Notes under the pieces: model-generated
Told to the model about the DNA's origin: nothing
Databases searched by the model: none
What the model saw: the letters and a program-made list of their open reading frames with translations, nothing else
Part shown: positions 1-64,000 of the stretch, piece after piece
How positions within the stretch are numbered: position 1 is the stretch's first letter
How the letters are laid out: every line of letters starts with the position of its first letter
Position numbers and translations under genes: made by a program
NCBI GenBank assembly: GCA_015069695.1
Contig: JADCRZ010000001.1
Coordinates: 372,001 to 436,000, forward strand
Length of the DNA: 64,000 nucleotides
DNA from: Williamsia sp.
GTDB taxonomy: Bacteria; Bacteroidota; Bacteroidia; Chitinophagales; Chitinophagaceae
Direction of reading: 5' to 3'

Positions 1-2782
1 GCGAAGTAGAGATGATAGTATTGGGAGCAGCCGTATTGCGCAGGACAGAAAGGTTGGTGGAACCGGCATTTGCCGTAGCGATATCCGGTTTTCCATCACC
101 GTCCAGATCGCCGGCGGCAACAGCAAAAGGCTGCACGCCGGTGGCAAAATCGACTCTTGGAATAAAAGAAGCAAAGTTGATGCCCCCTCCTACAGTTTGG
201 TCATTGTGCAGCACAGACACTGTATTGGATCCGAAATTGGCGACGACGAGATCAGGTTTGCCATCACCGTCTATATCACTGGCAACTACACCATTGGGAT
301 TGTTGCCGGTAGCAAAACTCCGCGGTGCTCCAAAAGAAGAAGCATTGATCATGCCAGTAACAACCGTACTGCGCAGGACGGAAACAGTATTGGATTGTTC
401 GTTTGCTACAGCAATATCCGGCTTTCCGTCCGCATCCAGATCGCTCACTATTATATAGCGAGGTGTGTTGCCTGCTTCAAAGTCGGTTCTGGGTGCAAAA
501 GAAGAAGCATCTATGATGCCGGTTTTAGCCGTATTGCGCAGTACAGAAACCGTTCCGGCTGCAAGGTTGGCTACCAGTATATCAGGTTTGCCATCAAGGT
601 CTATATCCCCGATGGTTACGGAAAAAGGCTGGGAGCCTGTAGGGAAGTCTACTTTTGTTCCAAAGGCAGCAGTTCCGGAAGAAGTATTTTGCAGCACCGA
701 AATGGTGGAAGAACCGGCATTCGCCACTACAACATCAGGTTTGCCATCACCATCCAGGTCACCAATGGCTATTGAGCGGGGCTCGTTCCCCACCGGAATT
801 TCCGTCCCGAATAAAAAAGAAGTCGTCGCCAGTCCCCCGGAAGCTGTCCTGTTTTCTCTTACCACGATGATGTTATTGGTGGGATGGGCTTCCACCATGT
901 CTGGTTTGCCATCACCGTTCAGGTCGCCCAGCGCAACAAAATAAGGAAGGGTGCCGGAAGCAAACTGCAGGCCTTCTTTGTAGAAATTGTACGGTATGCC
1001 CGTGCCATAAGGATTGCTGGACGTAGTAACAAAAGGCTTGGAGGAATAACCCGTCAAGCCGTTGGCTCCGTTAAGCACGGAAACAGGCTGATAATTGGTG
1101 CCCGGTGGTACAATGACGGTTAAGCTGGTAGCGGATCCTCCGGTTACAAGCGCTTTAACCGTTCCAAAAAGAACCATATTGTCAGAAGGCGTGGCATTGA
1201 AGCCGGATCCCGTAATGGTAACTGTTGAACCTACGGGGCTGCTGAGCGGGTTCACAGTACTGATCTGGGGTACAGAGGAAAGTGACGAGGCATTTGCTCT
1301 CAGCACAGAAACACTGAATGTGGAATTATTTGTGATGACGACCTCGGCGATTCCGTCGCCGTCCAGGTCGCTGAGGGTAATGCCGCTGCCTGCATTGTCG
1401 CATGGAAAATCCACTTTTGCAGCAAAGGAAGAGGAGGTAATGCTGCCCGCAATAGCCGTATTGCGCAGTATGGAAACCGCATTTAACTGTGTTGTCAATA
1501 TATCCAGCTTTCCATCTCCGTCAACATCGCCGAGCGAAAGACTACCCGGGGAAGTTGCAAGGTCAACTCTTGGCTGAAAGGAAGTTGAACTGATGTTGCC
1601 CGGATTGGCCGTATTTCGCAATACAGACACGCCGAAAGACGCTCTGGTTACCACATCGGATTTGCCGTCGCCATCCACATCGCCTACAGCGAGTGACCGG
1701 TAATTGGTTTCCACAGCAAAATCAACATGGGGAGCAAATGAAGCAGCTGTTATGCTACCTATATGTGATAGATTCCGCATAACAGAAACGAAGCCCAGCT
1801 CACTGGAGGATAGGTTCTGGTGGGCTGTAATCAGATCTGGCTTGCCATCTCCGTCAACATCGCCTGTTGTGACCGTATTGAGGAACCCGGCTGTCGGGAC
1901 ATCAACCCTGGGCGCAAAAGAAGACACACCTAAGATTCCAGCTGTAGAAATATTCCGGAATACGCTTACTGAATTCAGACCTGGATTGAGGCTTGCCAGA
2001 TCAGGTTTGCCATCTCCGTCAAAATCTGCAACAGTCAATGAAGAACCGTAAGGCATAGTGGAAGTCCCCAGCGCCAATTGTGCCGTCTGGAAAGATGAAG
2101 CATCGATGTTACCAGGGGTAGAATTATTGCGCCACAAAGTAAGGGTATTGTAGTAACCGCTGGCCCCTGCAATATCCAGTTTGCCATCTCCGTCGAGATC
2201 TTTTACTACAACAACATCATGGATAGAGCTGGAAGCCAGGTTGACCCGGTTAGCAAAAGAAGCAGGCGTAACGCTCCCGGTGGCAGACACATTGCGGTAT
2301 ACCGAAACACCTACAAATCCCGCCACGATCAGATCAGGCTTTCCATCGCCGTCCAGATCGCCCGTGGTAACAAAGCTGGCTGCATAGTCTGTGGGAAAAG
2401 CTACCCTGGGCTGGTAATAATCGGCTGGCAGTCCTGTGCCGGAAGGATTGACAAAGGTGACTGCAAAGGGTTGGGGCGCGTACCCGGTCAGTGAAGTGGC
2501 TGTGTTTAGCACCGACAAGGGTTCGTACGTAGCACCGGTGGGCACGATAACAGTGAGGCTGGTAGCACTGCTTCCGGTTACAGCAGCCCTTACTGCGCCA
2601 AAATAAACGATGTTGCCAGAAGCAGTTGGGTTGAACCCTGTACCGCTGATAGTAAGGTTTGTTCCTGCCGGACCACTGGCTGGACTGAATGAGCTAATAA
2701 CGGGTTGTGCAGCAGCGTGGAACACAAGGAATAACTGAACAAATACAAAGAGCTGACAAATGGGGGTAAAATTTTTTGACAT
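1..2782 (-). CDS. IPT/TIG and FG-GAP (VCBS) repeat surface protein, 3' end outside window
   Basis: Secreted repeat protein, probably at the cell surface; no enzymatic function can be assigned. The frame is open from an ATG at 2782 to the left edge (about 927 codons), so the C-terminus is missing. A hydrophobic signal peptide ends near residue 26 (HAAAQ). An IPT/TIG domain follows (FSPASGPAGTNLTISG), then many FG-GAP units of about 60 residues, each with a DxDGDGKPD calcium-loop motif and the phrase SVxRNxS. A second IPT domain starts near residue 505 and a further FG-GAP series continues to the edge. Architecture and wording match the complete neighbour at 3447-6656, so the two are tandem paralogues. 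By analogy a T9SS sorting tail is expected outside the window. The protein may form beta-propellers for adhesion or ligand binding. Confidence 0.88.
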   Translation of the reverse strand, partial: MSKNFTPICQLFVFVQLFLVFHAAAQPVISSFSPASGPAGTNLTISGTGFNPTASGNIVYFGAVRAAVTGSSATSLTVIVPTGATYEPLSVLNTATSLTGYAPQPFAVTFVNPSGTGLPADYYQPRVAFPTDYAASFVTTGDLDGDGKPDLIVAGFVGVSVYRNVSATGSVTPASFANRVNLASSSIHDVVVVKDLDGDGKLDIAGASGYYNTLTLWRNNSTPGNIDASSFQTAQLALGTSTMPYGSSLTVADFDGDGKPDLASLNPGLNSVSVFRNISTAGILGVSSFAPRVDVPTAGFLNTVTTGDVDGDGKPDLITAHQNLSSSELGFVSVMRNLSHIGSITAASFAPHVDFAVETNYRSLAVGDVDGDGKSDVVTRASFGVSVLRNTANPGNISSTSFQPRVDLATSPGSLSLGDVDGDGKLDILTTQLNAVSILRNTAIAGSITSSSFAAKVDFPCDNAGSGITLSDLDGDGIAEVVITNNSTFSVSVLRANASSLSSVPQISTVNPLSSPVGSTVTITGSGFNATPSDNMVLFGTVKALVTGGSATSLTVIVPPGTNYQPVSVLNGANGLTGYSSKPFVTTSSNPYGTGIPYNFYKEGLQFASGTLPYFVALGDLNGDGKPDMVEAHPTNNIIVVRENRTASGGLATTSFLFGTEIPVGNEPRSIAIGDLDGDGKPDVVVANAGSSTISVLQNTSSGTAAFGTKVDFPTGSQPFSVTIGDIDLDGKPDILVANLAAGTVSVLRNTAKTGIIDASSFAPRTDFEAGNTPRYIIVSDLDADGKPDIAVANEQSNTVSVLRSTVVTGMINASSFGAPRSFATGNNPNGVVASDIDGDGKPDLVVANFGSNTVSVLHNDQTVGGGINFASFIPRVDFATGVQPFAVAAGDLDGDGKPDIATANAGSTNLSVLRNTAAPNTIISTS

Positions 2783-2837
2783 AGAACCAGGTTATAGATA
2801 AAGAAGTTATTTATCATGCCGGACATAGCTGTTGCCT

Positions 2838-3026
2838 TTACAAGCTCCAAGCACATTTCATAGTTTGAGGCATGGCAGAAGGGGGATCTGCGGCGGTGAT
2901 CATCGTGCCCGGGACGAAATAGCTTAAGAACAAAGCATTGGTTTTCGTTTGTGCCAGCATGCTAGCTGCAATAATAAAGGAAAATACAAACAGCAGATTA
3001 CAGGCAAGCTGTATTCCTTCTGACAT
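2838..3026 (-). pseudogene. Decayed N-terminus of a third FG-GAP-type protein
   Basis: A 62-codon ORF whose first 25 residues look like the signal peptides of both neighbours: a Cys, then LLFVFSFIIAASMLAQ, with the same LFV...AQ ending. After the cleavage site the expected IPT domain is absent. Only a short FVPGT stretch recalls it before a stop. I infer a remnant of a third tandem paralogue. Chance is possible because the ORF is short. Confidence 0.3.
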
Positions 3027-3069
3027 AATGATTGTTTATTGTGTGCACAGACAATCGATGGCCTTTCAT

Positions 3070-3119
3070 AAAAAAGGTTGCAGCATACATGAAAGCCATC
3101 TTTCATGTATGCTGCAACC
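3070..3119 (-). terminator. Perfect 20-bp hairpin with T-tract, minus strand
   Basis: A perfect inverted repeat with arms 3076-3095 and 3100-3119 (20 bp each) and a 4-nt loop. On the minus strand it is followed by six T (3075-3070). This has the form of an intrinsic terminator for the transcript of the FG-GAP gene ending at 3447, although it lies about 330 nt beyond the stop. Confidence 0.6.
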
Positions 3120-3446
3120 CGCTATGCAAGTACTCGTTGTTTCTATTCTGGAATGTACATAATACTCCACGCTCGATAACTTGTTTGATTGATCTTTGGA
3201 TCTTTTGCCGTATACGCCTGCTTGAGTACTATCAGGAGATATTGAATTAGAAGGGATGCTGCCGGTTGTAAGAGCCGGTATCATCAGGTATTTGTAAGCC
3301 TGGCTAAAAGTATGAACTTCTTTCTGTTGAAAAAAACTTTTTAGATTTTATCGCAGAAGCCGGCTTTGCTCTTCCAAAAGATGCAGGTGAACATTCATAC
3401 AATGCACCAGGGTTTACTTTTATGCGAGTATGTTTTTTCCAAGCGT

Positions 3447-6400
3447 CTAAAGCCGTAACAGGACTTTCGCGATGCTTATGCCCGTTATACTGCTTGCCTT
3501 AATATAATAAATTCCTGCCGGCTGTTTGTCCAGGTTAATGCTGGTCTGTATACCGGCTGCCTTTTCAGCTACCGGCAAAACTTCTTTGTGTACAATCCTT
3601 CCGTTTTCATCAAACACTTCCAGCGATACCACTGGCGCTTTCAGATTAGACAGTTGCAGGTGCAGTGTTCCCTTCGCCGGATTGGGATACACTGTCATTA
3701 TTATTGATGCCTGACGAGCCATTTCAACATATGCTGCGGCTACCGGTATGTTTACCCGCAACACGGCTATTGTATTGGCTGCTCCGTTGGCAGCAGCGAT
3801 TTCTGCAATGCCATCACCATTCAGATCGCCCATGGCAACATACATGGGATAACCGGTACTTGCAAAATCTGCCTTGCTTGCAAAGGAAGAAGTTGTGACA
3901 CTGCCGGCTGTGCTGGTATTGCGAAGGATGGAAACCGTGTTGGAGTTCGCGTTGGCTACTGCGAGATCTGTCTTTCCATCGCCATCAGCATCGCCCATGG
4001 CAACGCAGAAAGGATTCATGCCAGTGGCAAAATCAACCTTCGGAGCAAAAGAGGATGTGGATATAGAACCGGGTATGGAGGTATTGCGCAATACCGACAG
4101 CGTATTGGAAGCATAATTGGCTGTCACCAGATCGGGTTTGCCGTCACCATCTATATCACCTGCTGCGATGCAGGGTGGATTGGTGCCAATAGAGAAATCA
4201 ACTTTACCGGCAAACTGAAAGGCATATCCGGTTGTGGTTGTGTTACGCAGCACAGAAACAGTATTGGAGCGCTCATTGGCTACTGCCAGGTCGCGCTTTC
4301 CGTCGCCGTCCAGATCGCAGGTGGCGATATAGCGGGGGTACACACCCACGGCAAAATCTTCCCTGTCTGCAAAGCCGGAAGATTGGATAGAGCCGGAAGT
4401 GTTGCGCAAGATGCCCACTGCACCGGATAGAAGATTGGCCACCAGCAGGTCAGGTCTTCCATCGTCGTCCATATCATCTACGGCTACCGAGTAAGGATAA
4501 GTAACAGGCCCTACAGCAAAATCCACTTTGGGTGCAAAGGACTCGGCGTTGATATTGCCGGAAACAGCGTTGTTGCGCAACACAGAAATGGTACTGGACG
4601 CAGCATTAAGCACAATGATGTCTGGCCGTCCGTCAGCATCTATGTCTTTGATAACAATTGCCCGGGGATCAGTTCCGGTAACAAAATCAACCCTTGGGGC
4701 AAAAGCTGGCATACTGCCGGTTGTACTCGTATTGCGCAGTACGGAAATGGAATTGGATTGTGCATTCACAACTACGAGGTCGTTCTTGTTGTCACCGTCC
4801 AGATCACTCATCGCAACTGCATAAGGCAGCATACCGGTAGCAAAGTTGAGTTGAGGTGCATAGAAGTTGGGCGGTATGCCGGAACCAAAAGGATTTGGAA
4901 AAGTAGTAATAAAAGGTTTTGCAGCATAACCGGTTAATCTGTTAGAGCCATTCATTACAGAAACTGGCTGGTATGTAGCGCCTGCAGGTACGGTAACTGT
5001 CAAGCTCGTGTCAGAGCCACCCAGTACGGCGGCCCGGGCCGCACCAAAGAAAACTGTATTGTAGAGGGCTGCGGGAAAAAAGTTTGTACCCTTGATGGTA
5101 ACTGTTGTACCTGCCTGTCCACTGGCAGGTACAAAGGAAGTTATGACTGGCGGGAACTGGGGAGCCGCTATCTTAACCACGGAAATGGTTGTAGAGAGTG
5201 CATTTGCTGTTGCCACTTCCGGCACCCCGTCACCATCTACATCAAAGACGACCACATCGTTGGGAAGACCGCTTACATAGAAATTCATCTTGTTGGCAAA
5301 CGAAGCGGCTGTTATACCGCCCGTAGAAGAGATGTTGCGCAAAACAGAGAAGTACCGCTGCTCCCGGTTGGCAACAATTATGTCTGGCTTGCCATCGCCA
5401 TCCGCATCACCAATCGCCAGTGTGGCAGGAGTGTTGCCTGTAGTGAAATCTACCTTGTTTGCAAAAGAAGCAAGGGTGATACTGCCGGCAACAGAGGTGT
5501 TGCGCAGAACAGATACATTGGCTTCCGAGGCGTTTGCAGCTATCAGATCTGCTTTGCCGTCACCGTCCATATCACCAATTGCTGCAAAAAACGGATCGCG
5601 GCTTGTGGTGAAATCTATCTTCTCTGCAAAAGAGGCAGTTGTTATGCTGCCTGGTATGGAAGTATTGCGCAACACAGATAAGGTGCTGTTCTGTGTATTT
5701 GCAGTTACGATATCTGTTTTCCCGTCACCATCCACATCTCCGACAGCTACAGAGTTAGGTCTCCCACCTGTCATGAAATCTACTTTTTCTGCAAAAGAAG
5801 CAGTTGTTATACTGCCTGGAGCAGAAGTATTGCGCAACACAGATGCCGAACTGCCATTGCGGTTAGAAATTATCATATCCGTCTTTCCATCAGCGTCTAT
5901 GTCGCCCAGGGCAACATAACTGGGTTCTCCCCCGGTACGAAAAGACACACCTGCAGCCAGGGAGGATGGGGTGAAACTGCCGGGGGTGGATAGGTTGCGG
6001 AACACAAGAACCCTGTCGGAGACCGGATTGGTGATCACAACGTCCAGCCTGCCATCCCCATCCACATCACCGATTGCCGGTTGCCCGCCACCCAATCCTA
6101 CATCAAAGCCGGTTCTTGCCGCAAAGGAGGAGGGAGAAACCGATCCAAGGGCAGATATGTTTCGCAACACATACATCATACCTTCATTCTCATTCACCAA
6201 TACAAGATCAGGCTTGCCATCTCCATCCAAATCTCCTGTTCTGATGTAAGAGGTGGTACTGCCTGGGACTATATCTATTTTGGGCAGGTAAAAATTGTTG
6301 GGTATACTGGTGCCGAACGGGTTGGCAAACGTAGTAACGAAAGGACTGGAAGTGTAACCGGTTAAGCCGTTGCCTGTATTCAGCACCGACAGGGGTTTGT

Positions 6401-6656
6401 AAGTAGCGCCGGCTGGAACTGTTACCAACAGCGTGGTAGATGATCCTCCAATGATTGAAGCTCTTGCTGCACCAAAGTATACAATGTTTTTGGCAGGGTC
6501 TGCATTAAAACCTGCACCGGTGACCGTAACCGTTGTTCCTGTCGGACCGCTGACAGGAACAAACGTTCCGATCTTTGGTTGTGCAAAGGTAGAGGTGGCG
6601 ACACATACAATAACAACAAACAACAGCTTGCATGGGTGGGGTAAAGGCTTATACAT
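3447..6656 (-). CDS. IPT/TIG and FG-GAP repeat protein with T9SS type A sorting tail
   Basis: Complete 1069-residue secreted protein. The signal peptide ends at about residue 26 (STFAQ). An IPT/TIG domain follows (FVPVSGPTGTTVTVTG), then a series of FG-GAP units with DxDGDGKPD loops. A second IPT domain lies near residue 500 (FVPASGQAGTTVTIKG) and a second FG-GAP series follows. The last 80 residues carry a typical T9SS type A domain (VYPNPAKGTLHLQ, then GRIV, PAGIYYIK, KVLLRL). The protein should be exported by Sec, taken through the outer membrane by T9SS and anchored or released there. Ligand and role are unknown. It lies directly upstream of its partial paralogue on the same strand. No clear promoter was seen. 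Confidence 0.9.
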   Translation of the reverse strand: MYKPLPHPCKLLFVVIVCVATSTFAQPKIGTFVPVSGPTGTTVTVTGAGFNADPAKNIVYFGAARASIIGGSSTTLLVTVPAGATYKPLSVLNTGNGLTGYTSSPFVTTFANPFGTSIPNNFYLPKIDIVPGSTTSYIRTGDLDGDGKPDLVLVNENEGMMYVLRNISALGSVSPSSFAARTGFDVGLGGGQPAIGDVDGDGRLDVVITNPVSDRVLVFRNLSTPGSFTPSSLAAGVSFRTGGEPSYVALGDIDADGKTDMIISNRNGSSASVLRNTSAPGSITTASFAEKVDFMTGGRPNSVAVGDVDGDGKTDIVTANTQNSTLSVLRNTSIPGSITTASFAEKIDFTTSRDPFFAAIGDMDGDGKADLIAANASEANVSVLRNTSVAGSITLASFANKVDFTTGNTPATLAIGDADGDGKPDIIVANREQRYFSVLRNISSTGGITAASFANKMNFYVSGLPNDVVVFDVDGDGVPEVATANALSTTISVVKIAAPQFPPVITSFVPASGQAGTTVTIKGTNFFPAALYNTVFFGAARAAVLGGSDTSLTVTVPAGATYQPVSVMNGSNRLTGYAAKPFITTFPNPFGSGIPPNFYAPQLNFATGMLPYAVAMSDLDGDNKNDLVVVNAQSNSISVLRNTSTTGSMPAFAPRVDFVTGTDPRAIVIKDIDADGRPDIIVLNAASSTISVLRNNAVSGNINAESFAPKVDFAVGPVTYPYSVAVDDMDDDGRPDLLVANLLSGAVGILRNTSGSIQSSGFADREDFAVGVYPRYIATCDLDGDGKRDLAVANERSNTVSVLRNTTTTGYAFQFAGKVDFSIGTNPPCIAAGDIDGDGKPDLVTANYASNTLSVLRNTSIPGSISTSSFAPKVDFATGMNPFCVAMGDADGDGKTDLAVANANSNTVSILRNTSTAGSVTTSSFASKADFASTGYPMYVAMGDLNGDGIAEIAAANGAANTIAVLRVNIPVAAAYVEMARQASIIMTVYPNPAKGTLHLQLSNLKAPVVSLEVFDENGRIVHKEVLPVAEKAAGIQTSINLDKQPAGIYYIKASSITGISIAKVLLRL

Positions 6657-7069
6657 AAAGTGGTTTTATAACTTGATCAGGAGCTTTTCGCAGATTATGG
6701 AAGTTCGATAGATCGTGAAAGATTTGTATAAACATCACATCTTACAGGAAAACAATTTCTCTTGCGATTGTCGGTTGAGACAATGGGTATGGAAGTAAAG
6801 GCTTTATATCAAAACGATGGTATCAAAAGGTAGGGAAACGAGGATTGTTGTAGTCCAGATATTGGTAAAGACGAAAACATCAATCGCAGAGCGGTGTTAA
6901 AGCTAAGAACTTCCCGCAATCCAAAAAACAATTTTTTTGCTTTTTCGTCTTGCGCAGCACACTTGCAAGCCAATCATTTTGCTGCATGCTAGATACGTAG
7001 CAGATGTTCGTACTTATATAATAGATTTGTTGATCACAATAAGGAGTTCAAATAATATGTTTGCCCTAT
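6657..7069. other. Intergenic region, divergent between FG-GAP gene and cellulase
   Basis: About 410 bases, AT-rich, upstream of two divergent genes. The only signal I can support is the TAGATTTG at 7022-7029, annotated separately. No operator palindrome or small gene was seen. Confidence 0.5.
7022..7029 (+). promoter_or_regulatory. Possible -7 element (TAGATTTG) for the GH9 gene
   Basis: An exact match to the Bacteroidetes -7 consensus TAnnTTTG, 40 nt upstream of the ATG at 7070. No good -33 TTG was found at the usual spacing, so this is only a half match. Confidence 0.4.
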
Positions 7070-8854
7070 ATGAAAGTAACCAAGCTCTGTTTTCTTGCCA
7101 TCCTTCAATGCACCGGCCTGCTTGCAGCTGCCCAATCTTCCCAGGACATTATCAAGATCAATCAATCCGGCTACTATATCCGGGCGTCTAAAATTGCTGC
7201 GGTAACCAGCGATTACAAAACGGATGAATACGCCGGCTCCAACTTTGGGTTTTTTGTGTTGAAAGCAGAGACGGGGGATACTGTTTACAAAGGAGCCCTG
7301 GGGCCTATCCGGCAGTCAGGCAACTCTTCTATTAAAACAAGGATAGCCGATTTCAGTGCCTTGCAGCTGGCCGGGCAATTCAATATTTATATTCCCGGCA
7401 TCGGCACTTCTTATACGTTCAATATCGGAAATGATGTGCACAGAAAGGCCGCTATAGCTGTGCTCAAGGGATTTTATTACCAGCGCGTGTCGATGCCGCT
7501 GGATGAAAAATACGCGGGTAAATGGCACCGGCCGGCCGGGCATCCTGATACTGCTGTGCTGGTGCATCCTTCTGCGGCCAGTCTGAAACGCCCTGCCGGC
7601 ACCCGGATCTCTACACCGGGCGGCTGGTATGATGCGGGTGATTACAACAAGTATGTAGTTAACGCCGGTATCACAACCGGCACCCTGCTGGCAGCGTATG
7701 AAGATTTTCCGGCTTATTTTGAACAGCTGGAAACCAATATCCCGGAGAGCAGGAATGGGGTACCTGACATCCTGGATGAAGCGCTTTACAACATCCGCTG
7801 GATGCTTTCCATGCAGGATCCGGATGATGGCGGCGTGTACAACAAATGCACAAATGCTGCTTTCGACGGAATGGTACGTCCGGGCCTTACCAAACTGCCC
7901 CGCTATGTTGTACAGAAGGGCACGGCAGCAACCCTTGATTTTGCCGCAGTGCTGGCACAGGCGGGCCGGTTGCTCAAAAAGTTTTCCCGCCAGTATCCCC
8001 GCCTGGCCGACAGTTGCTTACGCGCCGCCGAATCAGCCTGGTCATGGGCACAGAAAAATCCGGCCCTGGAATACAACCAGAACGGGATCAACCAGCGCTT
8101 TGAACCCAAGGTTACCACCGGCGGTTATGGTGACAGAAATTTTTCAGACGAATGGTTCTGGGCTGCTGCCGAGCTGCTGGCTTCAACAGGCAAGAAAGGG
8201 TATTGCGATACGCTTTCCAGTCACGCAGCAGGGCCCGTACAACTTCCCAGCTGGGGCAATGTACGCATGCTGGGGTATTACACCATAGCCCGGCTGCAAA
8301 AGAGCTTGCCTGCTTTCGCCGGCGGACTGGCCGAAGACATGCGCAAACAGGTCATTGCATTTGCGGATGCTTATCTTACCAGGCCCGCTGCCAATGCGTT
8401 TGGTACCGTGATGGGCGGCACCAAGAGCGAGTTCAACTGGGGCAGCAATTCCAATGCCGCCAACCAAGGCATCGCACTGATCAATGCCTATCTTTTCACC
8501 GGCGACAAGAAATATGCAGCAGCCGCTCTCACCAACCTGGACTACCTGCTGGGCAGGAACGCCACCGGATACTCGTTTGTAACCGGCATCGGCCACAAAC
8601 CACCCATGCGCCCCCACCACCGCCCCTCCATCTCGGACGGCATCGACGATCCGGTACCTGGCCTGCTAGCCGGCGGTCCCAACCCCGGCATGCAAGACCA
8701 CGCCTACTACGAACACACAGAACCCGAAACCGCTTACTCCGACACCGACGCTTCCTACGCCTCCAACGAAATCGCCATCAACTGGAACGCCCCCGCTGTG
8801 TACCTCTTCAACGCATTAGAGGCTTTGCAAAAAAGGGTGTGGTCTGAGCCATAG
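7070..8854 (+). CDS. Glycoside hydrolase family 9 endoglucanase
   Basis: Secreted cellulase-type enzyme, expected to cleave beta-1,4-glucan or xyloglucan with inversion. I start at the ATG at 7070, which gives MKVTKLCFLAIL and a clean signal peptide of about 22 residues. An in-frame TTG at 7061 would only lengthen it, although AAGGAG at 7041 sits better for that start. An N-terminal Ig-like (CelD_N) domain occupies roughly residues 25-115. The GH9 (alpha/alpha)6 barrel follows, with GGWYDAGDYNKYV containing the catalytic-base aspartates (about D188 and D191), a PHHRPS motif near 515, and the C-terminal acid in YASNEIAINWN (about E567). No T9SS tail or carbohydrate-binding module is seen. The last residues (WSEP) and the stop lie inside a dispersed repeat shared with the convergent gene. 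Confidence 0.9.
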   Translation: MKVTKLCFLAILQCTGLLAAAQSSQDIIKINQSGYYIRASKIAAVTSDYKTDEYAGSNFGFFVLKAETGDTVYKGALGPIRQSGNSSIKTRIADFSALQLAGQFNIYIPGIGTSYTFNIGNDVHRKAAIAVLKGFYYQRVSMPLDEKYAGKWHRPAGHPDTAVLVHPSAASLKRPAGTRISTPGGWYDAGDYNKYVVNAGITTGTLLAAYEDFPAYFEQLETNIPESRNGVPDILDEALYNIRWMLSMQDPDDGGVYNKCTNAAFDGMVRPGLTKLPRYVVQKGTAATLDFAAVLAQAGRLLKKFSRQYPRLADSCLRAAESAWSWAQKNPALEYNQNGINQRFEPKVTTGGYGDRNFSDEWFWAAAELLASTGKKGYCDTLSSHAAGPVQLPSWGNVRMLGYYTIARLQKSLPAFAGGLAEDMRKQVIAFADAYLTRPAANAFGTVMGGTKSEFNWGSNSNAANQGIALINAYLFTGDKKYAAAALTNLDYLLGRNATGYSFVTGIGHKPPMRPHHRPSISDGIDDPVPGLLAGGPNPGMQDHAYYEHTEPETAYSDTDASYASNEIAINWNAPAVYLFNALEALQKRVWSEP

Positions 8855-8898
8855 TCTTGAGCCATGATTCAAGACCATCCTGTAAATCATGGTTCAGA
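8843..8898. repeat. Dispersed repeat copy 1, between convergent genes
   Basis: Contains the core ATCCTGTAAATCATGGTTCA (8878-8897) plus a diverged inverted arm (GGTCTGAGCCATAG and GAGCCATGATTCAAGACC). Both convergent genes end inside it: the GH9 gene reads SEP-stop at TCTGAGCCATAG and the aldo/keto reductase gene reads SEP-stop at TCTGAACCATGA. Related copies lie at 9919-10006, 25880-25915 and 55073-55180. Confidence 0.7.
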
Positions 8899-9885
8899 TA
8901 GTATTTCCTCAACCCGGTTCAGCTCTTCCTTGCTAAACTGATAATTTTCCAGGCACTTGATCGAATCGGTAATCTGTTCGGGTTTGCTGGCGCCGATGAG
9001 TACGGAGGTGATGCGGGGATCTTTCAGGATCCAGGCAAGGGAGAACTGGGCCAGGCTTTGACCGCGCCGGGTGGCCAGTTCATTGAGCTGGCGTACTTTA
9101 AGGAGCTGGCTTTCGGTGACGCTGCTTTCTTCCATGGCGCCATTGCCCAGGTGCCGCGCTGCCCTGGAGTCAGGCGGAATGCCATGCAGGTATTTATTGG
9201 TGAGCAGTCCCTGCGCCAGCGGTGAGAAAGGAATGCAACCGACGCCTTCGTTGCCCAGCACATCCAGCAATCCTTTCTCTACCCAGCGTTCAAAAAGGGA
9301 ATACTTGGGCTGGTGGATCAGGCAGGGTGTGCCCAGCTGCTTGAGCAGGTCCACCGCTTTTTGTGTTTGCCTGGCAGGATAATTTGAAATGCCGATATAC
9401 AAGGCCTTGCCCTGCCGTACGACCAGATCCAGCGTCGACATGGTTTCTTCCAGCGGCGTTTCAGGATCAGGGCGGTGATGATAAAAGATGTCTACGTATT
9501 CCAGCTTCATGCGCCGCAGGCTTTGGTCGAGACTGGACACCAGGTATTTCTTCGATCCCCAGTCGCCATACGGACCTTCCCACATGGTATACCCCGCTTT
9601 GGTGCTGATGATCAGCTCATCTCGGTGATCCCGGAAATCTTTGTCCAGGATCGTGCCTATCTTTTCTTCCGCCGATCCGGCCGGGCGGCCGTAGTTGTTT
9701 GCCAGGTCAAAATGCGTAATGCCATGGTCGAACGCGGTGCGCAGGATCGTCCGGCATTTCTCCAGCGGGTCTACCTCGCCGAAGTTGTGCCAGAGCCCCA
9801 GCGAAAGCGCCGGCAGCTTCAGCCCGCTGTTTCCGCACCGGCGATATTCCATCTGTTGATACCGTTGAGCATGAGGAATGTACAT
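8887..9885 (-). CDS. Aldo/keto reductase, YghZ (L-glyceraldehyde 3-phosphate reductase) type
   Basis: Cytoplasmic NADPH-dependent reductase of small aldehydes. I chose the ATG at 9885 (MYIPHAQRYQQMEYRRCG), which matches the known N-terminus of E. coli YghZ (also called GpR). A start at 9918 would add 11 unlikely residues. The TIM-barrel tetrad is visible: Asp and Tyr in HFDLANNYG, Lys in IISTKAGY, His in IFYHHR. The GPYGDWGSKKYL segment and the PLAQGLLTNKYL signature are diagnostic of the YghZ group. The length (332 aa) is near the family's 346. Repeat copies lie at both ends of the gene: copy 1 holds its stop and copy 2 lies just upstream of its start. The physiological substrate is unknown; methylglyoxal detoxification is reported for the E. 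coli enzyme. Confidence 0.9.
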   Translation of the reverse strand: MYIPHAQRYQQMEYRRCGNSGLKLPALSLGLWHNFGEVDPLEKCRTILRTAFDHGITHFDLANNYGRPAGSAEEKIGTILDKDFRDHRDELIISTKAGYTMWEGPYGDWGSKKYLVSSLDQSLRRMKLEYVDIFYHHRPDPETPLEETMSTLDLVVRQGKALYIGISNYPARQTQKAVDLLKQLGTPCLIHQPKYSLFERWVEKGLLDVLGNEGVGCIPFSPLAQGLLTNKYLHGIPPDSRAARHLGNGAMEESSVTESQLLKVRQLNELATRRGQSLAQFSLAWILKDPRITSVLIGASKPEQITDSIKCLENYQFSKEELNRVEEILSEP

Positions 9886-9918
9886 GTGAGTTTTTGATAA
9901 AGATAATAGATTCTGCAC

Positions 9919-10006
9919 CTTGATTTACAGGATGGTCCAACGTCCCCGAATCCCTCTAATCCTGTGGATCATGGTTCAAGACCATCCTGTGAATCATGGT
10001 TCAAAA
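9919..10006. repeat. Dispersed repeat copy 2, between divergent genes
   Basis: Contains two direct copies of the core: ATCCTGTGGATCATGGTTCA (9959-9978) and ATCCTGTGAATCATGGTTCA (9984-10003). An inverted partial copy (TTGATTTACAGGATGGTCC) lies at 9920-9938. It occupies the whole space between the aldo/keto reductase and the ABC binding protein. No promoter was recognised separately from it. Confidence 0.7.
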
Positions 10007-10024
10007 TTGCGTAGGTTTGCGGCC

Positions 10025-11212
10025 ATGCATCAACAACCCGGCAGCGTGCAGCTTTCTACCCATTTGCTGTTTGTGTTTTTCCTGATCAGTGCAGCCCTTC
10101 TTTCCTGCCACCAGCCGGAAACACAACAAGCCGGTCCGGCTTACAGCGGGAAACCCCTCTTCCCCGATACAGTCCAAATAAAGTACGCCAGGGGATTTCA
10201 GCTGGAATACCACCCGAATTACAAACTGTTGCAGGTTTTTACCTCCTCCGGCAAAGGACAGGATACAACCCGGTATCTCCTGGTGCAAAGGGGAACGCCT
10301 GCACCTGGCGGCTATCCTTATGCGCAGCAGATCTGGATCCCGCTCCGCTCTATGATCGGCACTTCTTCCATGCATGTTGCCCTGGCTGATTTTGCAGACT
10401 GTTCCGGGCTGCTTACCGGGCTGGAAGACCTGCGTTATGTGTTTTCTCCTGCCGTGCGCGAAAGGATCAGAAAGGGACTGATAAAAGGAGTCGGCGTAGA
10501 TGGAAATCTTGACAACGAACAGGTACTGGCCCTCCATCCTGACCTGGTAATGGTAACAAAAAATCCCGGTGTCCAGTCAGAACGGTACGGGGTTTTGCAG
10601 GAAGCCGGCATTCCCGTCCTGGCCAATGCAGAATGGATGGAAACCACGCCGCTCGGACAGGCAGAATGGGTAAAGCTGATGGCAGCCCTTGTAAATAAGG
10701 AAGCCGCCGTGAACCGGGCTTTTGACAGCGTGGAAACTGCTTATCAACACCTGGCGCAGCAGGGAAGGGGCGCAGCCGGCAAGCCTGCGGTTATCACCGG
10801 GCTGGCTTATAAAGGAACCTGGTTTGTGCCCAGGGGAGAAAGCTTTATGGCGCAGTTCCTCCGGGATGCAGGTGCCGCTTACCCCTGGGCTGCCACGAAA
10901 GGTTCGGGCAACCTGGCGCTCAGCTTCGAATCGGTTGCTCCACAAGGCCTACAGGCTGATTACTGGATCAATACCAGCGACGCGGTTTCCAAAACGGAAA
11001 TTGCAGACAGGGACCGCCGGTATGCAGACTTCAAACCGTTTAAAAACAACACCATTTATAACAACAACAACCAGGTGAACGACCAGGGTTCAAATGATTA
11101 CTGGGAATCTGCCGCCTTTCATCCGCAGATAATCCTGGCTGATCTGATCAGGATCTTTCATCCCGACCTCCTGCCCACTCATCAACTGGTTTATTACAAG
11201 CAGATAAAATAG
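10025..11212 (+). CDS. ABC transporter substrate-binding lipoprotein, iron-siderophore/cobalamin type
   Basis: Periplasmic binding component of the importer encoded with the next two genes. I start at the ATG at 10025 (MHQQPGSVQLSTHLLF) because it gives a lipoprotein signal with lipobox ALLSC near residue 27. The frame is open further upstream, but that part lies in the dispersed repeat. The BtuF/FepB/FhuD-like fold is indicated by GVGVDGNLDNEQVLALHPDL (half of the motif that precedes the hinge), VTKNPG, GIPVLANAEWMETTPLGQAE and a C-terminal YNNNN...NDYWESAAFHPQIILADL segment. The ligand (ferric siderophore, heme or corrinoid) cannot be decided from sequence. Only 4 nt separate it from the permease gene, so the three genes form an operon. 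Confidence 0.88.
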   Translation: MHQQPGSVQLSTHLLFVFFLISAALLSCHQPETQQAGPAYSGKPLFPDTVQIKYARGFQLEYHPNYKLLQVFTSSGKGQDTTRYLLVQRGTPAPGGYPYAQQIWIPLRSMIGTSSMHVALADFADCSGLLTGLEDLRYVFSPAVRERIRKGLIKGVGVDGNLDNEQVLALHPDLVMVTKNPGVQSERYGVLQEAGIPVLANAEWMETTPLGQAEWVKLMAALVNKEAAVNRAFDSVETAYQHLAQQGRGAAGKPAVITGLAYKGTWFVPRGESFMAQFLRDAGAAYPWAATKGSGNLALSFESVAPQGLQADYWINTSDAVSKTEIADRDRRYADFKPFKNNTIYNNNNQVNDQGSNDYWESAAFHPQIILADLIRIFHPDLLPTHQLVYYKQIK

Positions 11213-11216
11213 TTCC

Positions 11217-12284
11217 ATGCCGCTGCTACCGACCCATCCATCCAAACCCAGGTCTGTCCCCTTGCGGGTTCTCTACAGCGGACTCTTTGTTTTGCTGCTG
11301 CTAGCTTTTATCCTGGACATAGCCTGGGGCTCGGTCTCTATCCCGCTTCCGGCCATCGGCAAGATCCTGTTTTCTTCGCAAGGCAATCCTACCTGGCAAT
11401 ACATTGTTGAACGCATCCGGATACCCAAGGCTTGCACGGCCGTGCTGGTAGGCTGCGGCTTGTCGGTAGGCGGGCTCCAGATGCAGACCCTGTTCCGCAA
11501 CCCCCTCGCCGATCCTTCGGTGCTGGGCATTACTTCGGGGGCCAGCCTCGGCGTAGCAGCCGTGATGCTCTCTACAGGAAGCATGGGTGTTTTTGCCATC
11601 AGGGAATTGGGCATCAGCGGAAGCTGGCTCCTTATCGCTGCCTCTACTGCAGGCTCGGCGCTGGTGATGACGCTGATCCTGGCCATTTCATCCTCGGTAA
11701 AAAGCAATGTCATGATGCTGATCATTGGCGTCATGATCGGTAATATCACCTTATCTGTGGTCAGCATCTGGCAGTACTTCAGCGCACCCGACCAGGTAAA
11801 AGATTTTTTGATCTGGACATTCGGATCGCTGGGCGGTGTCAATGGCGGGCACCTGTCTATCCTGGCTGTTGCCGTAGGTACCGGACTCGTTCTTTCTTTT
11901 GCAGGCTCCAAGATGCTCGATGCCTTGTTGCTGGGAGAAAATTATGCCCGCAGCATGGGACTTACCGTGCGGCGGGCCCGGCTGCTGATCGTATGCAGCA
12001 CCAGTGTGCTGGCGGGCAGCATCACTACCTTCTGCGGACCGATCGGTTTTATCGGGATCGCTGTGCCATTTCTGGCGCGGACTATTTTTCATGCCTCCAG
12101 TCACCGCGTGCTGACCCCTGTTTGCTGCATGATGGGGGCGGTCATCATGCTTCTATGCGACGCGATTTCGCAGCAGGCCCGCAGCGGGAGCGTGCTTCCC
12201 ATCAATGTGATCACCGCCCTGATCGGCTCGCCGGTCGTGATCTGGATCATCGCCGGCAGGAACAATTTAAAAAGGATGGGATGA
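11217..12284 (+). CDS. FecCD-family ABC transporter permease
   Basis: Inner-membrane permease of the BtuC/FecCD/FhuB family, 355 residues with about ten membrane helices. Visible signatures are RIPKACTAVLVGCGLSVGG near the N-terminus, RNPLADPSVLGITSGAS, and the coupling-helix segment LLLGENYARSMGLTV, which contacts the ATPase. GPIGFIGIAVPFLAR and ALIGSPVVIWII at the C-terminus complete the family pattern. A single permease probably acts as a homodimer, as in BtuCD. The stop overlaps the start of the ATPase gene by four bases (ATGA), which points to translational coupling. Confidence 0.93.
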   Translation: MPLLPTHPSKPRSVPLRVLYSGLFVLLLLAFILDIAWGSVSIPLPAIGKILFSSQGNPTWQYIVERIRIPKACTAVLVGCGLSVGGLQMQTLFRNPLADPSVLGITSGASLGVAAVMLSTGSMGVFAIRELGISGSWLLIAASTAGSALVMTLILAISSSVKSNVMMLIIGVMIGNITLSVVSIWQYFSAPDQVKDFLIWTFGSLGGVNGGHLSILAVAVGTGLVLSFAGSKMLDALLLGENYARSMGLTVRRARLLIVCSTSVLAGSITTFCGPIGFIGIAVPFLARTIFHASSHRVLTPVCCMMGAVIMLLCDAISQQARSGSVLPINVITALIGSPVVIWIIAGRNNLKRMG

Positions 12285-13288
12285 GCACAGGACCGCTTAT
12301 ACAAACCAGGGAGCTTTCTATCGGCTATGCACATACGCACATTGCCGGCGGGCTCAACCTGCAGCTGCATGCGGGACAGTTTGTTTGCCTGCTGGGGGCC
12401 AACGGCTCCGGCAAATCAACGCTCCTGCGTACGCTGGCCGCCCTGCAGCCCTCTACAGGTGGCGAGCTGCTGCTGCAGGGAAAGCCCATTCAAAAAATAA
12501 GGTCAGCTGATATTGCCAAGATCATCAGTCTGGTACTCACCGACCGGGTAGGCGCTGGTAACCTGGATGTGTATGCGCTGATTGCCCTTGGGAGGTACCC
12601 TCACACCGGCTGGTTTGGTATCCTGCATGAACAGGATAAACAAATCATTGAGCAGGCCATTAAGGCTGCCCGGGTAGAGGGATTGCTGACAAGAAAATTC
12701 GATGAGCTCAGCGATGGGGAGGCCCAGAAAGTGATGCTGGCCCGCGCGCTGGCGCAAGACACACCCCTCATCATGCTCGACGAGCCGACTGCCCACATCG
12801 ACCTGCCCGGCCGCATCCAGCTCATGCAGCGCCTGCACCACCTGAGCCGCACAGAAGGCAAGTCTATCCTGATCTCCACCCACGAACTTGACCTGGCCCT
12901 GCAGGTCGCCGACCAGATCTGGCTCCTGCTTGCAGACGGCACCCTCCACACCGGCACCCCCGAAGACCTGGTGCTGAACGGTACTTTTGAAGCTGCATTC
13001 AACCGCGAAGGCGTCGTGTTCGACAGGGCCACCGGCAGCTTCCCGGTTTATTCCCCCTTCAGGAACAAAGCCATCATCCTTCTTGGTGAAGGCGCTCCTT
13101 TTCTCTGGACAAAAAAAGCCCTTCTTCGTGCGGGTTATGGAGTAGCGGAAAAAGGGAGCAAGGAAGCACCGACAGTTGTTGTGTATGAAGAAGAGGGAAG
13201 GATTTGGTGGAAGTACAACCGGGAAGGAAAGAGCAAGACAAGTGATACAATAGCAGGATTACTGGAGCTTGTGCATAGAGCTTTATAG
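12281..13288 (+). CDS. Siderophore/vitamin-type ABC transporter ATP-binding protein with C-terminal extension
   Basis: ATPase of the importer. The ATG at 12281 overlaps the permease stop (ATGA). Walker A GANGSGKSTLL, signature LSDGEAQKVMLARAL, Walker B LIMLDEPTAHID and H-loop ILISTHELD are intact. It is 335 residues, about 80 longer than usual FecE/BtuD proteins. The extra C-terminus (from about SPFRNKAIILLGEG) has a small alpha/beta look, with hydrophobic strands such as TVVVYEEEGRIWWKY; I do not recognise a domain. Some Bacteroidota importers carry fused C-terminal domains on this subunit, so a regulatory or accessory role is possible. It is followed by a convergent GNAT gene 29 nt away. 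Confidence 0.92.
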   Translation: MSTGPLIQTRELSIGYAHTHIAGGLNLQLHAGQFVCLLGANGSGKSTLLRTLAALQPSTGGELLLQGKPIQKIRSADIAKIISLVLTDRVGAGNLDVYALIALGRYPHTGWFGILHEQDKQIIEQAIKAARVEGLLTRKFDELSDGEAQKVMLARALAQDTPLIMLDEPTAHIDLPGRIQLMQRLHHLSRTEGKSILISTHELDLALQVADQIWLLLADGTLHTGTPEDLVLNGTFEAAFNREGVVFDRATGSFPVYSPFRNKAIILLGEGAPFLWTKKALLRAGYGVAEKGSKEAPTVVVYEEEGRIWWKYNREGKSKTSDTIAGLLELVHRAL

Positions 13289-13317
13289 CCGTAGAACTCT
13301 GTTTGTTGTTGAAGAAA

Positions 13318-13758
13318 TCAGTCTTTCTTATATTCCCATTCCCATACGGATCCATCTTCCGGGTCCTGCACAGTTCCCAGAAGCCTGAAGCCATTCCTGC
13401 GAAGCAGCCGGGCAGAAAAATTGTTCTCGGGCAAGGTTCTGGCGGTAATGCGTACCGAAGGATCTGTAGCAAGCGACAACTCCACAAGCTTGCGGCATAG
13501 CTGTGCGCCGATGCCCCTGTTTTGATAGGGCTCAAAAGTGCCGTAGGCAATTTCCACTGTACCATTTACCGGTCTTCCTTTAAAGGCAACCGATCCAACC
13601 AACTGGTCATCCAGCCGGGCATAATAACAGATCCAGGGCGGCTGAAAGCCCACGCGTTTGTAAAAGTCGATCGTCATGGGAAGACTTTCCTGGCACAGGG
13701 GATTTGATGCAAATTCCGGGTTGTTTTCCGGCTCGGGTTGGATAGGGATCAGTTCCAT
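13318..13758 (-). CDS. GNAT-family N-acetyltransferase
   Basis: Small cytoplasmic acetyltransferase of 146 residues. The acetyl-CoA-binding motif A is visible as QNRGIGAQLCRKLVELSL (Q/R-x-x-G-x-G/A pattern) with the preceding strand GTVEIAYGTF. Motif B lies around ARTLPENNFSARLLRRNGF, which resembles the RimJ/RimL branch. An N-terminal Pro-rich stretch comes before the fold. The substrate is unknown. It lies convergent to the ABC operon and 45 nt beyond the end of the nadR-like gene's reading direction on the same strand, so co-transcription with the NadR and TonB genes is possible but not shown. Confidence 0.85.
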   Translation of the reverse strand: MELIPIQPEPENNPEFASNPLCQESLPMTIDFYKRVGFQPPWICYYARLDDQLVGSVAFKGRPVNGTVEIAYGTFEPYQNRGIGAQLCRKLVELSLATDPSVRITARTLPENNFSARLLRRNGFRLLGTVQDPEDGSVWEWEYKKD

Positions 13759-13803
13759 GGTTATGGGCTTGCTTGATTGCTGGAGTAATCTGTTTCGTGG
13801 TCT

Positions 13804-14835
13804 TTACTTCGGGCTTTGCAAATTGGAGGGGCCTTGCCTGTCGTGTTTTCTGCCAGTCTTTTTAATCAGTAAGTTGATCTGTTCAACAGCTATTTTAAAT
13901 CGTTGTTCCCAATCACCGCTTATTTCTATGAATTCGATGTGGTGCTCTTTGAGCATCTGCCTATGCGAATGGTCCAATAAATTTCTTGCTGCTTCTTCCA
14001 GTCTTGTTCCGTCCTGCAGGTACGGGACATCATTGCTGAGGTAAAGATAAAGATTTGCTTTGTTGGAATTGTAAATCGCTGCATCTGCTTCAAGGTCTGT
14101 TTGAAAGACAAACCTTGCATATGATCTGGTGGTGTAGATATCTGTGTCAATGATGATCAGCGGACTGTCTCCAAAAACAGCTTTGTCAATCTCCTCGGCA
14201 TGTGCCCGGGCTACAAGCTGCAATTCTTCCGGCTGGAAATGGTTGGAGTCAGCAATAATCTCTCTTGCGGCTTCTAAAACCTGGCTGCAATTAAAATGCT
14301 CTGACAGCTTTTGCACCAGGGTGGTCTTGCCGGTAGATTCGGTTCCAAGAACAACAACTTTAAGGGCGAAGTCGGGCTTTACGCTATCAGGTAAAAATTT
14401 CCAGTTTAGAAACACATCATACCGGATAGCAGTAGCCGAAACAGGGAAAAGCCTCTTGGGCGGGTCAAAGGGGATATGCTGAATGGCCATGTACTCCGCA
14501 ACGTAGTTGCCGTATTCTTCCGATGTAATCAACAGCGAATAGCCGGGGAGCAGCCCGCTGAAAACAGCCGCCCATACTTCAGAGATCCTTCTTGAAGATA
14601 CAGAAGTATTGGGCAGGCTGCTTTCCTGATAATCATACAACCTGACCTCAACATTTCTTTTGTTCTCAAATGTTTTTTGGATCCATCCCTTCCTGGTTGC
14701 ACCAGAGATGGTTTCTTTGTCGCTGCAGCAAACAAGCACAGTCAGGAAGTCGCACTTCGTGCGCGCGAAATTGATCATGGCTTCATGCCCTTTGTGAAAG
14801 GGTAAAAACTTGCCAAATACAAATGCTTTGATCAT
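13804..14835 (-). CDS. nadR: NadR-like bifunctional NMN adenylyltransferase / ribosylnicotinamide kinase
   Basis: NAD salvage enzyme: the C-terminal kinase phosphorylates nicotinamide riboside and the N-terminal domain adenylylates NMN to NAD. I start at the ATG at 14835 (MIKAFVFGKF); an in-frame TTG at 14838 is possible. The nucleotidyltransferase motif GKFLPFHKGHEA (residues about 8-19) and the second motif VSATAIR are clear. The kinase has Walker A GTESTGKTTL near residue 165 and an acidic IIIDTDIYTT segment. The helix-turn-helix repressor domain of enterobacterial NadR is absent, as is usual outside enterics. A TonB receptor lies 43 nt upstream on the same strand, which suggests uptake coupled to salvage. 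No PnuC transporter is present in the window. Confidence 0.9.
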   Translation of the reverse strand: MIKAFVFGKFLPFHKGHEAMINFARTKCDFLTVLVCCSDKETISGATRKGWIQKTFENKRNVEVRLYDYQESSLPNTSVSSRRISEVWAAVFSGLLPGYSLLITSEEYGNYVAEYMAIQHIPFDPPKRLFPVSATAIRYDVFLNWKFLPDSVKPDFALKVVVLGTESTGKTTLVQKLSEHFNCSQVLEAAREIIADSNHFQPEELQLVARAHAEEIDKAVFGDSPLIIIDTDIYTTRSYARFVFQTDLEADAAIYNSNKANLYLYLSNDVPYLQDGTRLEEAARNLLDHSHRQMLKEHHIEFIEISGDWEQRFKIAVEQINLLIKKTGRKHDRQGPSNLQSPK

Positions 14836-14878
14836 CAAACCGGTTTGTTTATAGAAGATCCAGGTGAATGGAGGGGGT

Positions 14879-16873
14879 TCAGAAGCTGTACCTGATATCC
14901 GCGTAAAAATTTACAGGTGCCTGAACAAAATATTTTCGGGTGCCGTCAAAATCTACATAACCGTTGTTGAAGTAAGTTGTATTGGTGATGTTGTTTGCAA
15001 ACAGGCAGAACTGAAAACGGTTGGTTTGATAAGCCAGCCTTCCATTTAAAAGGAAATAACTTTTTACGGTTGATGTGTTCGAAAAATCTATGAATGATTT
15101 ATCCTGGTACCTTGCTGAAAGCGCAGCTGTAAAGTTTTTGTGTGAATAGATCAGTTCCTGGTTGATGATAAGCGGCGGGGTAAGGATCGGGGTAAAACTG
15201 GTTTTTTGTTCCCTGATGCGGCTGTAATTAAGGGAAGAATTGTTGATAAGGGTAAAGCGCTTACTTGGTTTGTAGTTAACGGATAATTCAAGGCCTGTGC
15301 GGAAGCTTTGCTCAACTTTATCGGTAAGCGCTAAACCGTTTGGCCCGAACTTTCCATCCAGCACGATCTCGTTTCGGAAATCCATATAGTAGCCGTTTAT
15401 ATCAAAAGCTACCCTTCCTGTCTGCTGTCTGAAACCCAGCTCGTGGTTGAGCACCTGCTCCGGTGTTTTGTTTGAGAAAAGGGGATTGCCGAGGCTGTCT
15501 GACAGAAGGTCGTCATTGCCGCCAAATAAATCGTTCCTGGTAGGCTCTCTTCCGCTTCTGCCGATGCTGTAGTACAGAACAGCATGGGGACCCGCCTCAA
15601 CACTCAGGCCTGCCTTGGGGTTAAAAAAACGCCATTGGATCTTTTCAATCGCAACGCTTCCTGTGTAATCAAATGATGAATAGCGATACTGAACATCAGC
15701 AAAAAGGGTCAGCCTTTTGATGGTGTAACCGGCTTTTGTAAAAACACTCAGTTCCTTTTTGTAGCCTGTATTCTTATACAGCTGCCCGGCCGTTTTTTCA
15801 CTCCCGGTGTGGTGGCGCGCATAGGTGCTTCCGTGAATCCCTGTTGTCCAGTTCAGGTGATTTTTAGAAAAGGTCCAATTGCTAAAAAAACCACCCAGGT
15901 CCGATCGAAAGGTGTAGTTGTAAAGTTCCGCGGTGGTGGGCATTCCCAGGAAATTGTTTAGATCAAAATCATAGTTGCCTTTCAGGAAACTGTAGTACAC
16001 GCAGGACTGGAGGGAGGAAAAATCATTGGGCCGCCAGTTGTTTTGCAGTTGGGCCAATGCCTGCACAAATTGGTCTTTCTCGTCTGTGTCCCCATTTGTT
16101 CTTTTGTCTTTTTTTATCAGGGAGTCTGCCACACCCAGCCAGGCGAGCTGGTTTTGCTGGTGCCCGATAAGCAGGTTGGTCTTCCAGGTTGATGCAGGGT
16201 AGAATAAACCGCCGCTGATAAAAGCAGATTGCGCGTTGTTGGCTGAATGATACTTGTAACCTTGGGAAAAGACTTCAGATGCTCGGACATAAATTGCCTG
16301 ATGGTTTTTGATGCCGCTGTTGTACTCGGCAAAAGCCCGCAGGCTGTTAAATGATCCATACCCGGCACCAACGCTCGTCCTGGCCGAATCATACAGGTTG
16401 GGAGAAAACAACTGGATGCTGCCACCATAACTGGCCACCCCGTTTTTAGAAGTACCCACGCCCCGCTGCACCTGGATTTTGCTCACCGAATTTAGCAGAT
16501 CCGGGTAGTTGGAAAAATAAGCGCCCTGGTCTTCGGGCTCATTCAGGGGAACTCCGTCGAGCGTTGTGTTGATTCTTGTCTGGTCGATGCCTCTTAAGCG
16601 GAGATAGGAGTAGCCCTGTGAATTTCCTGCATCTGAGTAGTTGGTGACCGAAGGCGTTTCGGCAAGCAGAAAAGAAGGTTCCTGCCCGGTATATTTCAGG
16701 GCAAGCTCTTTTGGGCCGATGTTTAAAAAGGTGACCGGCGTTAACTTGTCGGCCTGGTAGATGACAATGACTTCTTTCAGGGGGCTTGTTGTATCAGGTG
16801 GGGTCGTTTCCTGGGCTTTGAGCAGGCTGCAGATCAGGAGGGCCGATGCGAAAGCCGGAATGCTTTTCTTCAT
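14879..16873 (-). CDS. TonB-dependent outer-membrane receptor, possibly for an NAD precursor
   Basis: Outer-membrane active transporter of 664 residues with signal peptide MKKSIPAFASALLICSLLKA. The plug domain begins near residue 45 and includes YLRLRGIDQTRINTTLDGVP, NEPEDQGAYFSNYPDL and IQVQRGVGTSKNGVASYGGS. The rest is a 22-strand-type barrel ending in an aromatic residue (YADIRYSF). No SusD partner and no CarboxypepD_reg-like extension are present, unlike SusC proteins. It lies directly upstream of the NadR gene under a consensus promoter. The proposed ligand, nicotinamide riboside or another vitamin, is an inference from that neighbour only. Confidence 0.9.
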   Translation of the reverse strand: MKKSIPAFASALLICSLLKAQETTPPDTTSPLKEVIVIYQADKLTPVTFLNIGPKELALKYTGQEPSFLLAETPSVTNYSDAGNSQGYSYLRLRGIDQTRINTTLDGVPLNEPEDQGAYFSNYPDLLNSVSKIQVQRGVGTSKNGVASYGGSIQLFSPNLYDSARTSVGAGYGSFNSLRAFAEYNSGIKNHQAIYVRASEVFSQGYKYHSANNAQSAFISGGLFYPASTWKTNLLIGHQQNQLAWLGVADSLIKKDKRTNGDTDEKDQFVQALAQLQNNWRPNDFSSLQSCVYYSFLKGNYDFDLNNFLGMPTTAELYNYTFRSDLGGFFSNWTFSKNHLNWTTGIHGSTYARHHTGSEKTAGQLYKNTGYKKELSVFTKAGYTIKRLTLFADVQYRYSSFDYTGSVAIEKIQWRFFNPKAGLSVEAGPHAVLYYSIGRSGREPTRNDLFGGNDDLLSDSLGNPLFSNKTPEQVLNHELGFRQQTGRVAFDINGYYMDFRNEIVLDGKFGPNGLALTDKVEQSFRTGLELSVNYKPSKRFTLINNSSLNYSRIREQKTSFTPILTPPLIINQELIYSHKNFTAALSARYQDKSFIDFSNTSTVKSYFLLNGRLAYQTNRFQFCLFANNITNTTYFNNGYVDFDGTRKYFVQAPVNFYADIRYSF

Positions 16874-16946
16874 GCGTGTTTTTAATGGGGCTGTTTAGAG
16901 CTGCCGGGTTAAAGGTTGGGCGCCTTTTTACAGAACAGGCTCCGAA

Positions 16947-16978
16947 CAAAGATAAAGCGGTCAATCTGCCCATCAAAA
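16947..16978 (-). promoter_or_regulatory. Bacteroidetes-type promoter for the TonB receptor-nadR unit
   Basis: On the minus strand: TTTTG (16978-16974), 19-bp spacer, TATCTTTG (16954-16947). This matches the -33/-7 consensus of the phylum. Transcription should begin near 16942, giving a leader of about 70 nt. I looked for a thiamine or cobalamin riboswitch in that leader and saw none. Confidence 0.65.
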
Positions 16979-17021
16979 CAGGTCCCTTTGCAGCGTGCCT
17001 ACAGGGCTTTCCCCTGCTTCT

Positions 17022-17052
17022 ATTGAATATATCTCATCATTCCCTATATTCG
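17022..17052 (+). promoter_or_regulatory. Probable promoter for the M28 peptidase gene
   Basis: ATTG (17022-17025), 19-bp spacer, TATATTCG (17045-17052), one base off TAnnTTTG. It lies 24 nt upstream of the chosen ATG at 17077, which agrees with that start rather than the far upstream one. Confidence 0.45.
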
Positions 17053-17076
17053 ATTTCCAAACCAAACTATCCACTT

Positions 17077-18630
17077 ATGAAGTTGCTCTCCCTGCTGGCT
17101 TTCTTTGTGCTTTTTATTTCTCCCTCTTTTTCCCAAACCGCTGATTCTGTTGTTATCCAGGCCATCGTGAAGGAAGCGATGGAGAACTCGCAGCTGGAAA
17201 AGCTGGCGCATGAGCTGCTGGATAAAATCGGGCCGCGGCTTGTAGGAACGCCGCAGATGCAGCAGGCCAATGATTGGGCGGTAGACAAGTACAAGAGCTG
17301 GCAGATACCGGCGCGCAACGAGAAATGGGGTGAATGGCGTGGATGGGAGCGGGGTGTGTCGCATATCGACATGGTTTCCCCGCGTGTGAGGACCCTGGAA
17401 GGCACACAACTGGCCTGGTGCCCTTCTACGGGCGGCAAAGCGGTGGTGGCAGAAGTGATCATTCTTCCTGACCTCGCCGATTCAATCGCTTTTCAGCAAT
17501 GGCTGCCTGCAGCAAAAGGCAAGTTTGTAATGATTTCCATGATGCAGCCAACCGGCCGGCCTGATTACAACTGGCAGGAGTTTGCACGCAAGGAATCGTT
17601 TGATAAATTAAAACAGGAACGGACCGACCAAACCGCCGCCTGGCAAAAACGGATATCCAAAACAGGTTATACTGCGCGCACCCTTCCCGGGGCATTGGAA
17701 AAAGCCGGGGCAGCAGGCGTCCTCACCTCTAACTGGTCGCAAGGGTTTGGGGTAGACAAGATCTTCGGCGCCAATACAACCAAGATCCCTACTGTTGATA
17801 TTGCCTTGGAGGATTATGGTTTGCTGTACAGACTGGTAGAGTCCAACGATCATCCGCGGCTCAGCATCCTGACCGATTCCAAGGAAAGGGGCATGGTTCC
17901 TACCTACAATACCATTGCAGAACTGAAGGGTTCGGAAAAACCGGATGAATACGTGATGCTTTCGGCCCACTTCGACTCATGGGATGGGGCAAGCGGCGCG
18001 ACCGACAACGGCACCGGCACACTTACCATGATGGAAGCCATGCGCATCCTGCACAAAGTGGTTCCGCGTCCGAAACGCACCATCCTCGTAGGGCATTGGG
18101 GCAGCGAAGAAGAAGGATTGAACGGCTCGCGTGCTTTTGTGGAAGACCATCCCGAGATCGTAAAAAACCTGCAGGCCCTTTTTAACCAGGACAATGGCAC
18201 CGGCCGGGTCGTCAACTTGTCCGGACAAGGATTTGCGCATGCCGGTGAATACCTCACCCGCTGGCTGGCCAAAGTGCCTGATAGTGTGCGCATCCCCGTT
18301 AAAACCACGTTCCCTGGTATGCCGGGCGGTGGCGGGTCTGATTTCGCCTCTTTTGTTGCCGCGGGTGCACCGGGTTTTTCGCTGAGTTCACTGAACTGGT
18401 CGTATGGCTCTTATACCTGGCATACCAACCGCGATACATACGACAAGATCGTTTTTGATGACCTGCGCAACAACGTGATCCTGGCTGCAGTGATGGCTTA
18501 TATGGCCAGCCAGGACCCGGAAAAAACATCGCGTGAAAAAAGTACGCTGCCCGCCAATCCGCGTACCGGTCAGCCAGGCACCTGGCCTGCCCAAACTCCG
18601 CCGATCAGAAAGGGAGGTGTTACCCCATAA
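17077..18630 (+). CDS. Secreted M28-family metallopeptidase
   Basis: Zinc aminopeptidase or carboxypeptidase-like enzyme of 517 residues, exported to the periplasm or beyond. I start at the ATG at 17077 (MKLLSLLAFFVLFISPSFSQ), which gives a signal peptide. The open frame extends 77 codons further upstream without such a signal. An apical PA-like insertion lies between roughly residues 140 and 270. The di-zinc ligands are visible: LSAHFDSWD, GATDNGTGT, GSEEEGLNGS (Glu pair), NQDNGTGRV and the final YTWHTNRDTYD histidine. The end is Pro-rich and low in complexity. No T9SS tail is seen. The next gene begins 5 nt after the stop, though a functional link with an ABC ATPase is not obvious. Confidence 0.9.
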   Translation: MKLLSLLAFFVLFISPSFSQTADSVVIQAIVKEAMENSQLEKLAHELLDKIGPRLVGTPQMQQANDWAVDKYKSWQIPARNEKWGEWRGWERGVSHIDMVSPRVRTLEGTQLAWCPSTGGKAVVAEVIILPDLADSIAFQQWLPAAKGKFVMISMMQPTGRPDYNWQEFARKESFDKLKQERTDQTAAWQKRISKTGYTARTLPGALEKAGAAGVLTSNWSQGFGVDKIFGANTTKIPTVDIALEDYGLLYRLVESNDHPRLSILTDSKERGMVPTYNTIAELKGSEKPDEYVMLSAHFDSWDGASGATDNGTGTLTMMEAMRILHKVVPRPKRTILVGHWGSEEEGLNGSRAFVEDHPEIVKNLQALFNQDNGTGRVVNLSGQGFAHAGEYLTRWLAKVPDSVRIPVKTTFPGMPGGGGSDFASFVAAGAPGFSLSSLNWSYGSYTWHTNRDTYDKIVFDDLRNNVILAAVMAYMASQDPEKTSREKSTLPANPRTGQPGTWPAQTPPIRKGGVTP

Positions 18631-18635
18631 AATAT

Positions 18636-19562
18636 ATGGACCTACTACAGGTAACAGGGATCCGTAAACGCCAGGGCGAAACAGAAACGGTACAAGGCAT
18701 CAGCTTTAGCCAGCCCCGTTTCCAGAAGCTCGCGCTGGCAGGTGAAACCGGCTCCGGTAAAACAACCCTGCTCAGGATCATTGCCGGACTGGTGCAGCCC
18801 GACAGCGGCGAAGTGCTGCTGGAAGGAAAAAGGGTGGAAGGCCCGGCGGAGAAGCTGATCCCGGGCCACCGGCGCATCGCTTACTTGTCTCAACAGTTTG
18901 AGCTGCGGAACAATTACCGGGTAGAGGAAGTGCTGGATTATGCCAACCAACTGCCTGGCAGCGAAGCCGCCGCTATTTTTGATATCTGCCGGATCAGCCA
19001 CTTGCTGAAACGCAGAACCGACCAGGTATCAGGCGGTGAAAAACAGCGCATAGCCCTGGCCCGCCTGCTCGTAACCCATCCGCTGCTCCTGCTCCTCGAC
19101 GAGCCCTACTCCAATCTGGATATGATCCACAAGGGCATCCTGAAATCCGTTATCAGCGACCTGGGTGAAAAATCAGGCATCACCTGCCTGCTCATCTCGC
19201 ACGATCCCCTGGATTTGCTGTCCTGGGCCGACGAGCTGATGGTGATCAGGGAAGGACAGCTCATCCAGCGCGGATCTCCCGTTGATGTATATACGAAACC
19301 CGCCGATGAATATGCCGCCGCCCTGCTCGGTAAGTATACCCGCTGGAAAAAGGGAGATAGTCATCAACCCCTGCTGCTCCGCCCGGAAGCATTCCGTATT
19401 GACCGGGAAGAAAAAGGAGGTATACCCGGCACCATCAAAGAAATCATTTTCATGGGAAGCTATTGGGACATCGAGGTCATTGTGAACGGGGAGGTGGCAA
19501 CGGTTAGATCGGCTACGGGAGAATATACAAGAGGAGAGAAGGTGTTTGTGGAGCTTGTTTGA
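18636..19562 (+). CDS. ABC transporter ATP-binding protein with TOBE-like C-terminus, no partner permease nearby
   Basis: ATPase of the ion/polyamine importer type (PotA/FbpC-like), 308 residues. Walker A AGETGSGKTTLL, signature VSGGEKQRIALARLL, Walker B LLLLDEPYSNLD and H-loop LLISHDPLD are present. The last 70 residues (LLLRPEAFRI ... GTIKEIIFMGSYWDIEV ... GEKVFVELV) fit a TOBE regulatory domain. No permease or binding protein lies next to it. It may energise a transporter encoded elsewhere, or serve a non-transport role. It starts 5 nt after the M28 peptidase gene and is followed at once by a long hairpin. Confidence 0.88.
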   Translation: MDLLQVTGIRKRQGETETVQGISFSQPRFQKLALAGETGSGKTTLLRIIAGLVQPDSGEVLLEGKRVEGPAEKLIPGHRRIAYLSQQFELRNNYRVEEVLDYANQLPGSEAAAIFDICRISHLLKRRTDQVSGGEKQRIALARLLVTHPLLLLLDEPYSNLDMIHKGILKSVISDLGEKSGITCLLISHDPLDLLSWADELMVIREGQLIQRGSPVDVYTKPADEYAAALLGKYTRWKKGDSHQPLLLRPEAFRIDREEKGGIPGTIKEIIFMGSYWDIEVIVNGEVATVRSATGEYTRGEKVFVELV

Positions 19563-19618
19563 TGAAAGTCCTGTGTTACACCAGATTGAATGAACTGGTA
19601 TAACACAGGGCTTTCATC
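19561..19618. terminator. Long hairpin between convergent genes, likely bidirectional terminator
   Basis: A 24-nt arm at 19561-19584 is matched by 19595-19618 with few mismatches (GATGAAAG ... CTTTCATC outermost, CTGTGTTA against TAACACAG inside). The loop is 10 nt. It overlaps the TGA of the ABC gene and lies 5 nt from the stop of the convergent gene. T-tracts are weak on both sides. Confidence 0.6.
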
Positions 19619-19623
19619 AAATC

Positions 19624-21828
19624 CTACTGTATCACCATTTGCTTCACATCCGCCTGTGTGTTATTGATCCACAAACTATAGGTATAGCTGCCTGCTGCCA
19701 GCATGCCGGCCTGCAAAGTGATTTGTCCATCGCCCTGGTTATTCAGGAAAATGGTTTTTAGAATTTGACCTTTCATGTTCGTAATTACAATTCTTGCAGC
19801 GCTGATCCCTTGTGCAGGCAGATGATAGCGTATGATGGTAGACGCATGCACAGGATTGGGCGAATTCTGCACCAGGTAAGCGCCTGAGAGGGATGCATTC
19901 AAGTTGGCTGTTCCGGGATTACTGCCCGTTGATTTGGCTACCATCGCCTTGAGTTCTTCCAGTCCCTCTTTGAGTTGTTTGTTTTCGGCAGCCAGTTCCT
20001 GTACGGCTTTCACCAGGGGTACTACAAATTCGGCATAACGCAGGCCGTAAAAATCATGCTCGCTCCTGGGAGCATCCACACCGCTGAACGCATAGTTCAG
20101 GTCCTTGGCAGCCTGCTCCACTTCCTGGGCAACAAAGCCTGTATAACGTATGCCTGCCTTGTCCGGTATGGCTTTCTGCACTTCAGCCCGGGGCGCTGGC
20201 TGCGTCATGGTTTTGGAAAGTTTGCTTTCTTCTTCACTAACCCGGGGGGCTTTGCGGGCATCCAGCGCCTTGTCCAGATTGATTATATCCAGCGTATAAG
20301 TAACCGGACGCAGCTTGGCAATAAAGGTGATACCCGGCACATCTTCCTGCATGTTCTGTTTATAGCGTCCGTCAGAAAGGGTTGTCCAGTTTACCTGGCC
20401 TCCTATAGATAGTACGGCAGTATTACCGATACGCACCTGATTGGGTCCCGTGGCTGTAGCTCCATAGCCGATCGCCGTTGCGTTGGTTACTTCCGCTACC
20501 GCTCCGGACATGCTGCCCAGAAAGGTGCTATTGGAAGAATTCGTTGCGGATCCGGCCCGAAAACCAACGGCTGTATTGTCAGTGCCTGTTGTATTGGATG
20601 ACAGGGCATTGGCGCCAATGGCCGTATTCCAAGAGCCGGTCGTATTCAGCCGCAGCGCACTGTTGCCCATGGCTACATTGGCATTGCCTGTTGTGTTGGT
20701 ATACAAGGTGGCTGCACCGGCGGCCGTATTGCTGGAGCCGGTTGTATTGCTTTGCAGAGAGAGGGTGCCGATAGCTGTACTCAATATGCCAACCGTATTG
20801 CTCCGCAGCGATTGAGAACCATACGCCGTGTTGTAAATGCCTTCGGTATTCGAAAACAAGGCATAACTGCCACCTGCGGTATTTTCGTTTCCGCTCGTAT
20901 TGTTGTGCAGGGCGTAAGATCCCTGCGCCGTATTGTAGCTGCCTGTAGTATTGTAAAGCAAGGCATAATATCCATGGGCACTGTTTTCGCTGCCGGTGGT
21001 ATTCAATCGCATGGCGCCCTTACCCATAGCGGTGTTTTGACCCCCGATCGTATTGGCAAACAGGGAACCTCTTCCAACCGCCGTATTATCCGAGCCGGTA
21101 GAGTTGAGGACCAAAGAGGCCATGCCAACAGCCGTGTTGTCGCTTCCTGTAGTGGTGTTTCCCAAGGCATTAAACCCAAGGGCTGTATTGCGGACGCCTG
21201 TCGTATTGTAAGCCAGGGTATACGTACCATAGCCAGTATTCTGAAAGCCGGTTGTGTTGCTGGCCAGCGAGCTGTCACCGGCAGCCGTATTTTGATAGCC
21301 TGTCGTATTAAGCGATAATGCAGCAAAGCCGGTAGCGGTATTGTAGTACCCGGTGGTGTTGAAGCGCAACGCGTTTACCCCATTGGCCGTATTGTGGCTT
21401 CCCGTGGTATTGTACCCCAATGCCTCTGTACCAGTGGCGGTGTTATAAGAACCCGTCGTATTAAACCGCAGGGCGCCTACGCCATGGGCTGTGTTTTGTT
21501 CACCGGTAGAATTGCTGAACAAAGCTGCCACACCCGTAGCAGTATTGTAGTGGCCGGACGTATTGCTTCTTAAGGCGTCTGCTCCGATAGCTGTATTGTA
21601 CATGCCCGTGCTGTTTGAATAAAGCGCAAGAGAACCATGCGCACTGTTGTATGAACCGGTTGTATTTAAATGTAAAGTCCGGTAGCCGTTGGCCGTATTG
21701 TGCATTCCTGTTGTATTTTGTTGCAAGGCCTCTTCTCCGGTTTTGGTATTGGCCTGTGCTTTTACATTTTGCATATAAACAGCCATCATAAACAAGAGAT
21801 AAGTAGCGTGTAAAAGATGTTTCTGCAT
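19624..21828 (-). CDS. Repeat-rich secreted protein with S74 endosialidase-chaperone domain and T9SS tail
   Basis: Protein of 734 residues. I start at the ATG at 21828 (MQKHLLHATYLLFMM), which gives a signal peptide ending near VKAQ; the frame is open 12 codons further. Residues about 30-430 are some twenty units of roughly 20 residues built on NTTGSYNTAxGxxAL, a beta-helix-like pattern seen in tail-fibre and trimeric-adhesin proteins. A Peptidase_S74 intramolecular chaperone region begins near SDGRYKQNMQED (about residue 480) and includes GFVAQEVEQA. A short coiled coil follows (ENKQLKEGLEELKAMV, near 620). The last 80 residues form a T9SS type A tail (NSPNPVHASTIIRYHLP ... GSYTYSLWIN). Trimerisation with autoprocessing is known for S74 proteins; here it is inferred. 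The LytTR gene lies directly upstream. Confidence 0.85.
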   Translation of the reverse strand: MQKHLLHATYLLFMMAVYMQNVKAQANTKTGEEALQQNTTGMHNTANGYRTLHLNTTGSYNSAHGSLALYSNSTGMYNTAIGADALRSNTSGHYNTATGVAALFSNSTGEQNTAHGVGALRFNTTGSYNTATGTEALGYNTTGSHNTANGVNALRFNTTGYYNTATGFAALSLNTTGYQNTAAGDSSLASNTTGFQNTGYGTYTLAYNTTGVRNTALGFNALGNTTTGSDNTAVGMASLVLNSTGSDNTAVGRGSLFANTIGGQNTAMGKGAMRLNTTGSENSAHGYYALLYNTTGSYNTAQGSYALHNNTSGNENTAGGSYALFSNTEGIYNTAYGSQSLRSNTVGILSTAIGTLSLQSNTTGSSNTAAGAATLYTNTTGNANVAMGNSALRLNTTGSWNTAIGANALSSNTTGTDNTAVGFRAGSATNSSNSTFLGSMSGAVAEVTNATAIGYGATATGPNQVRIGNTAVLSIGGQVNWTTLSDGRYKQNMQEDVPGITFIAKLRPVTYTLDIINLDKALDARKAPRVSEEESKLSKTMTQPAPRAEVQKAIPDKAGIRYTGFVAQEVEQAAKDLNYAFSGVDAPRSEHDFYGLRYAEFVVPLVKAVQELAAENKQLKEGLEELKAMVAKSTGSNPGTANLNASLSGAYLVQNSPNPVHASTIIRYHLPAQGISAARIVITNMKGQILKTIFLNNQGDGQITLQAGMLAAGSYTYSLWINNTQADVKQMVIQ

Positions 21829-21911
21829 GGTGATTTTTTTAGCGGTTTGTAGTAATGGTACCAAGGAATGGTTGCTTAAAGTTCCTGTCCGTCATCATCA
21901 AATAACCATGC

Positions 21912-21972
21912 AATGAGTGGTTGATTGATACGCAATGAGCAGGTGGTAAACCGGAATGAGCAACTGGTAAAA
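21912..21972 (-). promoter_or_regulatory. Three direct repeats upstream of the S74 gene, candidate LytTR operator
   Basis: On the plus strand AATGAG occurs at 21912, 21934 and 21955, spaced 22 and 21 bp. The last two copies extend to AATGAGCAnnTGGTAAA. On the minus strand this reads TTTACCAnnTGCTCATT. Spacing of two helical turns fits direct-repeat binding by a LytTR protein, and the adjacent gene encodes one. The sites lie between the two genes, 84 nt or more upstream of the S74 start. Confidence 0.45.
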
Positions 21973-21980
21973 AGGGGTGG

Positions 21981-22730
21981 TTATTTTTTCATCAGCCTAT
22001 CCAATACAAATTCTTTGCGCTGGCGCGAAACAGGTACCTGCGAGCAGTCGCTCATCTTGATATAGCCACCATCGGCCTTTACATAGCGGCTTACCTGCCG
22101 GAGGTTGATGAGGTGGGAATGATGCACGCGCAGGAAGCCATGGGGGTGCAGCATGTCTTCTATTTCCTTGAGCGTTTTGGAAACAACGAGTTTTGCTCCC
22201 CCCGTAAAGTAAAAGCTGGTGTAATTGCTGAACGACTCGCAGCGTACAACCGTTTCCGGTCTTACAAAAACAATTCCTTCCTGTGTGGCGAGCGGCAGCG
22301 TGGCTTGCACAAGCGCCAGTTGCTTGTACTGCTGCAGGAAAAGCTCCAGCTGGTCTTTGAACTGGACAGCATGTTGCTTTTTTTCACAACGCTGAACGGC
22401 TGCCACCAACTCTTGCGCTTCTATGGGTTTAAGCAGGTAATCCAGTGCAGCGAACCTGAATGCCTTGATGGCAAACTGATCGTATGCCGTGGTGAAGATG
22501 ACATCAAATAGGGGATCGGGAAAATAAAGCAATACTTCAAACCCGCTTTTGCGGGGCATTTCAATATCGAGAAACACCAATTGTGGTGCCTGTTTTTGAA
22601 TGGCTGCAATGCCTTCATCTGCGTGCTGGCACAACGCCGCTATATGCACTTGCGGACAGTAATTCTGCAGTTGCCATTCCAGCATCTCCAACGCATTTTT
22701 TTCATCGTCTATCAGAACGGCTTTTATCAT
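21981..22730 (-). CDS. LytTR-family response regulator
   Basis: Cytoplasmic two-component regulator of 249 residues. The receiver (about 1-120) has acidic pocket DDE, phospho-acceptor Asp in LVFLDIEMP, Thr in IFTTAYDQ and Lys in YLLKPI. The LytTR DNA-binding domain (about 145-249) shows FVRPETVVRCESFSNYT, LKEIEDML and FLRVHHSHLINLRQV. The partner kinase gene lies 38 nt upstream. It differs from many relatives only in detail. Likely targets include the neighbouring S74 gene, whose upstream region carries direct repeats. Confidence 0.93.
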   Translation of the reverse strand: MIKAVLIDDEKNALEMLEWQLQNYCPQVHIAALCQHADEGIAAIQKQAPQLVFLDIEMPRKSGFEVLLYFPDPLFDVIFTTAYDQFAIKAFRFAALDYLLKPIEAQELVAAVQRCEKKQHAVQFKDQLELFLQQYKQLALVQATLPLATQEGIVFVRPETVVRCESFSNYTSFYFTGGAKLVVSKTLKEIEDMLHPHGFLRVHHSHLINLRQVSRYVKADGGYIKMSDCSQVPVSRQRKEFVLDRLMKK

Positions 22731-22768
22731 AAAAGGGCGTGGTAAATAACACCAAACAGGATCAAAAG

Positions 22769-24640
22769 CTACGAAATTCCTGCCGGTATTTTTACGGTTA
22801 CCCTTGTGCCGCAGGGATGACCCTGCTCATCCTGCAGGTCTTCTGCCTGCACGTTTGCAGCAGTGTTATAAAGTTTATTGATAAGAAAGATCCGGTCCTG
22901 GCTGATTTGCATGCCATAAGATTTTTTGTGGATGGCTTCTTTGCTCCTGAGTTCTTTTGCTTTTGCGCGGCCAACGCCATTGTCTTCCACTATAGCCGTC
23001 AGTACATTTTCTGCTGACAGGCAAAAGCGGATCCATAAATTTCTTTCACCGCTTTCTTTGTTCAGCAATCCATGCCAAATCGCATTTTCCACGTACGACT
23101 GCAGCAGGAGCGAAGGAATGTAGATTGTTTCAGGGGACACCTCTTCATCCACTTCAATAGAATACTCAAACGCATTGTCAAACCGCAGGAGCTCCATGTC
23201 AATATACAGCCGCAACGTCTGGATTTCTTTGTCCAGGGGCACGTAGTTGTTCGCTGAGTTATCCAGTATCAGCCGGATGAGCCGGGAAAATTTGGTGAGA
23301 TAATTTGAAGCTGTTCTGCGGTCGCTTTTTACGATATACCGGTTGATGGAATTGAGACAATTAAAAATAAAATGGGGGTTCATTTGTGCACGCAAGGCCT
23401 GCATTTCTACCTGGTAAATTCTTTGTGTAAAACTGGATGTCAGTCTGTTTTCCCGTTTCAGCCGCCTGAGTCGGTACCAGAAAAAAGCAATTGCCAGCAG
23501 CAGGAGGGCTCCGCCGGCAAGGCCATATATATACATCCGGGTCGTGTATCGCTCCTGTACCTTTTGCTGTTCCTGCTCTATCTGTTGCAGCCGCAGGGCT
23601 TCTTTGTATTTAATGCTTTCTGTTTCCTTGATCTTTTCCCGGTTGAACAGGCTGTCCTTCAGCATTGTCGAAAGGGTTAGATACTTGTATGCACTGTCTT
23701 TGGAAGGCCGGGTCGTATACAAACTGTGCAGCAGCGATGCTGCCTCCGCCTCTTCTACAAGCTGCCTGATCCGGTGCGAAGTGTTGAGTGAAAGCCTGGC
23801 GTAACGGATGGCAGAGTCCGGCTGATGAAGCTGTTGATGCAGCTTAGCCAATCCCAGTTGTGCCTCAGCGGCTATATCTGCACGGAATCCGGCTTTTTTT
23901 ACATAATTGAGACTGGCGCGGAAATAAGAAGCGGCACTGTCGTCTGCAGACGTTTTGGAAAAATAGCGTGCCAAGCCAATAGCGGCAACTGCCAGATTCT
24001 GATAATCTTTCAGGGAAATAGCTGTCTGTAAGGCCAGCCTTTTATAATACAAAGCCGAGTCCATTTGGTGTAATCCTTCAAAAGCGCCACCTATAAAATT
24101 CATGTATCCGCCAAAGGCACGGTATTTCAATTCCTGTTCATCTTTAAAATAACCTGCATGCACCAGTCTCTGCGCATGCCGGGCATGGGGCAGTATCATT
24201 GCGTACTCCTTCATGTCCCCATAGGTGAACATAACATGGCGCAGGGCTTCCAGAATAATCACCGTATCCCTGATCTGCTCTGCCCAGTTTAGCTGATCAA
24301 ATGCTTCGCTGAGTGCTTCCGGATAACGGCCCGTTTCGCGGTAAGCACGTATCATAAACGATTGCGCTACGGATCGTGCACCGCTAAAGTTGTGCTTTTT
24401 TGCCAGCCCAAGTGCTTTCCGCGCATAGAGCAGTTGAGAATCTGTATTGCCCAGCTGGAATGAACCCCTGACCAAACGCAGGAGTATTTTTGTCTTGCCT
24501 GTATCTGTTTTTTCCTCCTCCAGCCTGCTGTGCAGACTGTCCATCATCTTGCGTGAGATCGTGCGCCCATCAGCAATGTCTATCTGTGCCCTGCACACAA
24601 TTGTAAGCAGTACAAGAAGGAGTAAGAAGCATTTTCGCAT
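22769..24640 (-). CDS. Sensor histidine kinase with TPR region, LytS/YehU type
   Basis: Membrane sensor of 623 residues paired with the LytTR regulator. I start at the ATG at 24640 (MRKCFLLLLVLLTIVCRAQ), which gives a signal peptide; the open frame extends 26 codons further. Residues about 40-340 are TPR-like helices facing the periplasm. One membrane helix (YIYGLAGGALLLLAIAFFWY) lies near residue 368 and is preceded by a Glu/Gln-rich coiled coil. The His_kinase domain has QMNPHFIFNCLNSINRYI (phospho-His about residue 417), LLLQSYVENAIWHGLL and VEDNGVGRAKAKE. The missing F-box-type ATP lid is normal for this family. The signal is unknown. Confidence 0.92.
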   Translation of the reverse strand: MRKCFLLLLVLLTIVCRAQIDIADGRTISRKMMDSLHSRLEEEKTDTGKTKILLRLVRGSFQLGNTDSQLLYARKALGLAKKHNFSGARSVAQSFMIRAYRETGRYPEALSEAFDQLNWAEQIRDTVIILEALRHVMFTYGDMKEYAMILPHARHAQRLVHAGYFKDEQELKYRAFGGYMNFIGGAFEGLHQMDSALYYKRLALQTAISLKDYQNLAVAAIGLARYFSKTSADDSAASYFRASLNYVKKAGFRADIAAEAQLGLAKLHQQLHQPDSAIRYARLSLNTSHRIRQLVEEAEAASLLHSLYTTRPSKDSAYKYLTLSTMLKDSLFNREKIKETESIKYKEALRLQQIEQEQQKVQERYTTRMYIYGLAGGALLLLAIAFFWYRLRRLKRENRLTSSFTQRIYQVEMQALRAQMNPHFIFNCLNSINRYIVKSDRRTASNYLTKFSRLIRLILDNSANNYVPLDKEIQTLRLYIDMELLRFDNAFEYSIEVDEEVSPETIYIPSLLLQSYVENAIWHGLLNKESGERNLWIRFCLSAENVLTAIVEDNGVGRAKAKELRSKEAIHKKSYGMQISQDRIFLINKLYNTAANVQAEDLQDEQGHPCGTRVTVKIPAGIS

Positions 24641-24739
24641 GACAGGGAGATTGGTGGAATGAAGGATAAAACAGGACATGCCTCTCCTAATGTAAGACTT
24701 TTTTCTGCCAACCTCCAATTGCAGCGGGCCGGGAAAGGC

Positions 24740-25123
24740 CTATCCCACCAGTTTTCTGAACAGCTCTTCCACCGTTTTTCCCGCATCCTTGCACAGTCCC
24801 GGATGTACGGGAGAGGTTTGTACGATGGTGCTGCGGGTGGCAATCAGCCAGCGGAAACGGGAAGCAAGGGGGAGCAATCCGATAGGGCCGCCGGGTGCAC
24901 CACCTGCACATACTTTTTGAAAAGCCTGGAGGCGTTCGCTGACATCTTCCAGGGTGATGTTGTTGGAAAAGGTGCGGAGCTTGTGGGCATCAATGTGGTA
25001 CCGCAGCTGCAAAAAGCGCTGGGCTGCGCAGTATACGATCACGCCTACATTGAGAAACTCTTCCCGTTCCACGCAGGGCACTACGCGGATTACGGCGTAT
25101 TCATATAAGTGCTTCTCTGGCAT
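24740..25123 (-). CDS. DUF3037 domain protein, partner of a HipA-like kinase
   Basis: Small protein of 127 residues matching DUF3037 in features I recall: YEYAVIRVVPCVEREEFLNV at the start, then VGVIVYCAAQRFLQLRY and FRWLIATRSTIVQTSPVHPG. Its biochemical role is not established. The start overlaps the 3' end of the HipA-like gene by 23 nt, so the two are translationally linked, and this pairing is found in other genomes as far as I recall. An interaction between the two products is likely but inferred. The gene ends 99 nt before the kinase gene at 24640 on the same strand. Confidence 0.8.
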   Translation of the reverse strand: MPEKHLYEYAVIRVVPCVEREEFLNVGVIVYCAAQRFLQLRYHIDAHKLRTFSNNITLEDVSERLQAFQKVCAGGAPGGPIGLLPLASRFRWLIATRSTIVQTSPVHPGLCKDAGKTVEELFRKLVG

Positions 25124-25892
25124 GGACAGCTTGTTTTACAAAGGAAGATTGGAGCAGGCGGGTTTCCAGAAAACGGGTGTAGATCTCCCGCCGGCCGTGG
25201 AGGTCTGCCGCCGTTTCATCACTGAGCCACTCATCCGGAATGAGGGCTACAATAGAGCGGATGCGCTCGGGCGTAAGCAGGGCGCGACAGGATGCGTCTA
25301 CTTCTTCCAACTGGGAAGCAAACGGAAGCAGCACATGATCCCTGATCTGTACAAAGGGCTTCAGGGCTTGTTCGTGGGGGTTCGAGAGTGCGTGGTGGAA
25401 GAACAGCGCAGCTCCGTGATCGATCAGCCAGAGCTCATGGTGCCAGGTGAGCATATTGGTATTCCGGGCGGTGCGGTCTACATTGGTGACCAGGCTGTCG
25501 AACCACACGATCTGTGAGGCAAGCTTGGCGTCTACAGGCGTTACCACGGGGTCGTAGGTGATAGAACCGGAAAGATAATGCAGGGCAAGGTTCAGGCCTG
25601 TACTGGCTTTGAGCAGGTCCTGGATTTCTTCATCCGGCTCTGTGCGCCCAAAAGCTTCATCCAGCCGGGCAAACACGATCTCCGGCACCAGCAGGCCGAG
25701 TACCCGGGCAATTTCTCCCGCCACCAGCTCTGCAATCAGGGCCTTCGCTCCCTGTCCGGCCCCGCGGAATTTCAACACATACAAAAAGCCATCATCGCCC
25801 TCTGCAATGGCCGGCAGCGAGCCGCCCTCCCGCAGCGGTGTAACGTACCGCTCCACATGAATGGTGCGTATGTCGGGTGAGTTTACAGTCAT
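25101..25892 (-). CDS. HipA-like protein kinase family protein
   Basis: Cytoplasmic protein of 263 residues with the C-terminal kinase fold of HipA and without its N-terminal subdomain. Visible are the strand with the ATP-binding Lys (FLYVLKFRG, about residue 40), a catalytic-loop match LVTNVDRTARNTNML (Asp near 139, Asn near 143) and a metal-binding LIDHGAALFFHH near 156. HipA family kinases phosphorylate proteins such as GltX on serine and act as toxins; whether this one does is unknown. No HipB-like antitoxin is adjacent. The partner is DUF3037. The ATG and the bases before it lie in a dispersed repeat (CTGAACCATGA), so its translation start may have been supplied by that element. Confidence 0.8.
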   Translation of the reverse strand: MTVNSPDIRTIHVERYVTPLREGGSLPAIAEGDDGFLYVLKFRGAGQGAKALIAELVAGEIARVLGLLVPEIVFARLDEAFGRTEPDEEIQDLLKASTGLNLALHYLSGSITYDPVVTPVDAKLASQIVWFDSLVTNVDRTARNTNMLTWHHELWLIDHGAALFFHHALSNPHEQALKPFVQIRDHVLLPFASQLEEVDASCRALLTPERIRSIVALIPDEWLSDETAADLHGRREIYTRFLETRLLQSSFVKQAVHAREALI

Positions 25893-25915
25893 GGTTCAGA
25901 CAATTCGGACAAGCT
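25880..25915. repeat. Dispersed repeat copy 3 (partial), overlapping the hipA-like start
   Basis: On the plus strand TTTACAGTCATGGTTCAGAC (25882-25901) followed by AATTCGGACAAGCTCG. It matches the right half of the core in copies at 8878 and 55163. On the minus strand it reads TTGTCCGAATTGTCTGAACC followed directly by the ATG of the kinase gene. Confidence 0.5.
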
Positions 25916-25943
25916 CGAATGTAGAATCTTTTCTGCTTCTTTA

Positions 25944-26213
25944 ATGATATACCTTCAAACAGCTAACCTTCTTCATGGAAAAGAAACCGTTTGCTTGTTC
26001 CCTGATGCTGTTGCGGCCTGCGTTGCACATACCGCCGGCCGCTTGGCCTGGAACAAGATCCCTCTTGCTACCCGGTACAAAGTTTTGCTGAACTTCAAAA
26101 AAGGTCCGCATATGCTCACCATCGGCTTTGAGCCATATAATGAAAATATGCATGGTGAAATCAACCAGGCAATGATCGACTACCTGCGCGTGATCAAAAA
26201 GGCGGGGCGGTAA
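25944..26213 (+). CDS. Hypothetical protein, 89 residues
   Basis: I do not recognise this protein. It has no signal peptide or membrane helix. The sequence starts MIYLQTANLLHGKETV, is mixed alpha/beta in look, and ends in a Lys-rich helix (AMIDYLRVIKKAGR). It is divergent from the HipA-like gene with only 51 nt between the starts. Codon choice is like that of the neighbours, and no longer ORF covers the stretch on the other strand, so I favour a real gene. No promoter element was identified. Confidence 0.5.
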   Translation: MIYLQTANLLHGKETVCLFPDAVAACVAHTAGRLAWNKIPLATRYKVLLNFKKGPHMLTIGFEPYNENMHGEINQAMIDYLRVIKKAGR

Positions 26214-26224
26214 AAAACTTACCC

Positions 26225-26232
26225 TACCTTTG
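26225..26232 (+). promoter_or_regulatory. -7 element TACCTTTG upstream of the small peptide/FGE pair
   Basis: An exact TAnnTTTG match 31 nt upstream of the ATG at 26264. A clear -33 TTG is not present at 19-21 bp. It would drive the two genes that follow. Confidence 0.45.
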
Positions 26233-26263
26233 GACTTTCAATCTAATTTATTCCGTATAGTTC

Positions 26264-26500
26264 ATGGCCCGCAAGTACATCCACCGTTTTGTCTCTTCTG
26301 CCCTGCTTTTCTTGGTTGCCTCCGGCAGCAGCTCCCTTGCTGTTGCACAACAGGCTAAACCGGTTGCTGCAAAAGCAGCTTCTTCCAAAATTGCCTCATC
26401 TGCCCAGTGCACGAAAAAAGGCATGGCTTGCTGCAAGGGCACACCTACCCGCGCTGCCGTACTGGCCGTAACCACATCCAAAAAAGGGAGCAAAAAATAA
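26264..26500 (+). CDS. Small secreted Cys-containing peptide upstream of a formylglycine-generating enzyme
   Basis: Protein of 78 residues with a signal peptide (ALLFLVASGSSSLAVAQQ). The mature part is Ala/Lys/Ser-rich with three cysteines (QCTKKGMACCKGTPTR). The segment TPTRAAVLAV resembles the sulfatase signature (C/S)-x-P-x-R-A-A-L-L, but glycine stands where the modifiable Cys should be, and the nearest Cys is two residues earlier. The next gene, an FGE-type enzyme, starts 3 nt after the stop, so the two are co-translated. A link such as substrate, decoy or copper carrier can be proposed but not shown. Function unknown. Confidence 0.65.
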   Translation: MARKYIHRFVSSALLFLVASGSSSLAVAQQAKPVAAKAASSKIASSAQCTKKGMACCKGTPTRAAVLAVTTSKKGSKK

Positions 26501-26503
26501 CAA

Positions 26504-27556
26504 GTGTTGAAAACCGGAAAACTGTTTGTCCTGCTGGGGCTCTTTTCTTCCCTGTTGTTTTCTTGCGGCCAATCTGCACAGCCGCCTGCTGCAGGTGCAA
26601 CTGGCGAAGGCGTAAACACAGTCGCACGCACTGACTCCGCTGCTTCGGGCATGGTATACATCCCCGGCGGCCGCTTCTCAATGGGGACGGACGATCCGGA
26701 TTTCCCCGATGCACAACCGGTTCATTCAGTCAGCATGTCCCCTTTCTGGATGGATGAACACGAAGTCACCAACGCACAGTTTGCTGCATTTGTAGCGGCT
26801 ACCAATTACGTTACGGTCGCAGAAAGAAAACTTGATCCCAAAGACTTTCCCGGTGTGCCGGCCGAAAACCTGGTGCCTGGATCTGCCGTGTTTACTGCGC
26901 CCGCCCAGCCGGTTTCATTGGATAATCCGCTGCAGTGGTGGAAATACCTGGCGGGCACCAGCTGGAAACATCCGTTGGGTCCCGGGAGCAGCATAGAAGG
27001 AGGGGAGAACAACCCGGTTGTACAGGTTTGCTACGAAGATGCGCTGGCCTATGCTGCCTGGGCCGGCAAGCGCCTGCCCACCGAAGCCGAATGGGAGTAT
27101 GCCGCCCAGGGTGGCCATCCCGGACAGAAATACTACTGGGGCAATGAGTTAAAACCGGGCGGCAAATGGATGGCCAATATCTACCAGGGCAATTTTCCCG
27201 ACAAGAACACGTCGGAAGACGGCTTTACCGGCATTGCTCCTGTAAAATCATTTCCTGCCAATGGCTATGGCCTCTATGACATGGACGGCAATGTATGGGA
27301 ATGGTGCAGCGATTTTTACCGGCCTGATTACTACAGCCACAGTCCGCAAACAAACCCGGAAGGTCCTGCCGACAGTTACGACCCCGACGAACCCACGGCT
27401 GTAAAGCGCGTGCAGCGGGGCGGTTCGTTTCTCTGCAGCGACCAGTACTGCATCCGCTACCGGCCCGGCAGCCGGGGCAAGGGCGAAGTCAACAGCGCTT
27501 CCAACAATTTAGGCTTCCGCTGTGTAAAGAACAGCAAGCCGGAGGGGGCTCAGTAA
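26504..27556 (+). CDS. Formylglycine-generating enzyme (SUMF1-like) lipoprotein
   Basis: Exported lipoprotein of 350 residues. The start is GTG at 26504 (a TTG at 26507 is also possible), giving VLKTGKLFVLLGLFSSLLFSC with a lipobox ending in Cys near residue 24. The FGE-sulfatase domain covers about residues 48-345: MVYIPGGRFSMGTDD, DEHEVTNAQFAAFV, KRLPTEAEWEYAAQGG, MDGNVWEWCSDFY. The active-site block RGGSFLCSDQYCIRYRPGSR keeps both cysteines (C311, C316) in the C-x4-C spacing that binds copper in true FGEs. It could therefore oxidise a sulfatase Cys to formylglycine, rather than being one of the many catalytically silent relatives. No sulfatase gene is in the window. Confidence 0.9.
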   Translation: MLKTGKLFVLLGLFSSLLFSCGQSAQPPAAGATGEGVNTVARTDSAASGMVYIPGGRFSMGTDDPDFPDAQPVHSVSMSPFWMDEHEVTNAQFAAFVAATNYVTVAERKLDPKDFPGVPAENLVPGSAVFTAPAQPVSLDNPLQWWKYLAGTSWKHPLGPGSSIEGGENNPVVQVCYEDALAYAAWAGKRLPTEAEWEYAAQGGHPGQKYYWGNELKPGGKWMANIYQGNFPDKNTSEDGFTGIAPVKSFPANGYGLYDMDGNVWEWCSDFYRPDYYSHSPQTNPEGPADSYDPDEPTAVKRVQRGGSFLCSDQYCIRYRPGSRGKGEVNSASNNLGFRCVKNSKPEGAQ

Positions 27557-27705
27557 AAAATCCTCCGCTTGCACGCAAGCTGCTCCTGCTTTTATGCTGC
27601 CAACAAAATGTTCCTGCCGGAACATAGAATATCATACTATCTGACTCAATCAGGTATTATTCCGGTAGGCCGTAAAATTCTATCCTTAATATATACAGGG
27701 CTCTC

Positions 27706-28617
27706 TTACAAAACATACTCATTGTTGATCGCCTTCACCGGTGGAGGCAAATTGGTTTCTCCCAGCATTTCCAGGAGGTTGATTTCGATGGTGCGGGTGA
27801 TTTGATTGATGGGAACACCGGCGGCCAGTGATTCAAAAGGATTGAGCAGCGACATGCCGATGGTATGGGTCGTATGAAAAACAAAGCCGACGATAAAGCC
27901 CAGAAGGACAGACCAGATACCGGTTTCTTCAGACACCACAATGGTGATCAGCAGACTAAACACCCATATAAACAAGCGGGTAAAATAATTGTAAGTGGTG
28001 GGAAAGATGGTGTTCTTGATCCGCTCCGACTTGCCCATGTCGTTGCAAAAATCTGTGAGCAGCGCGTTGATCTCCATAAATTTGAATCCATCGATCCATC
28101 CCTTTTGATACAACAATTCCAGGTCGTCTGTTTGCAGTCCCAGGATGGCATTGTGCTTGTTGGAGTGCTGCTCTACGGGCGCTACTTCAGCATCGGAGAG
28201 ATACTTCTTGTATTCCTGCACTGGCTCGTTGCGCAGCATGGCTTTGAGCGCATACAGGAAACCAATGTGCCGGCGGATCATCCGCTTTTGCATTTCATGG
28301 AGCAGCCGTTCGTGGTTTGCTTCTGCCGAAGTATAACCCAGCAGGCTGCGCGCCCAGCTGCGGGAATTGTTGACCAGCGAACCCCATATCTGCCGGGCTT
28401 CCCACCAGCGTGCATATGCCTGGTTGTTGTTAAAGCCGATAAAGAATGCGAGCGCCGAACCTAATACGGTGGGGATCATGGCCGGCATGCGGAATTGTTT
28501 TGAGATCACCCACTGGTCGAACAGGTGAGCTGCCACACAGGAAACCAGCAGGATCAGGTCTGTTTTCCACGTAATCTTCACGGTTCTTGCCAGGCTGATG
28601 TTGTGTGTAATGAGCAT
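27706..28617 (-). CDS. Bestrophin-family (UPF0187) membrane protein
   Basis: Inner-membrane anion or cation channel of the bacterial bestrophin type, 303 residues from the ATG at 28617 (MLITHNISLARTVKITWKTD). The frame continues 10 codons further to a TTG. Helices are visible at LILLVSCVAAHLF, MIPTVLGSALAFFIGF (with the family's NNQAYARWWEARQIWGSLVN block next to it), LFIWVFSLLITIVV and SVLLGFIVGFVFHTT. MSLLNPFESLAAGVPIN is another family motif. Homologues form pentameric pores. The gene stands alone; the convergent FGE gene ends 149 nt away and no terminator was recognised there. Confidence 0.88.
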   Translation of the reverse strand: MLITHNISLARTVKITWKTDLILLVSCVAAHLFDQWVISKQFRMPAMIPTVLGSALAFFIGFNNNQAYARWWEARQIWGSLVNNSRSWARSLLGYTSAEANHERLLHEMQKRMIRRHIGFLYALKAMLRNEPVQEYKKYLSDAEVAPVEQHSNKHNAILGLQTDDLELLYQKGWIDGFKFMEINALLTDFCNDMGKSERIKNTIFPTTYNYFTRLFIWVFSLLITIVVSEETGIWSVLLGFIVGFVFHTTHTIGMSLLNPFESLAAGVPINQITRTIEINLLEMLGETNLPPPVKAINNEYVL

Positions 28618-28809
28618 GAGGATGGGATTTTTATGCTGAAGTTGCAATTAGCCCGCCAGCAGTTTTCGGCTCGAAACTACAATGGATTTTTCTGACATGC
28701 AGGGATAAAGTAAGAAAATGGAGAATGTCATAACTGTAAACAACGACAAAAGAGGACCTTTCGTGTTGATGCCTTGATAATCAATCCGACCAATAAAAAA
28801 ACTAATTTT

Positions 28810-30549
28810 ATGGCTATGCCACCCCTTACCTCTGTCAACCAAATCAACCTGCAGCCCAAACCGGGCAAGACTTACTTTGCCATCAACCGCGAATGGCGGG
28901 AAGAGTTTATCTACTTCCTGCTGGTCGACCGTTTTCAGGATAATACCATCCGCATCCCCGTGAATACCCCTGCCCGCAGCGCCGGAACAGCTACACCCAA
29001 TGATTTCTATGGCGGTACCATCCGGGGCGTCATGCGCAACCTGGATTATATCGCCGGCCTGGGCTGTACCGCTATCTGGCTGTCGCCCCTTTTTCAGAAC
29101 AACCCCGGTGCTTACCATGGCTATAACATCAACAACTACCTGAACATTGATCCCCACTTTGGTACAAAGGAAGACCTGGTAGAACTGGTGGAGGCGGCGC
29201 ACAATTATAAAAAGGGAGGACAGCCTCACCCCATCCGCATCATACTGGATGTGGTGATCAACCACTCGGGCGACAACTGGTTTTACAAGGGAGAAGACGC
29301 GCCAGGCGCAGCGCCGCGTGAATTTTCCAATGATCTTCAATATGAATTTGGCGGCTGGCGGCCCAACCGGAAGATCATTCCGGAGGAGCTGCAGAACCCG
29401 GATCTGTACCATCGGCGCGGATTGATTGCCAGCCCCAATGGTTATGATACCTACCCGGAGAACCAGCATGGCGACCTGGCCGGACTAAAAGATTTTGCGA
29501 ACGATGATGATGCCAATGGGTCCACGCTGATCAACATCCTGATAAAAGCACATTGTTACTGGATCAGGGAAGCTGATATAGACGGCTTCCGGGTAGATGC
29601 AGTGAAACACATGGGAGAGCTGGCTTGTTCCCGCTTCAGCTCGGCCATCCGGGAATATGCTTACTCGCTGGGCAAGCAGGGTTTCTTCTTGTTTGGCGAA
29701 CTGGCGGTAAGCAGCGATGATATTTATAACCGCTACATCGGACAAAATACCTCGCGCATGGACGATGGCAAAACCGTTTTCTTCGGACTCAATTCCCTGC
29801 TTGATTTCCGGCTGGCGCAAGGCGTGTACGGCGACGACAACAATGCCCCGCTCCGCGATGTGATCAGGGGCATCAAAGGACCGCAAACCTTGTTCAACCG
29901 GCTGGAAGCACAGCGCGACCGGGCCCTGAACAGGGGCGAGATCGGCCGGTACCTGGTGACCTTTGTCGACAACCACGATACTTTCTGGCAGCCTGCAGGG
30001 CGCTTTGGCGCCGCCGCTACCGATGCGCAGATCATTGCAGCCATCGGCTTCCTGCTCTGCTCGCTGGGTACACCCTGCATCTACTACGGAACCGAGCAGG
30101 GCTTTAAAGGAAAGGGGGAAGACAATGCGGTGCGGGAAGCCCTGTTTGATAAGGCAGCCAACAGGAGCTTGTTAAATACCCACTGCACCATTTACCAGGA
30201 AATTGCAAAGATCGCCGGGGTGATGCGCGCTTCGGCCCCGCTGCGGTTTGGGCGCATGTATTACCGGCAGATCTCGGGAGATGGCATCCATTTCGGCCTT
30301 CCTTACGGCCATGACTATACGCTGGCCTTTTCCCGCGTGCTGTACGGAAGGGAAGTGCTGGTTGCCTACAATGTGTCATCCGGAAAGCGCAGCGACTTTG
30401 TGGTCGTTGATGCCACCCTTCACAAGGCAGGTGACCAGCTCCATTTTCTGTATGGAAAAACAGGCAGTGTGTCCGTTCAACAGTCGGCTGGCGGTGCCCT
30501 CTGCGTGAAGCTGGAATTAGCGGCAAACGGGTTTGTGGTGCTTGAATAA
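28810..30549 (+). CDS. Cytoplasmic alpha-amylase family (GH13) glycosidase
   Basis: Retaining alpha-glucan hydrolase or transferase of 579 residues from the ATG at 28810 (an in-frame TTG at 28774 and an ATG at 28816 are alternatives). No signal peptide is seen, so it acts in the cytoplasm. The (beta/alpha)8 catalytic domain shows IILDVVINHSGDNW, nucleophile D263 in DGFRVDAVKHM, acid/base E297 in LFGELAVS and D390 in FVDNHDTF. A C-terminal beta domain follows from about residue 480. Substrate choice (maltodextrin, glycogen, trehalose-type) cannot be read from sequence. It precedes the LacI regulator by 90 nt on the same strand and may be under its control. Confidence 0.88.
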   Translation: MAMPPLTSVNQINLQPKPGKTYFAINREWREEFIYFLLVDRFQDNTIRIPVNTPARSAGTATPNDFYGGTIRGVMRNLDYIAGLGCTAIWLSPLFQNNPGAYHGYNINNYLNIDPHFGTKEDLVELVEAAHNYKKGGQPHPIRIILDVVINHSGDNWFYKGEDAPGAAPREFSNDLQYEFGGWRPNRKIIPEELQNPDLYHRRGLIASPNGYDTYPENQHGDLAGLKDFANDDDANGSTLINILIKAHCYWIREADIDGFRVDAVKHMGELACSRFSSAIREYAYSLGKQGFFLFGELAVSSDDIYNRYIGQNTSRMDDGKTVFFGLNSLLDFRLAQGVYGDDNNAPLRDVIRGIKGPQTLFNRLEAQRDRALNRGEIGRYLVTFVDNHDTFWQPAGRFGAAATDAQIIAAIGFLLCSLGTPCIYYGTEQGFKGKGEDNAVREALFDKAANRSLLNTHCTIYQEIAKIAGVMRASAPLRFGRMYYRQISGDGIHFGLPYGHDYTLAFSRVLYGREVLVAYNVSSGKRSDFVVVDATLHKAGDQLHFLYGKTGSVSVQQSAGGALCVKLELAANGFVVLE

Positions 30550-30571
30550 AAGCGGGCTTTTTCTGAATCGC

Positions 30572-30641
30572 AACCGATTACATAAAAAGTTTCCGATAAT
30601 TGGCTACTTTCGGGTTTCTAAATCAGTGTAAACGATTGTAT
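30572..30641 (+). promoter_or_regulatory. Pair of AACCGATT-like boxes upstream of the lacI-type gene
   Basis: AACCGATTACAT (30572-30583) and AAACGATTGTAT (30630-30641) agree at 9 of 12 positions and are 58 bp apart. The second overlaps the ATG of the regulator. GTAAACGATTG resembles half-palindromic LacI-family operators. A weak TACTTTCG (one base off the -7 consensus) lies between. Autoregulation is inferred. Confidence 0.35.
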
Positions 30642-31668
30642 GAGTTCGGACAAAGAAGTGACCATTTATGATATTGCCAAACGGTTGAATATTTCACCGG
30701 CTACTGTAAGCCGGGGATTGCAGGACCACCCTGCGATCAGCAAAAAGACCAAAAAGCGCATTTCAGAGATGGTGGATGAAATGGGGTACCGCTCCAATCA
30801 TTTCGCGCGCAACCTCCGGCAAAAGCAAACCAATACCATCGGGGTGATCGTACATGAGCTCAACAGCAGCTTTATTACTTCAGTGCTGGCCGGCATCGAA
30901 AAAGTTTCCACCGAAGCCGGCTACGACCTGATCATTACCCATTCATCAGAAAGTGTCAAAAAAGAAGCCGCCAACGCCAAGAACTTATTTCACAAGCGGG
31001 TTGACGGACTGATTGCCTCACTGGCATTTGATACAAACGGGCTGGACCACTTTAAACCCTTTGTGCAAAAAGGCGTGCCTGTAATATTCTTTGACCGGGT
31101 AGAGCAGGACGGTGACAGCACGGTGGTGGTGATCGACAATGTCCAGTGCGGCTACATGGCCACCAATCACCTGATTGAGCAAGGCTGCAAGCGGATAGCC
31201 AACATCACATCGAGCCTTAACAGGAACGTATATGCGCAAAGGCACAAGGGCTACCAGGATGCGCTGTTTGACCACGGACTTCCCTTCGACAAAAACCTCC
31301 TGATCATCGACAACCTCAGCGAACAGGGCGCCATCAGCTCGGCCCTGCAGGTCCTTAAGCTAAAACCTCTGCCCGACGGCATTTTTATCACCAATGATTT
31401 TGTGGCGGCGGTGTGCATGAAAGTATTCAAAGAGCATGGCCTGCGCATTCCCGAAGACATTGCCATCGTAGGCTTTAACAATGACGCCATCTCAAAACTG
31501 GTAGAGCCTGCGCTGACGACCATCAATTACTCTGGTATGGACATGGGCATGATCGCGGCGCGCAACCTGATCGGCCACCTGGAAGGCGTCAGCAATATCC
31601 ACCATACCAATACCATCGTGATCCGCTCTGAACTTATCATCAGAAAATCTTCTCTAAAAGGCGGATAG
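30640..31668 (+). CDS. LacI-family transcriptional regulator
   Basis: Repressor-type regulator of 342 residues. The N-terminal helix-turn-helix reads VTIYDIAKRLNISPATVSRG with the following hinge helix YRSNHFARNLRQ. The effector domain resembles periplasmic sugar-binding proteins (IGVIVHELNSSFITSVLAGI, DGLIASLAFD, IEQGCKRIANI, GIFITNDFVAAVCMKVF, PEDIAIVGFNN). The effector is probably a sugar or sugar phosphate. The next genes encode GH115 and GH10 enzymes, so xylo-oligosaccharide or glucuronic-acid-derived effectors are plausible. Two short related boxes lie upstream and may be its own operators. Confidence 0.92.
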   Translation: MSSDKEVTIYDIAKRLNISPATVSRGLQDHPAISKKTKKRISEMVDEMGYRSNHFARNLRQKQTNTIGVIVHELNSSFITSVLAGIEKVSTEAGYDLIITHSSESVKKEAANAKNLFHKRVDGLIASLAFDTNGLDHFKPFVQKGVPVIFFDRVEQDGDSTVVVIDNVQCGYMATNHLIEQGCKRIANITSSLNRNVYAQRHKGYQDALFDHGLPFDKNLLIIDNLSEQGAISSALQVLKLKPLPDGIFITNDFVAAVCMKVFKEHGLRIPEDIAIVGFNNDAISKLVEPALTTINYSGMDMGMIAARNLIGHLEGVSNIHHTNTIVIRSELIIRKSSLKGG

Positions 31669-31697
31669 GCCCTGCCTATCGCTATCAATCTGTTTAT

Positions 31698-34262
31698 ATG
31701 ATCCGGAAAATTGTGCTGGCATGTTTAGGTTGCATCGTATTCAACCAGCTCTGGGCCCAATGGGTTACAGAACAAAAGGAAGCCAATGCATTCAATGTGT
31801 TGGCGGCTACCATTGTTGTAGACCCGCAGGAAGATACGCTTGTTAAAATGGCCGCTTCCCTGCTGCAACACGATATTGAAATGGTAACAGGCAAAACCCT
31901 GCCGGTACTGAGCAGGGAAGAAGGAAATAAAAGCCTGATCCTGATCGGGACCTTTGGTCATTCCAGGCTTCTGCAGCAGGAAAAAGCTGCCAGCAAAATT
32001 GCTGACAAGGTAGGCAGCAGGTGGGAAGCTTACCAGATCCAGGTTGTGCCCGGAGGAAGCGGTCTGCCCCAATCACTGGTGATCGCAGGCAGCGACAAGC
32101 GCGGAACGGCTTATGGTGTATTTGAATTGTCGAAGCACATAGGGGTTTCACCCTGGTACTGGTGGGCGGATGTGCCGGTGAAGCACAAGGCGGCGCTCTA
32201 TGTAAAGGGGGGCACCAGTTTGTCGGAAGCACCCTCGGTAAAATACCGCGGCATTTTTATCAATGATGAAGCACCGGCTTTTTCGGGTTGGACAAAAGAA
32301 AAGTTTGGCGGGGCGAACCACCGGGTTTATGAAAAGATGTTTGAACTGCTGCTGCGCCTCAAAGCCAACTATCTCTGGCCCGCCATGTGGGGCAACGCTT
32401 TCAACGACGACGATCCGCTCAACCCGATCCTCGCCGACCAATGGGGTATCGTGATGGGCACCACCCACCATGAACCCATGCTGCGGGCCCAGCAGGAATG
32501 GAAGCGGTATGGCAAAGGGCTATGGAACTACGACAGCAATGCCGCCGTGCTCCGGGCATTCTGGAAAAAGGGCATCGAGAACATGGGCCGGCGCGAAAGC
32601 ATTGTATCGATCGGCATGCGCGGCGATGGCGACATGCCCATGACCCAGGGTACGGCCATCGGGCTGCTTGAAAAGATCGTGGCCGACCAGCGAAAGATCA
32701 TCGAAGAGGTAACGGGCAAGCCGGCCGCCCAAACACCCCAGCTCTGGGCCCTGTACAAGGAAGTGCAGGACTACTACGACAAGGGCATGCGCGTACCGGA
32801 TGACGTGACCCTGCTGCTCAGCGATGATAACTGGGGCAACCTGCGCAAGCTGCCCCGTCTTACAGACAAACCCCGGAGCGGCGGCTACGGCATTTACTAT
32901 CATTTTGATTATGTAGGCGGTCCGCGCAATTACAAGTGGATCAACACCAATAATATTTCCCGCGTATGGGAACAAATGCATTTGGCGTATGAATATGGAG
33001 TAGACAGGATCTGGATCGTCAATGTCGGTGACCTGAAGCCCATGGAATTTCCGATTTCTTTTTTTCTGGACTATGCCTGGAATACAAAGAAGTGGAACGA
33101 AGACAACCTGCGTGATTACTATACGCAATGGGCGGGGGACCAGTTTGGCGCGGCGCATGCAAAAGAGATCGGCGATATCATGCGGAAGTATGCGCAATAC
33201 AGTGCAAGGAGAAAGCCGGAACTGCTGGATGCGAATACGTACAGTTTGACAGATTATGGGGAGGCGAACAGGGTAGTGGAAGAATACAACCAGCTGCTAA
33301 AACAGGCAGAAAGAGTAAACAGCTTGTTGCCAGATGGGTACAAGGATGCTTATTTTGAGCTGGTTCTCCATCCGCTGAAAGCCCTGACCAACCTGCAGGA
33401 ACTTTACTGGAGCGTAGCCATGAACAGGTACGAGGCCGCCAATAAATCGCCGGCAGCAAATGTATGGGCTGATAAAGCAAAGGAGCTTTACCGGAATGAT
33501 TCTCTGATTGCCGTTCAGTACCATAGTATACAAAATGGAAAGTGGAACCATATGATGGACCAAACACATATTGGTTACACTTACTGGCAGCAACCGCCGG
33601 TGAACAAGATGCCGGAAGTAAAATATGTATCCAAGGATTCTGCACTGGATGTGGCAGTACGGGCTGATACAGTAGGCACGCTGCACGGCTACAGGATACC
33701 GAAGACTGATAAAGCAGCCACTGAAAAGGGGCCTGTTTTTTACAAAACAGATAAGTATGTTTCTATGGAAGCGGCACACTGGACGCGTGCCGTGAGCACA
33801 GAGATAAAGTGGAAGGTCATTCCTGACATCGGCCGGGAAGGCTCCGGCATCAGCACGTTTCCCGTAACAGCAACAGTACAGTTAAGCGCCGCCTCTCCCC
33901 ATGTGGAATGGGTTTTCTTTACTCGCGACAGTGGAACCGTGCAGGTACAGCTTTATTTCTCTCCCACGCTTAATCTTCACCAGGATGAAGGATTGAAGTA
34001 TGCGGTTTCAATAGATGGAGAGACGCCTCAGATCTTTAGCCTGAACAAGGAAGACAATAACAACAGAACCTGGGAAGGCTGGGTGGCGAACAATATCATC
34101 GTAAAAAGATCAACGCATACAATTGGAACGGGGCAACGGCATGTCCTCAAATACTGGATGATTTCACCGGCTATTGTCCTGCAAAAACTCGTCGTTGATT
34201 TCGGTGGTACAGGGGCCAGCTATCTGGGACCGCCTGAAACAGCGGTGAACAACCAAAAATAA
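31698..34262 (+). CDS. Glycoside hydrolase family 115 xylan alpha-1,2-glucuronidase
   Basis: Secreted enzyme of 854 residues expected to remove (4-O-methyl)glucuronic acid side chains from xylan. A signal peptide ends near WAQWV (residue 21). An N-terminal alpha/beta domain (about 30-190) contains GSDKRGTAYGVFELSKHIG and PWYWWADVPV. The catalytic region follows, with KYRGIFINDEAP, LKANYLWPAMWGNAF, GTTHHEPMLRAQQEW and VSIGMRGDGDMPM, all typical of GH115. A helical domain and a C-terminal beta-sandwich (about 700-854) complete the usual length. It lies 29 nt after the regulator and 51 nt before the xylanase, consistent with one transcription unit for glucuronoxylan. Confidence 0.92.
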   Translation: MIRKIVLACLGCIVFNQLWAQWVTEQKEANAFNVLAATIVVDPQEDTLVKMAASLLQHDIEMVTGKTLPVLSREEGNKSLILIGTFGHSRLLQQEKAASKIADKVGSRWEAYQIQVVPGGSGLPQSLVIAGSDKRGTAYGVFELSKHIGVSPWYWWADVPVKHKAALYVKGGTSLSEAPSVKYRGIFINDEAPAFSGWTKEKFGGANHRVYEKMFELLLRLKANYLWPAMWGNAFNDDDPLNPILADQWGIVMGTTHHEPMLRAQQEWKRYGKGLWNYDSNAAVLRAFWKKGIENMGRRESIVSIGMRGDGDMPMTQGTAIGLLEKIVADQRKIIEEVTGKPAAQTPQLWALYKEVQDYYDKGMRVPDDVTLLLSDDNWGNLRKLPRLTDKPRSGGYGIYYHFDYVGGPRNYKWINTNNISRVWEQMHLAYEYGVDRIWIVNVGDLKPMEFPISFFLDYAWNTKKWNEDNLRDYYTQWAGDQFGAAHAKEIGDIMRKYAQYSARRKPELLDANTYSLTDYGEANRVVEEYNQLLKQAERVNSLLPDGYKDAYFELVLHPLKALTNLQELYWSVAMNRYEAANKSPAANVWADKAKELYRNDSLIAVQYHSIQNGKWNHMMDQTHIGYTYWQQPPVNKMPEVKYVSKDSALDVAVRADTVGTLHGYRIPKTDKAATEKGPVFYKTDKYVSMEAAHWTRAVSTEIKWKVIPDIGREGSGISTFPVTATVQLSAASPHVEWVFFTRDSGTVQVQLYFSPTLNLHQDEGLKYAVSIDGETPQIFSLNKEDNNNRTWEGWVANNIIVKRSTHTIGTGQRHVLKYWMISPAIVLQKLVVDFGGTGASYLGPPETAVNNQK

Positions 34263-34313
34263 AAAGGACTATTTCTGCCGAAAACAGATTTTATTGAAAT
34301 TATACTTACAGTC

Positions 34314-35408
34314 ATGGTTAACCGATTTTTGTCTATCGCTTGCTTTTTCCTGCTGTTATCCTGCCATACAAACAAAAAAGTGCAAGGAGGCAGTGCGGTC
34401 AATTCCGGCAAGGGACTAAAAGATTATTATGCCGCTTACTTTCCCGTGGGCGTGGCCGTTTCGCCCTATGCCCTGCGGAGTGCGGATGCAGACCTGATCC
34501 GCCAGCAATTCAATAGCCTTACGCCGGAGAATGCGATGAAGATGGGGCCCATCCATCCGCAGGAAGAAAGGTATTTCTGGCGGGATGCAGACTCTATCAT
34601 GGCCTGGGCTGATCGAAACGGGGTGCGCGTAAGGGGCCACAACCTTTGCTGGCACAACCAGGTGCCGAACTGGCTGTTTACCTACAACGGCAATACGGTG
34701 AGCAAAGAGATGTTGCTGCACCGGCTGAAAGATCATATCAGCACAGTTGTTGGCCGGTACAAGGGAAAGATATATGCCTGGGACGTAGTGAACGAAGCCA
34801 TTTCCGACAAGCCTGATGAATACCTGCGTCCGTCTCCCTGGTACCAGATCTGCGGGGAGGAATACATTGAAAAAGCATTCCAGTATGCACATGAAGCCGA
34901 TCCGCAGGCCCTGCTTTTTTACAACGACTACAACGAGATCAGTCCGGTAAAACGGGATAAAATCTACCGCCTCGTAAAAAGTTTGAAAGACAAGGGCGTG
35001 CCCATCCATGGTGTGGGCTTGCAGGCACATTGGGCTGTGAACGAACCTTCGCGCGGACAACTCGACAGCACGCTGCGCCGCTTCGCCGACCTGGGATTAA
35101 AAGTGCAGATCACCGAACTGGACATTTCCGTATACCCAAAGGAACACACTGCCCGTGCAAGAAGGGCAGAAGACGCCGACACCAGCTTCACGCCCCAAAA
35201 AGAGGAGCAGCAGTTGGAAGTCTACAAAATGGCTTTTGAACTTTTCCGCAAATACCGCAAAACCGTTTCCGGTGTTACCTTCTGGAACATCTCTGACCGT
35301 TCCAGCTGGCTCGACAATTTCCCCGTCCGCGGCCGCAAAGATTACCCGCTGCTATTTGACCGGAACGGAAAGCCGAAAAGAGCATACTGGGAAGTCGTGA
35401 AGTTTTGA
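34314..35408 (+). CDS. Glycoside hydrolase family 10 endo-1,4-beta-xylanase, lipoprotein
   Basis: Retaining xylanase of 364 residues. The signal MVNRFLSIACFFLLLSC ends in a lipobox Cys (residue 17), so it is probably anchored to a membrane and may be surface exposed. The barrel has GHNLCWHNQVPNWLF, the acid/base E161 in WDVVNEAISDK, and the nucleophile E268 in ITELDISVY. SGVTFWNISDRSSWLDNFP is the usual near-C-terminal motif. No carbohydrate-binding module is seen. It works with the GH115 enzyme upstream: one removes the glucuronic acid side chains, the other cuts the backbone. Confidence 0.94.
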   Translation: MVNRFLSIACFFLLLSCHTNKKVQGGSAVNSGKGLKDYYAAYFPVGVAVSPYALRSADADLIRQQFNSLTPENAMKMGPIHPQEERYFWRDADSIMAWADRNGVRVRGHNLCWHNQVPNWLFTYNGNTVSKEMLLHRLKDHISTVVGRYKGKIYAWDVVNEAISDKPDEYLRPSPWYQICGEEYIEKAFQYAHEADPQALLFYNDYNEISPVKRDKIYRLVKSLKDKGVPIHGVGLQAHWAVNEPSRGQLDSTLRRFADLGLKVQITELDISVYPKEHTARARRAEDADTSFTPQKEEQQLEVYKMAFELFRKYRKTVSGVTFWNISDRSSWLDNFPVRGRKDYPLLFDRNGKPKRAYWEVVKF

Positions 35409-35429
35409 TAAAAACAAAACAGCTGTGTA

Positions 35430-36677
35430 TCAGGAGCCGGTAAACTTCTTGAATATGGAAGTAGCCGTATGTCCACCAAAGCCAAAGGTGTTGCTCATGG
35501 CATAATTGACCTCCGCGTTTACTGCTTCACCGGTTATGATGTTGAACTTGCCGGCCCAGTCCGGTTCAATAGTTTGTGTGTTGATGGTAGGTGCAATGAT
35601 GTTGTCGCGCACGGCAATGATGCATACGATGGCTTCTACTGCACCGGCTGCACCGAGCAGGTGGCCCGTCATTGATTTGGTAGCACTGATGGCCAGCCGC
35701 GCTTCAGGACCAAATACCCGCCCGATGGCTTTTAGCTCGCTGATGTCTCCCATGGGGGTAGAGGTGGCGTGCGCATTTAAGTAGTCGATTTGTGCGGGTG
35801 CAATGCCGGCATCATCGAGGGCGGCCAGCATACCCAGGTAAGCGCCTTCCCCGTCGGGGTGCGTACCGGTAAGGTGATAGGCATCGGCTGCCATGCCGCC
35901 GCCAACTATTTCCGCGAGGATGGGCGCTCCTCTTTGCTGGGCATGATCCAGGCTTTCCAGGATCAGGGCACCGGCACCTTCGCCCATTACAAAGCCGTCG
36001 CGGGCTACATCAAAGGGACGGGAGGCAATGGCGGGATTTTCATTGTAGGTAGAAAGGGCCCTGGCTGCATTGAACCCGCCAACCGCGCTTTTAATGATAG
36101 GCGCTTCCGAGCCGCCGCTGATGATCATATCTGCCTTTCCCCAACGGATATAGTTAAACGCATCAATGATGGCGGTATTGGAAGTGGCGCAGGCCGATAC
36201 GGTGGTAAAATTCGGGCCTCTTAAACCCCATTTTATCGAGATCACGCCGGGGGCAATATCAAGCAGGATCTTGGCGGCGAAAAATGGACTGAACCGTGGC
36301 GTGCCATCGCCATGTGCAAATTCGGTTACCTGTTCTTCGAAGGTTCCCATACCCCCGTTACCGGAACCCCAGATCACCCCGATCCGGTTCCGGTTCAGCG
36401 ATTCAAAGTTGATCTGCGCATGGGTGATGGCTTCCTGCACGGCAATCAGCGCGTACTGGGTAAAAAGGTCATGCTTGCGCGCTTCCGCCTTGTCCAGGTA
36501 CTGGAGCGGATCAAACCCTTTCAGTTCGCAGGCAAACCGGGTTTTAAACTTGCTGGTATCAAACCGGGTAATGGGAGCAGCGCCGCTTTGTCCGGCCAGC
36601 AGGGCCCTTTGAAATTCAGGAAAGGTATTGCCGATCGGTGTCAGTGCGCCTATGCCTGTAACAACAACTCTTTTCAT
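35430..36677 (-). CDS. fabF: 3-oxoacyl-ACP synthase II (FabF/KAS II)
   Basis: Condensing enzyme of fatty-acid elongation or of a related lipid or polyketide path. I start at 36677 (MKRVVVTGIGALTP), the usual FabF N-terminus; upstream in-frame ATGs at 36683 and 36692 lie almost at the predicted transcription start. The thiolase fold has active Cys163 (TVSACATSN) and the two histidines in NAHATSTPMGD and KSMTGHLLGAAG. GEGAGALILE and the C-terminal SNTFGFGGHTA are typical. It stands alone, without ACP or other fab genes, so it may be a second copy besides the housekeeping one. That cannot be tested here. Confidence 0.93.
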   Translation of the reverse strand: MKRVVVTGIGALTPIGNTFPEFQRALLAGQSGAAPITRFDTSKFKTRFACELKGFDPLQYLDKAEARKHDLFTQYALIAVQEAITHAQINFESLNRNRIGVIWGSGNGGMGTFEEQVTEFAHGDGTPRFSPFFAAKILLDIAPGVISIKWGLRGPNFTTVSACATSNTAIIDAFNYIRWGKADMIISGGSEAPIIKSAVGGFNAARALSTYNENPAIASRPFDVARDGFVMGEGAGALILESLDHAQQRGAPILAEIVGGGMAADAYHLTGTHPDGEGAYLGMLAALDDAGIAPAQIDYLNAHATSTPMGDISELKAIGRVFGPEARLAISATKSMTGHLLGAAGAVEAIVCIIAVRDNIIAPTINTQTIEPDWAGKFNIITGEAVNAEVNYAMSNTFGFGGHTATSIFKKFTGS

Positions 36678-36700
36678 AGTCATCGCATTCATTGAGGATG

Positions 36701-36730
36701 CAAAGCTAATCCAGCCGGTTGATACAACAA
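36701..36730 (-). promoter_or_regulatory. Bacteroidetes-type promoter for fabF
   Basis: On the minus strand: TTG (36730-36728), 19-bp spacer, TAGCTTTG (36708-36701). The expected transcription start is near 36695, which favours the ATG at 36677 as the fabF start. Confidence 0.6.
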
Positions 36731-36821
36731 CAGGGTTTTAAAGGAAGATGGGAGGGGCTGCAAGCTGGGAGTTTGCAGCTTGGCCGGCTTGCGCGATATT
36801 TGTAAAATGAGAGTGGCAAGC

Positions 36822-37280
36822 ATGGCAGAGATCAAGCAGGAGCTGAAAGCCCTTCCCCCGGCGGAGGTACTGGAGCTTTGCCTGCGGCTTGCCCGGGCCA
36901 AAAAAGAAAACAAAGAGCTGCTCACCTTTTTGCTCTTCGAAGCGCATGACCTTGCCGGTTATATCCAGCAGCTAAAAGCTGTAATTGATGAAGGACTGGC
37001 CGCAGCAAACAAAAACAATCTTTACATCCTCAAAAAAAACTTGCGCAAGCTGCTGCGCGAGGTCAACAAACACCTCCGCTTTGCCGCATCCAAAGCCGCC
37101 GAAGCAGAGGTGCTGCTCTATTTTTGTTCCAGCCTGCACGAGCGGCAAATCCCCTTCCGCAAAAGCAATGCCCTCGCCAATTTATACTTCGGCCAGCTGA
37201 AAAAGATTGCAGCTGCTATCGGCAGCCTGCATGAGGATCTGCAGCATGATTTTAACAAGCAGCTGGAGGGGTTGAAGTAA
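36822..37280 (+). CDS. Hypothetical small all-helical protein
   Basis: Protein of 152 residues from the ATG at 36822 (MAEIKQELKALPPAEVLELC); an ATG at 36807 would add 5 residues. It is rich in Leu, Lys, Ala and Glu and looks helical throughout: CLRLARAKKENKELLTFLLF, LKKNLRKLLREVNKHLRFA, KAAEAEVLLYFCSSL. No signal or membrane helix is seen. I do not recognise the family. It is divergent from fabF. A short T-rich stretch follows the stop, but no clear hairpin. Confidence 0.7.
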   Translation: MAEIKQELKALPPAEVLELCLRLARAKKENKELLTFLLFEAHDLAGYIQQLKAVIDEGLAAANKNNLYILKKNLRKLLREVNKHLRFAASKAAEAEVLLYFCSSLHERQIPFRKSNALANLYFGQLKKIAAAIGSLHEDLQHDFNKQLEGLK

Positions 37281-37340
37281 TAAAATTTTTTTATCAGACT
37301 TTTTCAAGAAAAACCTATTCTCAAACATGCGCGCGCTGAT

Positions 37341-38078
37341 CTACGTATACAACACCTGATCCACCGGACAGTAAAAGCTGTTGCGCTGGAGTTCGCCGGT
37401 CGGTTTTTTCACCAGCAGGGTGTCGCAGGTTGGACAGTACTTGCGCTGGTGTACGCAGTATTTTTTGCGCAGGACGCCTTCTTTGCGCCAGCGGTAAAAA
37501 TCATAGCTGTAAGTATGGGCTTCCCGGAGCAGTTCGGTGAGCTTGCGGGGTGGCAGGGCGCCTACCAGGCTTTCCGGCTGCACCGCGATGCGGAACAGGG
37601 CTTCGTTCTTGATCACGTTGCCGACGCCGGCGAAAATGTCCTGGTTCATCAGGGCATCACAGACCTGCATGCCGGGATGGTTTTTGAGCTTGGCCTTTGC
37701 TTTGGCAGCATTCCAGCTTTCATCCATGATGTCGGTGCTGAAATCATAGAGCCTGCTCATGTCGGTTTCTGGCAGGATGCGCACGGCACAGTTGTAATTG
37801 TTCCATTCGCTGCCGTCATTAAATTGAAGCGAGAGCTTGGGCGTTTTGTCGGGATGGCGGCTGTTGAGGTAATAATTGCCAAACATAAGATAATGAATGC
37901 GGATGGTGCAGTTGTCAAGCACCAACAGGAAATGCTTGCCCCAGCTTTGCAGTTGCCGGAGCTGCTGTCCGGCCAGCGTGTCCCAATCAACCTTGCTGCT
38001 GCCGCTGGCTTCAACGATCTTTTTGCCGATAAACGCGTGTGCTTCTTCTTTCAGCAGGGTAAGAGCCGGACCTTCCAT
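37341..38078 (-). CDS. Fpg/Nei-family DNA glycosylase lacking the usual Pro2
   Basis: Base-excision repair type protein of 245 residues. Fpg/Nei enzymes use the N-terminal proline exposed after Met removal (MPELPE or MPEGPE) as nucleophile. Here the gene starts MEGPALTLLKEEAHAF, so Pro2 is missing while the EGP that follows it is kept. The bases before the ATG offer no alternative start. The helix-two-turn-helix QDIFAGVGNVIKNEALFRI is well kept. The C-terminal zinc finger is altered: CPTC is present, but the second pair reads FYCPVDQ with Asp in place of the last Cys. The protein could be inactive, could use another amine, or could only bind DNA. Length is close to the family's 260-270. Confidence 0.85.
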   Translation of the reverse strand: MEGPALTLLKEEAHAFIGKKIVEASGSSKVDWDTLAGQQLRQLQSWGKHFLLVLDNCTIRIHYLMFGNYYLNSRHPDKTPKLSLQFNDGSEWNNYNCAVRILPETDMSRLYDFSTDIMDESWNAAKAKAKLKNHPGMQVCDALMNQDIFAGVGNVIKNEALFRIAVQPESLVGALPPRKLTELLREAHTYSYDFYRWRKEGVLRKKYCVHQRKYCPTCDTLLVKKPTGELQRNSFYCPVDQVLYT

Positions 38079-38211
38079 GTTTGTTTTTCTGGTATTACAA
38101 GCCGGCCGGTGAATTGTTTATCTCCTCACTGCTTCCTATGATGGGTGGGCGAGATCAAACATGCTGCTGCCGGATTCGTGAACAAGGCCTCTGCTGCTTT
38201 CCTTTGTACCA

Positions 38212-40356
38212 TTATGCCGGCAGGGTAATAATAAATTCCGAATATGCTCCTTCTTTGCTGTTGATCCGGAGGGTGCCTCCATGTCCCTTTACCACGATGT
38301 CGTAGCTTAATGACAAACCCAGGCCGGTTCCTTCTCCCGTGGGTTTGGTTGTGAAGAATGGTTGCAGTATTTTTTCTTTTATGCTCTCCGGAATACCTGT
38401 TCCATTGTCCTTTATACTGATCTGTATTTGTTTTTCAATTGCAGCCGTAGCAACAATCACTTCGGGTTTGTAATCAGCGGGCGCTGTTTTGCTTTTCTGA
38501 TTGACGGCATAAAAAGCGTTGTTGAATAAGTTGAGCAGCACCCGGCCCATATCCTGCGGAATGATGCTTGCCTGCGGGAGGCCGGGTTGGAAGCTGGTTG
38601 TAAGCGATGCATTGAAAGACTTGTCCTTTGCCCGCAGGCCGTGGTAGCTCAGCCGCAGGTATTCATCCGCCAGTGTGTTGATATCCGTAAGCTGGCGCTC
38701 GCCGCTGTTGTTGCGTGAATGCTGCAGCATGTTCTTGACGATGGCATCTGCGCGTTTGCCGTGATGATGGATCTTTTCCAGGTTTTGCTTGATGTCGCCT
38801 GCAATTGCCTCCACCTCTTCCCTGTTGCCGGCATCCAATTCAGTCTGCATTTCATCAATTAGCTCAACGCTTACTTCAGAGAAGTTGTTGACAAAGTTGA
38901 GCGGATTTTGGATCTCATGGGCGATGCCGGCCGTGAGTTCTCCGAGAGAAGCCAGTTTTTCTGATTGGATAAGTTGAGATTGCGTTTGTTTGAGTTCAGC
39001 CAGGGATTGAGACAGTTCTGCCGTTCTTTCCCTTACCTGTTGTTCCAGCAGCTCGTTTTGCCGGGTGATCAGCTGGCTGCGCTCTTCTTCCTTTTCCCTG
39101 AGCAGGCGTTCCCTTTCCAATGCCTGTTGGGCATTCTCGTGCAACAGGCCTTTGAAGCGATCAAAAAGTGACCATGAGAGGATCGTGATCGCCCAGATGA
39201 TAGAAGCTTCATACAAATAAGGTATACTCTTTTCCTTAAACAGGCCCAGAAGTATTTGGCAAACCAAATAAAGCAAAAAAGGAGTAACGGCCAGGCTGAA
39301 CAGCCGGCTTGCGCGCCTTTTCCGGAAAAGATCTGTGATGATTATTACGGCGAATCCCGTAAAAATAAATGTTAACAGTACAAGGCCAAAGCCTATAAAA
39401 ATTTTTGCAGGCGTTGATTGACCGGTTTTGTCCCAAAAGGAATAGATATAGCCCCCTGCAATGTAGATCATAAAGAATCTATAGGCTTTTGACAACCACC
39501 TGTTCCACCTTGGATGGTTTTGGGATGCGTGCAGGAAATCCAAAATACTGCGCACAACCAGATAACCGAGAAAGGCGCGGGAAACTGTCACCACAAGCTC
39601 TCTGTATTGCTGAGCTTCTCTCAGGATCAAATCAAACAGGGGGGGTGAAAACAGGGCGCTTAGGAAAAGCAGGATACTGTATGTCAGGTACACCCTTTCT
39701 CGGACCGTATAGTAAAAGAAAAAATTAAAAATGGCGGCAAATAAAAAAAAGCCGGTGAGGAGGGTCAGGCTCATACTGGGTGCATACCGGTCACCGTTCT
39801 TCGCATAATATTCGGCCAGGACCTGGTTTTTTATTCCGACAAAAAAACGGCTGTAAATATCAAGCACGCCATTGTTATGGGACTGGTACACCGTTATTTC
39901 ACCTTTAGCTTTGATCGTATAAGGTATTTGAACCAGCCCTTTCAGTCCGTCCCGTTTGCTCCAAGCTACATCGTAGCCGGTCAGGTAATGCTTCCAGGTG
40001 CCCGGTTTTTCGGAAATGTAAAAATCTGCCTTTGTGCCTTCGAGCGGAAGGGTTATCGCAAGGGGTTTGGGAAGGTTGTTCCTGACGTGATAGCGGATCC
40101 ATACTGTTCCCCGGATACCGGTCTTTGTGAACGGTGAATCCGGGCTGGTGAACTGTGATGAAAACCGGGGGCTTGTAACATCCCTGATTGTAAGTGGCTG
40201 ATCTTTCTCGAGTAAATACTGCCAATTTGTATAGGACAGTCTGAGGTATGCTCCGGTATCCGTATTTATTTCAAACACCGGTGGTAAATCTTTCTGTGAA
40301 AAAGATTTTGTTTGAAACAAGAGTAGCAGGGAGAAGGAAAGCAGAAAAGTTTTCAT
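38212..40356 (-). CDS. 7TMR-DISM sensor histidine kinase
   Basis: Membrane kinase of 714 residues, last gene of a four-gene signalling operon. I start at the ATG at 40356 ([15 protein letters not shown]), giving a signal peptide; the frame is open 17 codons further. A 7TMR-DISMED2-like periplasmic domain covers about residues 25-170 ([20 protein letters not shown]). Seven membrane helices lie between about 185 and 400. A coiled coil ([18 protein letters not shown]) leads to the HisKA domain with [20 protein letters not shown] (phospho-His about 477). The HATPase has [20 protein letters not shown] and [15 protein letters not shown]. The last 260 residues are nearly the same as the core of the kinase at 41897-45505, which indicates duplication or gene conversion. 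It has no receiver of its own. Confidence 0.9.
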
Positions 40357-40451
40357 TGGCCTGTTGATGTTGTTTGTAAACCAGCTGGATAGATCGACCA
40401 TGTACATGCTAACAAAAGATCAGTCTGACCCACAGACTTTCTTGGCAGTAC

Positions 40452-41495
40452 CTAAGCCAGCACTTCATAAATGGTAACAGGCTTCGCCTTGTTTTTAAGA
40501 GCCACCTCGCCGATCTTTTCACAGCTGAATGCCTCCCGGGCTTTTTCGTATACAGCCTCACTGATTACAATCTGCCCCGGCTTGCCGATCGCCTGGAGCC
40601 GCTGTGCCACATTGACCGCATCGCCTATTACGGTGTAGTCTAACCGCTTTAAGGAAACAGAACCGATGTTGCCGGACACCACCTCGCCGGAGTTGATGCC
40701 GATAGAAACCCGCGGCTGAAAAATCTTGTCACCCATCGTAATGGCTTCGGTGCTGTTCAGCTGTTCCCTCACTGCCAGCGCAGCATCGATGGCGCGTTCC
40801 AGGTGATAGTTGCCCCTGAATACGGCCATCACCGCATCCCCCATAAATTTATCTACCTGTCCTGCCTGGTCAATGATTTGTTTTACAATGCTGTCAAACA
40901 AGCCGTTGAGCAGGTTCACCACCGTATTGGCCGGCACCTGTTCTGTGAGAGAAGTAAAACCGCAGATGTCGATAAAAACGACCGTTGCTTCCACGGCCTC
41001 GTTGTGCAGGAGGTCCTGTTCAAATTCGGGATGGGTCATGAAGTTCAGGACGTTCTCGTCCACGTACATTTTCAAGATATTGTTTTCCTTGATCGCCTGC
41101 AGGGTTTCATGCATTTGCCGCACATGGTGGAGGGTCTTTTCCATCGTCAGGTCGAGGTCCTCAAAATCGACCGGCTTGAACACGAAATCAAAGGCGCCCC
41201 TGTTCATGGCGGTGCGGATGTTTTGCATGTCGCCATAAGCTGATACCACCACGGCTTTAAGCAGGGGATTGGCTTCCGGGAGCCGGCTGAGCAGGGTAAG
41301 TCCGTCCATCACGGGCATATTGATATCGCTCAGGACGATCGCCAGGTCAGGGTGTTGCTTTACCTGCTCCAAGGCTTGTTCTCCGTTCTGGGCAAATACA
41401 AATTCATACTTGTTTTCCCTGATCTTGCGCCGGAACTTTTGTTTGATAAGCAGTTCCAGATCGGCTTCATCGTCAACCACTAGGATCTTTGCCAT
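40452..41495 (-). CDS. Response regulator with class III adenylate/guanylate cyclase output domain
   Basis: Cytoplasmic protein of 347 residues. The receiver (about 1-125) has VDDEAD, phospho-acceptor in IVLSDINMPVMDG and KPVDFEDL. A linker with a helical segment (DENVLNFMTHPEFEQD) follows. The class III cyclase (about 165-347) keeps both metal aspartates (FIDICGFTSL and GDAVMAVF), Lys in QVDKFMGD, and the DYTVIGDAVNVAQRL block with Thr and the transition-state Asn and Arg. These residues suit ATP, so cAMP is the likely product. The ATG shares its A with the stop of the receiver gene upstream (TAATG), so the two are translationally coupled. Phosphorelay from the two neighbouring kinases to the cyclase is inferred. 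Confidence 0.92.
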   Translation of the reverse strand: MAKILVVDDEADLELLIKQKFRRKIRENKYEFVFAQNGEQALEQVKQHPDLAIVLSDINMPVMDGLTLLSRLPEANPLLKAVVVSAYGDMQNIRTAMNRGAFDFVFKPVDFEDLDLTMEKTLHHVRQMHETLQAIKENNILKMYVDENVLNFMTHPEFEQDLLHNEAVEATVVFIDICGFTSLTEQVPANTVVNLLNGLFDSIVKQIIDQAGQVDKFMGDAVMAVFRGNYHLERAIDAALAVREQLNSTEAITMGDKIFQPRVSIGINSGEVVSGNIGSVSLKRLDYTVIGDAVNVAQRLQAIGKPGQIVISEAVYEKAREAFSCEKIGEVALKNKAKPVTIYEVLA

Positions 41496-41872
41496 TACGC
41501 CGGGAGTGTTTTAAGTTTTTCCTTAAGCAGGTTGAAGTCGAGGGGTTTGGTCAGAAAATCATTGGCGCCGTTTTGCGTCGCCTGCCGGCGGTTCTCCTCA
41601 TCGCCATAGGCCGTTACCATCATGATCACCGGTTTGGCGGTGCCATATTCATGGCGGATAGAATGCAACAGCTCAATGCCGCTCATGCCGGGCATGTTGA
41701 TGTCTGAAAGGATGAGTACAACTTCGGAATGTTTTTGCTTCAGGTATTCCAGTGCTTCTGCACCACTCAGCGCAAAATCAAATTCCAGTTCATGGCTGCG
41801 GATCTCTTTGCGGAAGCGCATCGAAAAAAGCGGTTGCACATCTGCTTCATCGTCTACGACCAGTATTTTCAT
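41495..41872 (-). CDS. Stand-alone receiver-domain response regulator
   Basis: Protein of 125 residues consisting of a CheY-like receiver only: VVDDEADVQPLF, phospho-acceptor in LILSDINMPGMSGIELL, Thr in MMVTAYGDEENR and Lys in FLTKPLDF. No output domain is seen. It may carry phosphate between kinases or act by protein contact. It lies 24 nt after the propeller kinase gene and overlaps the cyclase gene by one base (TAATG). Confidence 0.92.
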   Translation of the reverse strand: MKILVVDDEADVQPLFSMRFRKEIRSHELEFDFALSGAEALEYLKQKHSEVVLILSDINMPGMSGIELLHSIRHEYGTAKPVIMMVTAYGDEENRRQATQNGANDFLTKPLDFNLLKEKLKTLPA

Positions 41873-41896
41873 GCTTTCGGGTTATGTCTTTTTGTT

Positions 41897-44800
41897 TTAT
41901 AGCGGCAACGTAATTACAAACTCCGTGTATGCCCCTTCCTGGCTGTCTATCTTCAGGGTGCCGCCATGTCCTTTAACGACCGTATCATAACTTAGCGACA
42001 AGCCAAGGCCTGTTCCCTCTCCTGTGGGCTTAGTAGTAAAGAAAGGCTGCAGCACTTTGTCTTTGATGGCATCGGGTATACCCGTACCGTTGTCTTTCAC
42101 GCCAATGCTCACCTGTCCATTCCGAAATGCAGTACTTACTGTTACTTCCGGTTTGTAGTCAGCGTTTGCCGTCTGTCTTTTTTTGTTGACGGCATAAAAA
42201 GCGTTGCTGAACAAGTTGAGCAGCACCCGGCCTATATCCTGCGGCACTACATTGGCTTTGGGAAGGTCTTGTGCAAAATGCGTGGTCATGGCAGCGTTGA
42301 AAGATTTGTCTTTTGTCCGCAGTCCATGATAACTTAACCGCAGGTACTCATCAGCCAGGGCATTGATATCAGTAGGCCGGCGTTCACCGCTGTTGTTGCG
42401 GGAATGCTGCAGCATGTTCTTGACAATGGCATCTGCGCGCTTTCCGTGGTGATGGATCTTTTCCAGGTTTTGCTTGATGTCGCCTGCAATCGCTTCTGCC
42501 TCCTCGGGATGGCCGACTTTCAGCTCAGCCTGCATTTCATCAACAAGTTCTTTGCTTACTTCAGAGAAGTTGTTGACGAAGTTGAGCGGGTTTTGGATTT
42601 CATGCGCAATGCCTGCCGTAAGCTCTCCCAGCGAGGCGAGCTTTTCGGACTGGATAAGCTGTTGCTGGGTAGCCTTGAGTTCGGTAACGGTTTGGGTGAG
42701 CTGGTCGCGTTGGCGGATGATCTGTTCTTGGTGTTCGCTCAGTTCCCTGTTGGCCCGGCTAAGCTGGGCGGTGCGCTGGCTGATCCCTTCCTCCAGCAAT
42801 TGCTTTTCCTTGATCAGCTGGCGCGCACGGAAAGCAGTAAATGCATATACGGCACCGGCAGCTACAGCAACATAGAGCGCCCACGCCCACCAGCGTTGCC
42901 ACCACGGAGAGAGGATCGTGAAGGTAAAACTGTCGCCCCTGTTGTTCCACACGCCGTCGCTGTTGCAGGCACGCACACGAAAAGTATAAGTTCCCGGAGG
43001 CAGGTTGGTATAAGTGACGCTGCGTTGGGTTCCGGCCTGTACCCATTGTTTGTCGTATTCTTCCAGGAAGTAAGCATATTTGTTTTGGGATGGATTTACA
43101 TAATGAAGCGCTACATACCTGAAGCTGATCCGGTTCTGGTTCCAGGGTAGCTCGAGCTGTTGGAGACCAAAGGTAAAGCGGTTGGTGACGCTGTCGGATG
43201 CTGAGCGCGGATTGCTGGAGCCGATCTGTTCTATGTGCACGATAGGGAGGTGGGGATCAGGTACCAAATCTTTTGGATCAAACCAGGCGATCCCATCTTC
43301 GAGACCGAGAATCATCAAACCGTTTGTATACAACAGAGCGTTCCGGAAGATGGGGTTATGGCTGCCTGGCAGGATGTCGTTCAGCCCATAATTTTTTATC
43401 TTCCCGCTGGCTGGTTGCAGGCAGGACAATCCGCGGCTGGAAGCAATCCAGAGTGATCCGCTGCCGTCTTCGCTGATCCCCCGGACATGATTGAACAGCA
43501 GGCCATTGGTTTCATCGAAATGGCGGACATACCGGCCGCTTGTGCGGTCGAACTCGTACACACCGTTGTGGGTGGTGCCTACCCATAGCCTTCCGCTTTT
43601 GTCCTCAAACAGGCACAATACATCTCCCACTGCAGATGTGGAGCCTTTCAGGGGCGACACAACTTTCCCGGTATTGCGGTCGACCCGGAACAACCCTTCT
43701 TTTTCATCCACGCCGCCTGTACCTATCCAGATCGTCCCGTTTTTGTCTTCCAGAATATCGCGCACCCATATAGTCCTCTTTTCAACCTGGAGGTTGAAGC
43801 CTTCCCGGTTGCTGAAAGATGTGTACCAGGTATACGTGTGATGGGCCGGATTGAATGCACAGATCCCATTGTCATTCGTTCCGATCCAGATAAGCCCTGT
43901 ATGATCCTGTTTTATAGCCGTTACCTGTTCTGCTGAATATATATAATCAGGACGTTTGTCAGTACGCTCGAAGCCAAGCGGATAGGCGCTGAGCTTGTAT
44001 GTACGGGTATTGTACACCTCTACGTGCATCCTGTTGATAAAATAGAAATTGCTGTCCCTGCCCACCATCACCCATTCCCCTGAACGATTTTTGGGATCAG
44101 TATTTTTAATGACCAGTTTGATTTGATCGCTGCCCGGTTTCCACTTATAAATACCCAGTTTGTTTACAATGAAAACAGCGCCATCACCTGCATACATGAT
44201 CTTGTCGGTATATCCCGCAGGATAACCGGTCGTATCGTCGCCGTTTCTTGTTTTGATATAGAATGAGCCGGAGAGCTTGTTCCGCTTGCCGATTACGCCA
44301 ATGGCGTGATGTGTCCATAACAACCCGGTGCTGTCTATGAAGATGCTTGCTGCATCTCCGCTTAAACCGGAAAGGTATTCCGGGTTCGATGCATAGCGTT
44401 GAAATTGGTGCTTACCGGGGTCAAAAGATAAAAATAATGACTTGTTTTCCAACCACAGCAAACCTGCCTGGTCCTCTACAATCTTCTCGATCCTGTTATC
44501 CGTTCGGTTCACAGAATCAACAGGCTGATAGCTATCGAAGCTGCCGGTTTGGTGATCGAAGCGGATAAGCCCTGCACTGGTGGCAAACCAAAGCCTGTGT
44601 TGTTTGTCTTCATGCATGTGGACCACGCCGCCTTTCTGCAGAAGCGGCAGGCTGGCACCATCGGCGTAGTTTGAAAAGGCTTCGTTTTTTATATCAAAGC
44701 GGATGATCCGGTATTGTCCCGATGCGGCATCCTGGCCAGACAGCCACAGGATGCCGGGCTCAGCGGGGGCTTCATATATTTTGTTTATAAGGATCGGCCG

Positions 44801-45505
44801 TGCGGTGTCTGTTGTGACCGGAACCGGAGAAAATAATTTTTTTGCCCTGTTGAATAAATACAAGCCTTTGTCGGTGCCCAGCCATATACGGTTACCTGAT
44901 CCTGCGTATAGCGTCTTTTCATCTCCAAGATCGAGGTAATGCGTTCCTTGCCGGTAACTGTCAAACGTTTCAAATCGGCTGCTCACCGTATTGAACCGGA
45001 GAACAGACCGGCCGGTTTTTCTTTCCGAGATATTGTGCCCGATGAGCCACAGATTCCCTTCACTGTCTGCTGCTTCAAAGTGAGAAACAAAAACCTGCTT
45101 GTTGGGGCCCTCCTGCGGATACGCATACTGTGTAAAATCATTGGTCAGCCGGTTATACCGCGAGATGCCAATACCATCCAATGCTACCCATAAAGATTTG
45201 TTTTTGTCTATTATCAGGCTGCGGGCTATGAAATAATTTATCGATGTTTTGTTCATGGCCGGCCTGTACACTTTCATGTCGTAGCCATCATAACGCACCA
45301 GGCCATCCTGCATGGCCAGCCAGATATATCCCTGGCTATCCTGTTTCATATCCAGTACATAAGATGAAGGCAGGCCTTCCTGCACTGTAAAGGGATCAAA
45401 TTTCAATTGGTGTTGTTGCGCGTGAAGTTGTACAGAGAGGACCAAAGGCGATAACCAGAAAAAAAATTCCAGCAAACTTAATTGGATGACAGCAGAGCGG
45501 ATCAC
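41897..45505 (-). CDS. Two-component-propeller sensor histidine kinase
   Basis: Large membrane sensor of 1202 residues and first gene of the signalling operon. The signal peptide ends near LHAQQH. Residues about 30-760 are Reg_prop units forming two seven-bladed propellers (LPSSYVLDMKQDSQGYIWLA, GLIWIGTNDNGICAFNP, GRLWVGTTHNGVYEFD). A Y_Y_Y domain (YFLEEYDKQWVQAG, YTFRVRACNSDGVWN) precedes one membrane helix near residue 865. The kinase has [20 protein letters not shown] (phospho-His about 967) and a C-terminal HATPase with [19 protein letters not shown]. Unlike hybrid HTCS proteins it has no receiver or AraC domain; the receivers are separate genes downstream. Ligands of such propellers are often sugars, but nothing here points to one. 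Confidence 0.93.
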   Translation of the reverse strand: MIRSAVIQLSLLEFFFWLSPLVLSVQLHAQQHQLKFDPFTVQEGLPSSYVLDMKQDSQGYIWLAMQDGLVRYDGYDMKVYRPAMNKTSINYFIARSLIIDKNKSLWVALDGIGISRYNRLTNDFTQYAYPQEGPNKQVFVSHFEAADSEGNLWLIGHNISERKTGRSVLRFNTVSSRFETFDSYRQGTHYLDLGDEKTLYAGSGNRIWLGTDKGLYLFNRAKKLFSPVPVTTDTARPILINKIYEAPAEPGILWLSGQDAASGQYRIIRFDIKNEAFSNYADGASLPLLQKGGVVHMHEDKQHRLWFATSAGLIRFDHQTGSFDSYQPVDSVNRTDNRIEKIVEDQAGLLWLENKSLFLSFDPGKHQFQRYASNPEYLSGLSGDAASIFIDSTGLLWTHHAIGVIGKRNKLSGSFYIKTRNGDDTTGYPAGYTDKIMYAGDGAVFIVNKLGIYKWKPGSDQIKLVIKNTDPKNRSGEWVMVGRDSNFYFINRMHVEVYNTRTYKLSAYPLGFERTDKRPDYIYSAEQVTAIKQDHTGLIWIGTNDNGICAFNPAHHTYTWYTSFSNREGFNLQVEKRTIWVRDILEDKNGTIWIGTGGVDEKEGLFRVDRNTGKVVSPLKGSTSAVGDVLCLFEDKSGRLWVGTTHNGVYEFDRTSGRYVRHFDETNGLLFNHVRGISEDGSGSLWIASSRGLSCLQPASGKIKNYGLNDILPGSHNPIFRNALLYTNGLMILGLEDGIAWFDPKDLVPDPHLPIVHIEQIGSSNPRSASDSVTNRFTFGLQQLELPWNQNRISFRYVALHYVNPSQNKYAYFLEEYDKQWVQAGTQRSVTYTNLPPGTYTFRVRACNSDGVWNNRGDSFTFTILSPWWQRWWAWALYVAVAAGAVYAFTAFRARQLIKEKQLLEEGISQRTAQLSRANRELSEHQEQIIRQRDQLTQTVTELKATQQQLIQSEKLASLGELTAGIAHEIQNPLNFVNNFSEVSKELVDEMQAELKVGHPEEAEAIAGDIKQNLEKIHHHGKRADAIVKNMLQHSRNNSGERRPTDINALADEYLRLSYHGLRTKDKSFNAAMTTHFAQDLPKANVVPQDIGRVLLNLFSNAFYAVNKKRQTANADYKPEVTVSTAFRNGQVSIGVKDNGTGIPDAIKDKVLQPFFTTKPTGEGTGLGLSLSYDTVVKGHGGTLKIDSQEGAYTEFVITLPL

Positions 45506-45628
45506 CTCGGAAACGGTTTTGGATACTGTAATATAGGAATTTACTCAAATAGTATCTTATAAAAATCGTTTTTACTCCGGCAGATGTATGTATTCCAGCT
45601 GTACACATTACCCGGTCTTATCCGTCTG

Positions 45629-45636
45629 TATATTTG
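45629..45636 (+). promoter_or_regulatory. -7 element TATATTTG upstream of a 38-codon ORF
   Basis: Exact TAnnTTTG match. The predicted start of transcription is near 45641, just before the hairpin at 45645-45673. No convincing -33 element lies at the right distance. Confidence 0.4.
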
Positions 45637-45644
45637 CAGGACCT

Positions 45645-45673
45645 AACATCCGCGCCGGCCTGGTGCGGATGTT
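45645..45673 (+). other. 9-bp hairpin in the predicted leader of the small ORF
   Basis: AACATCCGC (45645-45653) and GCGGATGTT (45665-45673) pair perfectly around an 11-nt GC-rich loop. On the plus strand it would sit at the very 5' end of a transcript from the TATATTTG element. On the minus strand it could end the tRNA transcript, but no T-tract follows on either side. Confidence 0.4.
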
Positions 45674-45703
45674 GCGTATAGAAAACAATTAAATCACAGT
45701 ATC

Positions 45704-45820
45704 ATGATACCTGTAGAAGTTTTACAGGCTATAGAAGAATATGCTGAAGGCTACACCGGAACTTCCTGTGTAAAGGACGCAGTTGTTCATGCCGCCACAT
45801 ACGGATGTTCAATCGCATAG
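45704..45820 (+). CDS. Possible 38-residue small protein, convergent with the tRNA array
   Basis: ATG at 45704, TAG at 45818-45820. The product begins MIPVEVLQAIEEYAEGYTGT and ends in CSIA, an amphipathic acidic helix followed by a Cys-containing tail. Support is indirect: an exact -7 element and a leader hairpin upstream, and coding-like composition. The stop lies 36 nt from the 3' end of tRNA-Arg on the opposite strand, so read-through would be antisense to the tRNAs. I do not recognise it. Confidence 0.4.
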   Translation: MIPVEVLQAIEEYAEGYTGTSCVKDAVVHAATYGCSIA

Positions 45821-45855
45821 CAACAGATCCGCTGCTTTCAGTATCTATCACAAAG

Positions 45856-45930
45856 TTCCTTCTACAGGGGTCGAACCTGTAACCTTCCGTTTCGTAGACG
45901 GACGCTCTATCCAAATTGAGCTAAGAAGGA
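45856..45930 (-). tRNA. tRNA-Arg(ACG)
   Basis: A 75-nt cloverleaf. The acceptor TCCTTCT pairs with AGAAGGA; the D-stem is GCTC/GAGC with GG in the loop; the anticodon stem is TCCGT/ACGGA with loop CTACGAA (anticodon ACG); the T-arm is ACAGG-TTCGACC-CCTGT. U8 and A14 are present. CCA is not encoded. It is the last of three tRNAs, 3 nt after tRNA-His. Anticodon ACG needs A34-to-inosine editing and then reads CGT, CGC and CGA. Confidence 0.88.
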
Positions 45931-45933
45931 GGG

Positions 45934-46005
45934 GGCGTATGACCGGGAACGATCCGGGTTCTCCCCATTCACAGTGGGGCGCATCACCTTAATGCTTCAT
46001 ACACC
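45934..46005 (-). tRNA. tRNA-His(GTG), divergent
   Basis: A 72-nt cloverleaf with the extra 5' G at 46005 facing discriminator C73, the hallmark of tRNA-His. The acceptor GTGTATG pairs with CATACGC (one G-U); the D-stem is GCAT/ATGC; the anticodon stem is CCCCA/TGGGG with loop CTGTGAA (anticodon GTG). Deviations are A8 with T14 (a swap of the normal U8-A14), a T-loop of ATCGTTC instead of TTCRANN, and one C-T mismatch in the T-stem. It may be specialised or decaying. Only 1 nt separates it from tRNA-Gln. Confidence 0.75.
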
Positions 46006-46006
46006 G

Positions 46007-46077
46007 TTCCGGTTAGAGGACTCGAACCTCTTCCTGCACTGTCAAAGAGTGCCGCACTGCCTGTATGCAAAACCGGA
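46007..46077 (-). tRNA. tRNA-Gln(TTG)
   Basis: A 71-nt cloverleaf. The acceptor TCCGGTT pairs perfectly with AACCGGA; the D-stem is GCAT/GTGC; the anticodon stem is GCACT/AGTGC with loop CTTTGAC (anticodon TTG); the T-arm is AGAGG-TTCGAGT-CCTCT. The discriminator is A and CCA is not encoded. It is the first tRNA after the attenuator-like terminator, 17 nt beyond its T-tract, and has no promoter element of its own that I can see. Confidence 0.82.
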
Positions 46078-46094
46078 CTATTCTTCACTTCCGC

Positions 46095-46130
46095 AAAACA
46101 AAAAGCCCTTCGAAAAAATCGAAGGGCTGC
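46095..46130 (-). terminator. Intrinsic terminator between leader ORF and tRNA array (attenuator)
   Basis: On the minus strand AGCCCTTCG (46128-46120), loop ATTTTTT, CGAAGGGCT (46112-46104), then TTTTGTTTT. The stem is 9 bp and perfect. It lies 28 nt after the stop of the leader ORF and 17 nt before tRNA-Gln. Its 5' arm, read with two more bases as GCAGCCCT, is perfectly complementary to AGGGCTGC at 46194-46187 inside the ORF, so an alternative antiterminator pairing exists. Confidence 0.8.
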
Positions 46131-46157
46131 TAAAAAGTTATGCTAAGTGAAAATTAT

Positions 46158-46238
46158 CTAGTCTCCGTTTTCATGCACAACAATACGCAGCCCTGTTCCG
46201 GGTTGGCGTGTATGATGTGTATGAATGTTTGTGATCAT
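46158..46238 (-). CDS. 26-residue leader peptide rich in His, with HTHHTRQ run
   Basis: ATG at 46238, TAG at 46160-46158. The peptide starts MITNIHTHHTRQPGTG, so His6, His8, His9, Arg11 and Gln12 are clustered; codons are CAT, CAT, CAT, CGC and CAA. The predicted transcription start lies within 1-3 nt of the ATG, so the message would be almost leaderless. The segment AGGGCTGC (end of codon 15 to codon 18) pairs with the terminator arm downstream. The tRNAs that follow read exactly these Gln, His and Arg codons. I infer an attenuation leader in which stalling at the run frees AGGGCTGC to form an antiterminator. It is too small for family recognition. Confidence 0.65.
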   Translation of the reverse strand: MITNIHTHHTRQPGTGLRIVVHENGD

Positions 46239-46242
46239 AGGG

Positions 46243-46273
46243 CAAAAGTAAAAAGATTTTTCATCTCACAAAA
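46243..46273 (-). promoter_or_regulatory. Bacteroidetes-type promoter of the leader-tRNA unit
   Basis: On the minus strand TTTTG (46273-46269), 18-bp spacer, TACTTTTG (46250-46243). The ATG of the leader ORF is 5 nt beyond the -7 element. No other element of this type precedes the tRNAs, so their transcription seems to depend on passing the terminator. Confidence 0.65.
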
Positions 46274-46467
46274 TAGAATTTTATATTTTTACTATTGATA
46301 CATATCCGCTACACTTGGCAACAAATTCTATTTGCAATAATTCAGCTGTCCTATGGTTTGCTCAGATCGATTGGCTCAAATGATGTGAGCGCAAACCTGT
46401 CGTTTGCAGAATTTTACCAGTAAGTTAATTAAAACAGCTTACCGATCATCCGTCTTAAAAACAAGTG

Positions 46468-47091
46468 ATGCATACAAAAGCAGCCCAAACGTATATCTCC
46501 AAGCTAGCTGGTAGCAGTCTTTCCAAGTATGTAGACGTGGTATTCTTTCTGAAATTTATTGTGCTGATGGGAGGGATTTATTATTTCAATGTGTTTTATA
46601 TCTCAATTATCGATGCCAGAGGCTATATCTACAGCAGCTTCTTCGATCAGCACCTGAATTATTTTTCTCTGCTCAGAGCGTCTATATTACACACAGCCAA
46701 TTTTCTGGATCATCTCTACGGGTTAGATTCATACGTCGCCGATCCATATCGGCTGAAACTGCAGAATGGCCACGGTGTATTTGTCGATCTTGCGTGTTTG
46801 GGCTACGGGGTCATGAGCTTTTGGGTTGCTTTTATACTTGCTCATAATAACAGCTGGCAAAAGAAGCTGATCTGGTCAGTGGGAGGAATTGTTTTTTTGT
46901 GGTTTCTGAATTGCTGTAGAGTGGCATTACTGATAGTATCAATCGTGAAGCGGTGGAATACGGAGAGATGGATGGACAGCCATGCTTTGTTTAACTTGAT
47001 CGTTTATTCGTTTATCATCATGATGATCTTTTTTTATTATAAGCTTAGCAAGCGCAAAGAAGGCAGCAGCAGGCTTGCACCGGACCTGTAA
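46468..47091 (+). CDS. Exosortase/archaeosortase family protein
   Basis: Multi-pass inner-membrane cysteine peptidase-transpeptidase of 207 residues; the start is the ATG at 46468 (a GTG at 46465 is directly before it). The catalytic triad of the family is visible: C110 in VDLACLGYGVMSF, R151 in NCCRVALLIV, and H172 in DSHALFN. Hydrophobic segments flank each. It resembles the short Bacteroidota types (XrtY/XrtF-like), but I cannot fix the subtype. Exosortases cut C-terminal sorting signals of exported proteins. A candidate substrate with a PLDGG tail lies 300 bp away, convergent. No polysaccharide-synthesis genes, the usual company of exosortases, are nearby. Confidence 0.85.
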   Translation: MHTKAAQTYISKLAGSSLSKYVDVVFFLKFIVLMGGIYYFNVFYISIIDARGYIYSSFFDQHLNYFSLLRASILHTANFLDHLYGLDSYVADPYRLKLQNGHGVFVDLACLGYGVMSFWVAFILAHNNSWQKKLIWSVGGIVFLWFLNCCRVALLIVSIVKRWNTERWMDSHALFNLIVYSFIIMMIFFYYKLSKRKEGSSRLAPDL

Positions 47092-47229
47092 AAAGGAGTT
47101 CAGGTTTTGCTGGATATACAAATCGGGTGGATTCAATCCCTTTCAGGAGGTTACAAACTAAAGATATTGCCAGCACACGGACAGAAACTGCAGGAAGGTT
47201 TTTGCGTTCTGTGGAATTTATCCAGTCAG

Positions 47230-47265
47230 AAAAGCAAACCCGCTTAACCAGGTAAGCGGGTTTGC
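47230..47265 (-). terminator. 13-bp terminator hairpin after the PID-CTERM gene
   Basis: GCAAACCCGCTTA (47234-47246) pairs perfectly with TAAGCGGGTTTGC (47253-47265) around a 6-nt loop. On the minus strand it is followed by TTTTCTG. It lies 125 nt beyond the stop of the 77-residue gene and can also slow the convergent exosortase transcript. Confidence 0.7.
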
Positions 47266-47389
47266 TGCAGCTTCTCAGAAAAGTGTAGTGTCAAATTCAA
47301 ATAGATGTCGTCATTTACGCCAGGTAAGATCAGGCTGAAGGCTTTGCATAGCTTGATATACGATCCTGTTTAAAGAACAGGAGAAACTT

Positions 47390-47623
47390 TTATTTTTCTT
47401 CCTGTGTGCCCATTTTTGTTTCTTTTCTTTTGTCATGAGCTTTCTTGATTGCATAGCCTACACCTGCTGCTACCAGCAGGCTTACACCTCCATCCAATGG
47501 CACCGATGGATCCGGATCAGGGCCACCGCCACCGGGCTGAGCCCAAAGGAGTGAAGGAAGGAAGGTAAGAACTAACATCATACAGAAGACGGCAAGGCAG
47601 GAAAAGTAAGATTTAAGTGTCAT
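47390..47623 (-). CDS. Small exported protein with PID-CTERM-like sorting signal
   Basis: Protein of 77 residues: a long signal sequence (about 1-29, ending LLWAQ), a Gly/Pro/Asp linker (GGGGPDPDPS), then the tripartite tail VPLDGGVSLLVAAGVGYAIK followed by a Lys/Arg cluster (KKAHDKRKE). This is the P-[IL]-D-G-G plus membrane helix plus basic end layout of PID-CTERM proteins, recognised by exosortase-type enzymes. The mature part is almost only linker, so it may be a minimal substrate or a spacer protein. The exosortase gene lies convergent on the other side of a terminator. Confidence 0.8.
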   Translation of the reverse strand: MTLKSYFSCLAVFCMMLVLTFLPSLLWAQPGGGGPDPDPSVPLDGGVSLLVAAGVGYAIKKAHDKRKETKMGTQEEK

Positions 47624-47668
47624 AAGTTATAAGTGTTGGTGATGTGAATGAATGTGTTGAAATGTACT

Positions 47669-47705
47669 CAAAGGAATTTACATATCAACTATGTAAACTC
47701 CTTTG
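47669..47705. repeat. 16-bp inverted repeat between PID-CTERM and T9SS genes
   Basis: CAAAGGAATTTACATA (47669-47684) and TATGTAAACTCCTTTG (47690-47705) pair with one mismatch around a 5-nt loop. It lies 19 nt after the stop of the T9SS gene. It may end that transcript, although no T-tract follows, or act as an operator for the 77-residue gene. Confidence 0.45.
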
Positions 47706-47723
47706 GGTATTGGTATTTACATA

Positions 47724-50700
47724 TCAGCGTGCTTGGTTAACAACAATTTTTAAAGTCTTTTTGATGCCCGAATTTGTAATGTTCAACAAGTATATGCCGG
47801 ATGCCGGTGTGTTCGCGAGCTGAATGTGCTGGATAGACGATCCGCCGCCGTGCTGTATCTGTTCCCTGTGAACAACTTGCCCTAAACCATTCACCAGTTC
47901 TGCCTTATACGTTCCCTGTGGCTGGTTGTTGAACAAAAGCCGGATGTTTTTTCCGCTTACCGGATTGGGATACGTCATGATGTCCATTTTGCCATTGGCG
48001 ATCGGCGCATCGGAGCCTTCCCTGAACGCAATGGTAAACCGTTCCGGGTTGGCAGAAGCAGCGTCGGCGTTTATGTTGAAGTAAATCTGTGATACCTTGT
48101 GCAAGTCGATGGGCGTGCTTGTCTTCAGATAATGATCAACCAGGTATGCCTTCGACATGGCAGTATTTAAACCAACCGGGTTGAATTCCAGTACATAAGG
48201 TTTGGCTGTTGTGTGCCAGAGCTGGAGCTGGATTAGATCGTTTTCTTCCAGTGCGCGGCTCCTGTCTACCATCAGCATACTTTTATCTCTGATGATGGCC
48301 AGGTTTTCTTCCACATTGGGAATTTTTTGGGCATCCAGGTTGTCGACCTTGTCAGAGAAATTGTCTCCGTAGGAAGAAAAGACTTCATCCAGCAGGGAGA
48401 TGGTATTATCCTTGTTGAACGACTGCAGGTTGATCCGCAGGCCGGGTGTCGTGGATGAGAGGGGGACATCGGCAAAAGGCGTTCCGTTACCGGTTCGTCT
48501 GGAGCCGCCTACACTGAATACATCGGCAGCAGCCGTGGCGGATTTATCAGCCTCTTTGATTACAAGACTTCCGGCCGATCCTGTGGAGTGAACCAGGAAG
48601 CCTTGTCCAGACTGAATGTATTGACTTTCCGGACTAACAGAGGCAGGGATTACATCATACGAGCTGCCATTGTAGCTTAGGAGCACATAAGCACCTACAC
48701 CATACTCGCCACCCAGTTTCGGATCCCAAAGATAGAAGTTGTTTTGTACGTTGTTCCTGGTGATCGTAGCGAAGTTGATGGGTGAAGCGAATGGATTGGG
48801 GATGGCTGTGAAACCTGTCGCGTTAACGGTGAAGGTCTGGTCGCCTGTTTTAAGTGCCCCGGTAGCGCGCAGGGTAGTATTGTTTGCCGGAACCGTGTTA
48901 AGTCCGAGCGGAATGGATCTGTCGCCTCTTACAAACAAGAGGTAGGCTTCCGTGCCCACTGCAGTCGCATTTGTATTGGCAAGCGGGTTCCATGTGTCTG
49001 TAGCGCTCACATACCTCTTTATCGAAATCATGGCTGTAAGCGGATTGTGATCCCATCCGTTGACAGCAGCGCCTTCTGTAACATGCGTGCCATAACCGGG
49101 ACTTGGATCAGGGTTTGCGGAAGAAGTAGTAGCGCCTTCCTGCCAGGCACTATTAATGGTTTGAGAGCCACCTACCGGTGCGCTCACCATCCTCCAGGCA
49201 CGGCGGGCAGGTATGTAACGTTCTACTGTAACTGTGCCGGTGATCGTACCAGTTACCGGTGCCACACGGGCAGTGTTGGTGGCTGTGCTTTTCAAGGTGA
49301 GAACATTCCCTGTGCTGAACGTTCCGCTTTGCACAGTGAGTACTCCATACAGATTGAGTGATGATGTGAGTGTGGTAGTGGCCGAAGAAGCAATACCCAA
49401 ATTGTTGAGATTATTGGCACCGGCTGCGAAGCCCAGGGGAGTTCCCCCACCTACCGGCTGATTTACGATAAGGTTAGAGTTGATGGTTCCCCCAAAAAGT
49501 CCTGTACCTGCCCGGTCCGCTATAGCAAGCGTATAGTTGCCGATCTGTAATACGCTTCCTCCGTTAATGGTCAAGATGCCGCCAACCGTCCAGTTTGCTG
49601 TAAGCTGGTAACTGCCGGCACGGTTCGCCAGCACAAAGGTTTTACCAGCCCCGAAATCAGGCGGATTGGCGCCACTGCCATCCGGATTCAACCCCCAGCT
49701 TGCCATGCTGTGCAGGTCACCAACGGGTTTGGAGTAGTAAATGCTCGGGCAGGTGACGAGATAATCGTTGTTAACGCCGGATATTCGTCCTGTTGGTGGA
49801 TTGAGCCTGGTGATTGGAGCCAGGATAAATCCGGTGCTTGCGGTAAATTTACCGGTTATAGCATAGTCAAAACCTCCCAAAGCAGTATTGATGCCAAGAG
49901 AAGCAGGATCAATACCAAAGCAGTAGGTGGAGTCTGGCGTATAAGTCGAAATTCTTGGACTTGTTATTGTTCTTATTAAAGTGCTGTTCTGATAAATACT
50001 TAACAGTATAGTATCATAACCAAAAGTAGTTACCCCTGTACTGGAAACGGTAAATGGCAATTTGTACTTTACACAGATATTGCCAGTGCCGCAAGTAGAT
50101 GTGTGGAGCGTATCCAGATTTACATCACCGCTTGTAATAACATCGCCACCCGGGTCTGGAATGACACATTTGCTATCCGAAAAAAGATTGTCCAAATAAG
50201 TATAGCCCCAATGTGCTCCTTGTCCGCAATCCTTGTTTGTAAAAATAATGGTTACAGTTTTCCCGATGTGCGCAGACAGGTTGATCTGTGCCTTCGTCCA
50301 GTCGCGGTAAGCAATTGCTCCATTGTTCAATGATTTGAAAAACGGGTTGTTGGCATTGGAAACAGCAATGTTGCTGTTGTTTCCCAGATTGCAGACATTG
50401 GATAGCTCTGAGCCGGTAGCGCAGTCATATACGCGGACGCTGAATGCCGGTTGATCTACAACAGGGTGACCAGGATCCTCAAAAACAACTGCATACCAGA
50501 AGTTCAAAATTGTTTCATCCGCATTTACTGTAATTGTCTTGCCAATCATTTCAGTTCCGTAACCATCTACCCGGTTGCCGAGCCTGAGCGATTGATTCAT
50601 GCCATTGCCGGGCACAAGAGAGATGCCGGTCGTAGGGTCGGTACCTGCAGATTTGTTTACAATTGTTTGATGGGAAGTGGAGAGGTCCAAGCCTCCTTGA

Positions 50701-51104
50701 ACAAAGCCGTATGTTAATGTAAACGGGTTGGGATACAGGTTGATTGGCTGACCAATATATCCAGACCACAATCCATAAGATCCGGTATACAGGTTCTGAT
50801 CTACTGCAGTCACGTTTTCAAATGTTCCGCCATCACAGTAGTTGCGTACTTTACTGCAATAAGTGTCAGTGGGCAAAGCAGCCGCTACACTGGGCGTGCC
50901 GGTTGCCTTTGATTGGTTGGCATATACATGCGCATTGACTTCATAAAATCTATCAAAAGAAATCTCCGGATTCTTTATAGCACTATATATCTTCAGCAGT
51001 TTTTCTTTGATCTCATCTTCTGAAGTTGTGTCTTGCGCAACAGAGATTCCAGTCAAGGAAAAGCACAGGATAAATAATAATAGTTTCAGATACAGTTCTC
51101 TCAT
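47724..51104 (-). CDS. Large secreted protein with T9SS type A sorting tail
   Basis: Exported protein of 1126 residues. Signal peptide MRELYLKLLLFILCFSLTGI ends near SVAQ. Residues about 90-310 resemble a lectin-like or jelly-roll module (NYCDGGTFENVTAVDQN, LNFWYAVVFEDPGHP, GKTVTIIFTNKDCGQGAHWG) common in Bacteroidota surface proteins. The middle (about 450-650) is a low-complexity beta-rich region (GTFSTGNVLTLKSTATNTAR). The T9SS tail starts at TYPNPVSGKNIRLLF and ends ASGIYLLNITNSGIKKTLKI. No enzyme motif is seen, and adhesion is a guess. A consensus promoter sits about 520 nt upstream, leaving a long leader. Confidence 0.88.
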   Translation of the reverse strand: MRELYLKLLLFILCFSLTGISVAQDTTSEDEIKEKLLKIYSAIKNPEISFDRFYEVNAHVYANQSKATGTPSVAAALPTDTYCSKVRNYCDGGTFENVTAVDQNLYTGSYGLWSGYIGQPINLYPNPFTLTYGFVQGGLDLSTSHQTIVNKSAGTDPTTGISLVPGNGMNQSLRLGNRVDGYGTEMIGKTITVNADETILNFWYAVVFEDPGHPVVDQPAFSVRVYDCATGSELSNVCNLGNNSNIAVSNANNPFFKSLNNGAIAYRDWTKAQINLSAHIGKTVTIIFTNKDCGQGAHWGYTYLDNLFSDSKCVIPDPGGDVITSGDVNLDTLHTSTCGTGNICVKYKLPFTVSSTGVTTFGYDTILLSIYQNSTLIRTITSPRISTYTPDSTYCFGIDPASLGINTALGGFDYAITGKFTASTGFILAPITRLNPPTGRISGVNNDYLVTCPSIYYSKPVGDLHSMASWGLNPDGSGANPPDFGAGKTFVLANRAGSYQLTANWTVGGILTINGGSVLQIGNYTLAIADRAGTGLFGGTINSNLIVNQPVGGGTPLGFAAGANNLNNLGIASSATTTLTSSLNLYGVLTVQSGTFSTGNVLTLKSTATNTARVAPVTGTITGTVTVERYIPARRAWRMVSAPVGGSQTINSAWQEGATTSSANPDPSPGYGTHVTEGAAVNGWDHNPLTAMISIKRYVSATDTWNPLANTNATAVGTEAYLLFVRGDRSIPLGLNTVPANNTTLRATGALKTGDQTFTVNATGFTAIPNPFASPINFATITRNNVQNNFYLWDPKLGGEYGVGAYVLLSYNGSSYDVIPASVSPESQYIQSGQGFLVHSTGSAGSLVIKEADKSATAAADVFSVGGSRRTGNGTPFADVPLSSTTPGLRINLQSFNKDNTISLLDEVFSSYGDNFSDKVDNLDAQKIPNVEENLAIIRDKSMLMVDRSRALEENDLIQLQLWHTTAKPYVLEFNPVGLNTAMSKAYLVDHYLKTSTPIDLHKVSQIYFNINADAASANPERFTIAFREGSDAPIANGKMDIMTYPNPVSGKNIRLLFNNQPQGTYKAELVNGLGQVVHREQIQHGGGSSIQHIQLANTPASGIYLLNITNSGIKKTLKIVVNQAR

Positions 51105-51270
51105 AAAATAATTTTAGCAATGATTAGGTAATGTAATGCAAACACAAGCCCTGTGTATCAGGTTAGCAGTGTGTTGCAAGTGCGATGGAGTAAAGGCCTT
51201 TGTAAGGAAAGATTGTTTATGAAGTGTGCGGATGGCTAGGATGATTTTTCATCATGTGGGTTTTATAGTT

Positions 51271-51465
51271 TCATGAATAAGTGTGAATGGCATATAACAT
51301 CTCGGCTATCGGTTTCATGGAAATGACATAACATATCCTGTTGACCTGATCGTCATACAGCAATTTGATGCGCTGGTACAAGTACAGTGCAATGGAAAAA
51401 ATTACCAGAAAAAAATCTATGGTATAAACTATGATTTCATAGAAGGAATACGAACTTGGTGAACG
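51271..51465 (-). pseudogene. Open frame with membrane helix, no start codon; possible gene remnant
   Basis: On the minus strand a frame open after a TGA reads SPSSYSFYEIIVYTID, a hydrophobic segment FFLVIFSIALYLYQRI, then KLLYDDQVNRICYVISMKPI to a TGA at 51273-51271. Composition looks coding. No ATG, GTG or TTG lies in frame before the helix. An ATG in another frame (ATGACGTTCACC) starts just upstream and would need a frameshift. It may be a decayed membrane protein in the leader of the T9SS gene. Confidence 0.25.
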
Positions 51466-51628
51466 TCATTACAACGTATATATGCCTGATTATAGCAGTG
51501 TAATGAAAACAGGTAGGAGAAAACGTGATTAAAAGAAGATTTTCAAAGGAATAATTGAAAGCGCTTTGTCAGAACATCCCTTCCCAGCAGAATAAATTAT
51601 TTCTATCGAAATTGTATCAAGACTATAC

Positions 51629-51659
51629 CAAATGTAAAGTAAAAACTGTTAAATCCAAA
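51629..51659 (-). promoter_or_regulatory. Bacteroidetes-type promoter upstream of the T9SS protein
   Basis: On the minus strand TTTG (51659-51656), 19-bp spacer, TACATTTG (51636-51629). Both boxes are exact. Transcription would begin near 51624, about 520 nt before the ATG at 51104. Confidence 0.6.
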
Positions 51660-51762
51660 TTTTTGCAGAATTAATTTTTTGTAACTGGTTCGCTTGCGAT
51701 GAAAGGAAACAGTCAGCATTGTTTCTGAATTGATGAGTGGAACGCTGGCTTGTTTATTGTAC

Positions 51763-52014
51763 TTATGCCAGCACCGCCTTTATCTTTTGCGCAATAGCCT
51801 GCAGCAAACCTGCTTCCGGTATCCTGGTTTCTTTGGAAGGCGCATCTGTTGGAATGATGGCCCGGAATGCGCCTTCTTCGTCGCGCTCGTAATATACATC
51901 CTGGCCTTCTACGGTTACACGTATCCGGTAGGTATAGCCTCTTAATTCCAACTGGGCTTCGTAATCCTGTTCTTTGCCTTTGTACGATACGGGGAGTGTA
52001 AACGGTTCTTCCAT
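51763..52014 (-). CDS. Hypothetical protein, 83 residues
   Basis: Start chosen at the ATG at 52014 (MEEPFTLPVSYKGKEQDYEA); an upstream in-frame start at 52047 would add 11 residues and run close to the thioesterase stop. The sequence alternates as a beta-sheet (LELRGYTYRIRVTVEGQDVY, YERDEEGAFRAIIP) and ends in a helix (LLQAIAQKIKAVLA). No signal peptide. I do not recognise the family, though small proteins of this look are common next to housekeeping genes in the phylum. It follows the thioesterase gene by 19 nt and is likely co-transcribed with it. Confidence 0.7.
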   Translation of the reverse strand: MEEPFTLPVSYKGKEQDYEAQLELRGYTYRIRVTVEGQDVYYERDEEGAFRAIIPTDAPSKETRIPEAGLLQAIAQKIKAVLA

Positions 52015-52033
52015 ATAAATAAAATTCCTGCTG

Positions 52034-52522
52034 CTATAAACGAACACCTTTCATCTGCTGCAGGCGTTTCTCAAAAATTTCTGTTTCCATGCCTTCTTCC
52101 TCCCAGACAATTTCCTGCAACAACTCCATAAACTCAGGCGGATGTTCCTGCTTTCTGCCTTCGGGTATGCTGATATGGGTAAGAAGGGTCCAAAGAAAAG
52201 CTTTCAGGTGCGAGCATAACCCATCCATCATCAGCATTTCTACCAACAAGGTTGTTCCTGAAAACCGGATCAGCCGCGAGACCAGCAGGACTTCTTCGCG
52301 GTAGTTGGCTGGTCGCAGGTAGGCGATCTGGTTCTGGCGCACCAGCCATCCTTTGCCCCGTGCGCCCCATTCAAGCAGCGAAAGGCCGTATGATTCTTCT
52401 ACCTGCTCTTCCCTTGTATCCAGGAAATAATCAAGATAACGCGCATTGTTCAGGTGCCGGAACGGATCGCAGTCGCTGAAGGCAATCCGTTTCCGCGTCT
52501 CCAGCTGGCGTGGCTTGCTCAT
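52034..52522 (-). CDS. Acyl-CoA thioesterase, hot-dog fold (4HBT/FatA-like)
   Basis: Cytoplasmic protein of 162 residues from the ATG at 52522 (MSKPRQLETRKRIAFSDCDP). The hot-dog signature FSDCDPFRHLNNARYLDYFL contains the Asp and His-Leu-Asn-Asn typical of 4-hydroxybenzoyl-CoA thioesterase-like enzymes. The central helix and strands (IAYLRPANYREEVLLVSRLI) fit the fold. Substrate unknown; medium or long acyl-CoA is usual. A longer frame to 52564 lacks support. Confidence 0.85.
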   Translation of the reverse strand: MSKPRQLETRKRIAFSDCDPFRHLNNARYLDYFLDTREEQVEESYGLSLLEWGARGKGWLVRQNQIAYLRPANYREEVLLVSRLIRFSGTTLLVEMLMMDGLCSHLKAFLWTLLTHISIPEGRKQEHPPEFMELLQEIVWEEEGMETEIFEKRLQQMKGVRL

Positions 52523-52594
52523 ATGGAAAAAGATTTCTGCAAATGTAAACAGGGCAGTTAACAAGGTAAAAATCTGTTGAACCCAACAATTTCC

Positions 52595-53869
52595 CTACTC
52601 GATGGCTTCTACGATCAACCTGGCTTTTGCAACATCCAACGATACCAGAAAATAATAAGCCTGCAGCAAGGCGGCTTGTATGCGCTCATCGGCAGCATAT
52701 TTTTTGCGCAGCATATACCATCTGTACACCAGCTGCAGCTCAGCCTTTGTATACGGAACGCCTGCATAGCGTTGAATGGCTTCAAGAAAACTATATGAAA
52801 AATCAAGCGTCGGTTCCAGCATGGTGCCTTCTCCGAAATCGTTCCAGGTAACAAGCTGCAGGCCGGCGAGATTGTTTATTTTGGCAAGGTTCAGGGTACG
52901 CTGCAGGGTTGCCGTACCATTGTGGCTGCGTTCAAAAACGGGCGAGCCCCAGCCGCCTTCGGCATAAAAGGATTTAAAGCCGGGAAAAGCGCTGCCAATA
53001 GCCGTGGCCAAGCGGGGAACTTTATACTGGTAGAAGTACTGGCAGTCGGCATCATATTGATACACCCAGGAAAACTCGCCACTGCCCTGGCTTCCGGGCA
53101 GGCTGCCCAGATCCCACAGCGTCAGCAGGCGGGGTTTTGTGGCAAGTCCGGCAAAGGTTTGCTGCCAGCTCGCTTCTGTTTGCAATACCTGCGGACCAAA
53201 ACAAAGTACCAGGGGTTGGGTTCCTATTTTTATGTAATTGCTGCTTCCGAAATAGCGCGCCTGCAGATAGTTGAAATCCTGCTTGGCAGCTGCAGCAGGT
53301 TCCATGCCTTCAGCTTGTTTTACCTGCTGCAGGGTCATGTCTTCATAACAGATCGCAAACTTTAATCCCGCGCGGGGCAGGTGATCAAACAGGGAATCTG
53401 TGTTTCTCCTGATCAGGGGGTAATCAAACAGCTCGTGAGAACCGTACCAGTCAACGATCGCACCATCGATGCCGGTGTATTTCATCAGGAGGGTATGGTA
53501 GTCGAGCACATCTGGATCAGAACTGGCGTAGGGACCGATCAGGGGATAGAAATAAGAAGCGATCTGCCTTCGTCCATTGGCCAGGATCATGTCGGGGTTC
53601 CGGTTGGCCATTGTCCAGTGCAAACCCCATATGCGTTCAGGATGTGTTTGAGGCGTCTCGAACCACGACATATAGTGCACATACAATTTCTGCCCGTTTG
53701 TTTTTGTAACCGCTTTCGGGTTTGCTTTTACCACAATGCCATCCCATTCCCAGCCCTCACTTCCCGGTAGCGGATCGCCTTTTTTACAGCTTATGGGTAA
53801 GAGGAATACCTGTAAGAAAAAAAGTACAGTAACAAACAGTTTCCCCCCGCGCACAGATCCTCTGTACAT
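52595..53869 (-). CDS. GH99-like (GH71/GH99 type) glycosidase lipoprotein
   Basis: Lipoprotein of 424 residues from the ATG at 53869 (MYRGSVRGGKLFVTVLFFLQ) with Cys in LLPISCKKG; a TTG at 53905 extends the frame. The barrel features LYVHYMSWFETP, GLHWTMANRNPD, IDGAIVDWYG, FAICYEDMTL and QLVTWNDFGEGTMLEPT fit the GH99-like family, whose characterised members cleave alpha-mannosides or alpha-glucans. Acidic residues stand at the expected loop (WNDFGEG). The true substrate cannot be inferred, and no mannan-related genes are close. Confidence 0.8.
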   Translation of the reverse strand: MYRGSVRGGKLFVTVLFFLQVFLLPISCKKGDPLPGSEGWEWDGIVVKANPKAVTKTNGQKLYVHYMSWFETPQTHPERIWGLHWTMANRNPDMILANGRRQIASYFYPLIGPYASSDPDVLDYHTLLMKYTGIDGAIVDWYGSHELFDYPLIRRNTDSLFDHLPRAGLKFAICYEDMTLQQVKQAEGMEPAAAAKQDFNYLQARYFGSSNYIKIGTQPLVLCFGPQVLQTEASWQQTFAGLATKPRLLTLWDLGSLPGSQGSGEFSWVYQYDADCQYFYQYKVPRLATAIGSAFPGFKSFYAEGGWGSPVFERSHNGTATLQRTLNLAKINNLAGLQLVTWNDFGEGTMLEPTLDFSYSFLEAIQRYAGVPYTKAELQLVYRWYMLRKKYAADERIQAALLQAYYFLVSLDVAKARLIVEAIE

Positions 53870-54114
53870 AATTCTGAAGTACTTTAGATGCACCTTCTTC
53901 TCCAAAATACGCTGCTCCTCTTCAATTGCAAACGGGCTTTTCTGTCTCTACCTGTTTTCACTTAGATGGCAACAAGATGAATTGTGTATGCCTGCCCGTG
54001 AATCAGCAATAAAAAAATAAGCGTCAGCCGTTTGCTTTCTGGTAAAACCGTTTGCTAGCTGGTTGGGCATCGTGTTCCTCACACTTCTTTTCTTCGTTCA
54101 ACATTTATTTCCCT

Positions 54115-55079
54115 ATGCTATCTATAAAATTCAATGAGATGAACAGGACCCTCCCAACAACCCTATCAACACACCATGATCCCTTTGCAAACTACAACAA
54201 CAGTTCAGACAGGATAGAAATCCTCAAAAGCATTGCAGCAGAAGACCCCAGTGGCGATAACCTGGCAATGCTCGGACTGGCTTACTTCAAAAGTGAACAG
54301 TACGACCTGGCGGCAGCTGCCTACGAAGCGGCGCTTGCTACCAATCCTTCCCATGCGGAGTGGAAAGGGTTGTGGCAATTGTGCCGGGGAAATGCCCTCT
54401 CCGAAGTGCATGTGCCCATACCTGCCGCAGCTTACTTCGACCGCGATACCCTGCTGGCACCTGCGCAAATAACACCAGGCGCCTTGCCGGTTGTGCCGGC
54501 AGCTGCATCGAAAATCCCCACTTCTAAAAAGTGGAAGAACTGGATCGGGCGGGCGGTTGCTGACGCCCAATCCGCGGGGAGATCAGCCGGCACCTGCTTA
54601 CCCGGGATAAAGGCATAAAAGAAGTGCCTTTTTTAAACATGCTGGCTGCCGTATGGATCCAATTTGAAAACCACGATTGGATCAGTCATGGTGAAAACAT
54701 GCTGGATGATGTTATTGACATTCCGCTGGCAGCGGATGATCCCGCCCGCAAAAAATTCTGGCAGGCAAAGATGATGGTTCGCAGAACCCGCCCCGATCCG
54801 GCCCGCCTGGCCCACGGCGAACCAGCGCCCACTTCTTTTATCAACGAAGTGACCCATGGGTGGGATGGCTCGCAGATCTATGGCAGCGACCAGGAAACAA
54901 GCGACCGGCTTCGCAGCAGGATCGATGGAAAGATGAAGATCAATGAAGATGGTACCCTGCCGCTGAAAAAGAACGGCGTGGAAGACACCGGCCTGTCCAA
55001 CATAAAAAACGCCTTCGAACCCTGGGATACCGATGAAGCGCTTGATCCGGAAAGACACCCATTGCGGAAGTGGTCCTGA
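54115..55079 (+). pseudogene. Frameshifted and 3'-truncated TPR/heme peroxidase gene
   Basis: The first part (ATG at 54115, or 54139, to 54618) encodes a TPR-like segment (LAMLGLAYFKSEQYDLAAAA). The second part, in another frame, encodes an animal-type heme peroxidase core: REISRHLLTRDKGIKEV, MLAAVWIQFENHDWISHGEN (distal His) and EVTHGWDGSQIYGSDQ. The expected phrase NPREISR can only be read by skipping one base in the GGGG run at 54576-54579, and the upstream frame also differs, so one or two frameshifts are present. The proximal-His half of the domain is missing: the frame stops at 55079 as a dispersed repeat begins. It is very unlikely to give an active enzyme. Confidence 0.8.
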
Positions 55080-55180
55080 ACCTTGTGTGAACCAGGATTT
55101 ACAGGATGACAAAAAATTAATAACCTGCTAAGCCCGCACTCACAAATCCTGTGAATCCCTCCCATCCTGTAAATCATGGT
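55073..55180. repeat. Dispersed repeat copy 4, next to the peroxidase remnant
   Basis: Right arm ATCCTGTAAATCATGGTTCA (55164-55183 region) and left arm TGTGAACCAGGATTTACAGG (55087-55106) are inverted with respect to each other. A partial direct copy (AATCCTGTGAATCCCTCCC) lies between them. The element starts at the stop of the peroxidase remnant and ends about 35 nt before the uvsE ATG. Confidence 0.7.
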
Positions 55181-55214
55181 TCAGCCCCGGTACGATTTTT
55201 ACCGCATGTAATGT

Positions 55215-56126
55215 ATGCGATACGGATATGCTTCTTTAAACCTGACCCTGTCGGCGGAAAAGATCAGGGTGAACCGTTCTATGATCAGGCGGGTGTTTTT
55301 GGAGAAGGGGCTGGTTTACGCATCACAGCTGGCCCTGGCAAATATCACCGACCTGGAAAAAGTAATTGAATGGAATATCCAGCACGGTTTGTTCTTCCAC
55401 CGGATGAGCTCCGACATGATACCCTGGATGAGCGAGTACGAACTGCCTGACCTTCCCGACTATGCGCAGATCAGGGACATTCTTGCCCGTTGCGGGCAAA
55501 AAGCTGCCGCACACAGCTTCCGGCTTACCTTTCACCCGGGGCCCTTTAATGTGCTGGCCTCAAACTCTGCCCTGGTGATTACAAAAACAACCAAAGAACT
55601 CCGCCAACATGCCGAGATCATGGACCTGATCGGACTGCCCCCCACGCCGTTTGCAAAAATAAATATTCACGTGGGCGGGGCTTTTGGCGACAAACCGGCT
55701 GCCCTGGCCCGCTTCGCAGAAAACTATCTGCGTTTACCCGATACCACCCGGCAAAGATTGACTGTGGAGAACGACGACAAAGGCAATATGTTCAGTGTGC
55801 AGGACCTGTTGTGGCTGTACCAGGAAGTGGGTATCCCTGTTGCGTTTGATTATTTCCACCATGAGTTTTGTACCGGCGGGTTGAGCGAAAGGGAAGCTTT
55901 TCTGGCTGCTGTTGATACCTGGCCCACCGGTATTACACCGGTCGTTCATTTTTCCAGTTCCAAAAAGAAATGGGAAGACCCGTCTGCGCTTCCTACCGCC
56001 CATGCAGATTATATTTACAGCGAAGTAAATACCTACAACAAGGAGGTAGACATTATGTTTGAAGCCAAGGCCAAAGAAACAGCTGTCTTGAAATACCTCA
56101 ACGATTACAAGATCAAGTCTGTATGA
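55215..56126 (+). CDS. uvsE: UV damage endonuclease (UVDE family)
   Basis: DNA repair endonuclease of 303 residues that nicks 5' to UV photoproducts and some other lesions and so starts an alternative excision repair. The TIM-barrel motifs are clear: MRYGYASLNLTL at the start, IEWNIQHGLFFHRMSSDMIP, FRLTFHPGPFNVL, NIHVGGAFGDKPAAL, LTVENDDKGN, VAFDYFHHEF and PVVHFSSSK, including the metal-binding Glu, His and Asp positions. The stop overlaps the start of a DNA polymerase I gene by four bases (ATGA). The pair can therefore supply incision, flap removal and resynthesis together. Confidence 0.93.
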   Translation: MRYGYASLNLTLSAEKIRVNRSMIRRVFLEKGLVYASQLALANITDLEKVIEWNIQHGLFFHRMSSDMIPWMSEYELPDLPDYAQIRDILARCGQKAAAHSFRLTFHPGPFNVLASNSALVITKTTKELRQHAEIMDLIGLPPTPFAKINIHVGGAFGDKPAALARFAENYLRLPDTTRQRLTVENDDKGNMFSVQDLLWLYQEVGIPVAFDYFHHEFCTGGLSEREAFLAAVDTWPTGITPVVHFSSSKKKWEDPSALPTAHADYIYSEVNTYNKEVDIMFEAKAKETAVLKYLNDYKIKSV

Positions 56127-58726
56127 AAGATAAAAAGCTCTTCCTGCTCGATGTGATGCCCCTGCTTTACCGGGCGCATTTTGCAACCATGGGAAAACGG
56201 TTTGGTACTACAACGGGCATCGATACCCGAACCCCGCTCGTGTTCTTCAACTATATTTTTCAGGTGCTCACCGATGAAAAGCCCGATGCCGTAGCTGCAG
56301 CGCTTGATTCCAAATCAAAGCGCACGGATGTTGCTACCACGTACAAGGCCAACCGCCAGAAAATGCCATCGGAAATCACCGCCGCTTTTCCCTATGCCAT
56401 GCAGCTGCTTGAATCCCTGCGGGTGCCGGTGCTCAAGGAAGAAGGCCGCGAAGCCGATGACATCATCGCCGCTGTTGCCAAACAAGGCGCTGAGCAAGGC
56501 TACCAGGTGTTTATTGTAAGCCCGGACAAAGACCTGGCACAACTGGTTCGTCCCGACATCTTCTTATACCGGCCCGCCTATAAAGGCGCCGTGATGGAAA
56601 CGCTCGACACCGAAGGCGTAAAAAACAAATGGGGCGTAGAGCCCAGCCAGATAGCCGACTACCTGGCTTTGCGGGGCGACAGCGTTGACAATATAACGGG
56701 GATCAAAGGCATCGGTGATAAAACTGCTGCCCAGCTGTTGAATGAATTCCGTTCTGTAGAAGAATTGATTGAACGGGCAGGCACGATCAAGCAACCCAAA
56801 ATACAGGAGGCCATCCTGGAGAACAGGGACCAACTCCTGCAAAACAAACAGCTGACTGTTTTAGCGCCCGACCTGGATGTTGCCATCGACTGGAACACAC
56901 TGGGCATTCACAAACCCGATCCGGACAAACTGCTGCCCCTTCTGGAGGAACTGCAGTTTGAAAAGATGAGAGAGCGGCTCGTTAAGCAAGGTTTTCTGGA
57001 GGAGGCGCAAAGTACAGCGGCTCCTGCTGAAACGCCGTTGGTAACAGTGGTTCAGGTAGAGGTAGAAGCAGTTCTTAAAAAAGCCAAAGCGGTTCATGAA
57101 ATAGGCATCGGCTTTTTAGAGCCGGCTGCTGACCGCTTGTTCTTGCTGCCTGCGGGCAGCAGGGAAATCTGGGAGGTGCAGGCCGATGATGCAGGCTGGG
57201 AGCGGCTGATCCGCTTTCTTGACCAGCAGGAGATCACAAAATGGGGCTGGCAGCTAAAACCCTTTCTCAAACGCATAGGCCGCCTGGAGATAGGCTTAAA
57301 AACCCCCTGGATCGATCTCTCGCTGGCAGCTTACCTGCTTGAACCCGATGCAAAAATAGAATGGCGCGCTATCCGCGATAAATACGCTTTGCAGGATTTC
57401 AGGGTAGAAGCGTACGATGGCAACCTGGCCTATCTTCCTTCACTGCAGGAAGCCCATAAGAAGATCATGGACAAGATCGGGGAGATGGGCCTGACCCAGC
57501 TGTTCTTTGAGATCGAACAACCCCTGGAGCCCGTAATAGCAGCCATGGAGCTGCATGGCATTGGCATCGACCTGCCTGCGCTCAAGGAGATCGGCGGCAT
57601 GCTCAACCGCCAGCTGCAGGAGATGGAGAAAAAGCTGTACGAAGAAGCCGGCGTGTCATTCAACCCCAACTCACCCTCGCAAACAGCCGATGTGCTGCAG
57701 CAGATTGCCGAGGCTTCTGAACTCAAGAAAACCAAGACCGGCCAGATCTCCACCGCCGAACCTTTTCTGGCCGAGCTGGCACCCAAATATCCGTTCGTGG
57801 CCCATTTGCTTGATTACAGAAAGCTCAACAAAATCATTACCACTTACGTAGAGGCGCTGCCCCGGTATGTCAATCCGGTCACGGGCAGTGTGCATCCCAT
57901 TTTTCAACAGCTGGTAGCGGGCACCGGCCGCTTAAGCTGTACCGAACCCAACCTGCAAAACCTGCCCGTACGCAGCGAAGCAGGCCGCGAAGTCAGAAAG
58001 GCCATCGTTCCGTCAGAACCCGGCTACAGCATTCTCAGCGCCGATTACAACCAGGTTGAGCTCAGGCTGCTGGCTTCGTTAAGCGGCGACGAAGTGATGA
58101 TCGATGCGTTCCGCTCTGGCAAAGACATTCACGCCATCACTGCCAGCCGTGTATTTAAGGTGGAAGAAAAAAAGGTTACCAAAGACATGCGCCGCAAAGC
58201 CAAGGAAGTCAATTTCGGCATTGCTTACGGCATCACACCCTGGGGACTGGCAACGCGTTTAAAGATTTCGCAGAAAGAAGCCAAGAAGATTATTGATGCT
58301 TACTTTGAAGAATTTTCTTCTGTCAAAAATTATCTTGAAAAATCTGTTGAAGAAAGCCGTGAAAGAGGGTATACCCGGACGCCGCTTGGACGTATCCGTT
58401 ATATCGAAGGCATCGACAGCCGCAACGGCACTACCCGCAAAGCCGCCGAACGGGTAGCCGTAAACGCTCCGCTGCAGGGATTTGCCGCCGACATCATAAA
58501 GGCAGCCATGGTGGCTGTTCACCAGTATATCATCGATCACCAATTGCAATCACGCCTGATCCTGCAGGTGCACGACGAACTGGTGTTTGACGCAGCTGAC
58601 AAAGAACTGCCCAGCCTGGTGCCGGAGCTGGTCAGGATCATGGAAGCCGGACCGGAGCTGAAAGTGCCCTTGCGCGTGAATGTAACAGTGGGCAGGAACT
58701 GGCTTGACCAGGTGGCGTACACATAG
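56123..58726 (+). CDS. polA: DNA polymerase I with 5' nuclease and degenerate proofreading domain
   Basis: Family A polymerase of 867 residues. The 5' nuclease (about 1-290) keeps its acidic sites (FLLDVMPLLYRAHFA, EEGREADDIIAAVA, VSPDKDLAQL, GDSVDNITGIKGIGDKTA). The 3'-5' exonuclease region (about 310-470) lacks the DxE of motif I (IGIGFLEP stands there) and the Asp of motif II, so proofreading should be absent. The polymerase has motif A SADYNQVELRLLA, motif B RRKAKEVNFGIAYG and motif C LQVHDELVF. It is some 60 residues shorter than typical PolA. Translational coupling to uvsE suggests a dedicated repair polymerase; whether it is the only polA of the genome is unknown. Confidence 0.93.
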   Translation: MKDKKLFLLDVMPLLYRAHFATMGKRFGTTTGIDTRTPLVFFNYIFQVLTDEKPDAVAAALDSKSKRTDVATTYKANRQKMPSEITAAFPYAMQLLESLRVPVLKEEGREADDIIAAVAKQGAEQGYQVFIVSPDKDLAQLVRPDIFLYRPAYKGAVMETLDTEGVKNKWGVEPSQIADYLALRGDSVDNITGIKGIGDKTAAQLLNEFRSVEELIERAGTIKQPKIQEAILENRDQLLQNKQLTVLAPDLDVAIDWNTLGIHKPDPDKLLPLLEELQFEKMRERLVKQGFLEEAQSTAAPAETPLVTVVQVEVEAVLKKAKAVHEIGIGFLEPAADRLFLLPAGSREIWEVQADDAGWERLIRFLDQQEITKWGWQLKPFLKRIGRLEIGLKTPWIDLSLAAYLLEPDAKIEWRAIRDKYALQDFRVEAYDGNLAYLPSLQEAHKKIMDKIGEMGLTQLFFEIEQPLEPVIAAMELHGIGIDLPALKEIGGMLNRQLQEMEKKLYEEAGVSFNPNSPSQTADVLQQIAEASELKKTKTGQISTAEPFLAELAPKYPFVAHLLDYRKLNKIITTYVEALPRYVNPVTGSVHPIFQQLVAGTGRLSCTEPNLQNLPVRSEAGREVRKAIVPSEPGYSILSADYNQVELRLLASLSGDEVMIDAFRSGKDIHAITASRVFKVEEKKVTKDMRRKAKEVNFGIAYGITPWGLATRLKISQKEAKKIIDAYFEEFSSVKNYLEKSVEESRERGYTRTPLGRIRYIEGIDSRNGTTRKAAERVAVNAPLQGFAADIIKAAMVAVHQYIIDHQLQSRLILQVHDELVFDAADKELPSLVPELVRIMEAGPELKVPLRVNVTVGRNWLDQVAYT

Positions 58727-58846
58727 GCGATGCTGCCGGTTTATGTAACCTGAACGTTAACGGACCGGCAGATCAATTATTTTTTGTTTACTTGCAAGGC
58801 AGCACAGTTTGTATTTACTAACAGGATCGGATAAGTAAGACCAGTT

Positions 58847-59533
58847 ATGCCGTCATTCTTGCGTCTTGTTGACCACATCCCCCGGAACTACCGGTACCTG
58901 ACTGCCCTCATGGCGGGCATCCTGATTTTTCTGCTTGCCTGGCCCCATTTTACGGCTGCCATTACCTTCCTGATTTCCTGGATCGGTTTCGCCGGTTTTG
59001 TCTTGTTCTTTGCCTGGATCACCATCCTGGTCAAACACCCCAAACAGATCAGCACCGTTGCGAGTGAGCAGGATGCCAGCTATGCAGTGATCTTTATCGT
59101 GGTTGTTCTGGCTGCTTTTATTTCTCTTTTTGCCATTATCCTCCTGCTGCGCGGATTGCCCACAGGCTCAAGAAGCGCGCTGGATGCGCATATTGTTCTT
59201 TCGGTGGTAGCCGTCGCCCTTTCCTGGGTTCTCATTCATACCCTTTTTACCATCCGGTATGCCCATCTTTATTACACGCTTCCATCAGGTGCGGTAGAAG
59301 ACCTGCACAATTATGCAGGCGGACTCATTTTTCCCGGCAATGAGCTGCCCGACTTTTTAGACTTCGCCTATTTTTCTTTTGTGCTGGGCATGACCTTTCA
59401 AACAGCCGATGTAAATATTGCAGGCCGCGCTATTCGCCGGTTGGCGCTGCTGCATGGCTTTCTTTCGTTTGTTTACAATACAACGATCATTGCATTAAGC
59501 ATCAACATCATTTCAGGCATCGTAGGACATTAG
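58847..59533 (+). CDS. DUF1345 membrane protein
   Basis: Inner-membrane protein of 228 residues with about five helices (LMAGILIFLLAW, WIGFAGFVLFFAWITILV, AVIFIVVVLAAFISLFAIIL, VVAVALSWVLIHTLFTIRYA, LLHGFLSFVYNTTIIALSIN). The DFLDFAYFSFVLGMTFQTAD block is diagnostic for DUF1345. Function unknown. It stands alone, convergent with the PLD-like gene, 10 nt apart. Confidence 0.88.
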   Translation: MPSFLRLVDHIPRNYRYLTALMAGILIFLLAWPHFTAAITFLISWIGFAGFVLFFAWITILVKHPKQISTVASEQDASYAVIFIVVVLAAFISLFAIILLLRGLPTGSRSALDAHIVLSVVAVALSWVLIHTLFTIRYAHLYYTLPSGAVEDLHNYAGGLIFPGNELPDFLDFAYFSFVLGMTFQTADVNIAGRAIRRLALLHGFLSFVYNTTIIALSINIISGIVGH

Positions 59534-59543
59534 CGGTTCCCCG

Positions 59544-62500
59544 TCAGGCCGGCGTGGTGCCCAGGGCCTGCAGGGCTTGGATCAGCAGGGCATTGGTGGA
59601 GGAAAAAGTTTTGTTATCCGGGTCGGCCAGGTCGTCGGAAGGATAAAACTGCGGGTCTATGTCTGTGCGGTTGCCGGTCCAGATGGGTTCTATCAAACCG
59701 GCGCCGCCTCCTTCCAGCAATTCCTTGAACACCCAGAACGATTCATGCAGGTTGCCGAGCCGGACGGTTTCAGCTGCGGGCAAACCCGTTGCCGGTAATA
59801 TGTTGAGGTGCTCCTGCATCAGCCGGATCCTGAAATTTTTGATGCCTGCTCCTTTGCCGCCCACAATATTTTTATCGATCACACTTAGGTCCTGGCTGCC
59901 GTCAAAAGACAGGCCCCGCCGGCTAAAGCTGCTGCTGCCAGTCAGCGCCCACACATCATCGACGATCACGACCTGGTGGATCAGCTCCTTGGGGCGCATG
60001 GGAAAGCCTTTGGGATGAAAGGCTATTACCTGCGATGCATTGGCAGGGTGGGGCGGACTGCCACTTACCGGCCCCATCAGTTCATCAACAGCGGCTTTTC
60101 TCTTTGCATAAAACCGGGCTTCCCAGGGTTCATACCCCTTGCCAAAATTGATTTCCTTGCCCAGACATACAATCACTTTCAGCCGCTTGTTGGCAGCCAC
60201 CGCCGTTTTGATCAGCTGCAGCAGATCATCAGCCGGCGCGCCATACGCTGTTTGCCCGAACAGGGTGCCCTGGATGTAGATACACTCGTTTGCATTTTGG
60301 ATCGCGTTGCGCAGGGCCCAGTACGTATCTCTTCTGCCGTAGATAGATGTACATACTTCCCGTTTCAATTCATTGTAGGCCATATTGCCGTTGGGGTCGT
60401 TGCCCAGGTTGGCCATGGCTGTTTTGAACCGGTTAGCCAGGGCTGCCGGCACCCATGATGGGAGCGTGCCACCCGGCAAAATGGCCGACTGCACAACAGA
60501 CAGGAAAGTGGCAAAGTCTTTTGGAAAATCAGTCATGTCTTTCATCACGGCAGCCACTTCCGGTGTTTCGCAGGCGGCGGCCACGGTTTGCAGCGTGGCG
60601 GCCGCAAACGTGCTGGTGGCGGGCGGTGCGGGTGGCGTATAGGCCCAACCGTTACCAGCTATAAAAGCGGCCGCACGTTCCAGCACATTTCGGGTGCGGC
60701 GGTAAGCGGCCCGGGCAATGTCGTAGGCCAGCCAGCCATTGGCTGTTTGTATACCCGCAGAGGTCCATTCCCTGCCGCCCGGGTTGCCGGGATTGCCAAA
60801 AAGGGGGTAATTGTTCAACCCGTCTTTTTTGAATACCGTGCCACCCAGAAAAGCCTGCCAGTTGGCGTTGAAAGCCGCCGCCATGCTGTCTTTGCGCGCC
60901 ATGGTAGGAAGCCGGCCCGATTGCCGGGGCTGGTTCTCGTTGAGTACATTCAAAATAAACTGGCCAAAGTTAACAGCACCCGGCAGGGGTATGGCTGCCT
61001 GCATTCCCAGGATGCCAGCCGGCGATATGCCCCGTTCTGCCACGGCGTTGAGGTTGTTGGCACCCTGGGCCAGTGCTGTTTGTTCGTTGGGTAGCAAGGG
61101 GGCCGGTGCACCTACCGTGGTAAACAAATTTCCGATGCTTCTTCGCTGCAATCCCCTGTTCACGAGCACCAGGTCCAGGCTCAGGGTCGGGCCTGCCGGG
61201 ATCACCGGCGCGGTAAAAGGTTTTACCAGCTCAAACGGATCGGTCAGTCTCAGGGCAACAGTGTTCGCGGCTATGATGGCGCCTTTGCCATCTCCCCTTG
61301 TTTCACTTGCATCATCCATATCAAAGACCCGGTTGTACACGCGGACGCTGTCGCCATTGACAAACTGCGGACAGAAAATCTCCACATACACATCAGCGTT
61401 ACCTGTTGCTGCATCCGTGATAAAATGGGCTGCATGGAAGGTGATATTTTGTTTGATGTTAACGGGTACCGGTCCGGTGGAGCCCGCTCCCCCTGCAGCC
61501 GGGAAAGTGGGCCACAGATGAGCTCCTGCTGTTGTAGGCTGGGGCGGAAGTGTAAAGTCACTGTCAATAACCGGTGATACAGCCAACGACAGGGCCGGTG
61601 CGCCAGTGAGCACGGCATTTACCTGTCCCAGGCATTCATTGCCGTTTGCGCAAAAGTTAATGGTTTCTCCATCCCGGTACACAGGAGCCAGGTTGTTTTG
61701 AACAGAAGGTTCTGCCGGGTCTGTAATGCCGAGCAGCGATTGACTGAGGTCAACGGCATAAGCCCTTAGGAAGTCCCGCTTCAGCGCATTTTTCACTGCG
61801 CGGATCTTGTAGGTATCAGCCAGTGCCCCATACGTGGCAGCACCGATTTTTATGTCGGATGCAACACCGCTGTTTTTGATGATTGGATTGCCGGGCGTAC
61901 CGATGGTGTACAAACCGGAACCTGCATCCACCCCATTTATATTTTGAAAAGGCAGCGAAGGCGGATTAAAGACAGTTCCATTCAGGTTGTGCAGTTGGAG
62001 CAGGGTTTCGTTGTTGCCCATCGCCGCAATGGTAGCGAGTTGCCGGTTCGCGGTAAGCGCACCCGGATTTTTATTGATGGCTTTGCTTTCCAGGGTCACA
62101 TGGGCCGCCAGCAAGGCTTCAAACCAGCAGGCTGCCGCCACCGGGTCGATGGAAAAACCATGCTGGTCATGGATCGTCAGGTCACCCTGGATGTGCAAGG
62201 GATCGCCCGGGAAAACCAGGCCTCCGTCCGGACCGGTTTTGCTGGTGCCATTGTCCATCCATTGCAGCCCCGTGGTATTGGTATACACGAAGTACGCCGG
62301 CACGGGCCGCTCGGGCTGGTCTGTATTGGCTGCCTGGCCTTCTACAACCGTAGCCAGCAGGCGGGCCAACCGCAGCTGCGTTTGTGGGTCAACGTGAAGA
62401 ACGATGCCGGCTGTTGGAACAGTTCCATTGGGCAGCAGGATCTTTTCCAGTCCCGCATTTACATTCAGCACGCCGGCGATGGGGGCTACCCATTCTTCCA

Positions 62501-62636
62501 GGCCGCCCCCGCAAGCCAGCCGCATGGTACCGGAGGCGGTAAGGGCCGTGGCCGGCGTGGTTTTTCCCTGCAGGGTCCAGGCAATCGACAGCTGCGGATT
62601 GGCTATCCCGAACAATTGTATCAGATCATTGATCAT
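59544..62636 (-). CDS. Large protein with C-terminal PLD-like region
   Basis: Protein of 1030 residues without a signal peptide. The first 700 residues are unrecognised and Ala/Asn/Gly-rich. The C-terminal third resembles phospholipase D-like proteins: YIQGTLFGQTAYGAPADDL, a strand RLKVIVCLG, and the block ELIHQVVIVDDVWALTGSSS, which corresponds to the HKD motif (H-x-K-x4-D...GS) but lacks the lysine. Only one such motif is visible. It may be a PLD fold used for binding, or a weakly active enzyme. The gene follows the partial gene at 62698 by 61 nt on the same strand, and the two probably form one unit that starts outside the window. Confidence 0.7.
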   Translation of the reverse strand: MINDLIQLFGIANPQLSIAWTLQGKTTPATALTASGTMRLACGGGLEEWVAPIAGVLNVNAGLEKILLPNGTVPTAGIVLHVDPQTQLRLARLLATVVEGQAANTDQPERPVPAYFVYTNTTGLQWMDNGTSKTGPDGGLVFPGDPLHIQGDLTIHDQHGFSIDPVAAACWFEALLAAHVTLESKAINKNPGALTANRQLATIAAMGNNETLLQLHNLNGTVFNPPSLPFQNINGVDAGSGLYTIGTPGNPIIKNSGVASDIKIGAATYGALADTYKIRAVKNALKRDFLRAYAVDLSQSLLGITDPAEPSVQNNLAPVYRDGETINFCANGNECLGQVNAVLTGAPALSLAVSPVIDSDFTLPPQPTTAGAHLWPTFPAAGGAGSTGPVPVNIKQNITFHAAHFITDAATGNADVYVEIFCPQFVNGDSVRVYNRVFDMDDASETRGDGKGAIIAANTVALRLTDPFELVKPFTAPVIPAGPTLSLDLVLVNRGLQRRSIGNLFTTVGAPAPLLPNEQTALAQGANNLNAVAERGISPAGILGMQAAIPLPGAVNFGQFILNVLNENQPRQSGRLPTMARKDSMAAAFNANWQAFLGGTVFKKDGLNNYPLFGNPGNPGGREWTSAGIQTANGWLAYDIARAAYRRTRNVLERAAAFIAGNGWAYTPPAPPATSTFAAATLQTVAAACETPEVAAVMKDMTDFPKDFATFLSVVQSAILPGGTLPSWVPAALANRFKTAMANLGNDPNGNMAYNELKREVCTSIYGRRDTYWALRNAIQNANECIYIQGTLFGQTAYGAPADDLLQLIKTAVAANKRLKVIVCLGKEINFGKGYEPWEARFYAKRKAAVDELMGPVSGSPPHPANASQVIAFHPKGFPMRPKELIHQVVIVDDVWALTGSSSFSRRGLSFDGSQDLSVIDKNIVGGKGAGIKNFRIRLMQEHLNILPATGLPAAETVRLGNLHESFWVFKELLEGGGAGLIEPIWTGNRTDIDPQFYPSDDLADPDNKTFSSTNALLIQALQALGTTPA

Positions 62637-62697
62637 AAATAATGCATTGGCAGATTGGAGAAATTGTTTCTGGTAATTGGGGCGGATCTTGTAGCTG

Positions 62698-64000
62698 TTA
62701 CGGTATATTCAACAGGACCGTCCCGCCATCCGGGTCTGTAACACGGATCGACAAATCAGCGCCTCCGATGAGTTTGATGGTTGCCGGATCTTTGAAAAAT
62801 GCATGGTATACAAAAAGCTTTTCCAGGTTGGGACTGCTTTCCCTGTACACGCCTGTATTGCCCGGTGGTATTGCTGTTCCGATGGTATCCATGGTCTGCG
62901 AAAGCAGGACCTGGTACCTGGTAAGTGGCTGCCGGGGTTGCAAAGCCCCTTTTGGTGAAGCAAGGATCTCCAGGGTATACGAGCCTTTTACAGCCGGCTT
63001 GGGGCCAACACTGCAGGCAAAACTGATCTCCACGCTTGAAATAAGTTTTTTGACGACAGGGTTCTTGATCACCACCGGCGGTAAAACAACGGGAGGCTTT
63101 TTGTAGCTGGCCACTGCAAAGCTGCTGCGGCCCAACGGGTCTGTCACGGTGATCTTCAGGGTCAGATCATCTGATGCGGCGGGATAGTACTCGTAATGCC
63201 AGCCAGCCGCGTCTTTGTCGGCCCGGTAGAATATGTTGAGACCGGGAATATTTACCGCTTGTTTTTTGGTGATGGCCGGAATTGCTTTTTGAAAGATGGG
63301 TTCAAACAAGTTGGTGGCATTGTTGCGTTGTTCTACCGTGAGCTGGAAAGATCCGTAAGGTGTGCTGGTTACCACGGCATCAGACAAAAACTGGAGCTTC
63401 ATCAGCATGCTGTTGAGCGGAAGCAGTACGGCCCCGCTTATCAGGGGAGGGGCATCGGGCGGTGCTGTTTGTATTTCCACCGGATTGCTCCATTTGCTCC
63501 TGCCCGGGAATTTTCCTTTTGGTTCGTCGTGCGGACCAAAAGCAACTGCCCGGTAATAAAATGGTTGCCAGGAAGGCGCGACCTGTTCGGTCATCTTATA
63601 CACCGCTACCTTGCTTTCAGGTGTAACAGGGGAGATCAGAACCCCGGCCCCATCAAAGGCCTGCCAGTTGGGCTGCATGTTCTTCAAGCCCCCGAACGTC
63701 AGGGGCAGGCCCATGTAATCCGGCGAGGCGGCCAGGTGCTTTTTGCTGGTGCGGTATATTTCAACGGTTTCTGTAGGCACGCCGGGGGGGACTTCTATCT
63801 TAAGTTGTATCTCCCGCTGGTTGCCTACCCTTTTCGTAAAGGCTGTAAGCTGGGGCGAGCCGGGAGTATAGCGGTGCGGTACGCCCACATAGATCCAGCT
63901 TGAGAAAGGACTTTCCATACCCACGGGCGTGAACGTGGTACAGGCGTACACGTACAAGCCTTCCAGGTCGCCGGGCAGCACTGCATCGATGGATGGATCG
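62698..64000 (-). CDS. Large protein of unknown function, 5' end outside window
   Basis: The frame is open from the right edge to the stop at 62698 (at least 434 codons); a GTG at 63981 is not needed because the codons before it also read as protein (DPSIDAVLPGDLEG). Segments look like Ig- or fibronectin-type beta-sandwich units (YYRAVAFGPHDEPKGKFPG, LTLKITVTDPLGRSSF, SIRVTDPDGGTVLLNIP). No signal peptide, motif or family was recognised. It lies upstream of the PLD-like gene and is probably co-transcribed with it. Confidence 0.7.
   Translation of the reverse strand, partial: DPSIDAVLPGDLEGLYVYACTTFTPVGMESPFSSWIYVGVPHRYTPGSPQLTAFTKRVGNQREIQLKIEVPPGVPTETVEIYRTSKKHLAASPDYMGLPLTFGGLKNMQPNWQAFDGAGVLISPVTPESKVAVYKMTEQVAPSWQPFYYRAVAFGPHDEPKGKFPGRSKWSNPVEIQTAPPDAPPLISGAVLLPLNSMLMKLQFLSDAVVTSTPYGSFQLTVEQRNNATNLFEPIFQKAIPAITKKQAVNIPGLNIFYRADKDAAGWHYEYYPAASDDLTLKITVTDPLGRSSFAVASYKKPPVVLPPVVIKNPVVKKLISSVEISFACSVGPKPAVKGSYTLEILASPKGALQPRQPLTRYQVLLSQTMDTIGTAIPPGNTGVYRESSPNLEKLFVYHAFFKDPATIKLIGGADLSIRVTDPDGGTVLLNIP

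Follow-up and report, generated by a model that had tools for sequence, protein, structure and literature searches.

Ribosome-mediated attenuators control amino-acid operons, as in the his, thr, trp and phe leaders, and for decades attenuation has been recognised as a means for such operons to sense charged tRNA. In these operons an ORF with control codons lies directly after the promoter and is followed by a protector, an antiterminator and a terminator. The locus described here has the same architecture, its protector being putative, but its presumed targets were tRNAs (together with rtcB in relatives) and not biosynthesis genes, and one leader appeared to sense several different tRNAs. The RNA repair operon rtcBA (rsr-yrlBA-rtcBA) is controlled by RtcR and switched on by tRNA damage; like three relatives of the present arrangement it encodes the RNA-repair ligase, whereas there a CARF-domain protein that binds tRNA halves acts as sensor and the present locus is without rtcB, and the main text of that paper contains neither "attenuat" nor "leader" (PMC7790460). 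According to the main text of PMC10272220, which contains none of "attenuat", "leader" and "terminator", the trn operon of Anabaena is, as is proposed for the present one, an operon of spare tRNAs that stays silent until translation is under stress, but it holds 26 tRNAs and is repressed by a protein, TrcR, which also represses rtcB. Extra tRNAs of phages serve as replacements against tRNA-cutting defences, and one relative of the present arrangement lies on a viral contig; the abstracts of these papers (PMC10264068, PMC11555353) mention no attenuation or tRNA sensing, and the tRNAs studied here lay in the chromosome and had no recognised phage gene next to them. The word attenuator has also been used for the glyV-X-Y tRNA operon of E. 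coli, but there it denotes a terminator that follows the tRNA genes and governs read-through into datA, and "leader" is absent from the main text (PMC10950094). A literature search by title and abstract opening, with most subscription journals outside it, yielded no leader-peptide attenuator of tRNA genes.

In the 64-kb stretch of DNA analysed here (the window), the minus strand carried what is probably (at about 0.7) a ribosome-mediated transcription attenuator controlling an operon of three spare tRNAs (Gln, His and Arg). The promoter, leader ORF, antiterminator strands, terminator and three tRNAs of the preliminary description were all present, and the features of the locus were as follows.

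46243-46273, minus: promoter, -33 element TTTTG (46273-46269), N18, -7 element TACTTTTG (46250-46243); sequence
46158-46238, minus: leader ORF of 26 codons, MITNIHTHHTRQPGTGLRIVVHENGD; sequence and match of model R1
46203-46223, minus: proposed control codons His6-Thr-His-His-Thr-Arg11-Gln12 (CAT ACA CAT CAT ACA CGC CAA); sequence
46206-46223, minus: putative protector hairpin (imperfect), 5' arm, overlapping the control codons; MFE folds
46172-46188, minus: putative protector hairpin, 3' arm GCGUAUUGUUGUGCAUG; MFE folds
46187-46194, minus: antiterminator 5' strand AGGGCTGC; perfect 8-bp complement of 46130-46123
46123-46130, minus: antiterminator 3' strand GCAGCCCT, shared with the terminator 5' arm; sequence
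46175-46181, minus: second antiterminator helix, 5' strand GTTGTGC; fold of 46194-46118
46137-46143, minus: second antiterminator helix, 3' strand GCATAAC; fold of 46194-46118
46095-46128, minus: intrinsic terminator, 10-bp stem (46128-46104), T tract to 46095; sequence and fold
46006-46077, minus: tRNA-Gln(TTG), divergent second copy; 53.7 bits
45931-46005, minus: tRNA-His(GTG), divergent second copy, directly abutting; 35.2 bits
45855-45930, minus: tRNA-Arg(ACG), divergent second copy, directly abutting; 63.1 bits

As in a leader-type attenuator, the short ORF with its control codons directly followed the promoter, TTTTG-N18-TACTTTTG, which we take to be of the Bacteroidota type, and the intrinsic terminator was located between the leader and the tRNA genes. 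The leader ATG began 4 nt past the -7 box, and the same box-N4-ATG spacing was found in L254, L310 and L360. Between 46300 and 46060 the sole TAnnTTTG box was that at 46250 (a sigma-70 scan was also run), so tRNA-Gln was not preceded by another promoter of this type, and a separate promoter for the tRNAs, which would have conflicted with the preliminary description, was rejected on this ground. The genes flanking the operon were those of an exosortase, a T9SS protein and a sensor kinase, the kinase being the next long ORF downstream of the tRNAs. No phage genes were seen among the neighbours scanned.

According to the proposed mechanism, transcription would start almost at the leader ATG and the leader would be translated. 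When tRNA-His, tRNA-Arg or tRNA-Gln was scarce, that is uncharged, cleaved or depleted, the leading ribosome would stall at the control codons and open the protector hairpin, and AGGGCTGC, thereby freed, would pair with GCAGCCCT, so that no terminator would form and tRNA-Gln, tRNA-His and tRNA-Arg would be transcribed. With all three tRNAs plentiful, the ribosome would move through, the terminator would form and the spare tRNAs would stay off. We infer that such stalling and antitermination occur in the cell and that scarcity of these tRNAs is the physiological signal.

A search of related genomes for the same order of elements had been suggested. The locus itself was found neither in the single further genome of its genus (84% complete), nor in the family sample (294 genomes including the window's own), nor in the phylum sample (395 genomes including the window's own), but the arrangement recurred with other codons and tRNAs. 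In G097, a leader containing KHTRF (with His-Thr-Arg-Phe) was followed by tRNA-Phe, tRNA-Arg, tRNA-His and rtcB; on the IMG/VR contig L360, a Phe-rich leader containing FFNDLHF preceded two tRNA-Phe and rtcB; and in G687 such a leader stood before rtcB alone (a 232-aa fragment). The leader codons and the cargo were thus HTRQ with Gln/His/Arg, HTRF with Phe/Arg/His, and FF..F with Phe/Phe. G097 and L360 each had an 8-bp antiterminator of their own (CCGGCAGG/CCTGCCGG and GTAACAAG/CTTGTTAC). As to the covariation of the antiterminator, a check suggested in the preliminary description, pairing was kept in the four tRNA/rtcB leaders with three different sequences; in 20 hisG leaders no pair was changed on both sides. 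The RtcB proteins of G097 and L360 matched phrog_1075, tRNA splicing ligase, and two further proteins of the L360 contig had PHROG matches. The G097 protein shared 58-69% identity with its counterparts in Tenacibaculum and Cellulophaga phages and at most 72% with those on IMG/VR contigs, and the G687 fragment was 66% identical to it. A combined scan (promoter box, short ORF, antiterminator and terminator) was tuned and missed most hisG leaders, and was therefore specific, not sensitive. With this insensitive scan, leader and RtcB co-occurred at 1 of 50 family RtcB loci (30 + 20), G687 apart, and, of the viral RtcB loci covered by it (46 in one round and an overlapping 83 in another), on a single contig. 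The close RtcB relatives L280-L286, which were without tRNA, and 17 further viral loci, which carry a gene related to the one preceding the L360 leader, gave no combined-scan match. Leader-specific patterns in viral contigs gave no match in one search and one match (L493) in another; L493 was rejected as a leader because its ORF consisted of two codons.

The folding of the locus was then compared with shuffled sequences and modelled ribosomes. The complementarity of AGGGCTGC to GCAGCCCT was perfect over 8 bp, as had been described; when the leader was shuffled with its dinucleotides kept, 11 of 5000 versions could pair perfectly with the terminator arm over 8 bp or more. The antiterminator fold (46194-46118) reached -24.7 kcal/mol (z of -3.6; 1 of 200 shuffles as low) and the terminator fold -17.6 kcal/mol (0 of 200); the terminator and its T tract were as first described, except that the stem was 10 bp and not 9 bp. 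The protector hairpin appeared in the MFE fold, and 8 of 200 shuffles were equally stable when it was taken alone; in the G097 leader the protector was a clear 9-bp helix. When a ribosome was modelled on the last sense codon of the window leader, whose stop codon starts 27 nt beyond the antiterminator, all 8 of 8 antiterminator pairs remained (-14.6 versus -25.2 kcal/mol), the antiterminator being weakened but not blocked, which speaks against the proposed switch; with a ribosome on the last codon 0/8 pairs were left in G097 and 0/9 in L360. It had been suggested that stalling at Gln12 may cover the antiterminator partly, and in the model two bases were masked and 6/8 pairs left, which would make Gln12 a marginal control codon. 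The ribosome-free truncated transcript was predicted to fold into the antiterminator in three of four leaders (window, G097, L360 and G687), and therefore only the order of folding during transcription could provide the switch; for G687, no state that was modelled contained the antiterminator. Such modelled equilibrium folds are by themselves no proof of a switch.

The window leader resembled the leaders of hisG in the same bacterial family. A search with an HTHH-leader pattern matched 129 of 294 genomes, with many chance matches, and 18 of the loci examined precede hisG; another match, L027 (G221), was rejected as a leader, being the start of an unrelated, presumably TatD-like, protein. Set A1 comprised 19 leaders, L195 among them, found by a pattern demanding CAYACNCAYCA plus the genome's own, and model R1 was built from 20 leaders with the window's left out, of which 19 had hisG seen downstream and one (L195) had none visible because its contig ends first. 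R1 matched the window leader with 34.8 bits and an E value of 9.5e-6 in the window, or 1.1e-3 genome-wide, both being rough values from a short calibration. Among its 30 best family matches hisG lay downstream in 28, and among the 15 of these whose genomes had not supplied the model, in 13; the window leader is therefore of the His-leader type. Both share the TAnnTTTG-type box with the ATG 4-9 nt after it, the HTHH codons, and the antiterminator and terminator in the same order. Differently, the window leader had tRNAs and no hisG directly downstream, its His run was continued by Arg and Gln codons, its antiterminator had another sequence and its stop codon lay outside it. The hisG of the source genome was on contig C152 with a separate leader, MKRSHHTHLFAET. 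The stop codon lay inside the antiterminator in 15 of the 20 hisG-type leaders, before it in 3 and after it in 2, so 5 of 20 were like the window leader in lacking a stop inside the GGTAAGC-type antiterminator. The antiterminator of the 20 hisG leaders paired no better than shuffles (257/500), and slid versions paired far less. Among the 68 weaker matches of R1, the window's excepted, G097 was the only one with tRNAs behind. The earlier idea of a leader-peptide attenuator with codons for the downstream tRNAs was supported by the match to this His-attenuator model, and by the architecture with other codons and matching tRNAs in G097 and the viral contig.

All three window tRNAs exceeded the Rfam gathering score of 29, and they were the only matches in the window at that score among the Rfam families used (His leader, T-box and others); a known RNA family for the leader was thus rejected. 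The source genome has further genes for tRNA-Gln(TTG), tRNA-His(GTG) and tRNA-Arg(ACG) elsewhere, and the window copies were 54-70% identical to them (Gln 39/72, His 42/78, Arg 53/76), for which reasons ordinary homeostasis of housekeeping tRNA copies was set aside. The homeostatic loop first proposed keeps its core, a candidate leader attenuator before tRNAs, but since these are divergent spare copies, it is better described as replacement than as mere homeostasis of the tRNA that is sensed. At the position following the anticodon the window tRNAs had A where the other copies had G, in 3/3 comparisons. Among the matches listed for the phylum sample the tRNA-Arg part alone was covered, and plasmid matches (10 records) and the best 20 of 171 phage matches likewise covered part of tRNA-Arg; three phage records matched parts of tRNA-His, or 33 bases across the Gln/His junction. 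Elsewhere in the source genome, the tRNA array C68 adjoined a TROVE/Ro60 protein and gave no combined-scan match.

Given that 106 ORFs of at least 20 aa overlapped 43-50 kb, short ORFs are plentiful, and an ordinary upstream terminator could have met a random ORF by chance, with the tRNAs constitutively transcribed by read-through. Every tRNA's amino acid was coded within the control stretch set by ribosome reach in the window, G097 and L360 (Gln12 only through a one-base tolerance), and the single-case chance of such a match, with all 20 amino acids assumed equally likely, was a modest 0.018 for the window, which was selected by eye for it, 0.105 for G097, which was selected by the His-type model, and 0.5 for L360. 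On the other hand, the combined scan gave one match in the window, the leader locus, and none in 20 Markov-1 windows of 64 kb on both strands or in the reversed window, so a chance origin of the motif set was rejected; the R1 match, even at its roughly calibrated genome-wide value, and the recurrence in G097 and L360 also speak against coincidence, which we regard as highly improbable. A his leader duplicated or captured beside tRNA genes, or persisting as a relic, would account for the kinship to hisG leaders and for the displaced stop codon; it may still sense histidine, its codons would be unrelated to the tRNAs, and any regulation would be incidental or decayed. However, the antiterminator and the terminator arm both differed from the GGTAAGC/GCTTACC type and still matched perfectly, which is not what decay would give, and in two other cases leader codons were matched to tRNAs, so that a relic seems unlikely, if less so than coincidence.

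The attenuator reading has a more specific version, not exclusive of it, in which the switch would be tuned to nuclease cleavage or depletion of particular tRNAs and not to amino-acid supply. The divergent tRNAs would then be nuclease-resistant replacements, phage-type RtcB in the relatives would repair cut tRNAs, the nucleases would be host anticodon nucleases or toxins, and the window operon would be a domesticated or mobile form without rtcB. The linked rtcB in G097, G687 and viral L360 points to tRNA damage, and the phrog_1075 matches, the nearness of the G097 protein to phage and IMG/VR proteins and the A for G after the anticodon agree with this, as do the prediction in the abstract of PMC10264068 that phage tRNAs evade anticodon nucleases and the RtcB operon responding to broken tRNAs in the main text of PMC7790460. 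Against it, rtcB was absent from the window operon, no tRNA nuclease was recognised among the scanned window proteins (those of ORFs from 28.7 kb rightwards, apart from several short ORFs), and co-occurrence of leader and rtcB was rare in the insensitive scan. A damage response or counter-defence is thus plausible, at slightly less than even odds. With the same tentativeness, the leaders may form a class of tRNA-loss sensors, whose codons would sample the tRNAs at risk and whose antitermination would release damage-resistant tRNAs, sometimes with RtcB. They would then constitute a defence or counter-defence that can be induced against nucleases cutting tRNA; to a like degree, such modules may be common to Bacteroidota chromosomes and phages and be re-coded as their tRNA cargo changes.

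The regulated product of the window attenuator appears to be the tRNA itself, and in the relatives also a tRNA-repair ligase. The arrangements of leader with tRNA or RtcB suggest that bacteria and their phages can detect when tRNAs are missing and turn on replacement copies. If this is true, cells and phages would use translation to gauge the loss of particular tRNAs and answer with replacement and repair, the leader codons would predict the tRNAs threatened by a given nuclease, and codon swaps would allow a direct test of what extra tRNA copies and phage tRNA cassettes do.

On the minus strand of the window, the candidate attenuator is made up of the following parts.

Minus strand, promoter of the Bacteroidota kind, recognised by sequence: -33 TTTTG, N18, TACTTTTG
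46238-46158, minus strand, leader ORF of 26 codons recognised by sequence, its ATG 4 nt past the promoter box: MITNIHTHHTRQPGTGLRIVVHENGD
46128-46095, minus strand, terminator with a 10-bp stem and a T tract, between the leader ORF and the tRNA genes
46077-45855, minus strand, spacer-free tRNA-Gln(TTG), tRNA-His(GTG) and tRNA-Arg(ACG) downstream of the terminator (ARAGORN)

The coordinates in the preliminary description were correct, and its terminator was present with the T tract, the stem being 10 bp instead of the 9 bp claimed. The putative antiterminator is formed by AGGGCTGC within the leader ORF, which is perfectly complementary to GCAGCCCT, and the latter includes the beginning of the terminator 5' arm. 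A separate promoter before tRNA-Gln had been named as contrary to attenuation; the sole TAnnTTTG box in 46300-46060 precedes the leader. At 46465-47091 lies an exosortase that resembles XrtY: in NCBIfam it passes the cut-off of the exosortase family but stays below that of XrtY. Its neighbour is a 1126-aa T9SS-sorted protein.

Of 5000 dinucleotide shuffles of the window leader, 11 were complementary to the terminator arm over 8 bp or more. The complete leader and the terminator each folded better than 200/200 shuffles, only 1/200 folded as well as the antiterminator, and the protector hairpin, taken alone, was equalled by 8/200. The combined scan for promoter box, short ORF, antiterminator and terminator gave a single match in the window, the leader locus, and none in 20 simulated 64-kb windows (Markov-1) or in the reversed window. 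In 1.19 Mb of collected loci, 18 leader/hairpin combinations were detected at 17 leader loci, namely seven His leaders, five Thr/Lys leaders, the Phe/Tyr leader upstream of prephenate dehydratase in the window's own genome, the window, L254 and L310 (from the Bacteroidota genomes G097 and G687, respectively) and L105, whose match looks accidental.

Short matches to the start of the window leader were found upstream of hisG in other family genomes. A leader model was built from 20 aligned leaders of the family with the window sequence left out: 18 with hisG downstream, L195, whose contig ends first, and the hisG leader of the window's own genome. The window leader scored 34.8 bits; its E-value was 9.5e-6 for the window and 1.1e-3 genome-wide, both rough owing to short calibration. 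By predicted type it is a His attenuator. The model matched at E <=0.01 in 92 of 107 family genomes searched (downstream genes were inspected for part only). Of the 30 best loci, 28 had hisG downstream; 15 of the 30 came from genomes supplying the model, and 13 of the remaining 15 had hisG. The hisG of the window genome lies on another contig behind its own separate leader, MKRSHHTHLFAET. The hisG leaders carry an antiterminator of the GGTAAGC type with the partner GCTTACC, and both window strands (AGGGCTGC, GCAGCCCT) differ from these yet match each other. Of the 20 hisG-type leaders, 15 have the stop codon inside the antiterminator, 3 upstream of it and 2 downstream. The antiterminator paired in 93.1% of cells, compared with at most 46.9% for slid versions. 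No pair showed changes in both partners, and shuffles scored just as well (257/500), so covariation in this set gave no support.

Other leader families were also observed. A Thr/Lys-rich family (KHTKRTKK type; L237-L276 and L495) has the antiterminator GGGAAGG/CCTTCCC in several members; one leader of the family, L264, lies upstream of dapA. In the window's own genome, a Phe/Tyr-rich leader, MNTAKAQNGFYFYYFFYFTSKPGVLC, with CCGGGAG/CTCCCGG (L256, G000:C159:41000-42400) precedes a prephenate dehydratase-like gene, for which the best NCBIfam scores were below cut-offs. Five model matches lie upstream of aminotransferase-like genes, called by NCBIfam below cut-offs for L259 and by first-residue likeness for L497, L498, L499 and L507.

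The arrangement recurred with other codons. Of the 69 model matches weaker than E 5e-8, including the window's, the remaining 68 were all fetched; among the first 40, the Thr/Lys-rich leaders stood upstream of asd-type genes in 24 and one leader, in G097, upstream of tRNA genes, and no tRNA was found in the other 28. In the G097 leader, MTTIKHTRFNDSYRLFPAGMSMY, the antiterminator is CCGGCAGG/CCTGCCGG and the protector, ACATACTCG/TGAGTATGT, is 9 bp long; downstream come tRNA-Phe(GAA), tRNA-Arg(ACG), tRNA-His(GTG) and then rtcB. In G687, of the same genus, a leader region (MTILLHTPFSKNHRIDPAGRSMC) 74% identical to that of G097, with the same antiterminator, lies directly upstream of rtcB without tRNAs; this rtcB is represented by a 232-aa fragment, 66% identical to that of G097 and slightly under the Pfam cut-off. 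When 46 viral-contig loci of RtcB relatives were scanned without a codon criterion, one further case was found, L360, with leader MKQSTGIFFNDLHFSYFRSNKWTLFVS and antiterminator GTAACAAG/CTTGTTAC, behind which lie two non-identical tRNA-Phe(GAA) genes and then rtcB. A wider viral search of 83 loci (overlapping contigs) added no strict case. Among 492 overlapping loci with 260 tRNA calls, exactly three leaders (window, G097 and L360) combined a scan match with a tRNA within 300 nt downstream. The RtcB of G097 and of L360 is of the phage type (phrog_1075).

Several features were observed around rtcB and tRNA genes elsewhere. In G097, an MNT-type nucleotidyltransferase gene is paired with a HEPN gene some 2 kb away from rtcB (L277:4374-5170); gene pairs of this kind can act as RNase toxin-antitoxin systems. 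The G097 tRNA-His (L277:8667-8738) has C before the anticodon versus the usual U (loop TCGTGGA, by eye). In L291 (genome G241), rtcB is followed by tRNA-Phe(AAA)/tRNA-Gln(TTG), and in the viral contig L437 by tRNA-Arg(TCG)/tRNA-Arg(ACG), with no leader detected in either.

The codons of the leaders agreed with the tRNAs: His-Thr-Arg-Gln with tRNA-Gln/His/Arg in the window, His-Thr-Arg-Phe with tRNA-Phe/Arg/His in G097, and a Phe-rich leader with tRNA-Phe twice in L360. Within the control stretch, delimited by ribosome reach, the amino acid of every tRNA was present in 3/3 leaders, Gln12 by one-base tolerance only. With random amino acids, the single-case chance of a match was 0.018 (window, chosen by eye for its codon match), 0.105 (G097, selected via the His-type model) and 0.5 (L360, alone free of codon selection).

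The four leaders (window, G097, G687 and L360) share a common plan: box-N4-ATG, control codons, an antiterminator inside the ORF, a predicted helix, imperfect in the window, with its 3' arm at or past the antiterminator, a predicted short hairpin that would hide some of the antiterminator, and a terminator that shares its 5' arm with the antiterminator. A ribosome stalled on the control codons would let the antiterminator pair and so prevent the terminator; if the ribosome passes, the terminator would form. Stalling was modelled by equilibrium folds with the bases beneath the ribosome held unpaired. As had been proposed for the window, stalls at His8, His9 and Arg11 left every antiterminator pair in the modelled folds, and the partial covering expected at Gln12 left 6/8. 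All pairs likewise remained in models of G097 stalled at His6, Arg8 and Phe9 and of L360 stalled at Phe8, Phe9 and Phe14, with 2/9 left at Phe17. In G687, the same calculation formed the antiterminator neither with nor without a ribosome. With the ribosome on the last codon, the modelled antiterminator was blocked in G097 (0/8 pairs) and L360 (0/9) and merely weakened in the window (8/8 pairs, -14.6 versus -25.2 kcal/mol), which is, in these models, where the case for the window is weakest. In the ribosome-free state, the truncated transcript also folded best into the antiterminator in 3/4 leaders; since these are equilibrium folds, the order of folding during transcription must decide.

The window genome gave 47 RF00005 matches, and its recognised tRNA genes include two each for Gln(TTG), His(GTG) and Arg(ACG). 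Compared with the other copies, the window tRNAs showed identities of 39/72 (Gln), 42/78 (His) and 53/76 (Arg), and by eye all three have A directly 3' of the anticodon where the others have G; the trio are spare second copies. The window tRNA-His (45931-46005) scored only 35.2 bits, and it carries A8 and U14 as well as A54 and U58, apparently a swap of both conserved tertiary pairs (numbering by eye). In the search of related genomes, the trio was not detected in the second genome available for the genus (84% complete) or in 293 other family genomes, with a partial tRNA-Arg match in 3 of the 293. It was not found among 394 other phylum genomes, where the matches listed covered the tRNA-Arg part only.

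Amino-acid shortage would stall ribosomes at the same codons, but extra tRNA would be no help. Loss or damage of tRNA would make spare tRNAs plus RtcB a sensible reply. As far as the available text of each account goes, phage tRNAs are predicted to resist anticodon nucleases (PMC10264068) and have been demonstrated to counteract defences that degrade tRNA (PMC11555353), tRNA halves induce the known rtc operon via RtcR (PMC7790460), and in Anabaena the repressor TrcR controls a spare tRNA operon together with rtcB (PMC10272220); in those parts none of these systems uses a leader peptide. Judged from titles and the opening lines of abstracts, the open-access papers listed in literature searches included none on tRNA genes controlled by a leader-peptide attenuator. 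In the window's own genome, a further array (L278:6710-9939, G000:C68:10000-28000) comprises tRNA-Asp, a second tRNA-Pro(TGG), a second tRNA-Lys(TTT), tRNA-Asn and tRNA-like fragments, flanked by genes for a TROVE/Ro60 and an RNaseH-like protein.

The elements described earlier are confirmed, and reading them as a candidate tRNA-sensing attenuator has good support at the sequence level. The predicted mechanism would be of a known kind, ribosome-mediated attenuation, and what would set it apart is the set of genes controlled, spare tRNAs together with, in relatives, the tRNA ligase.
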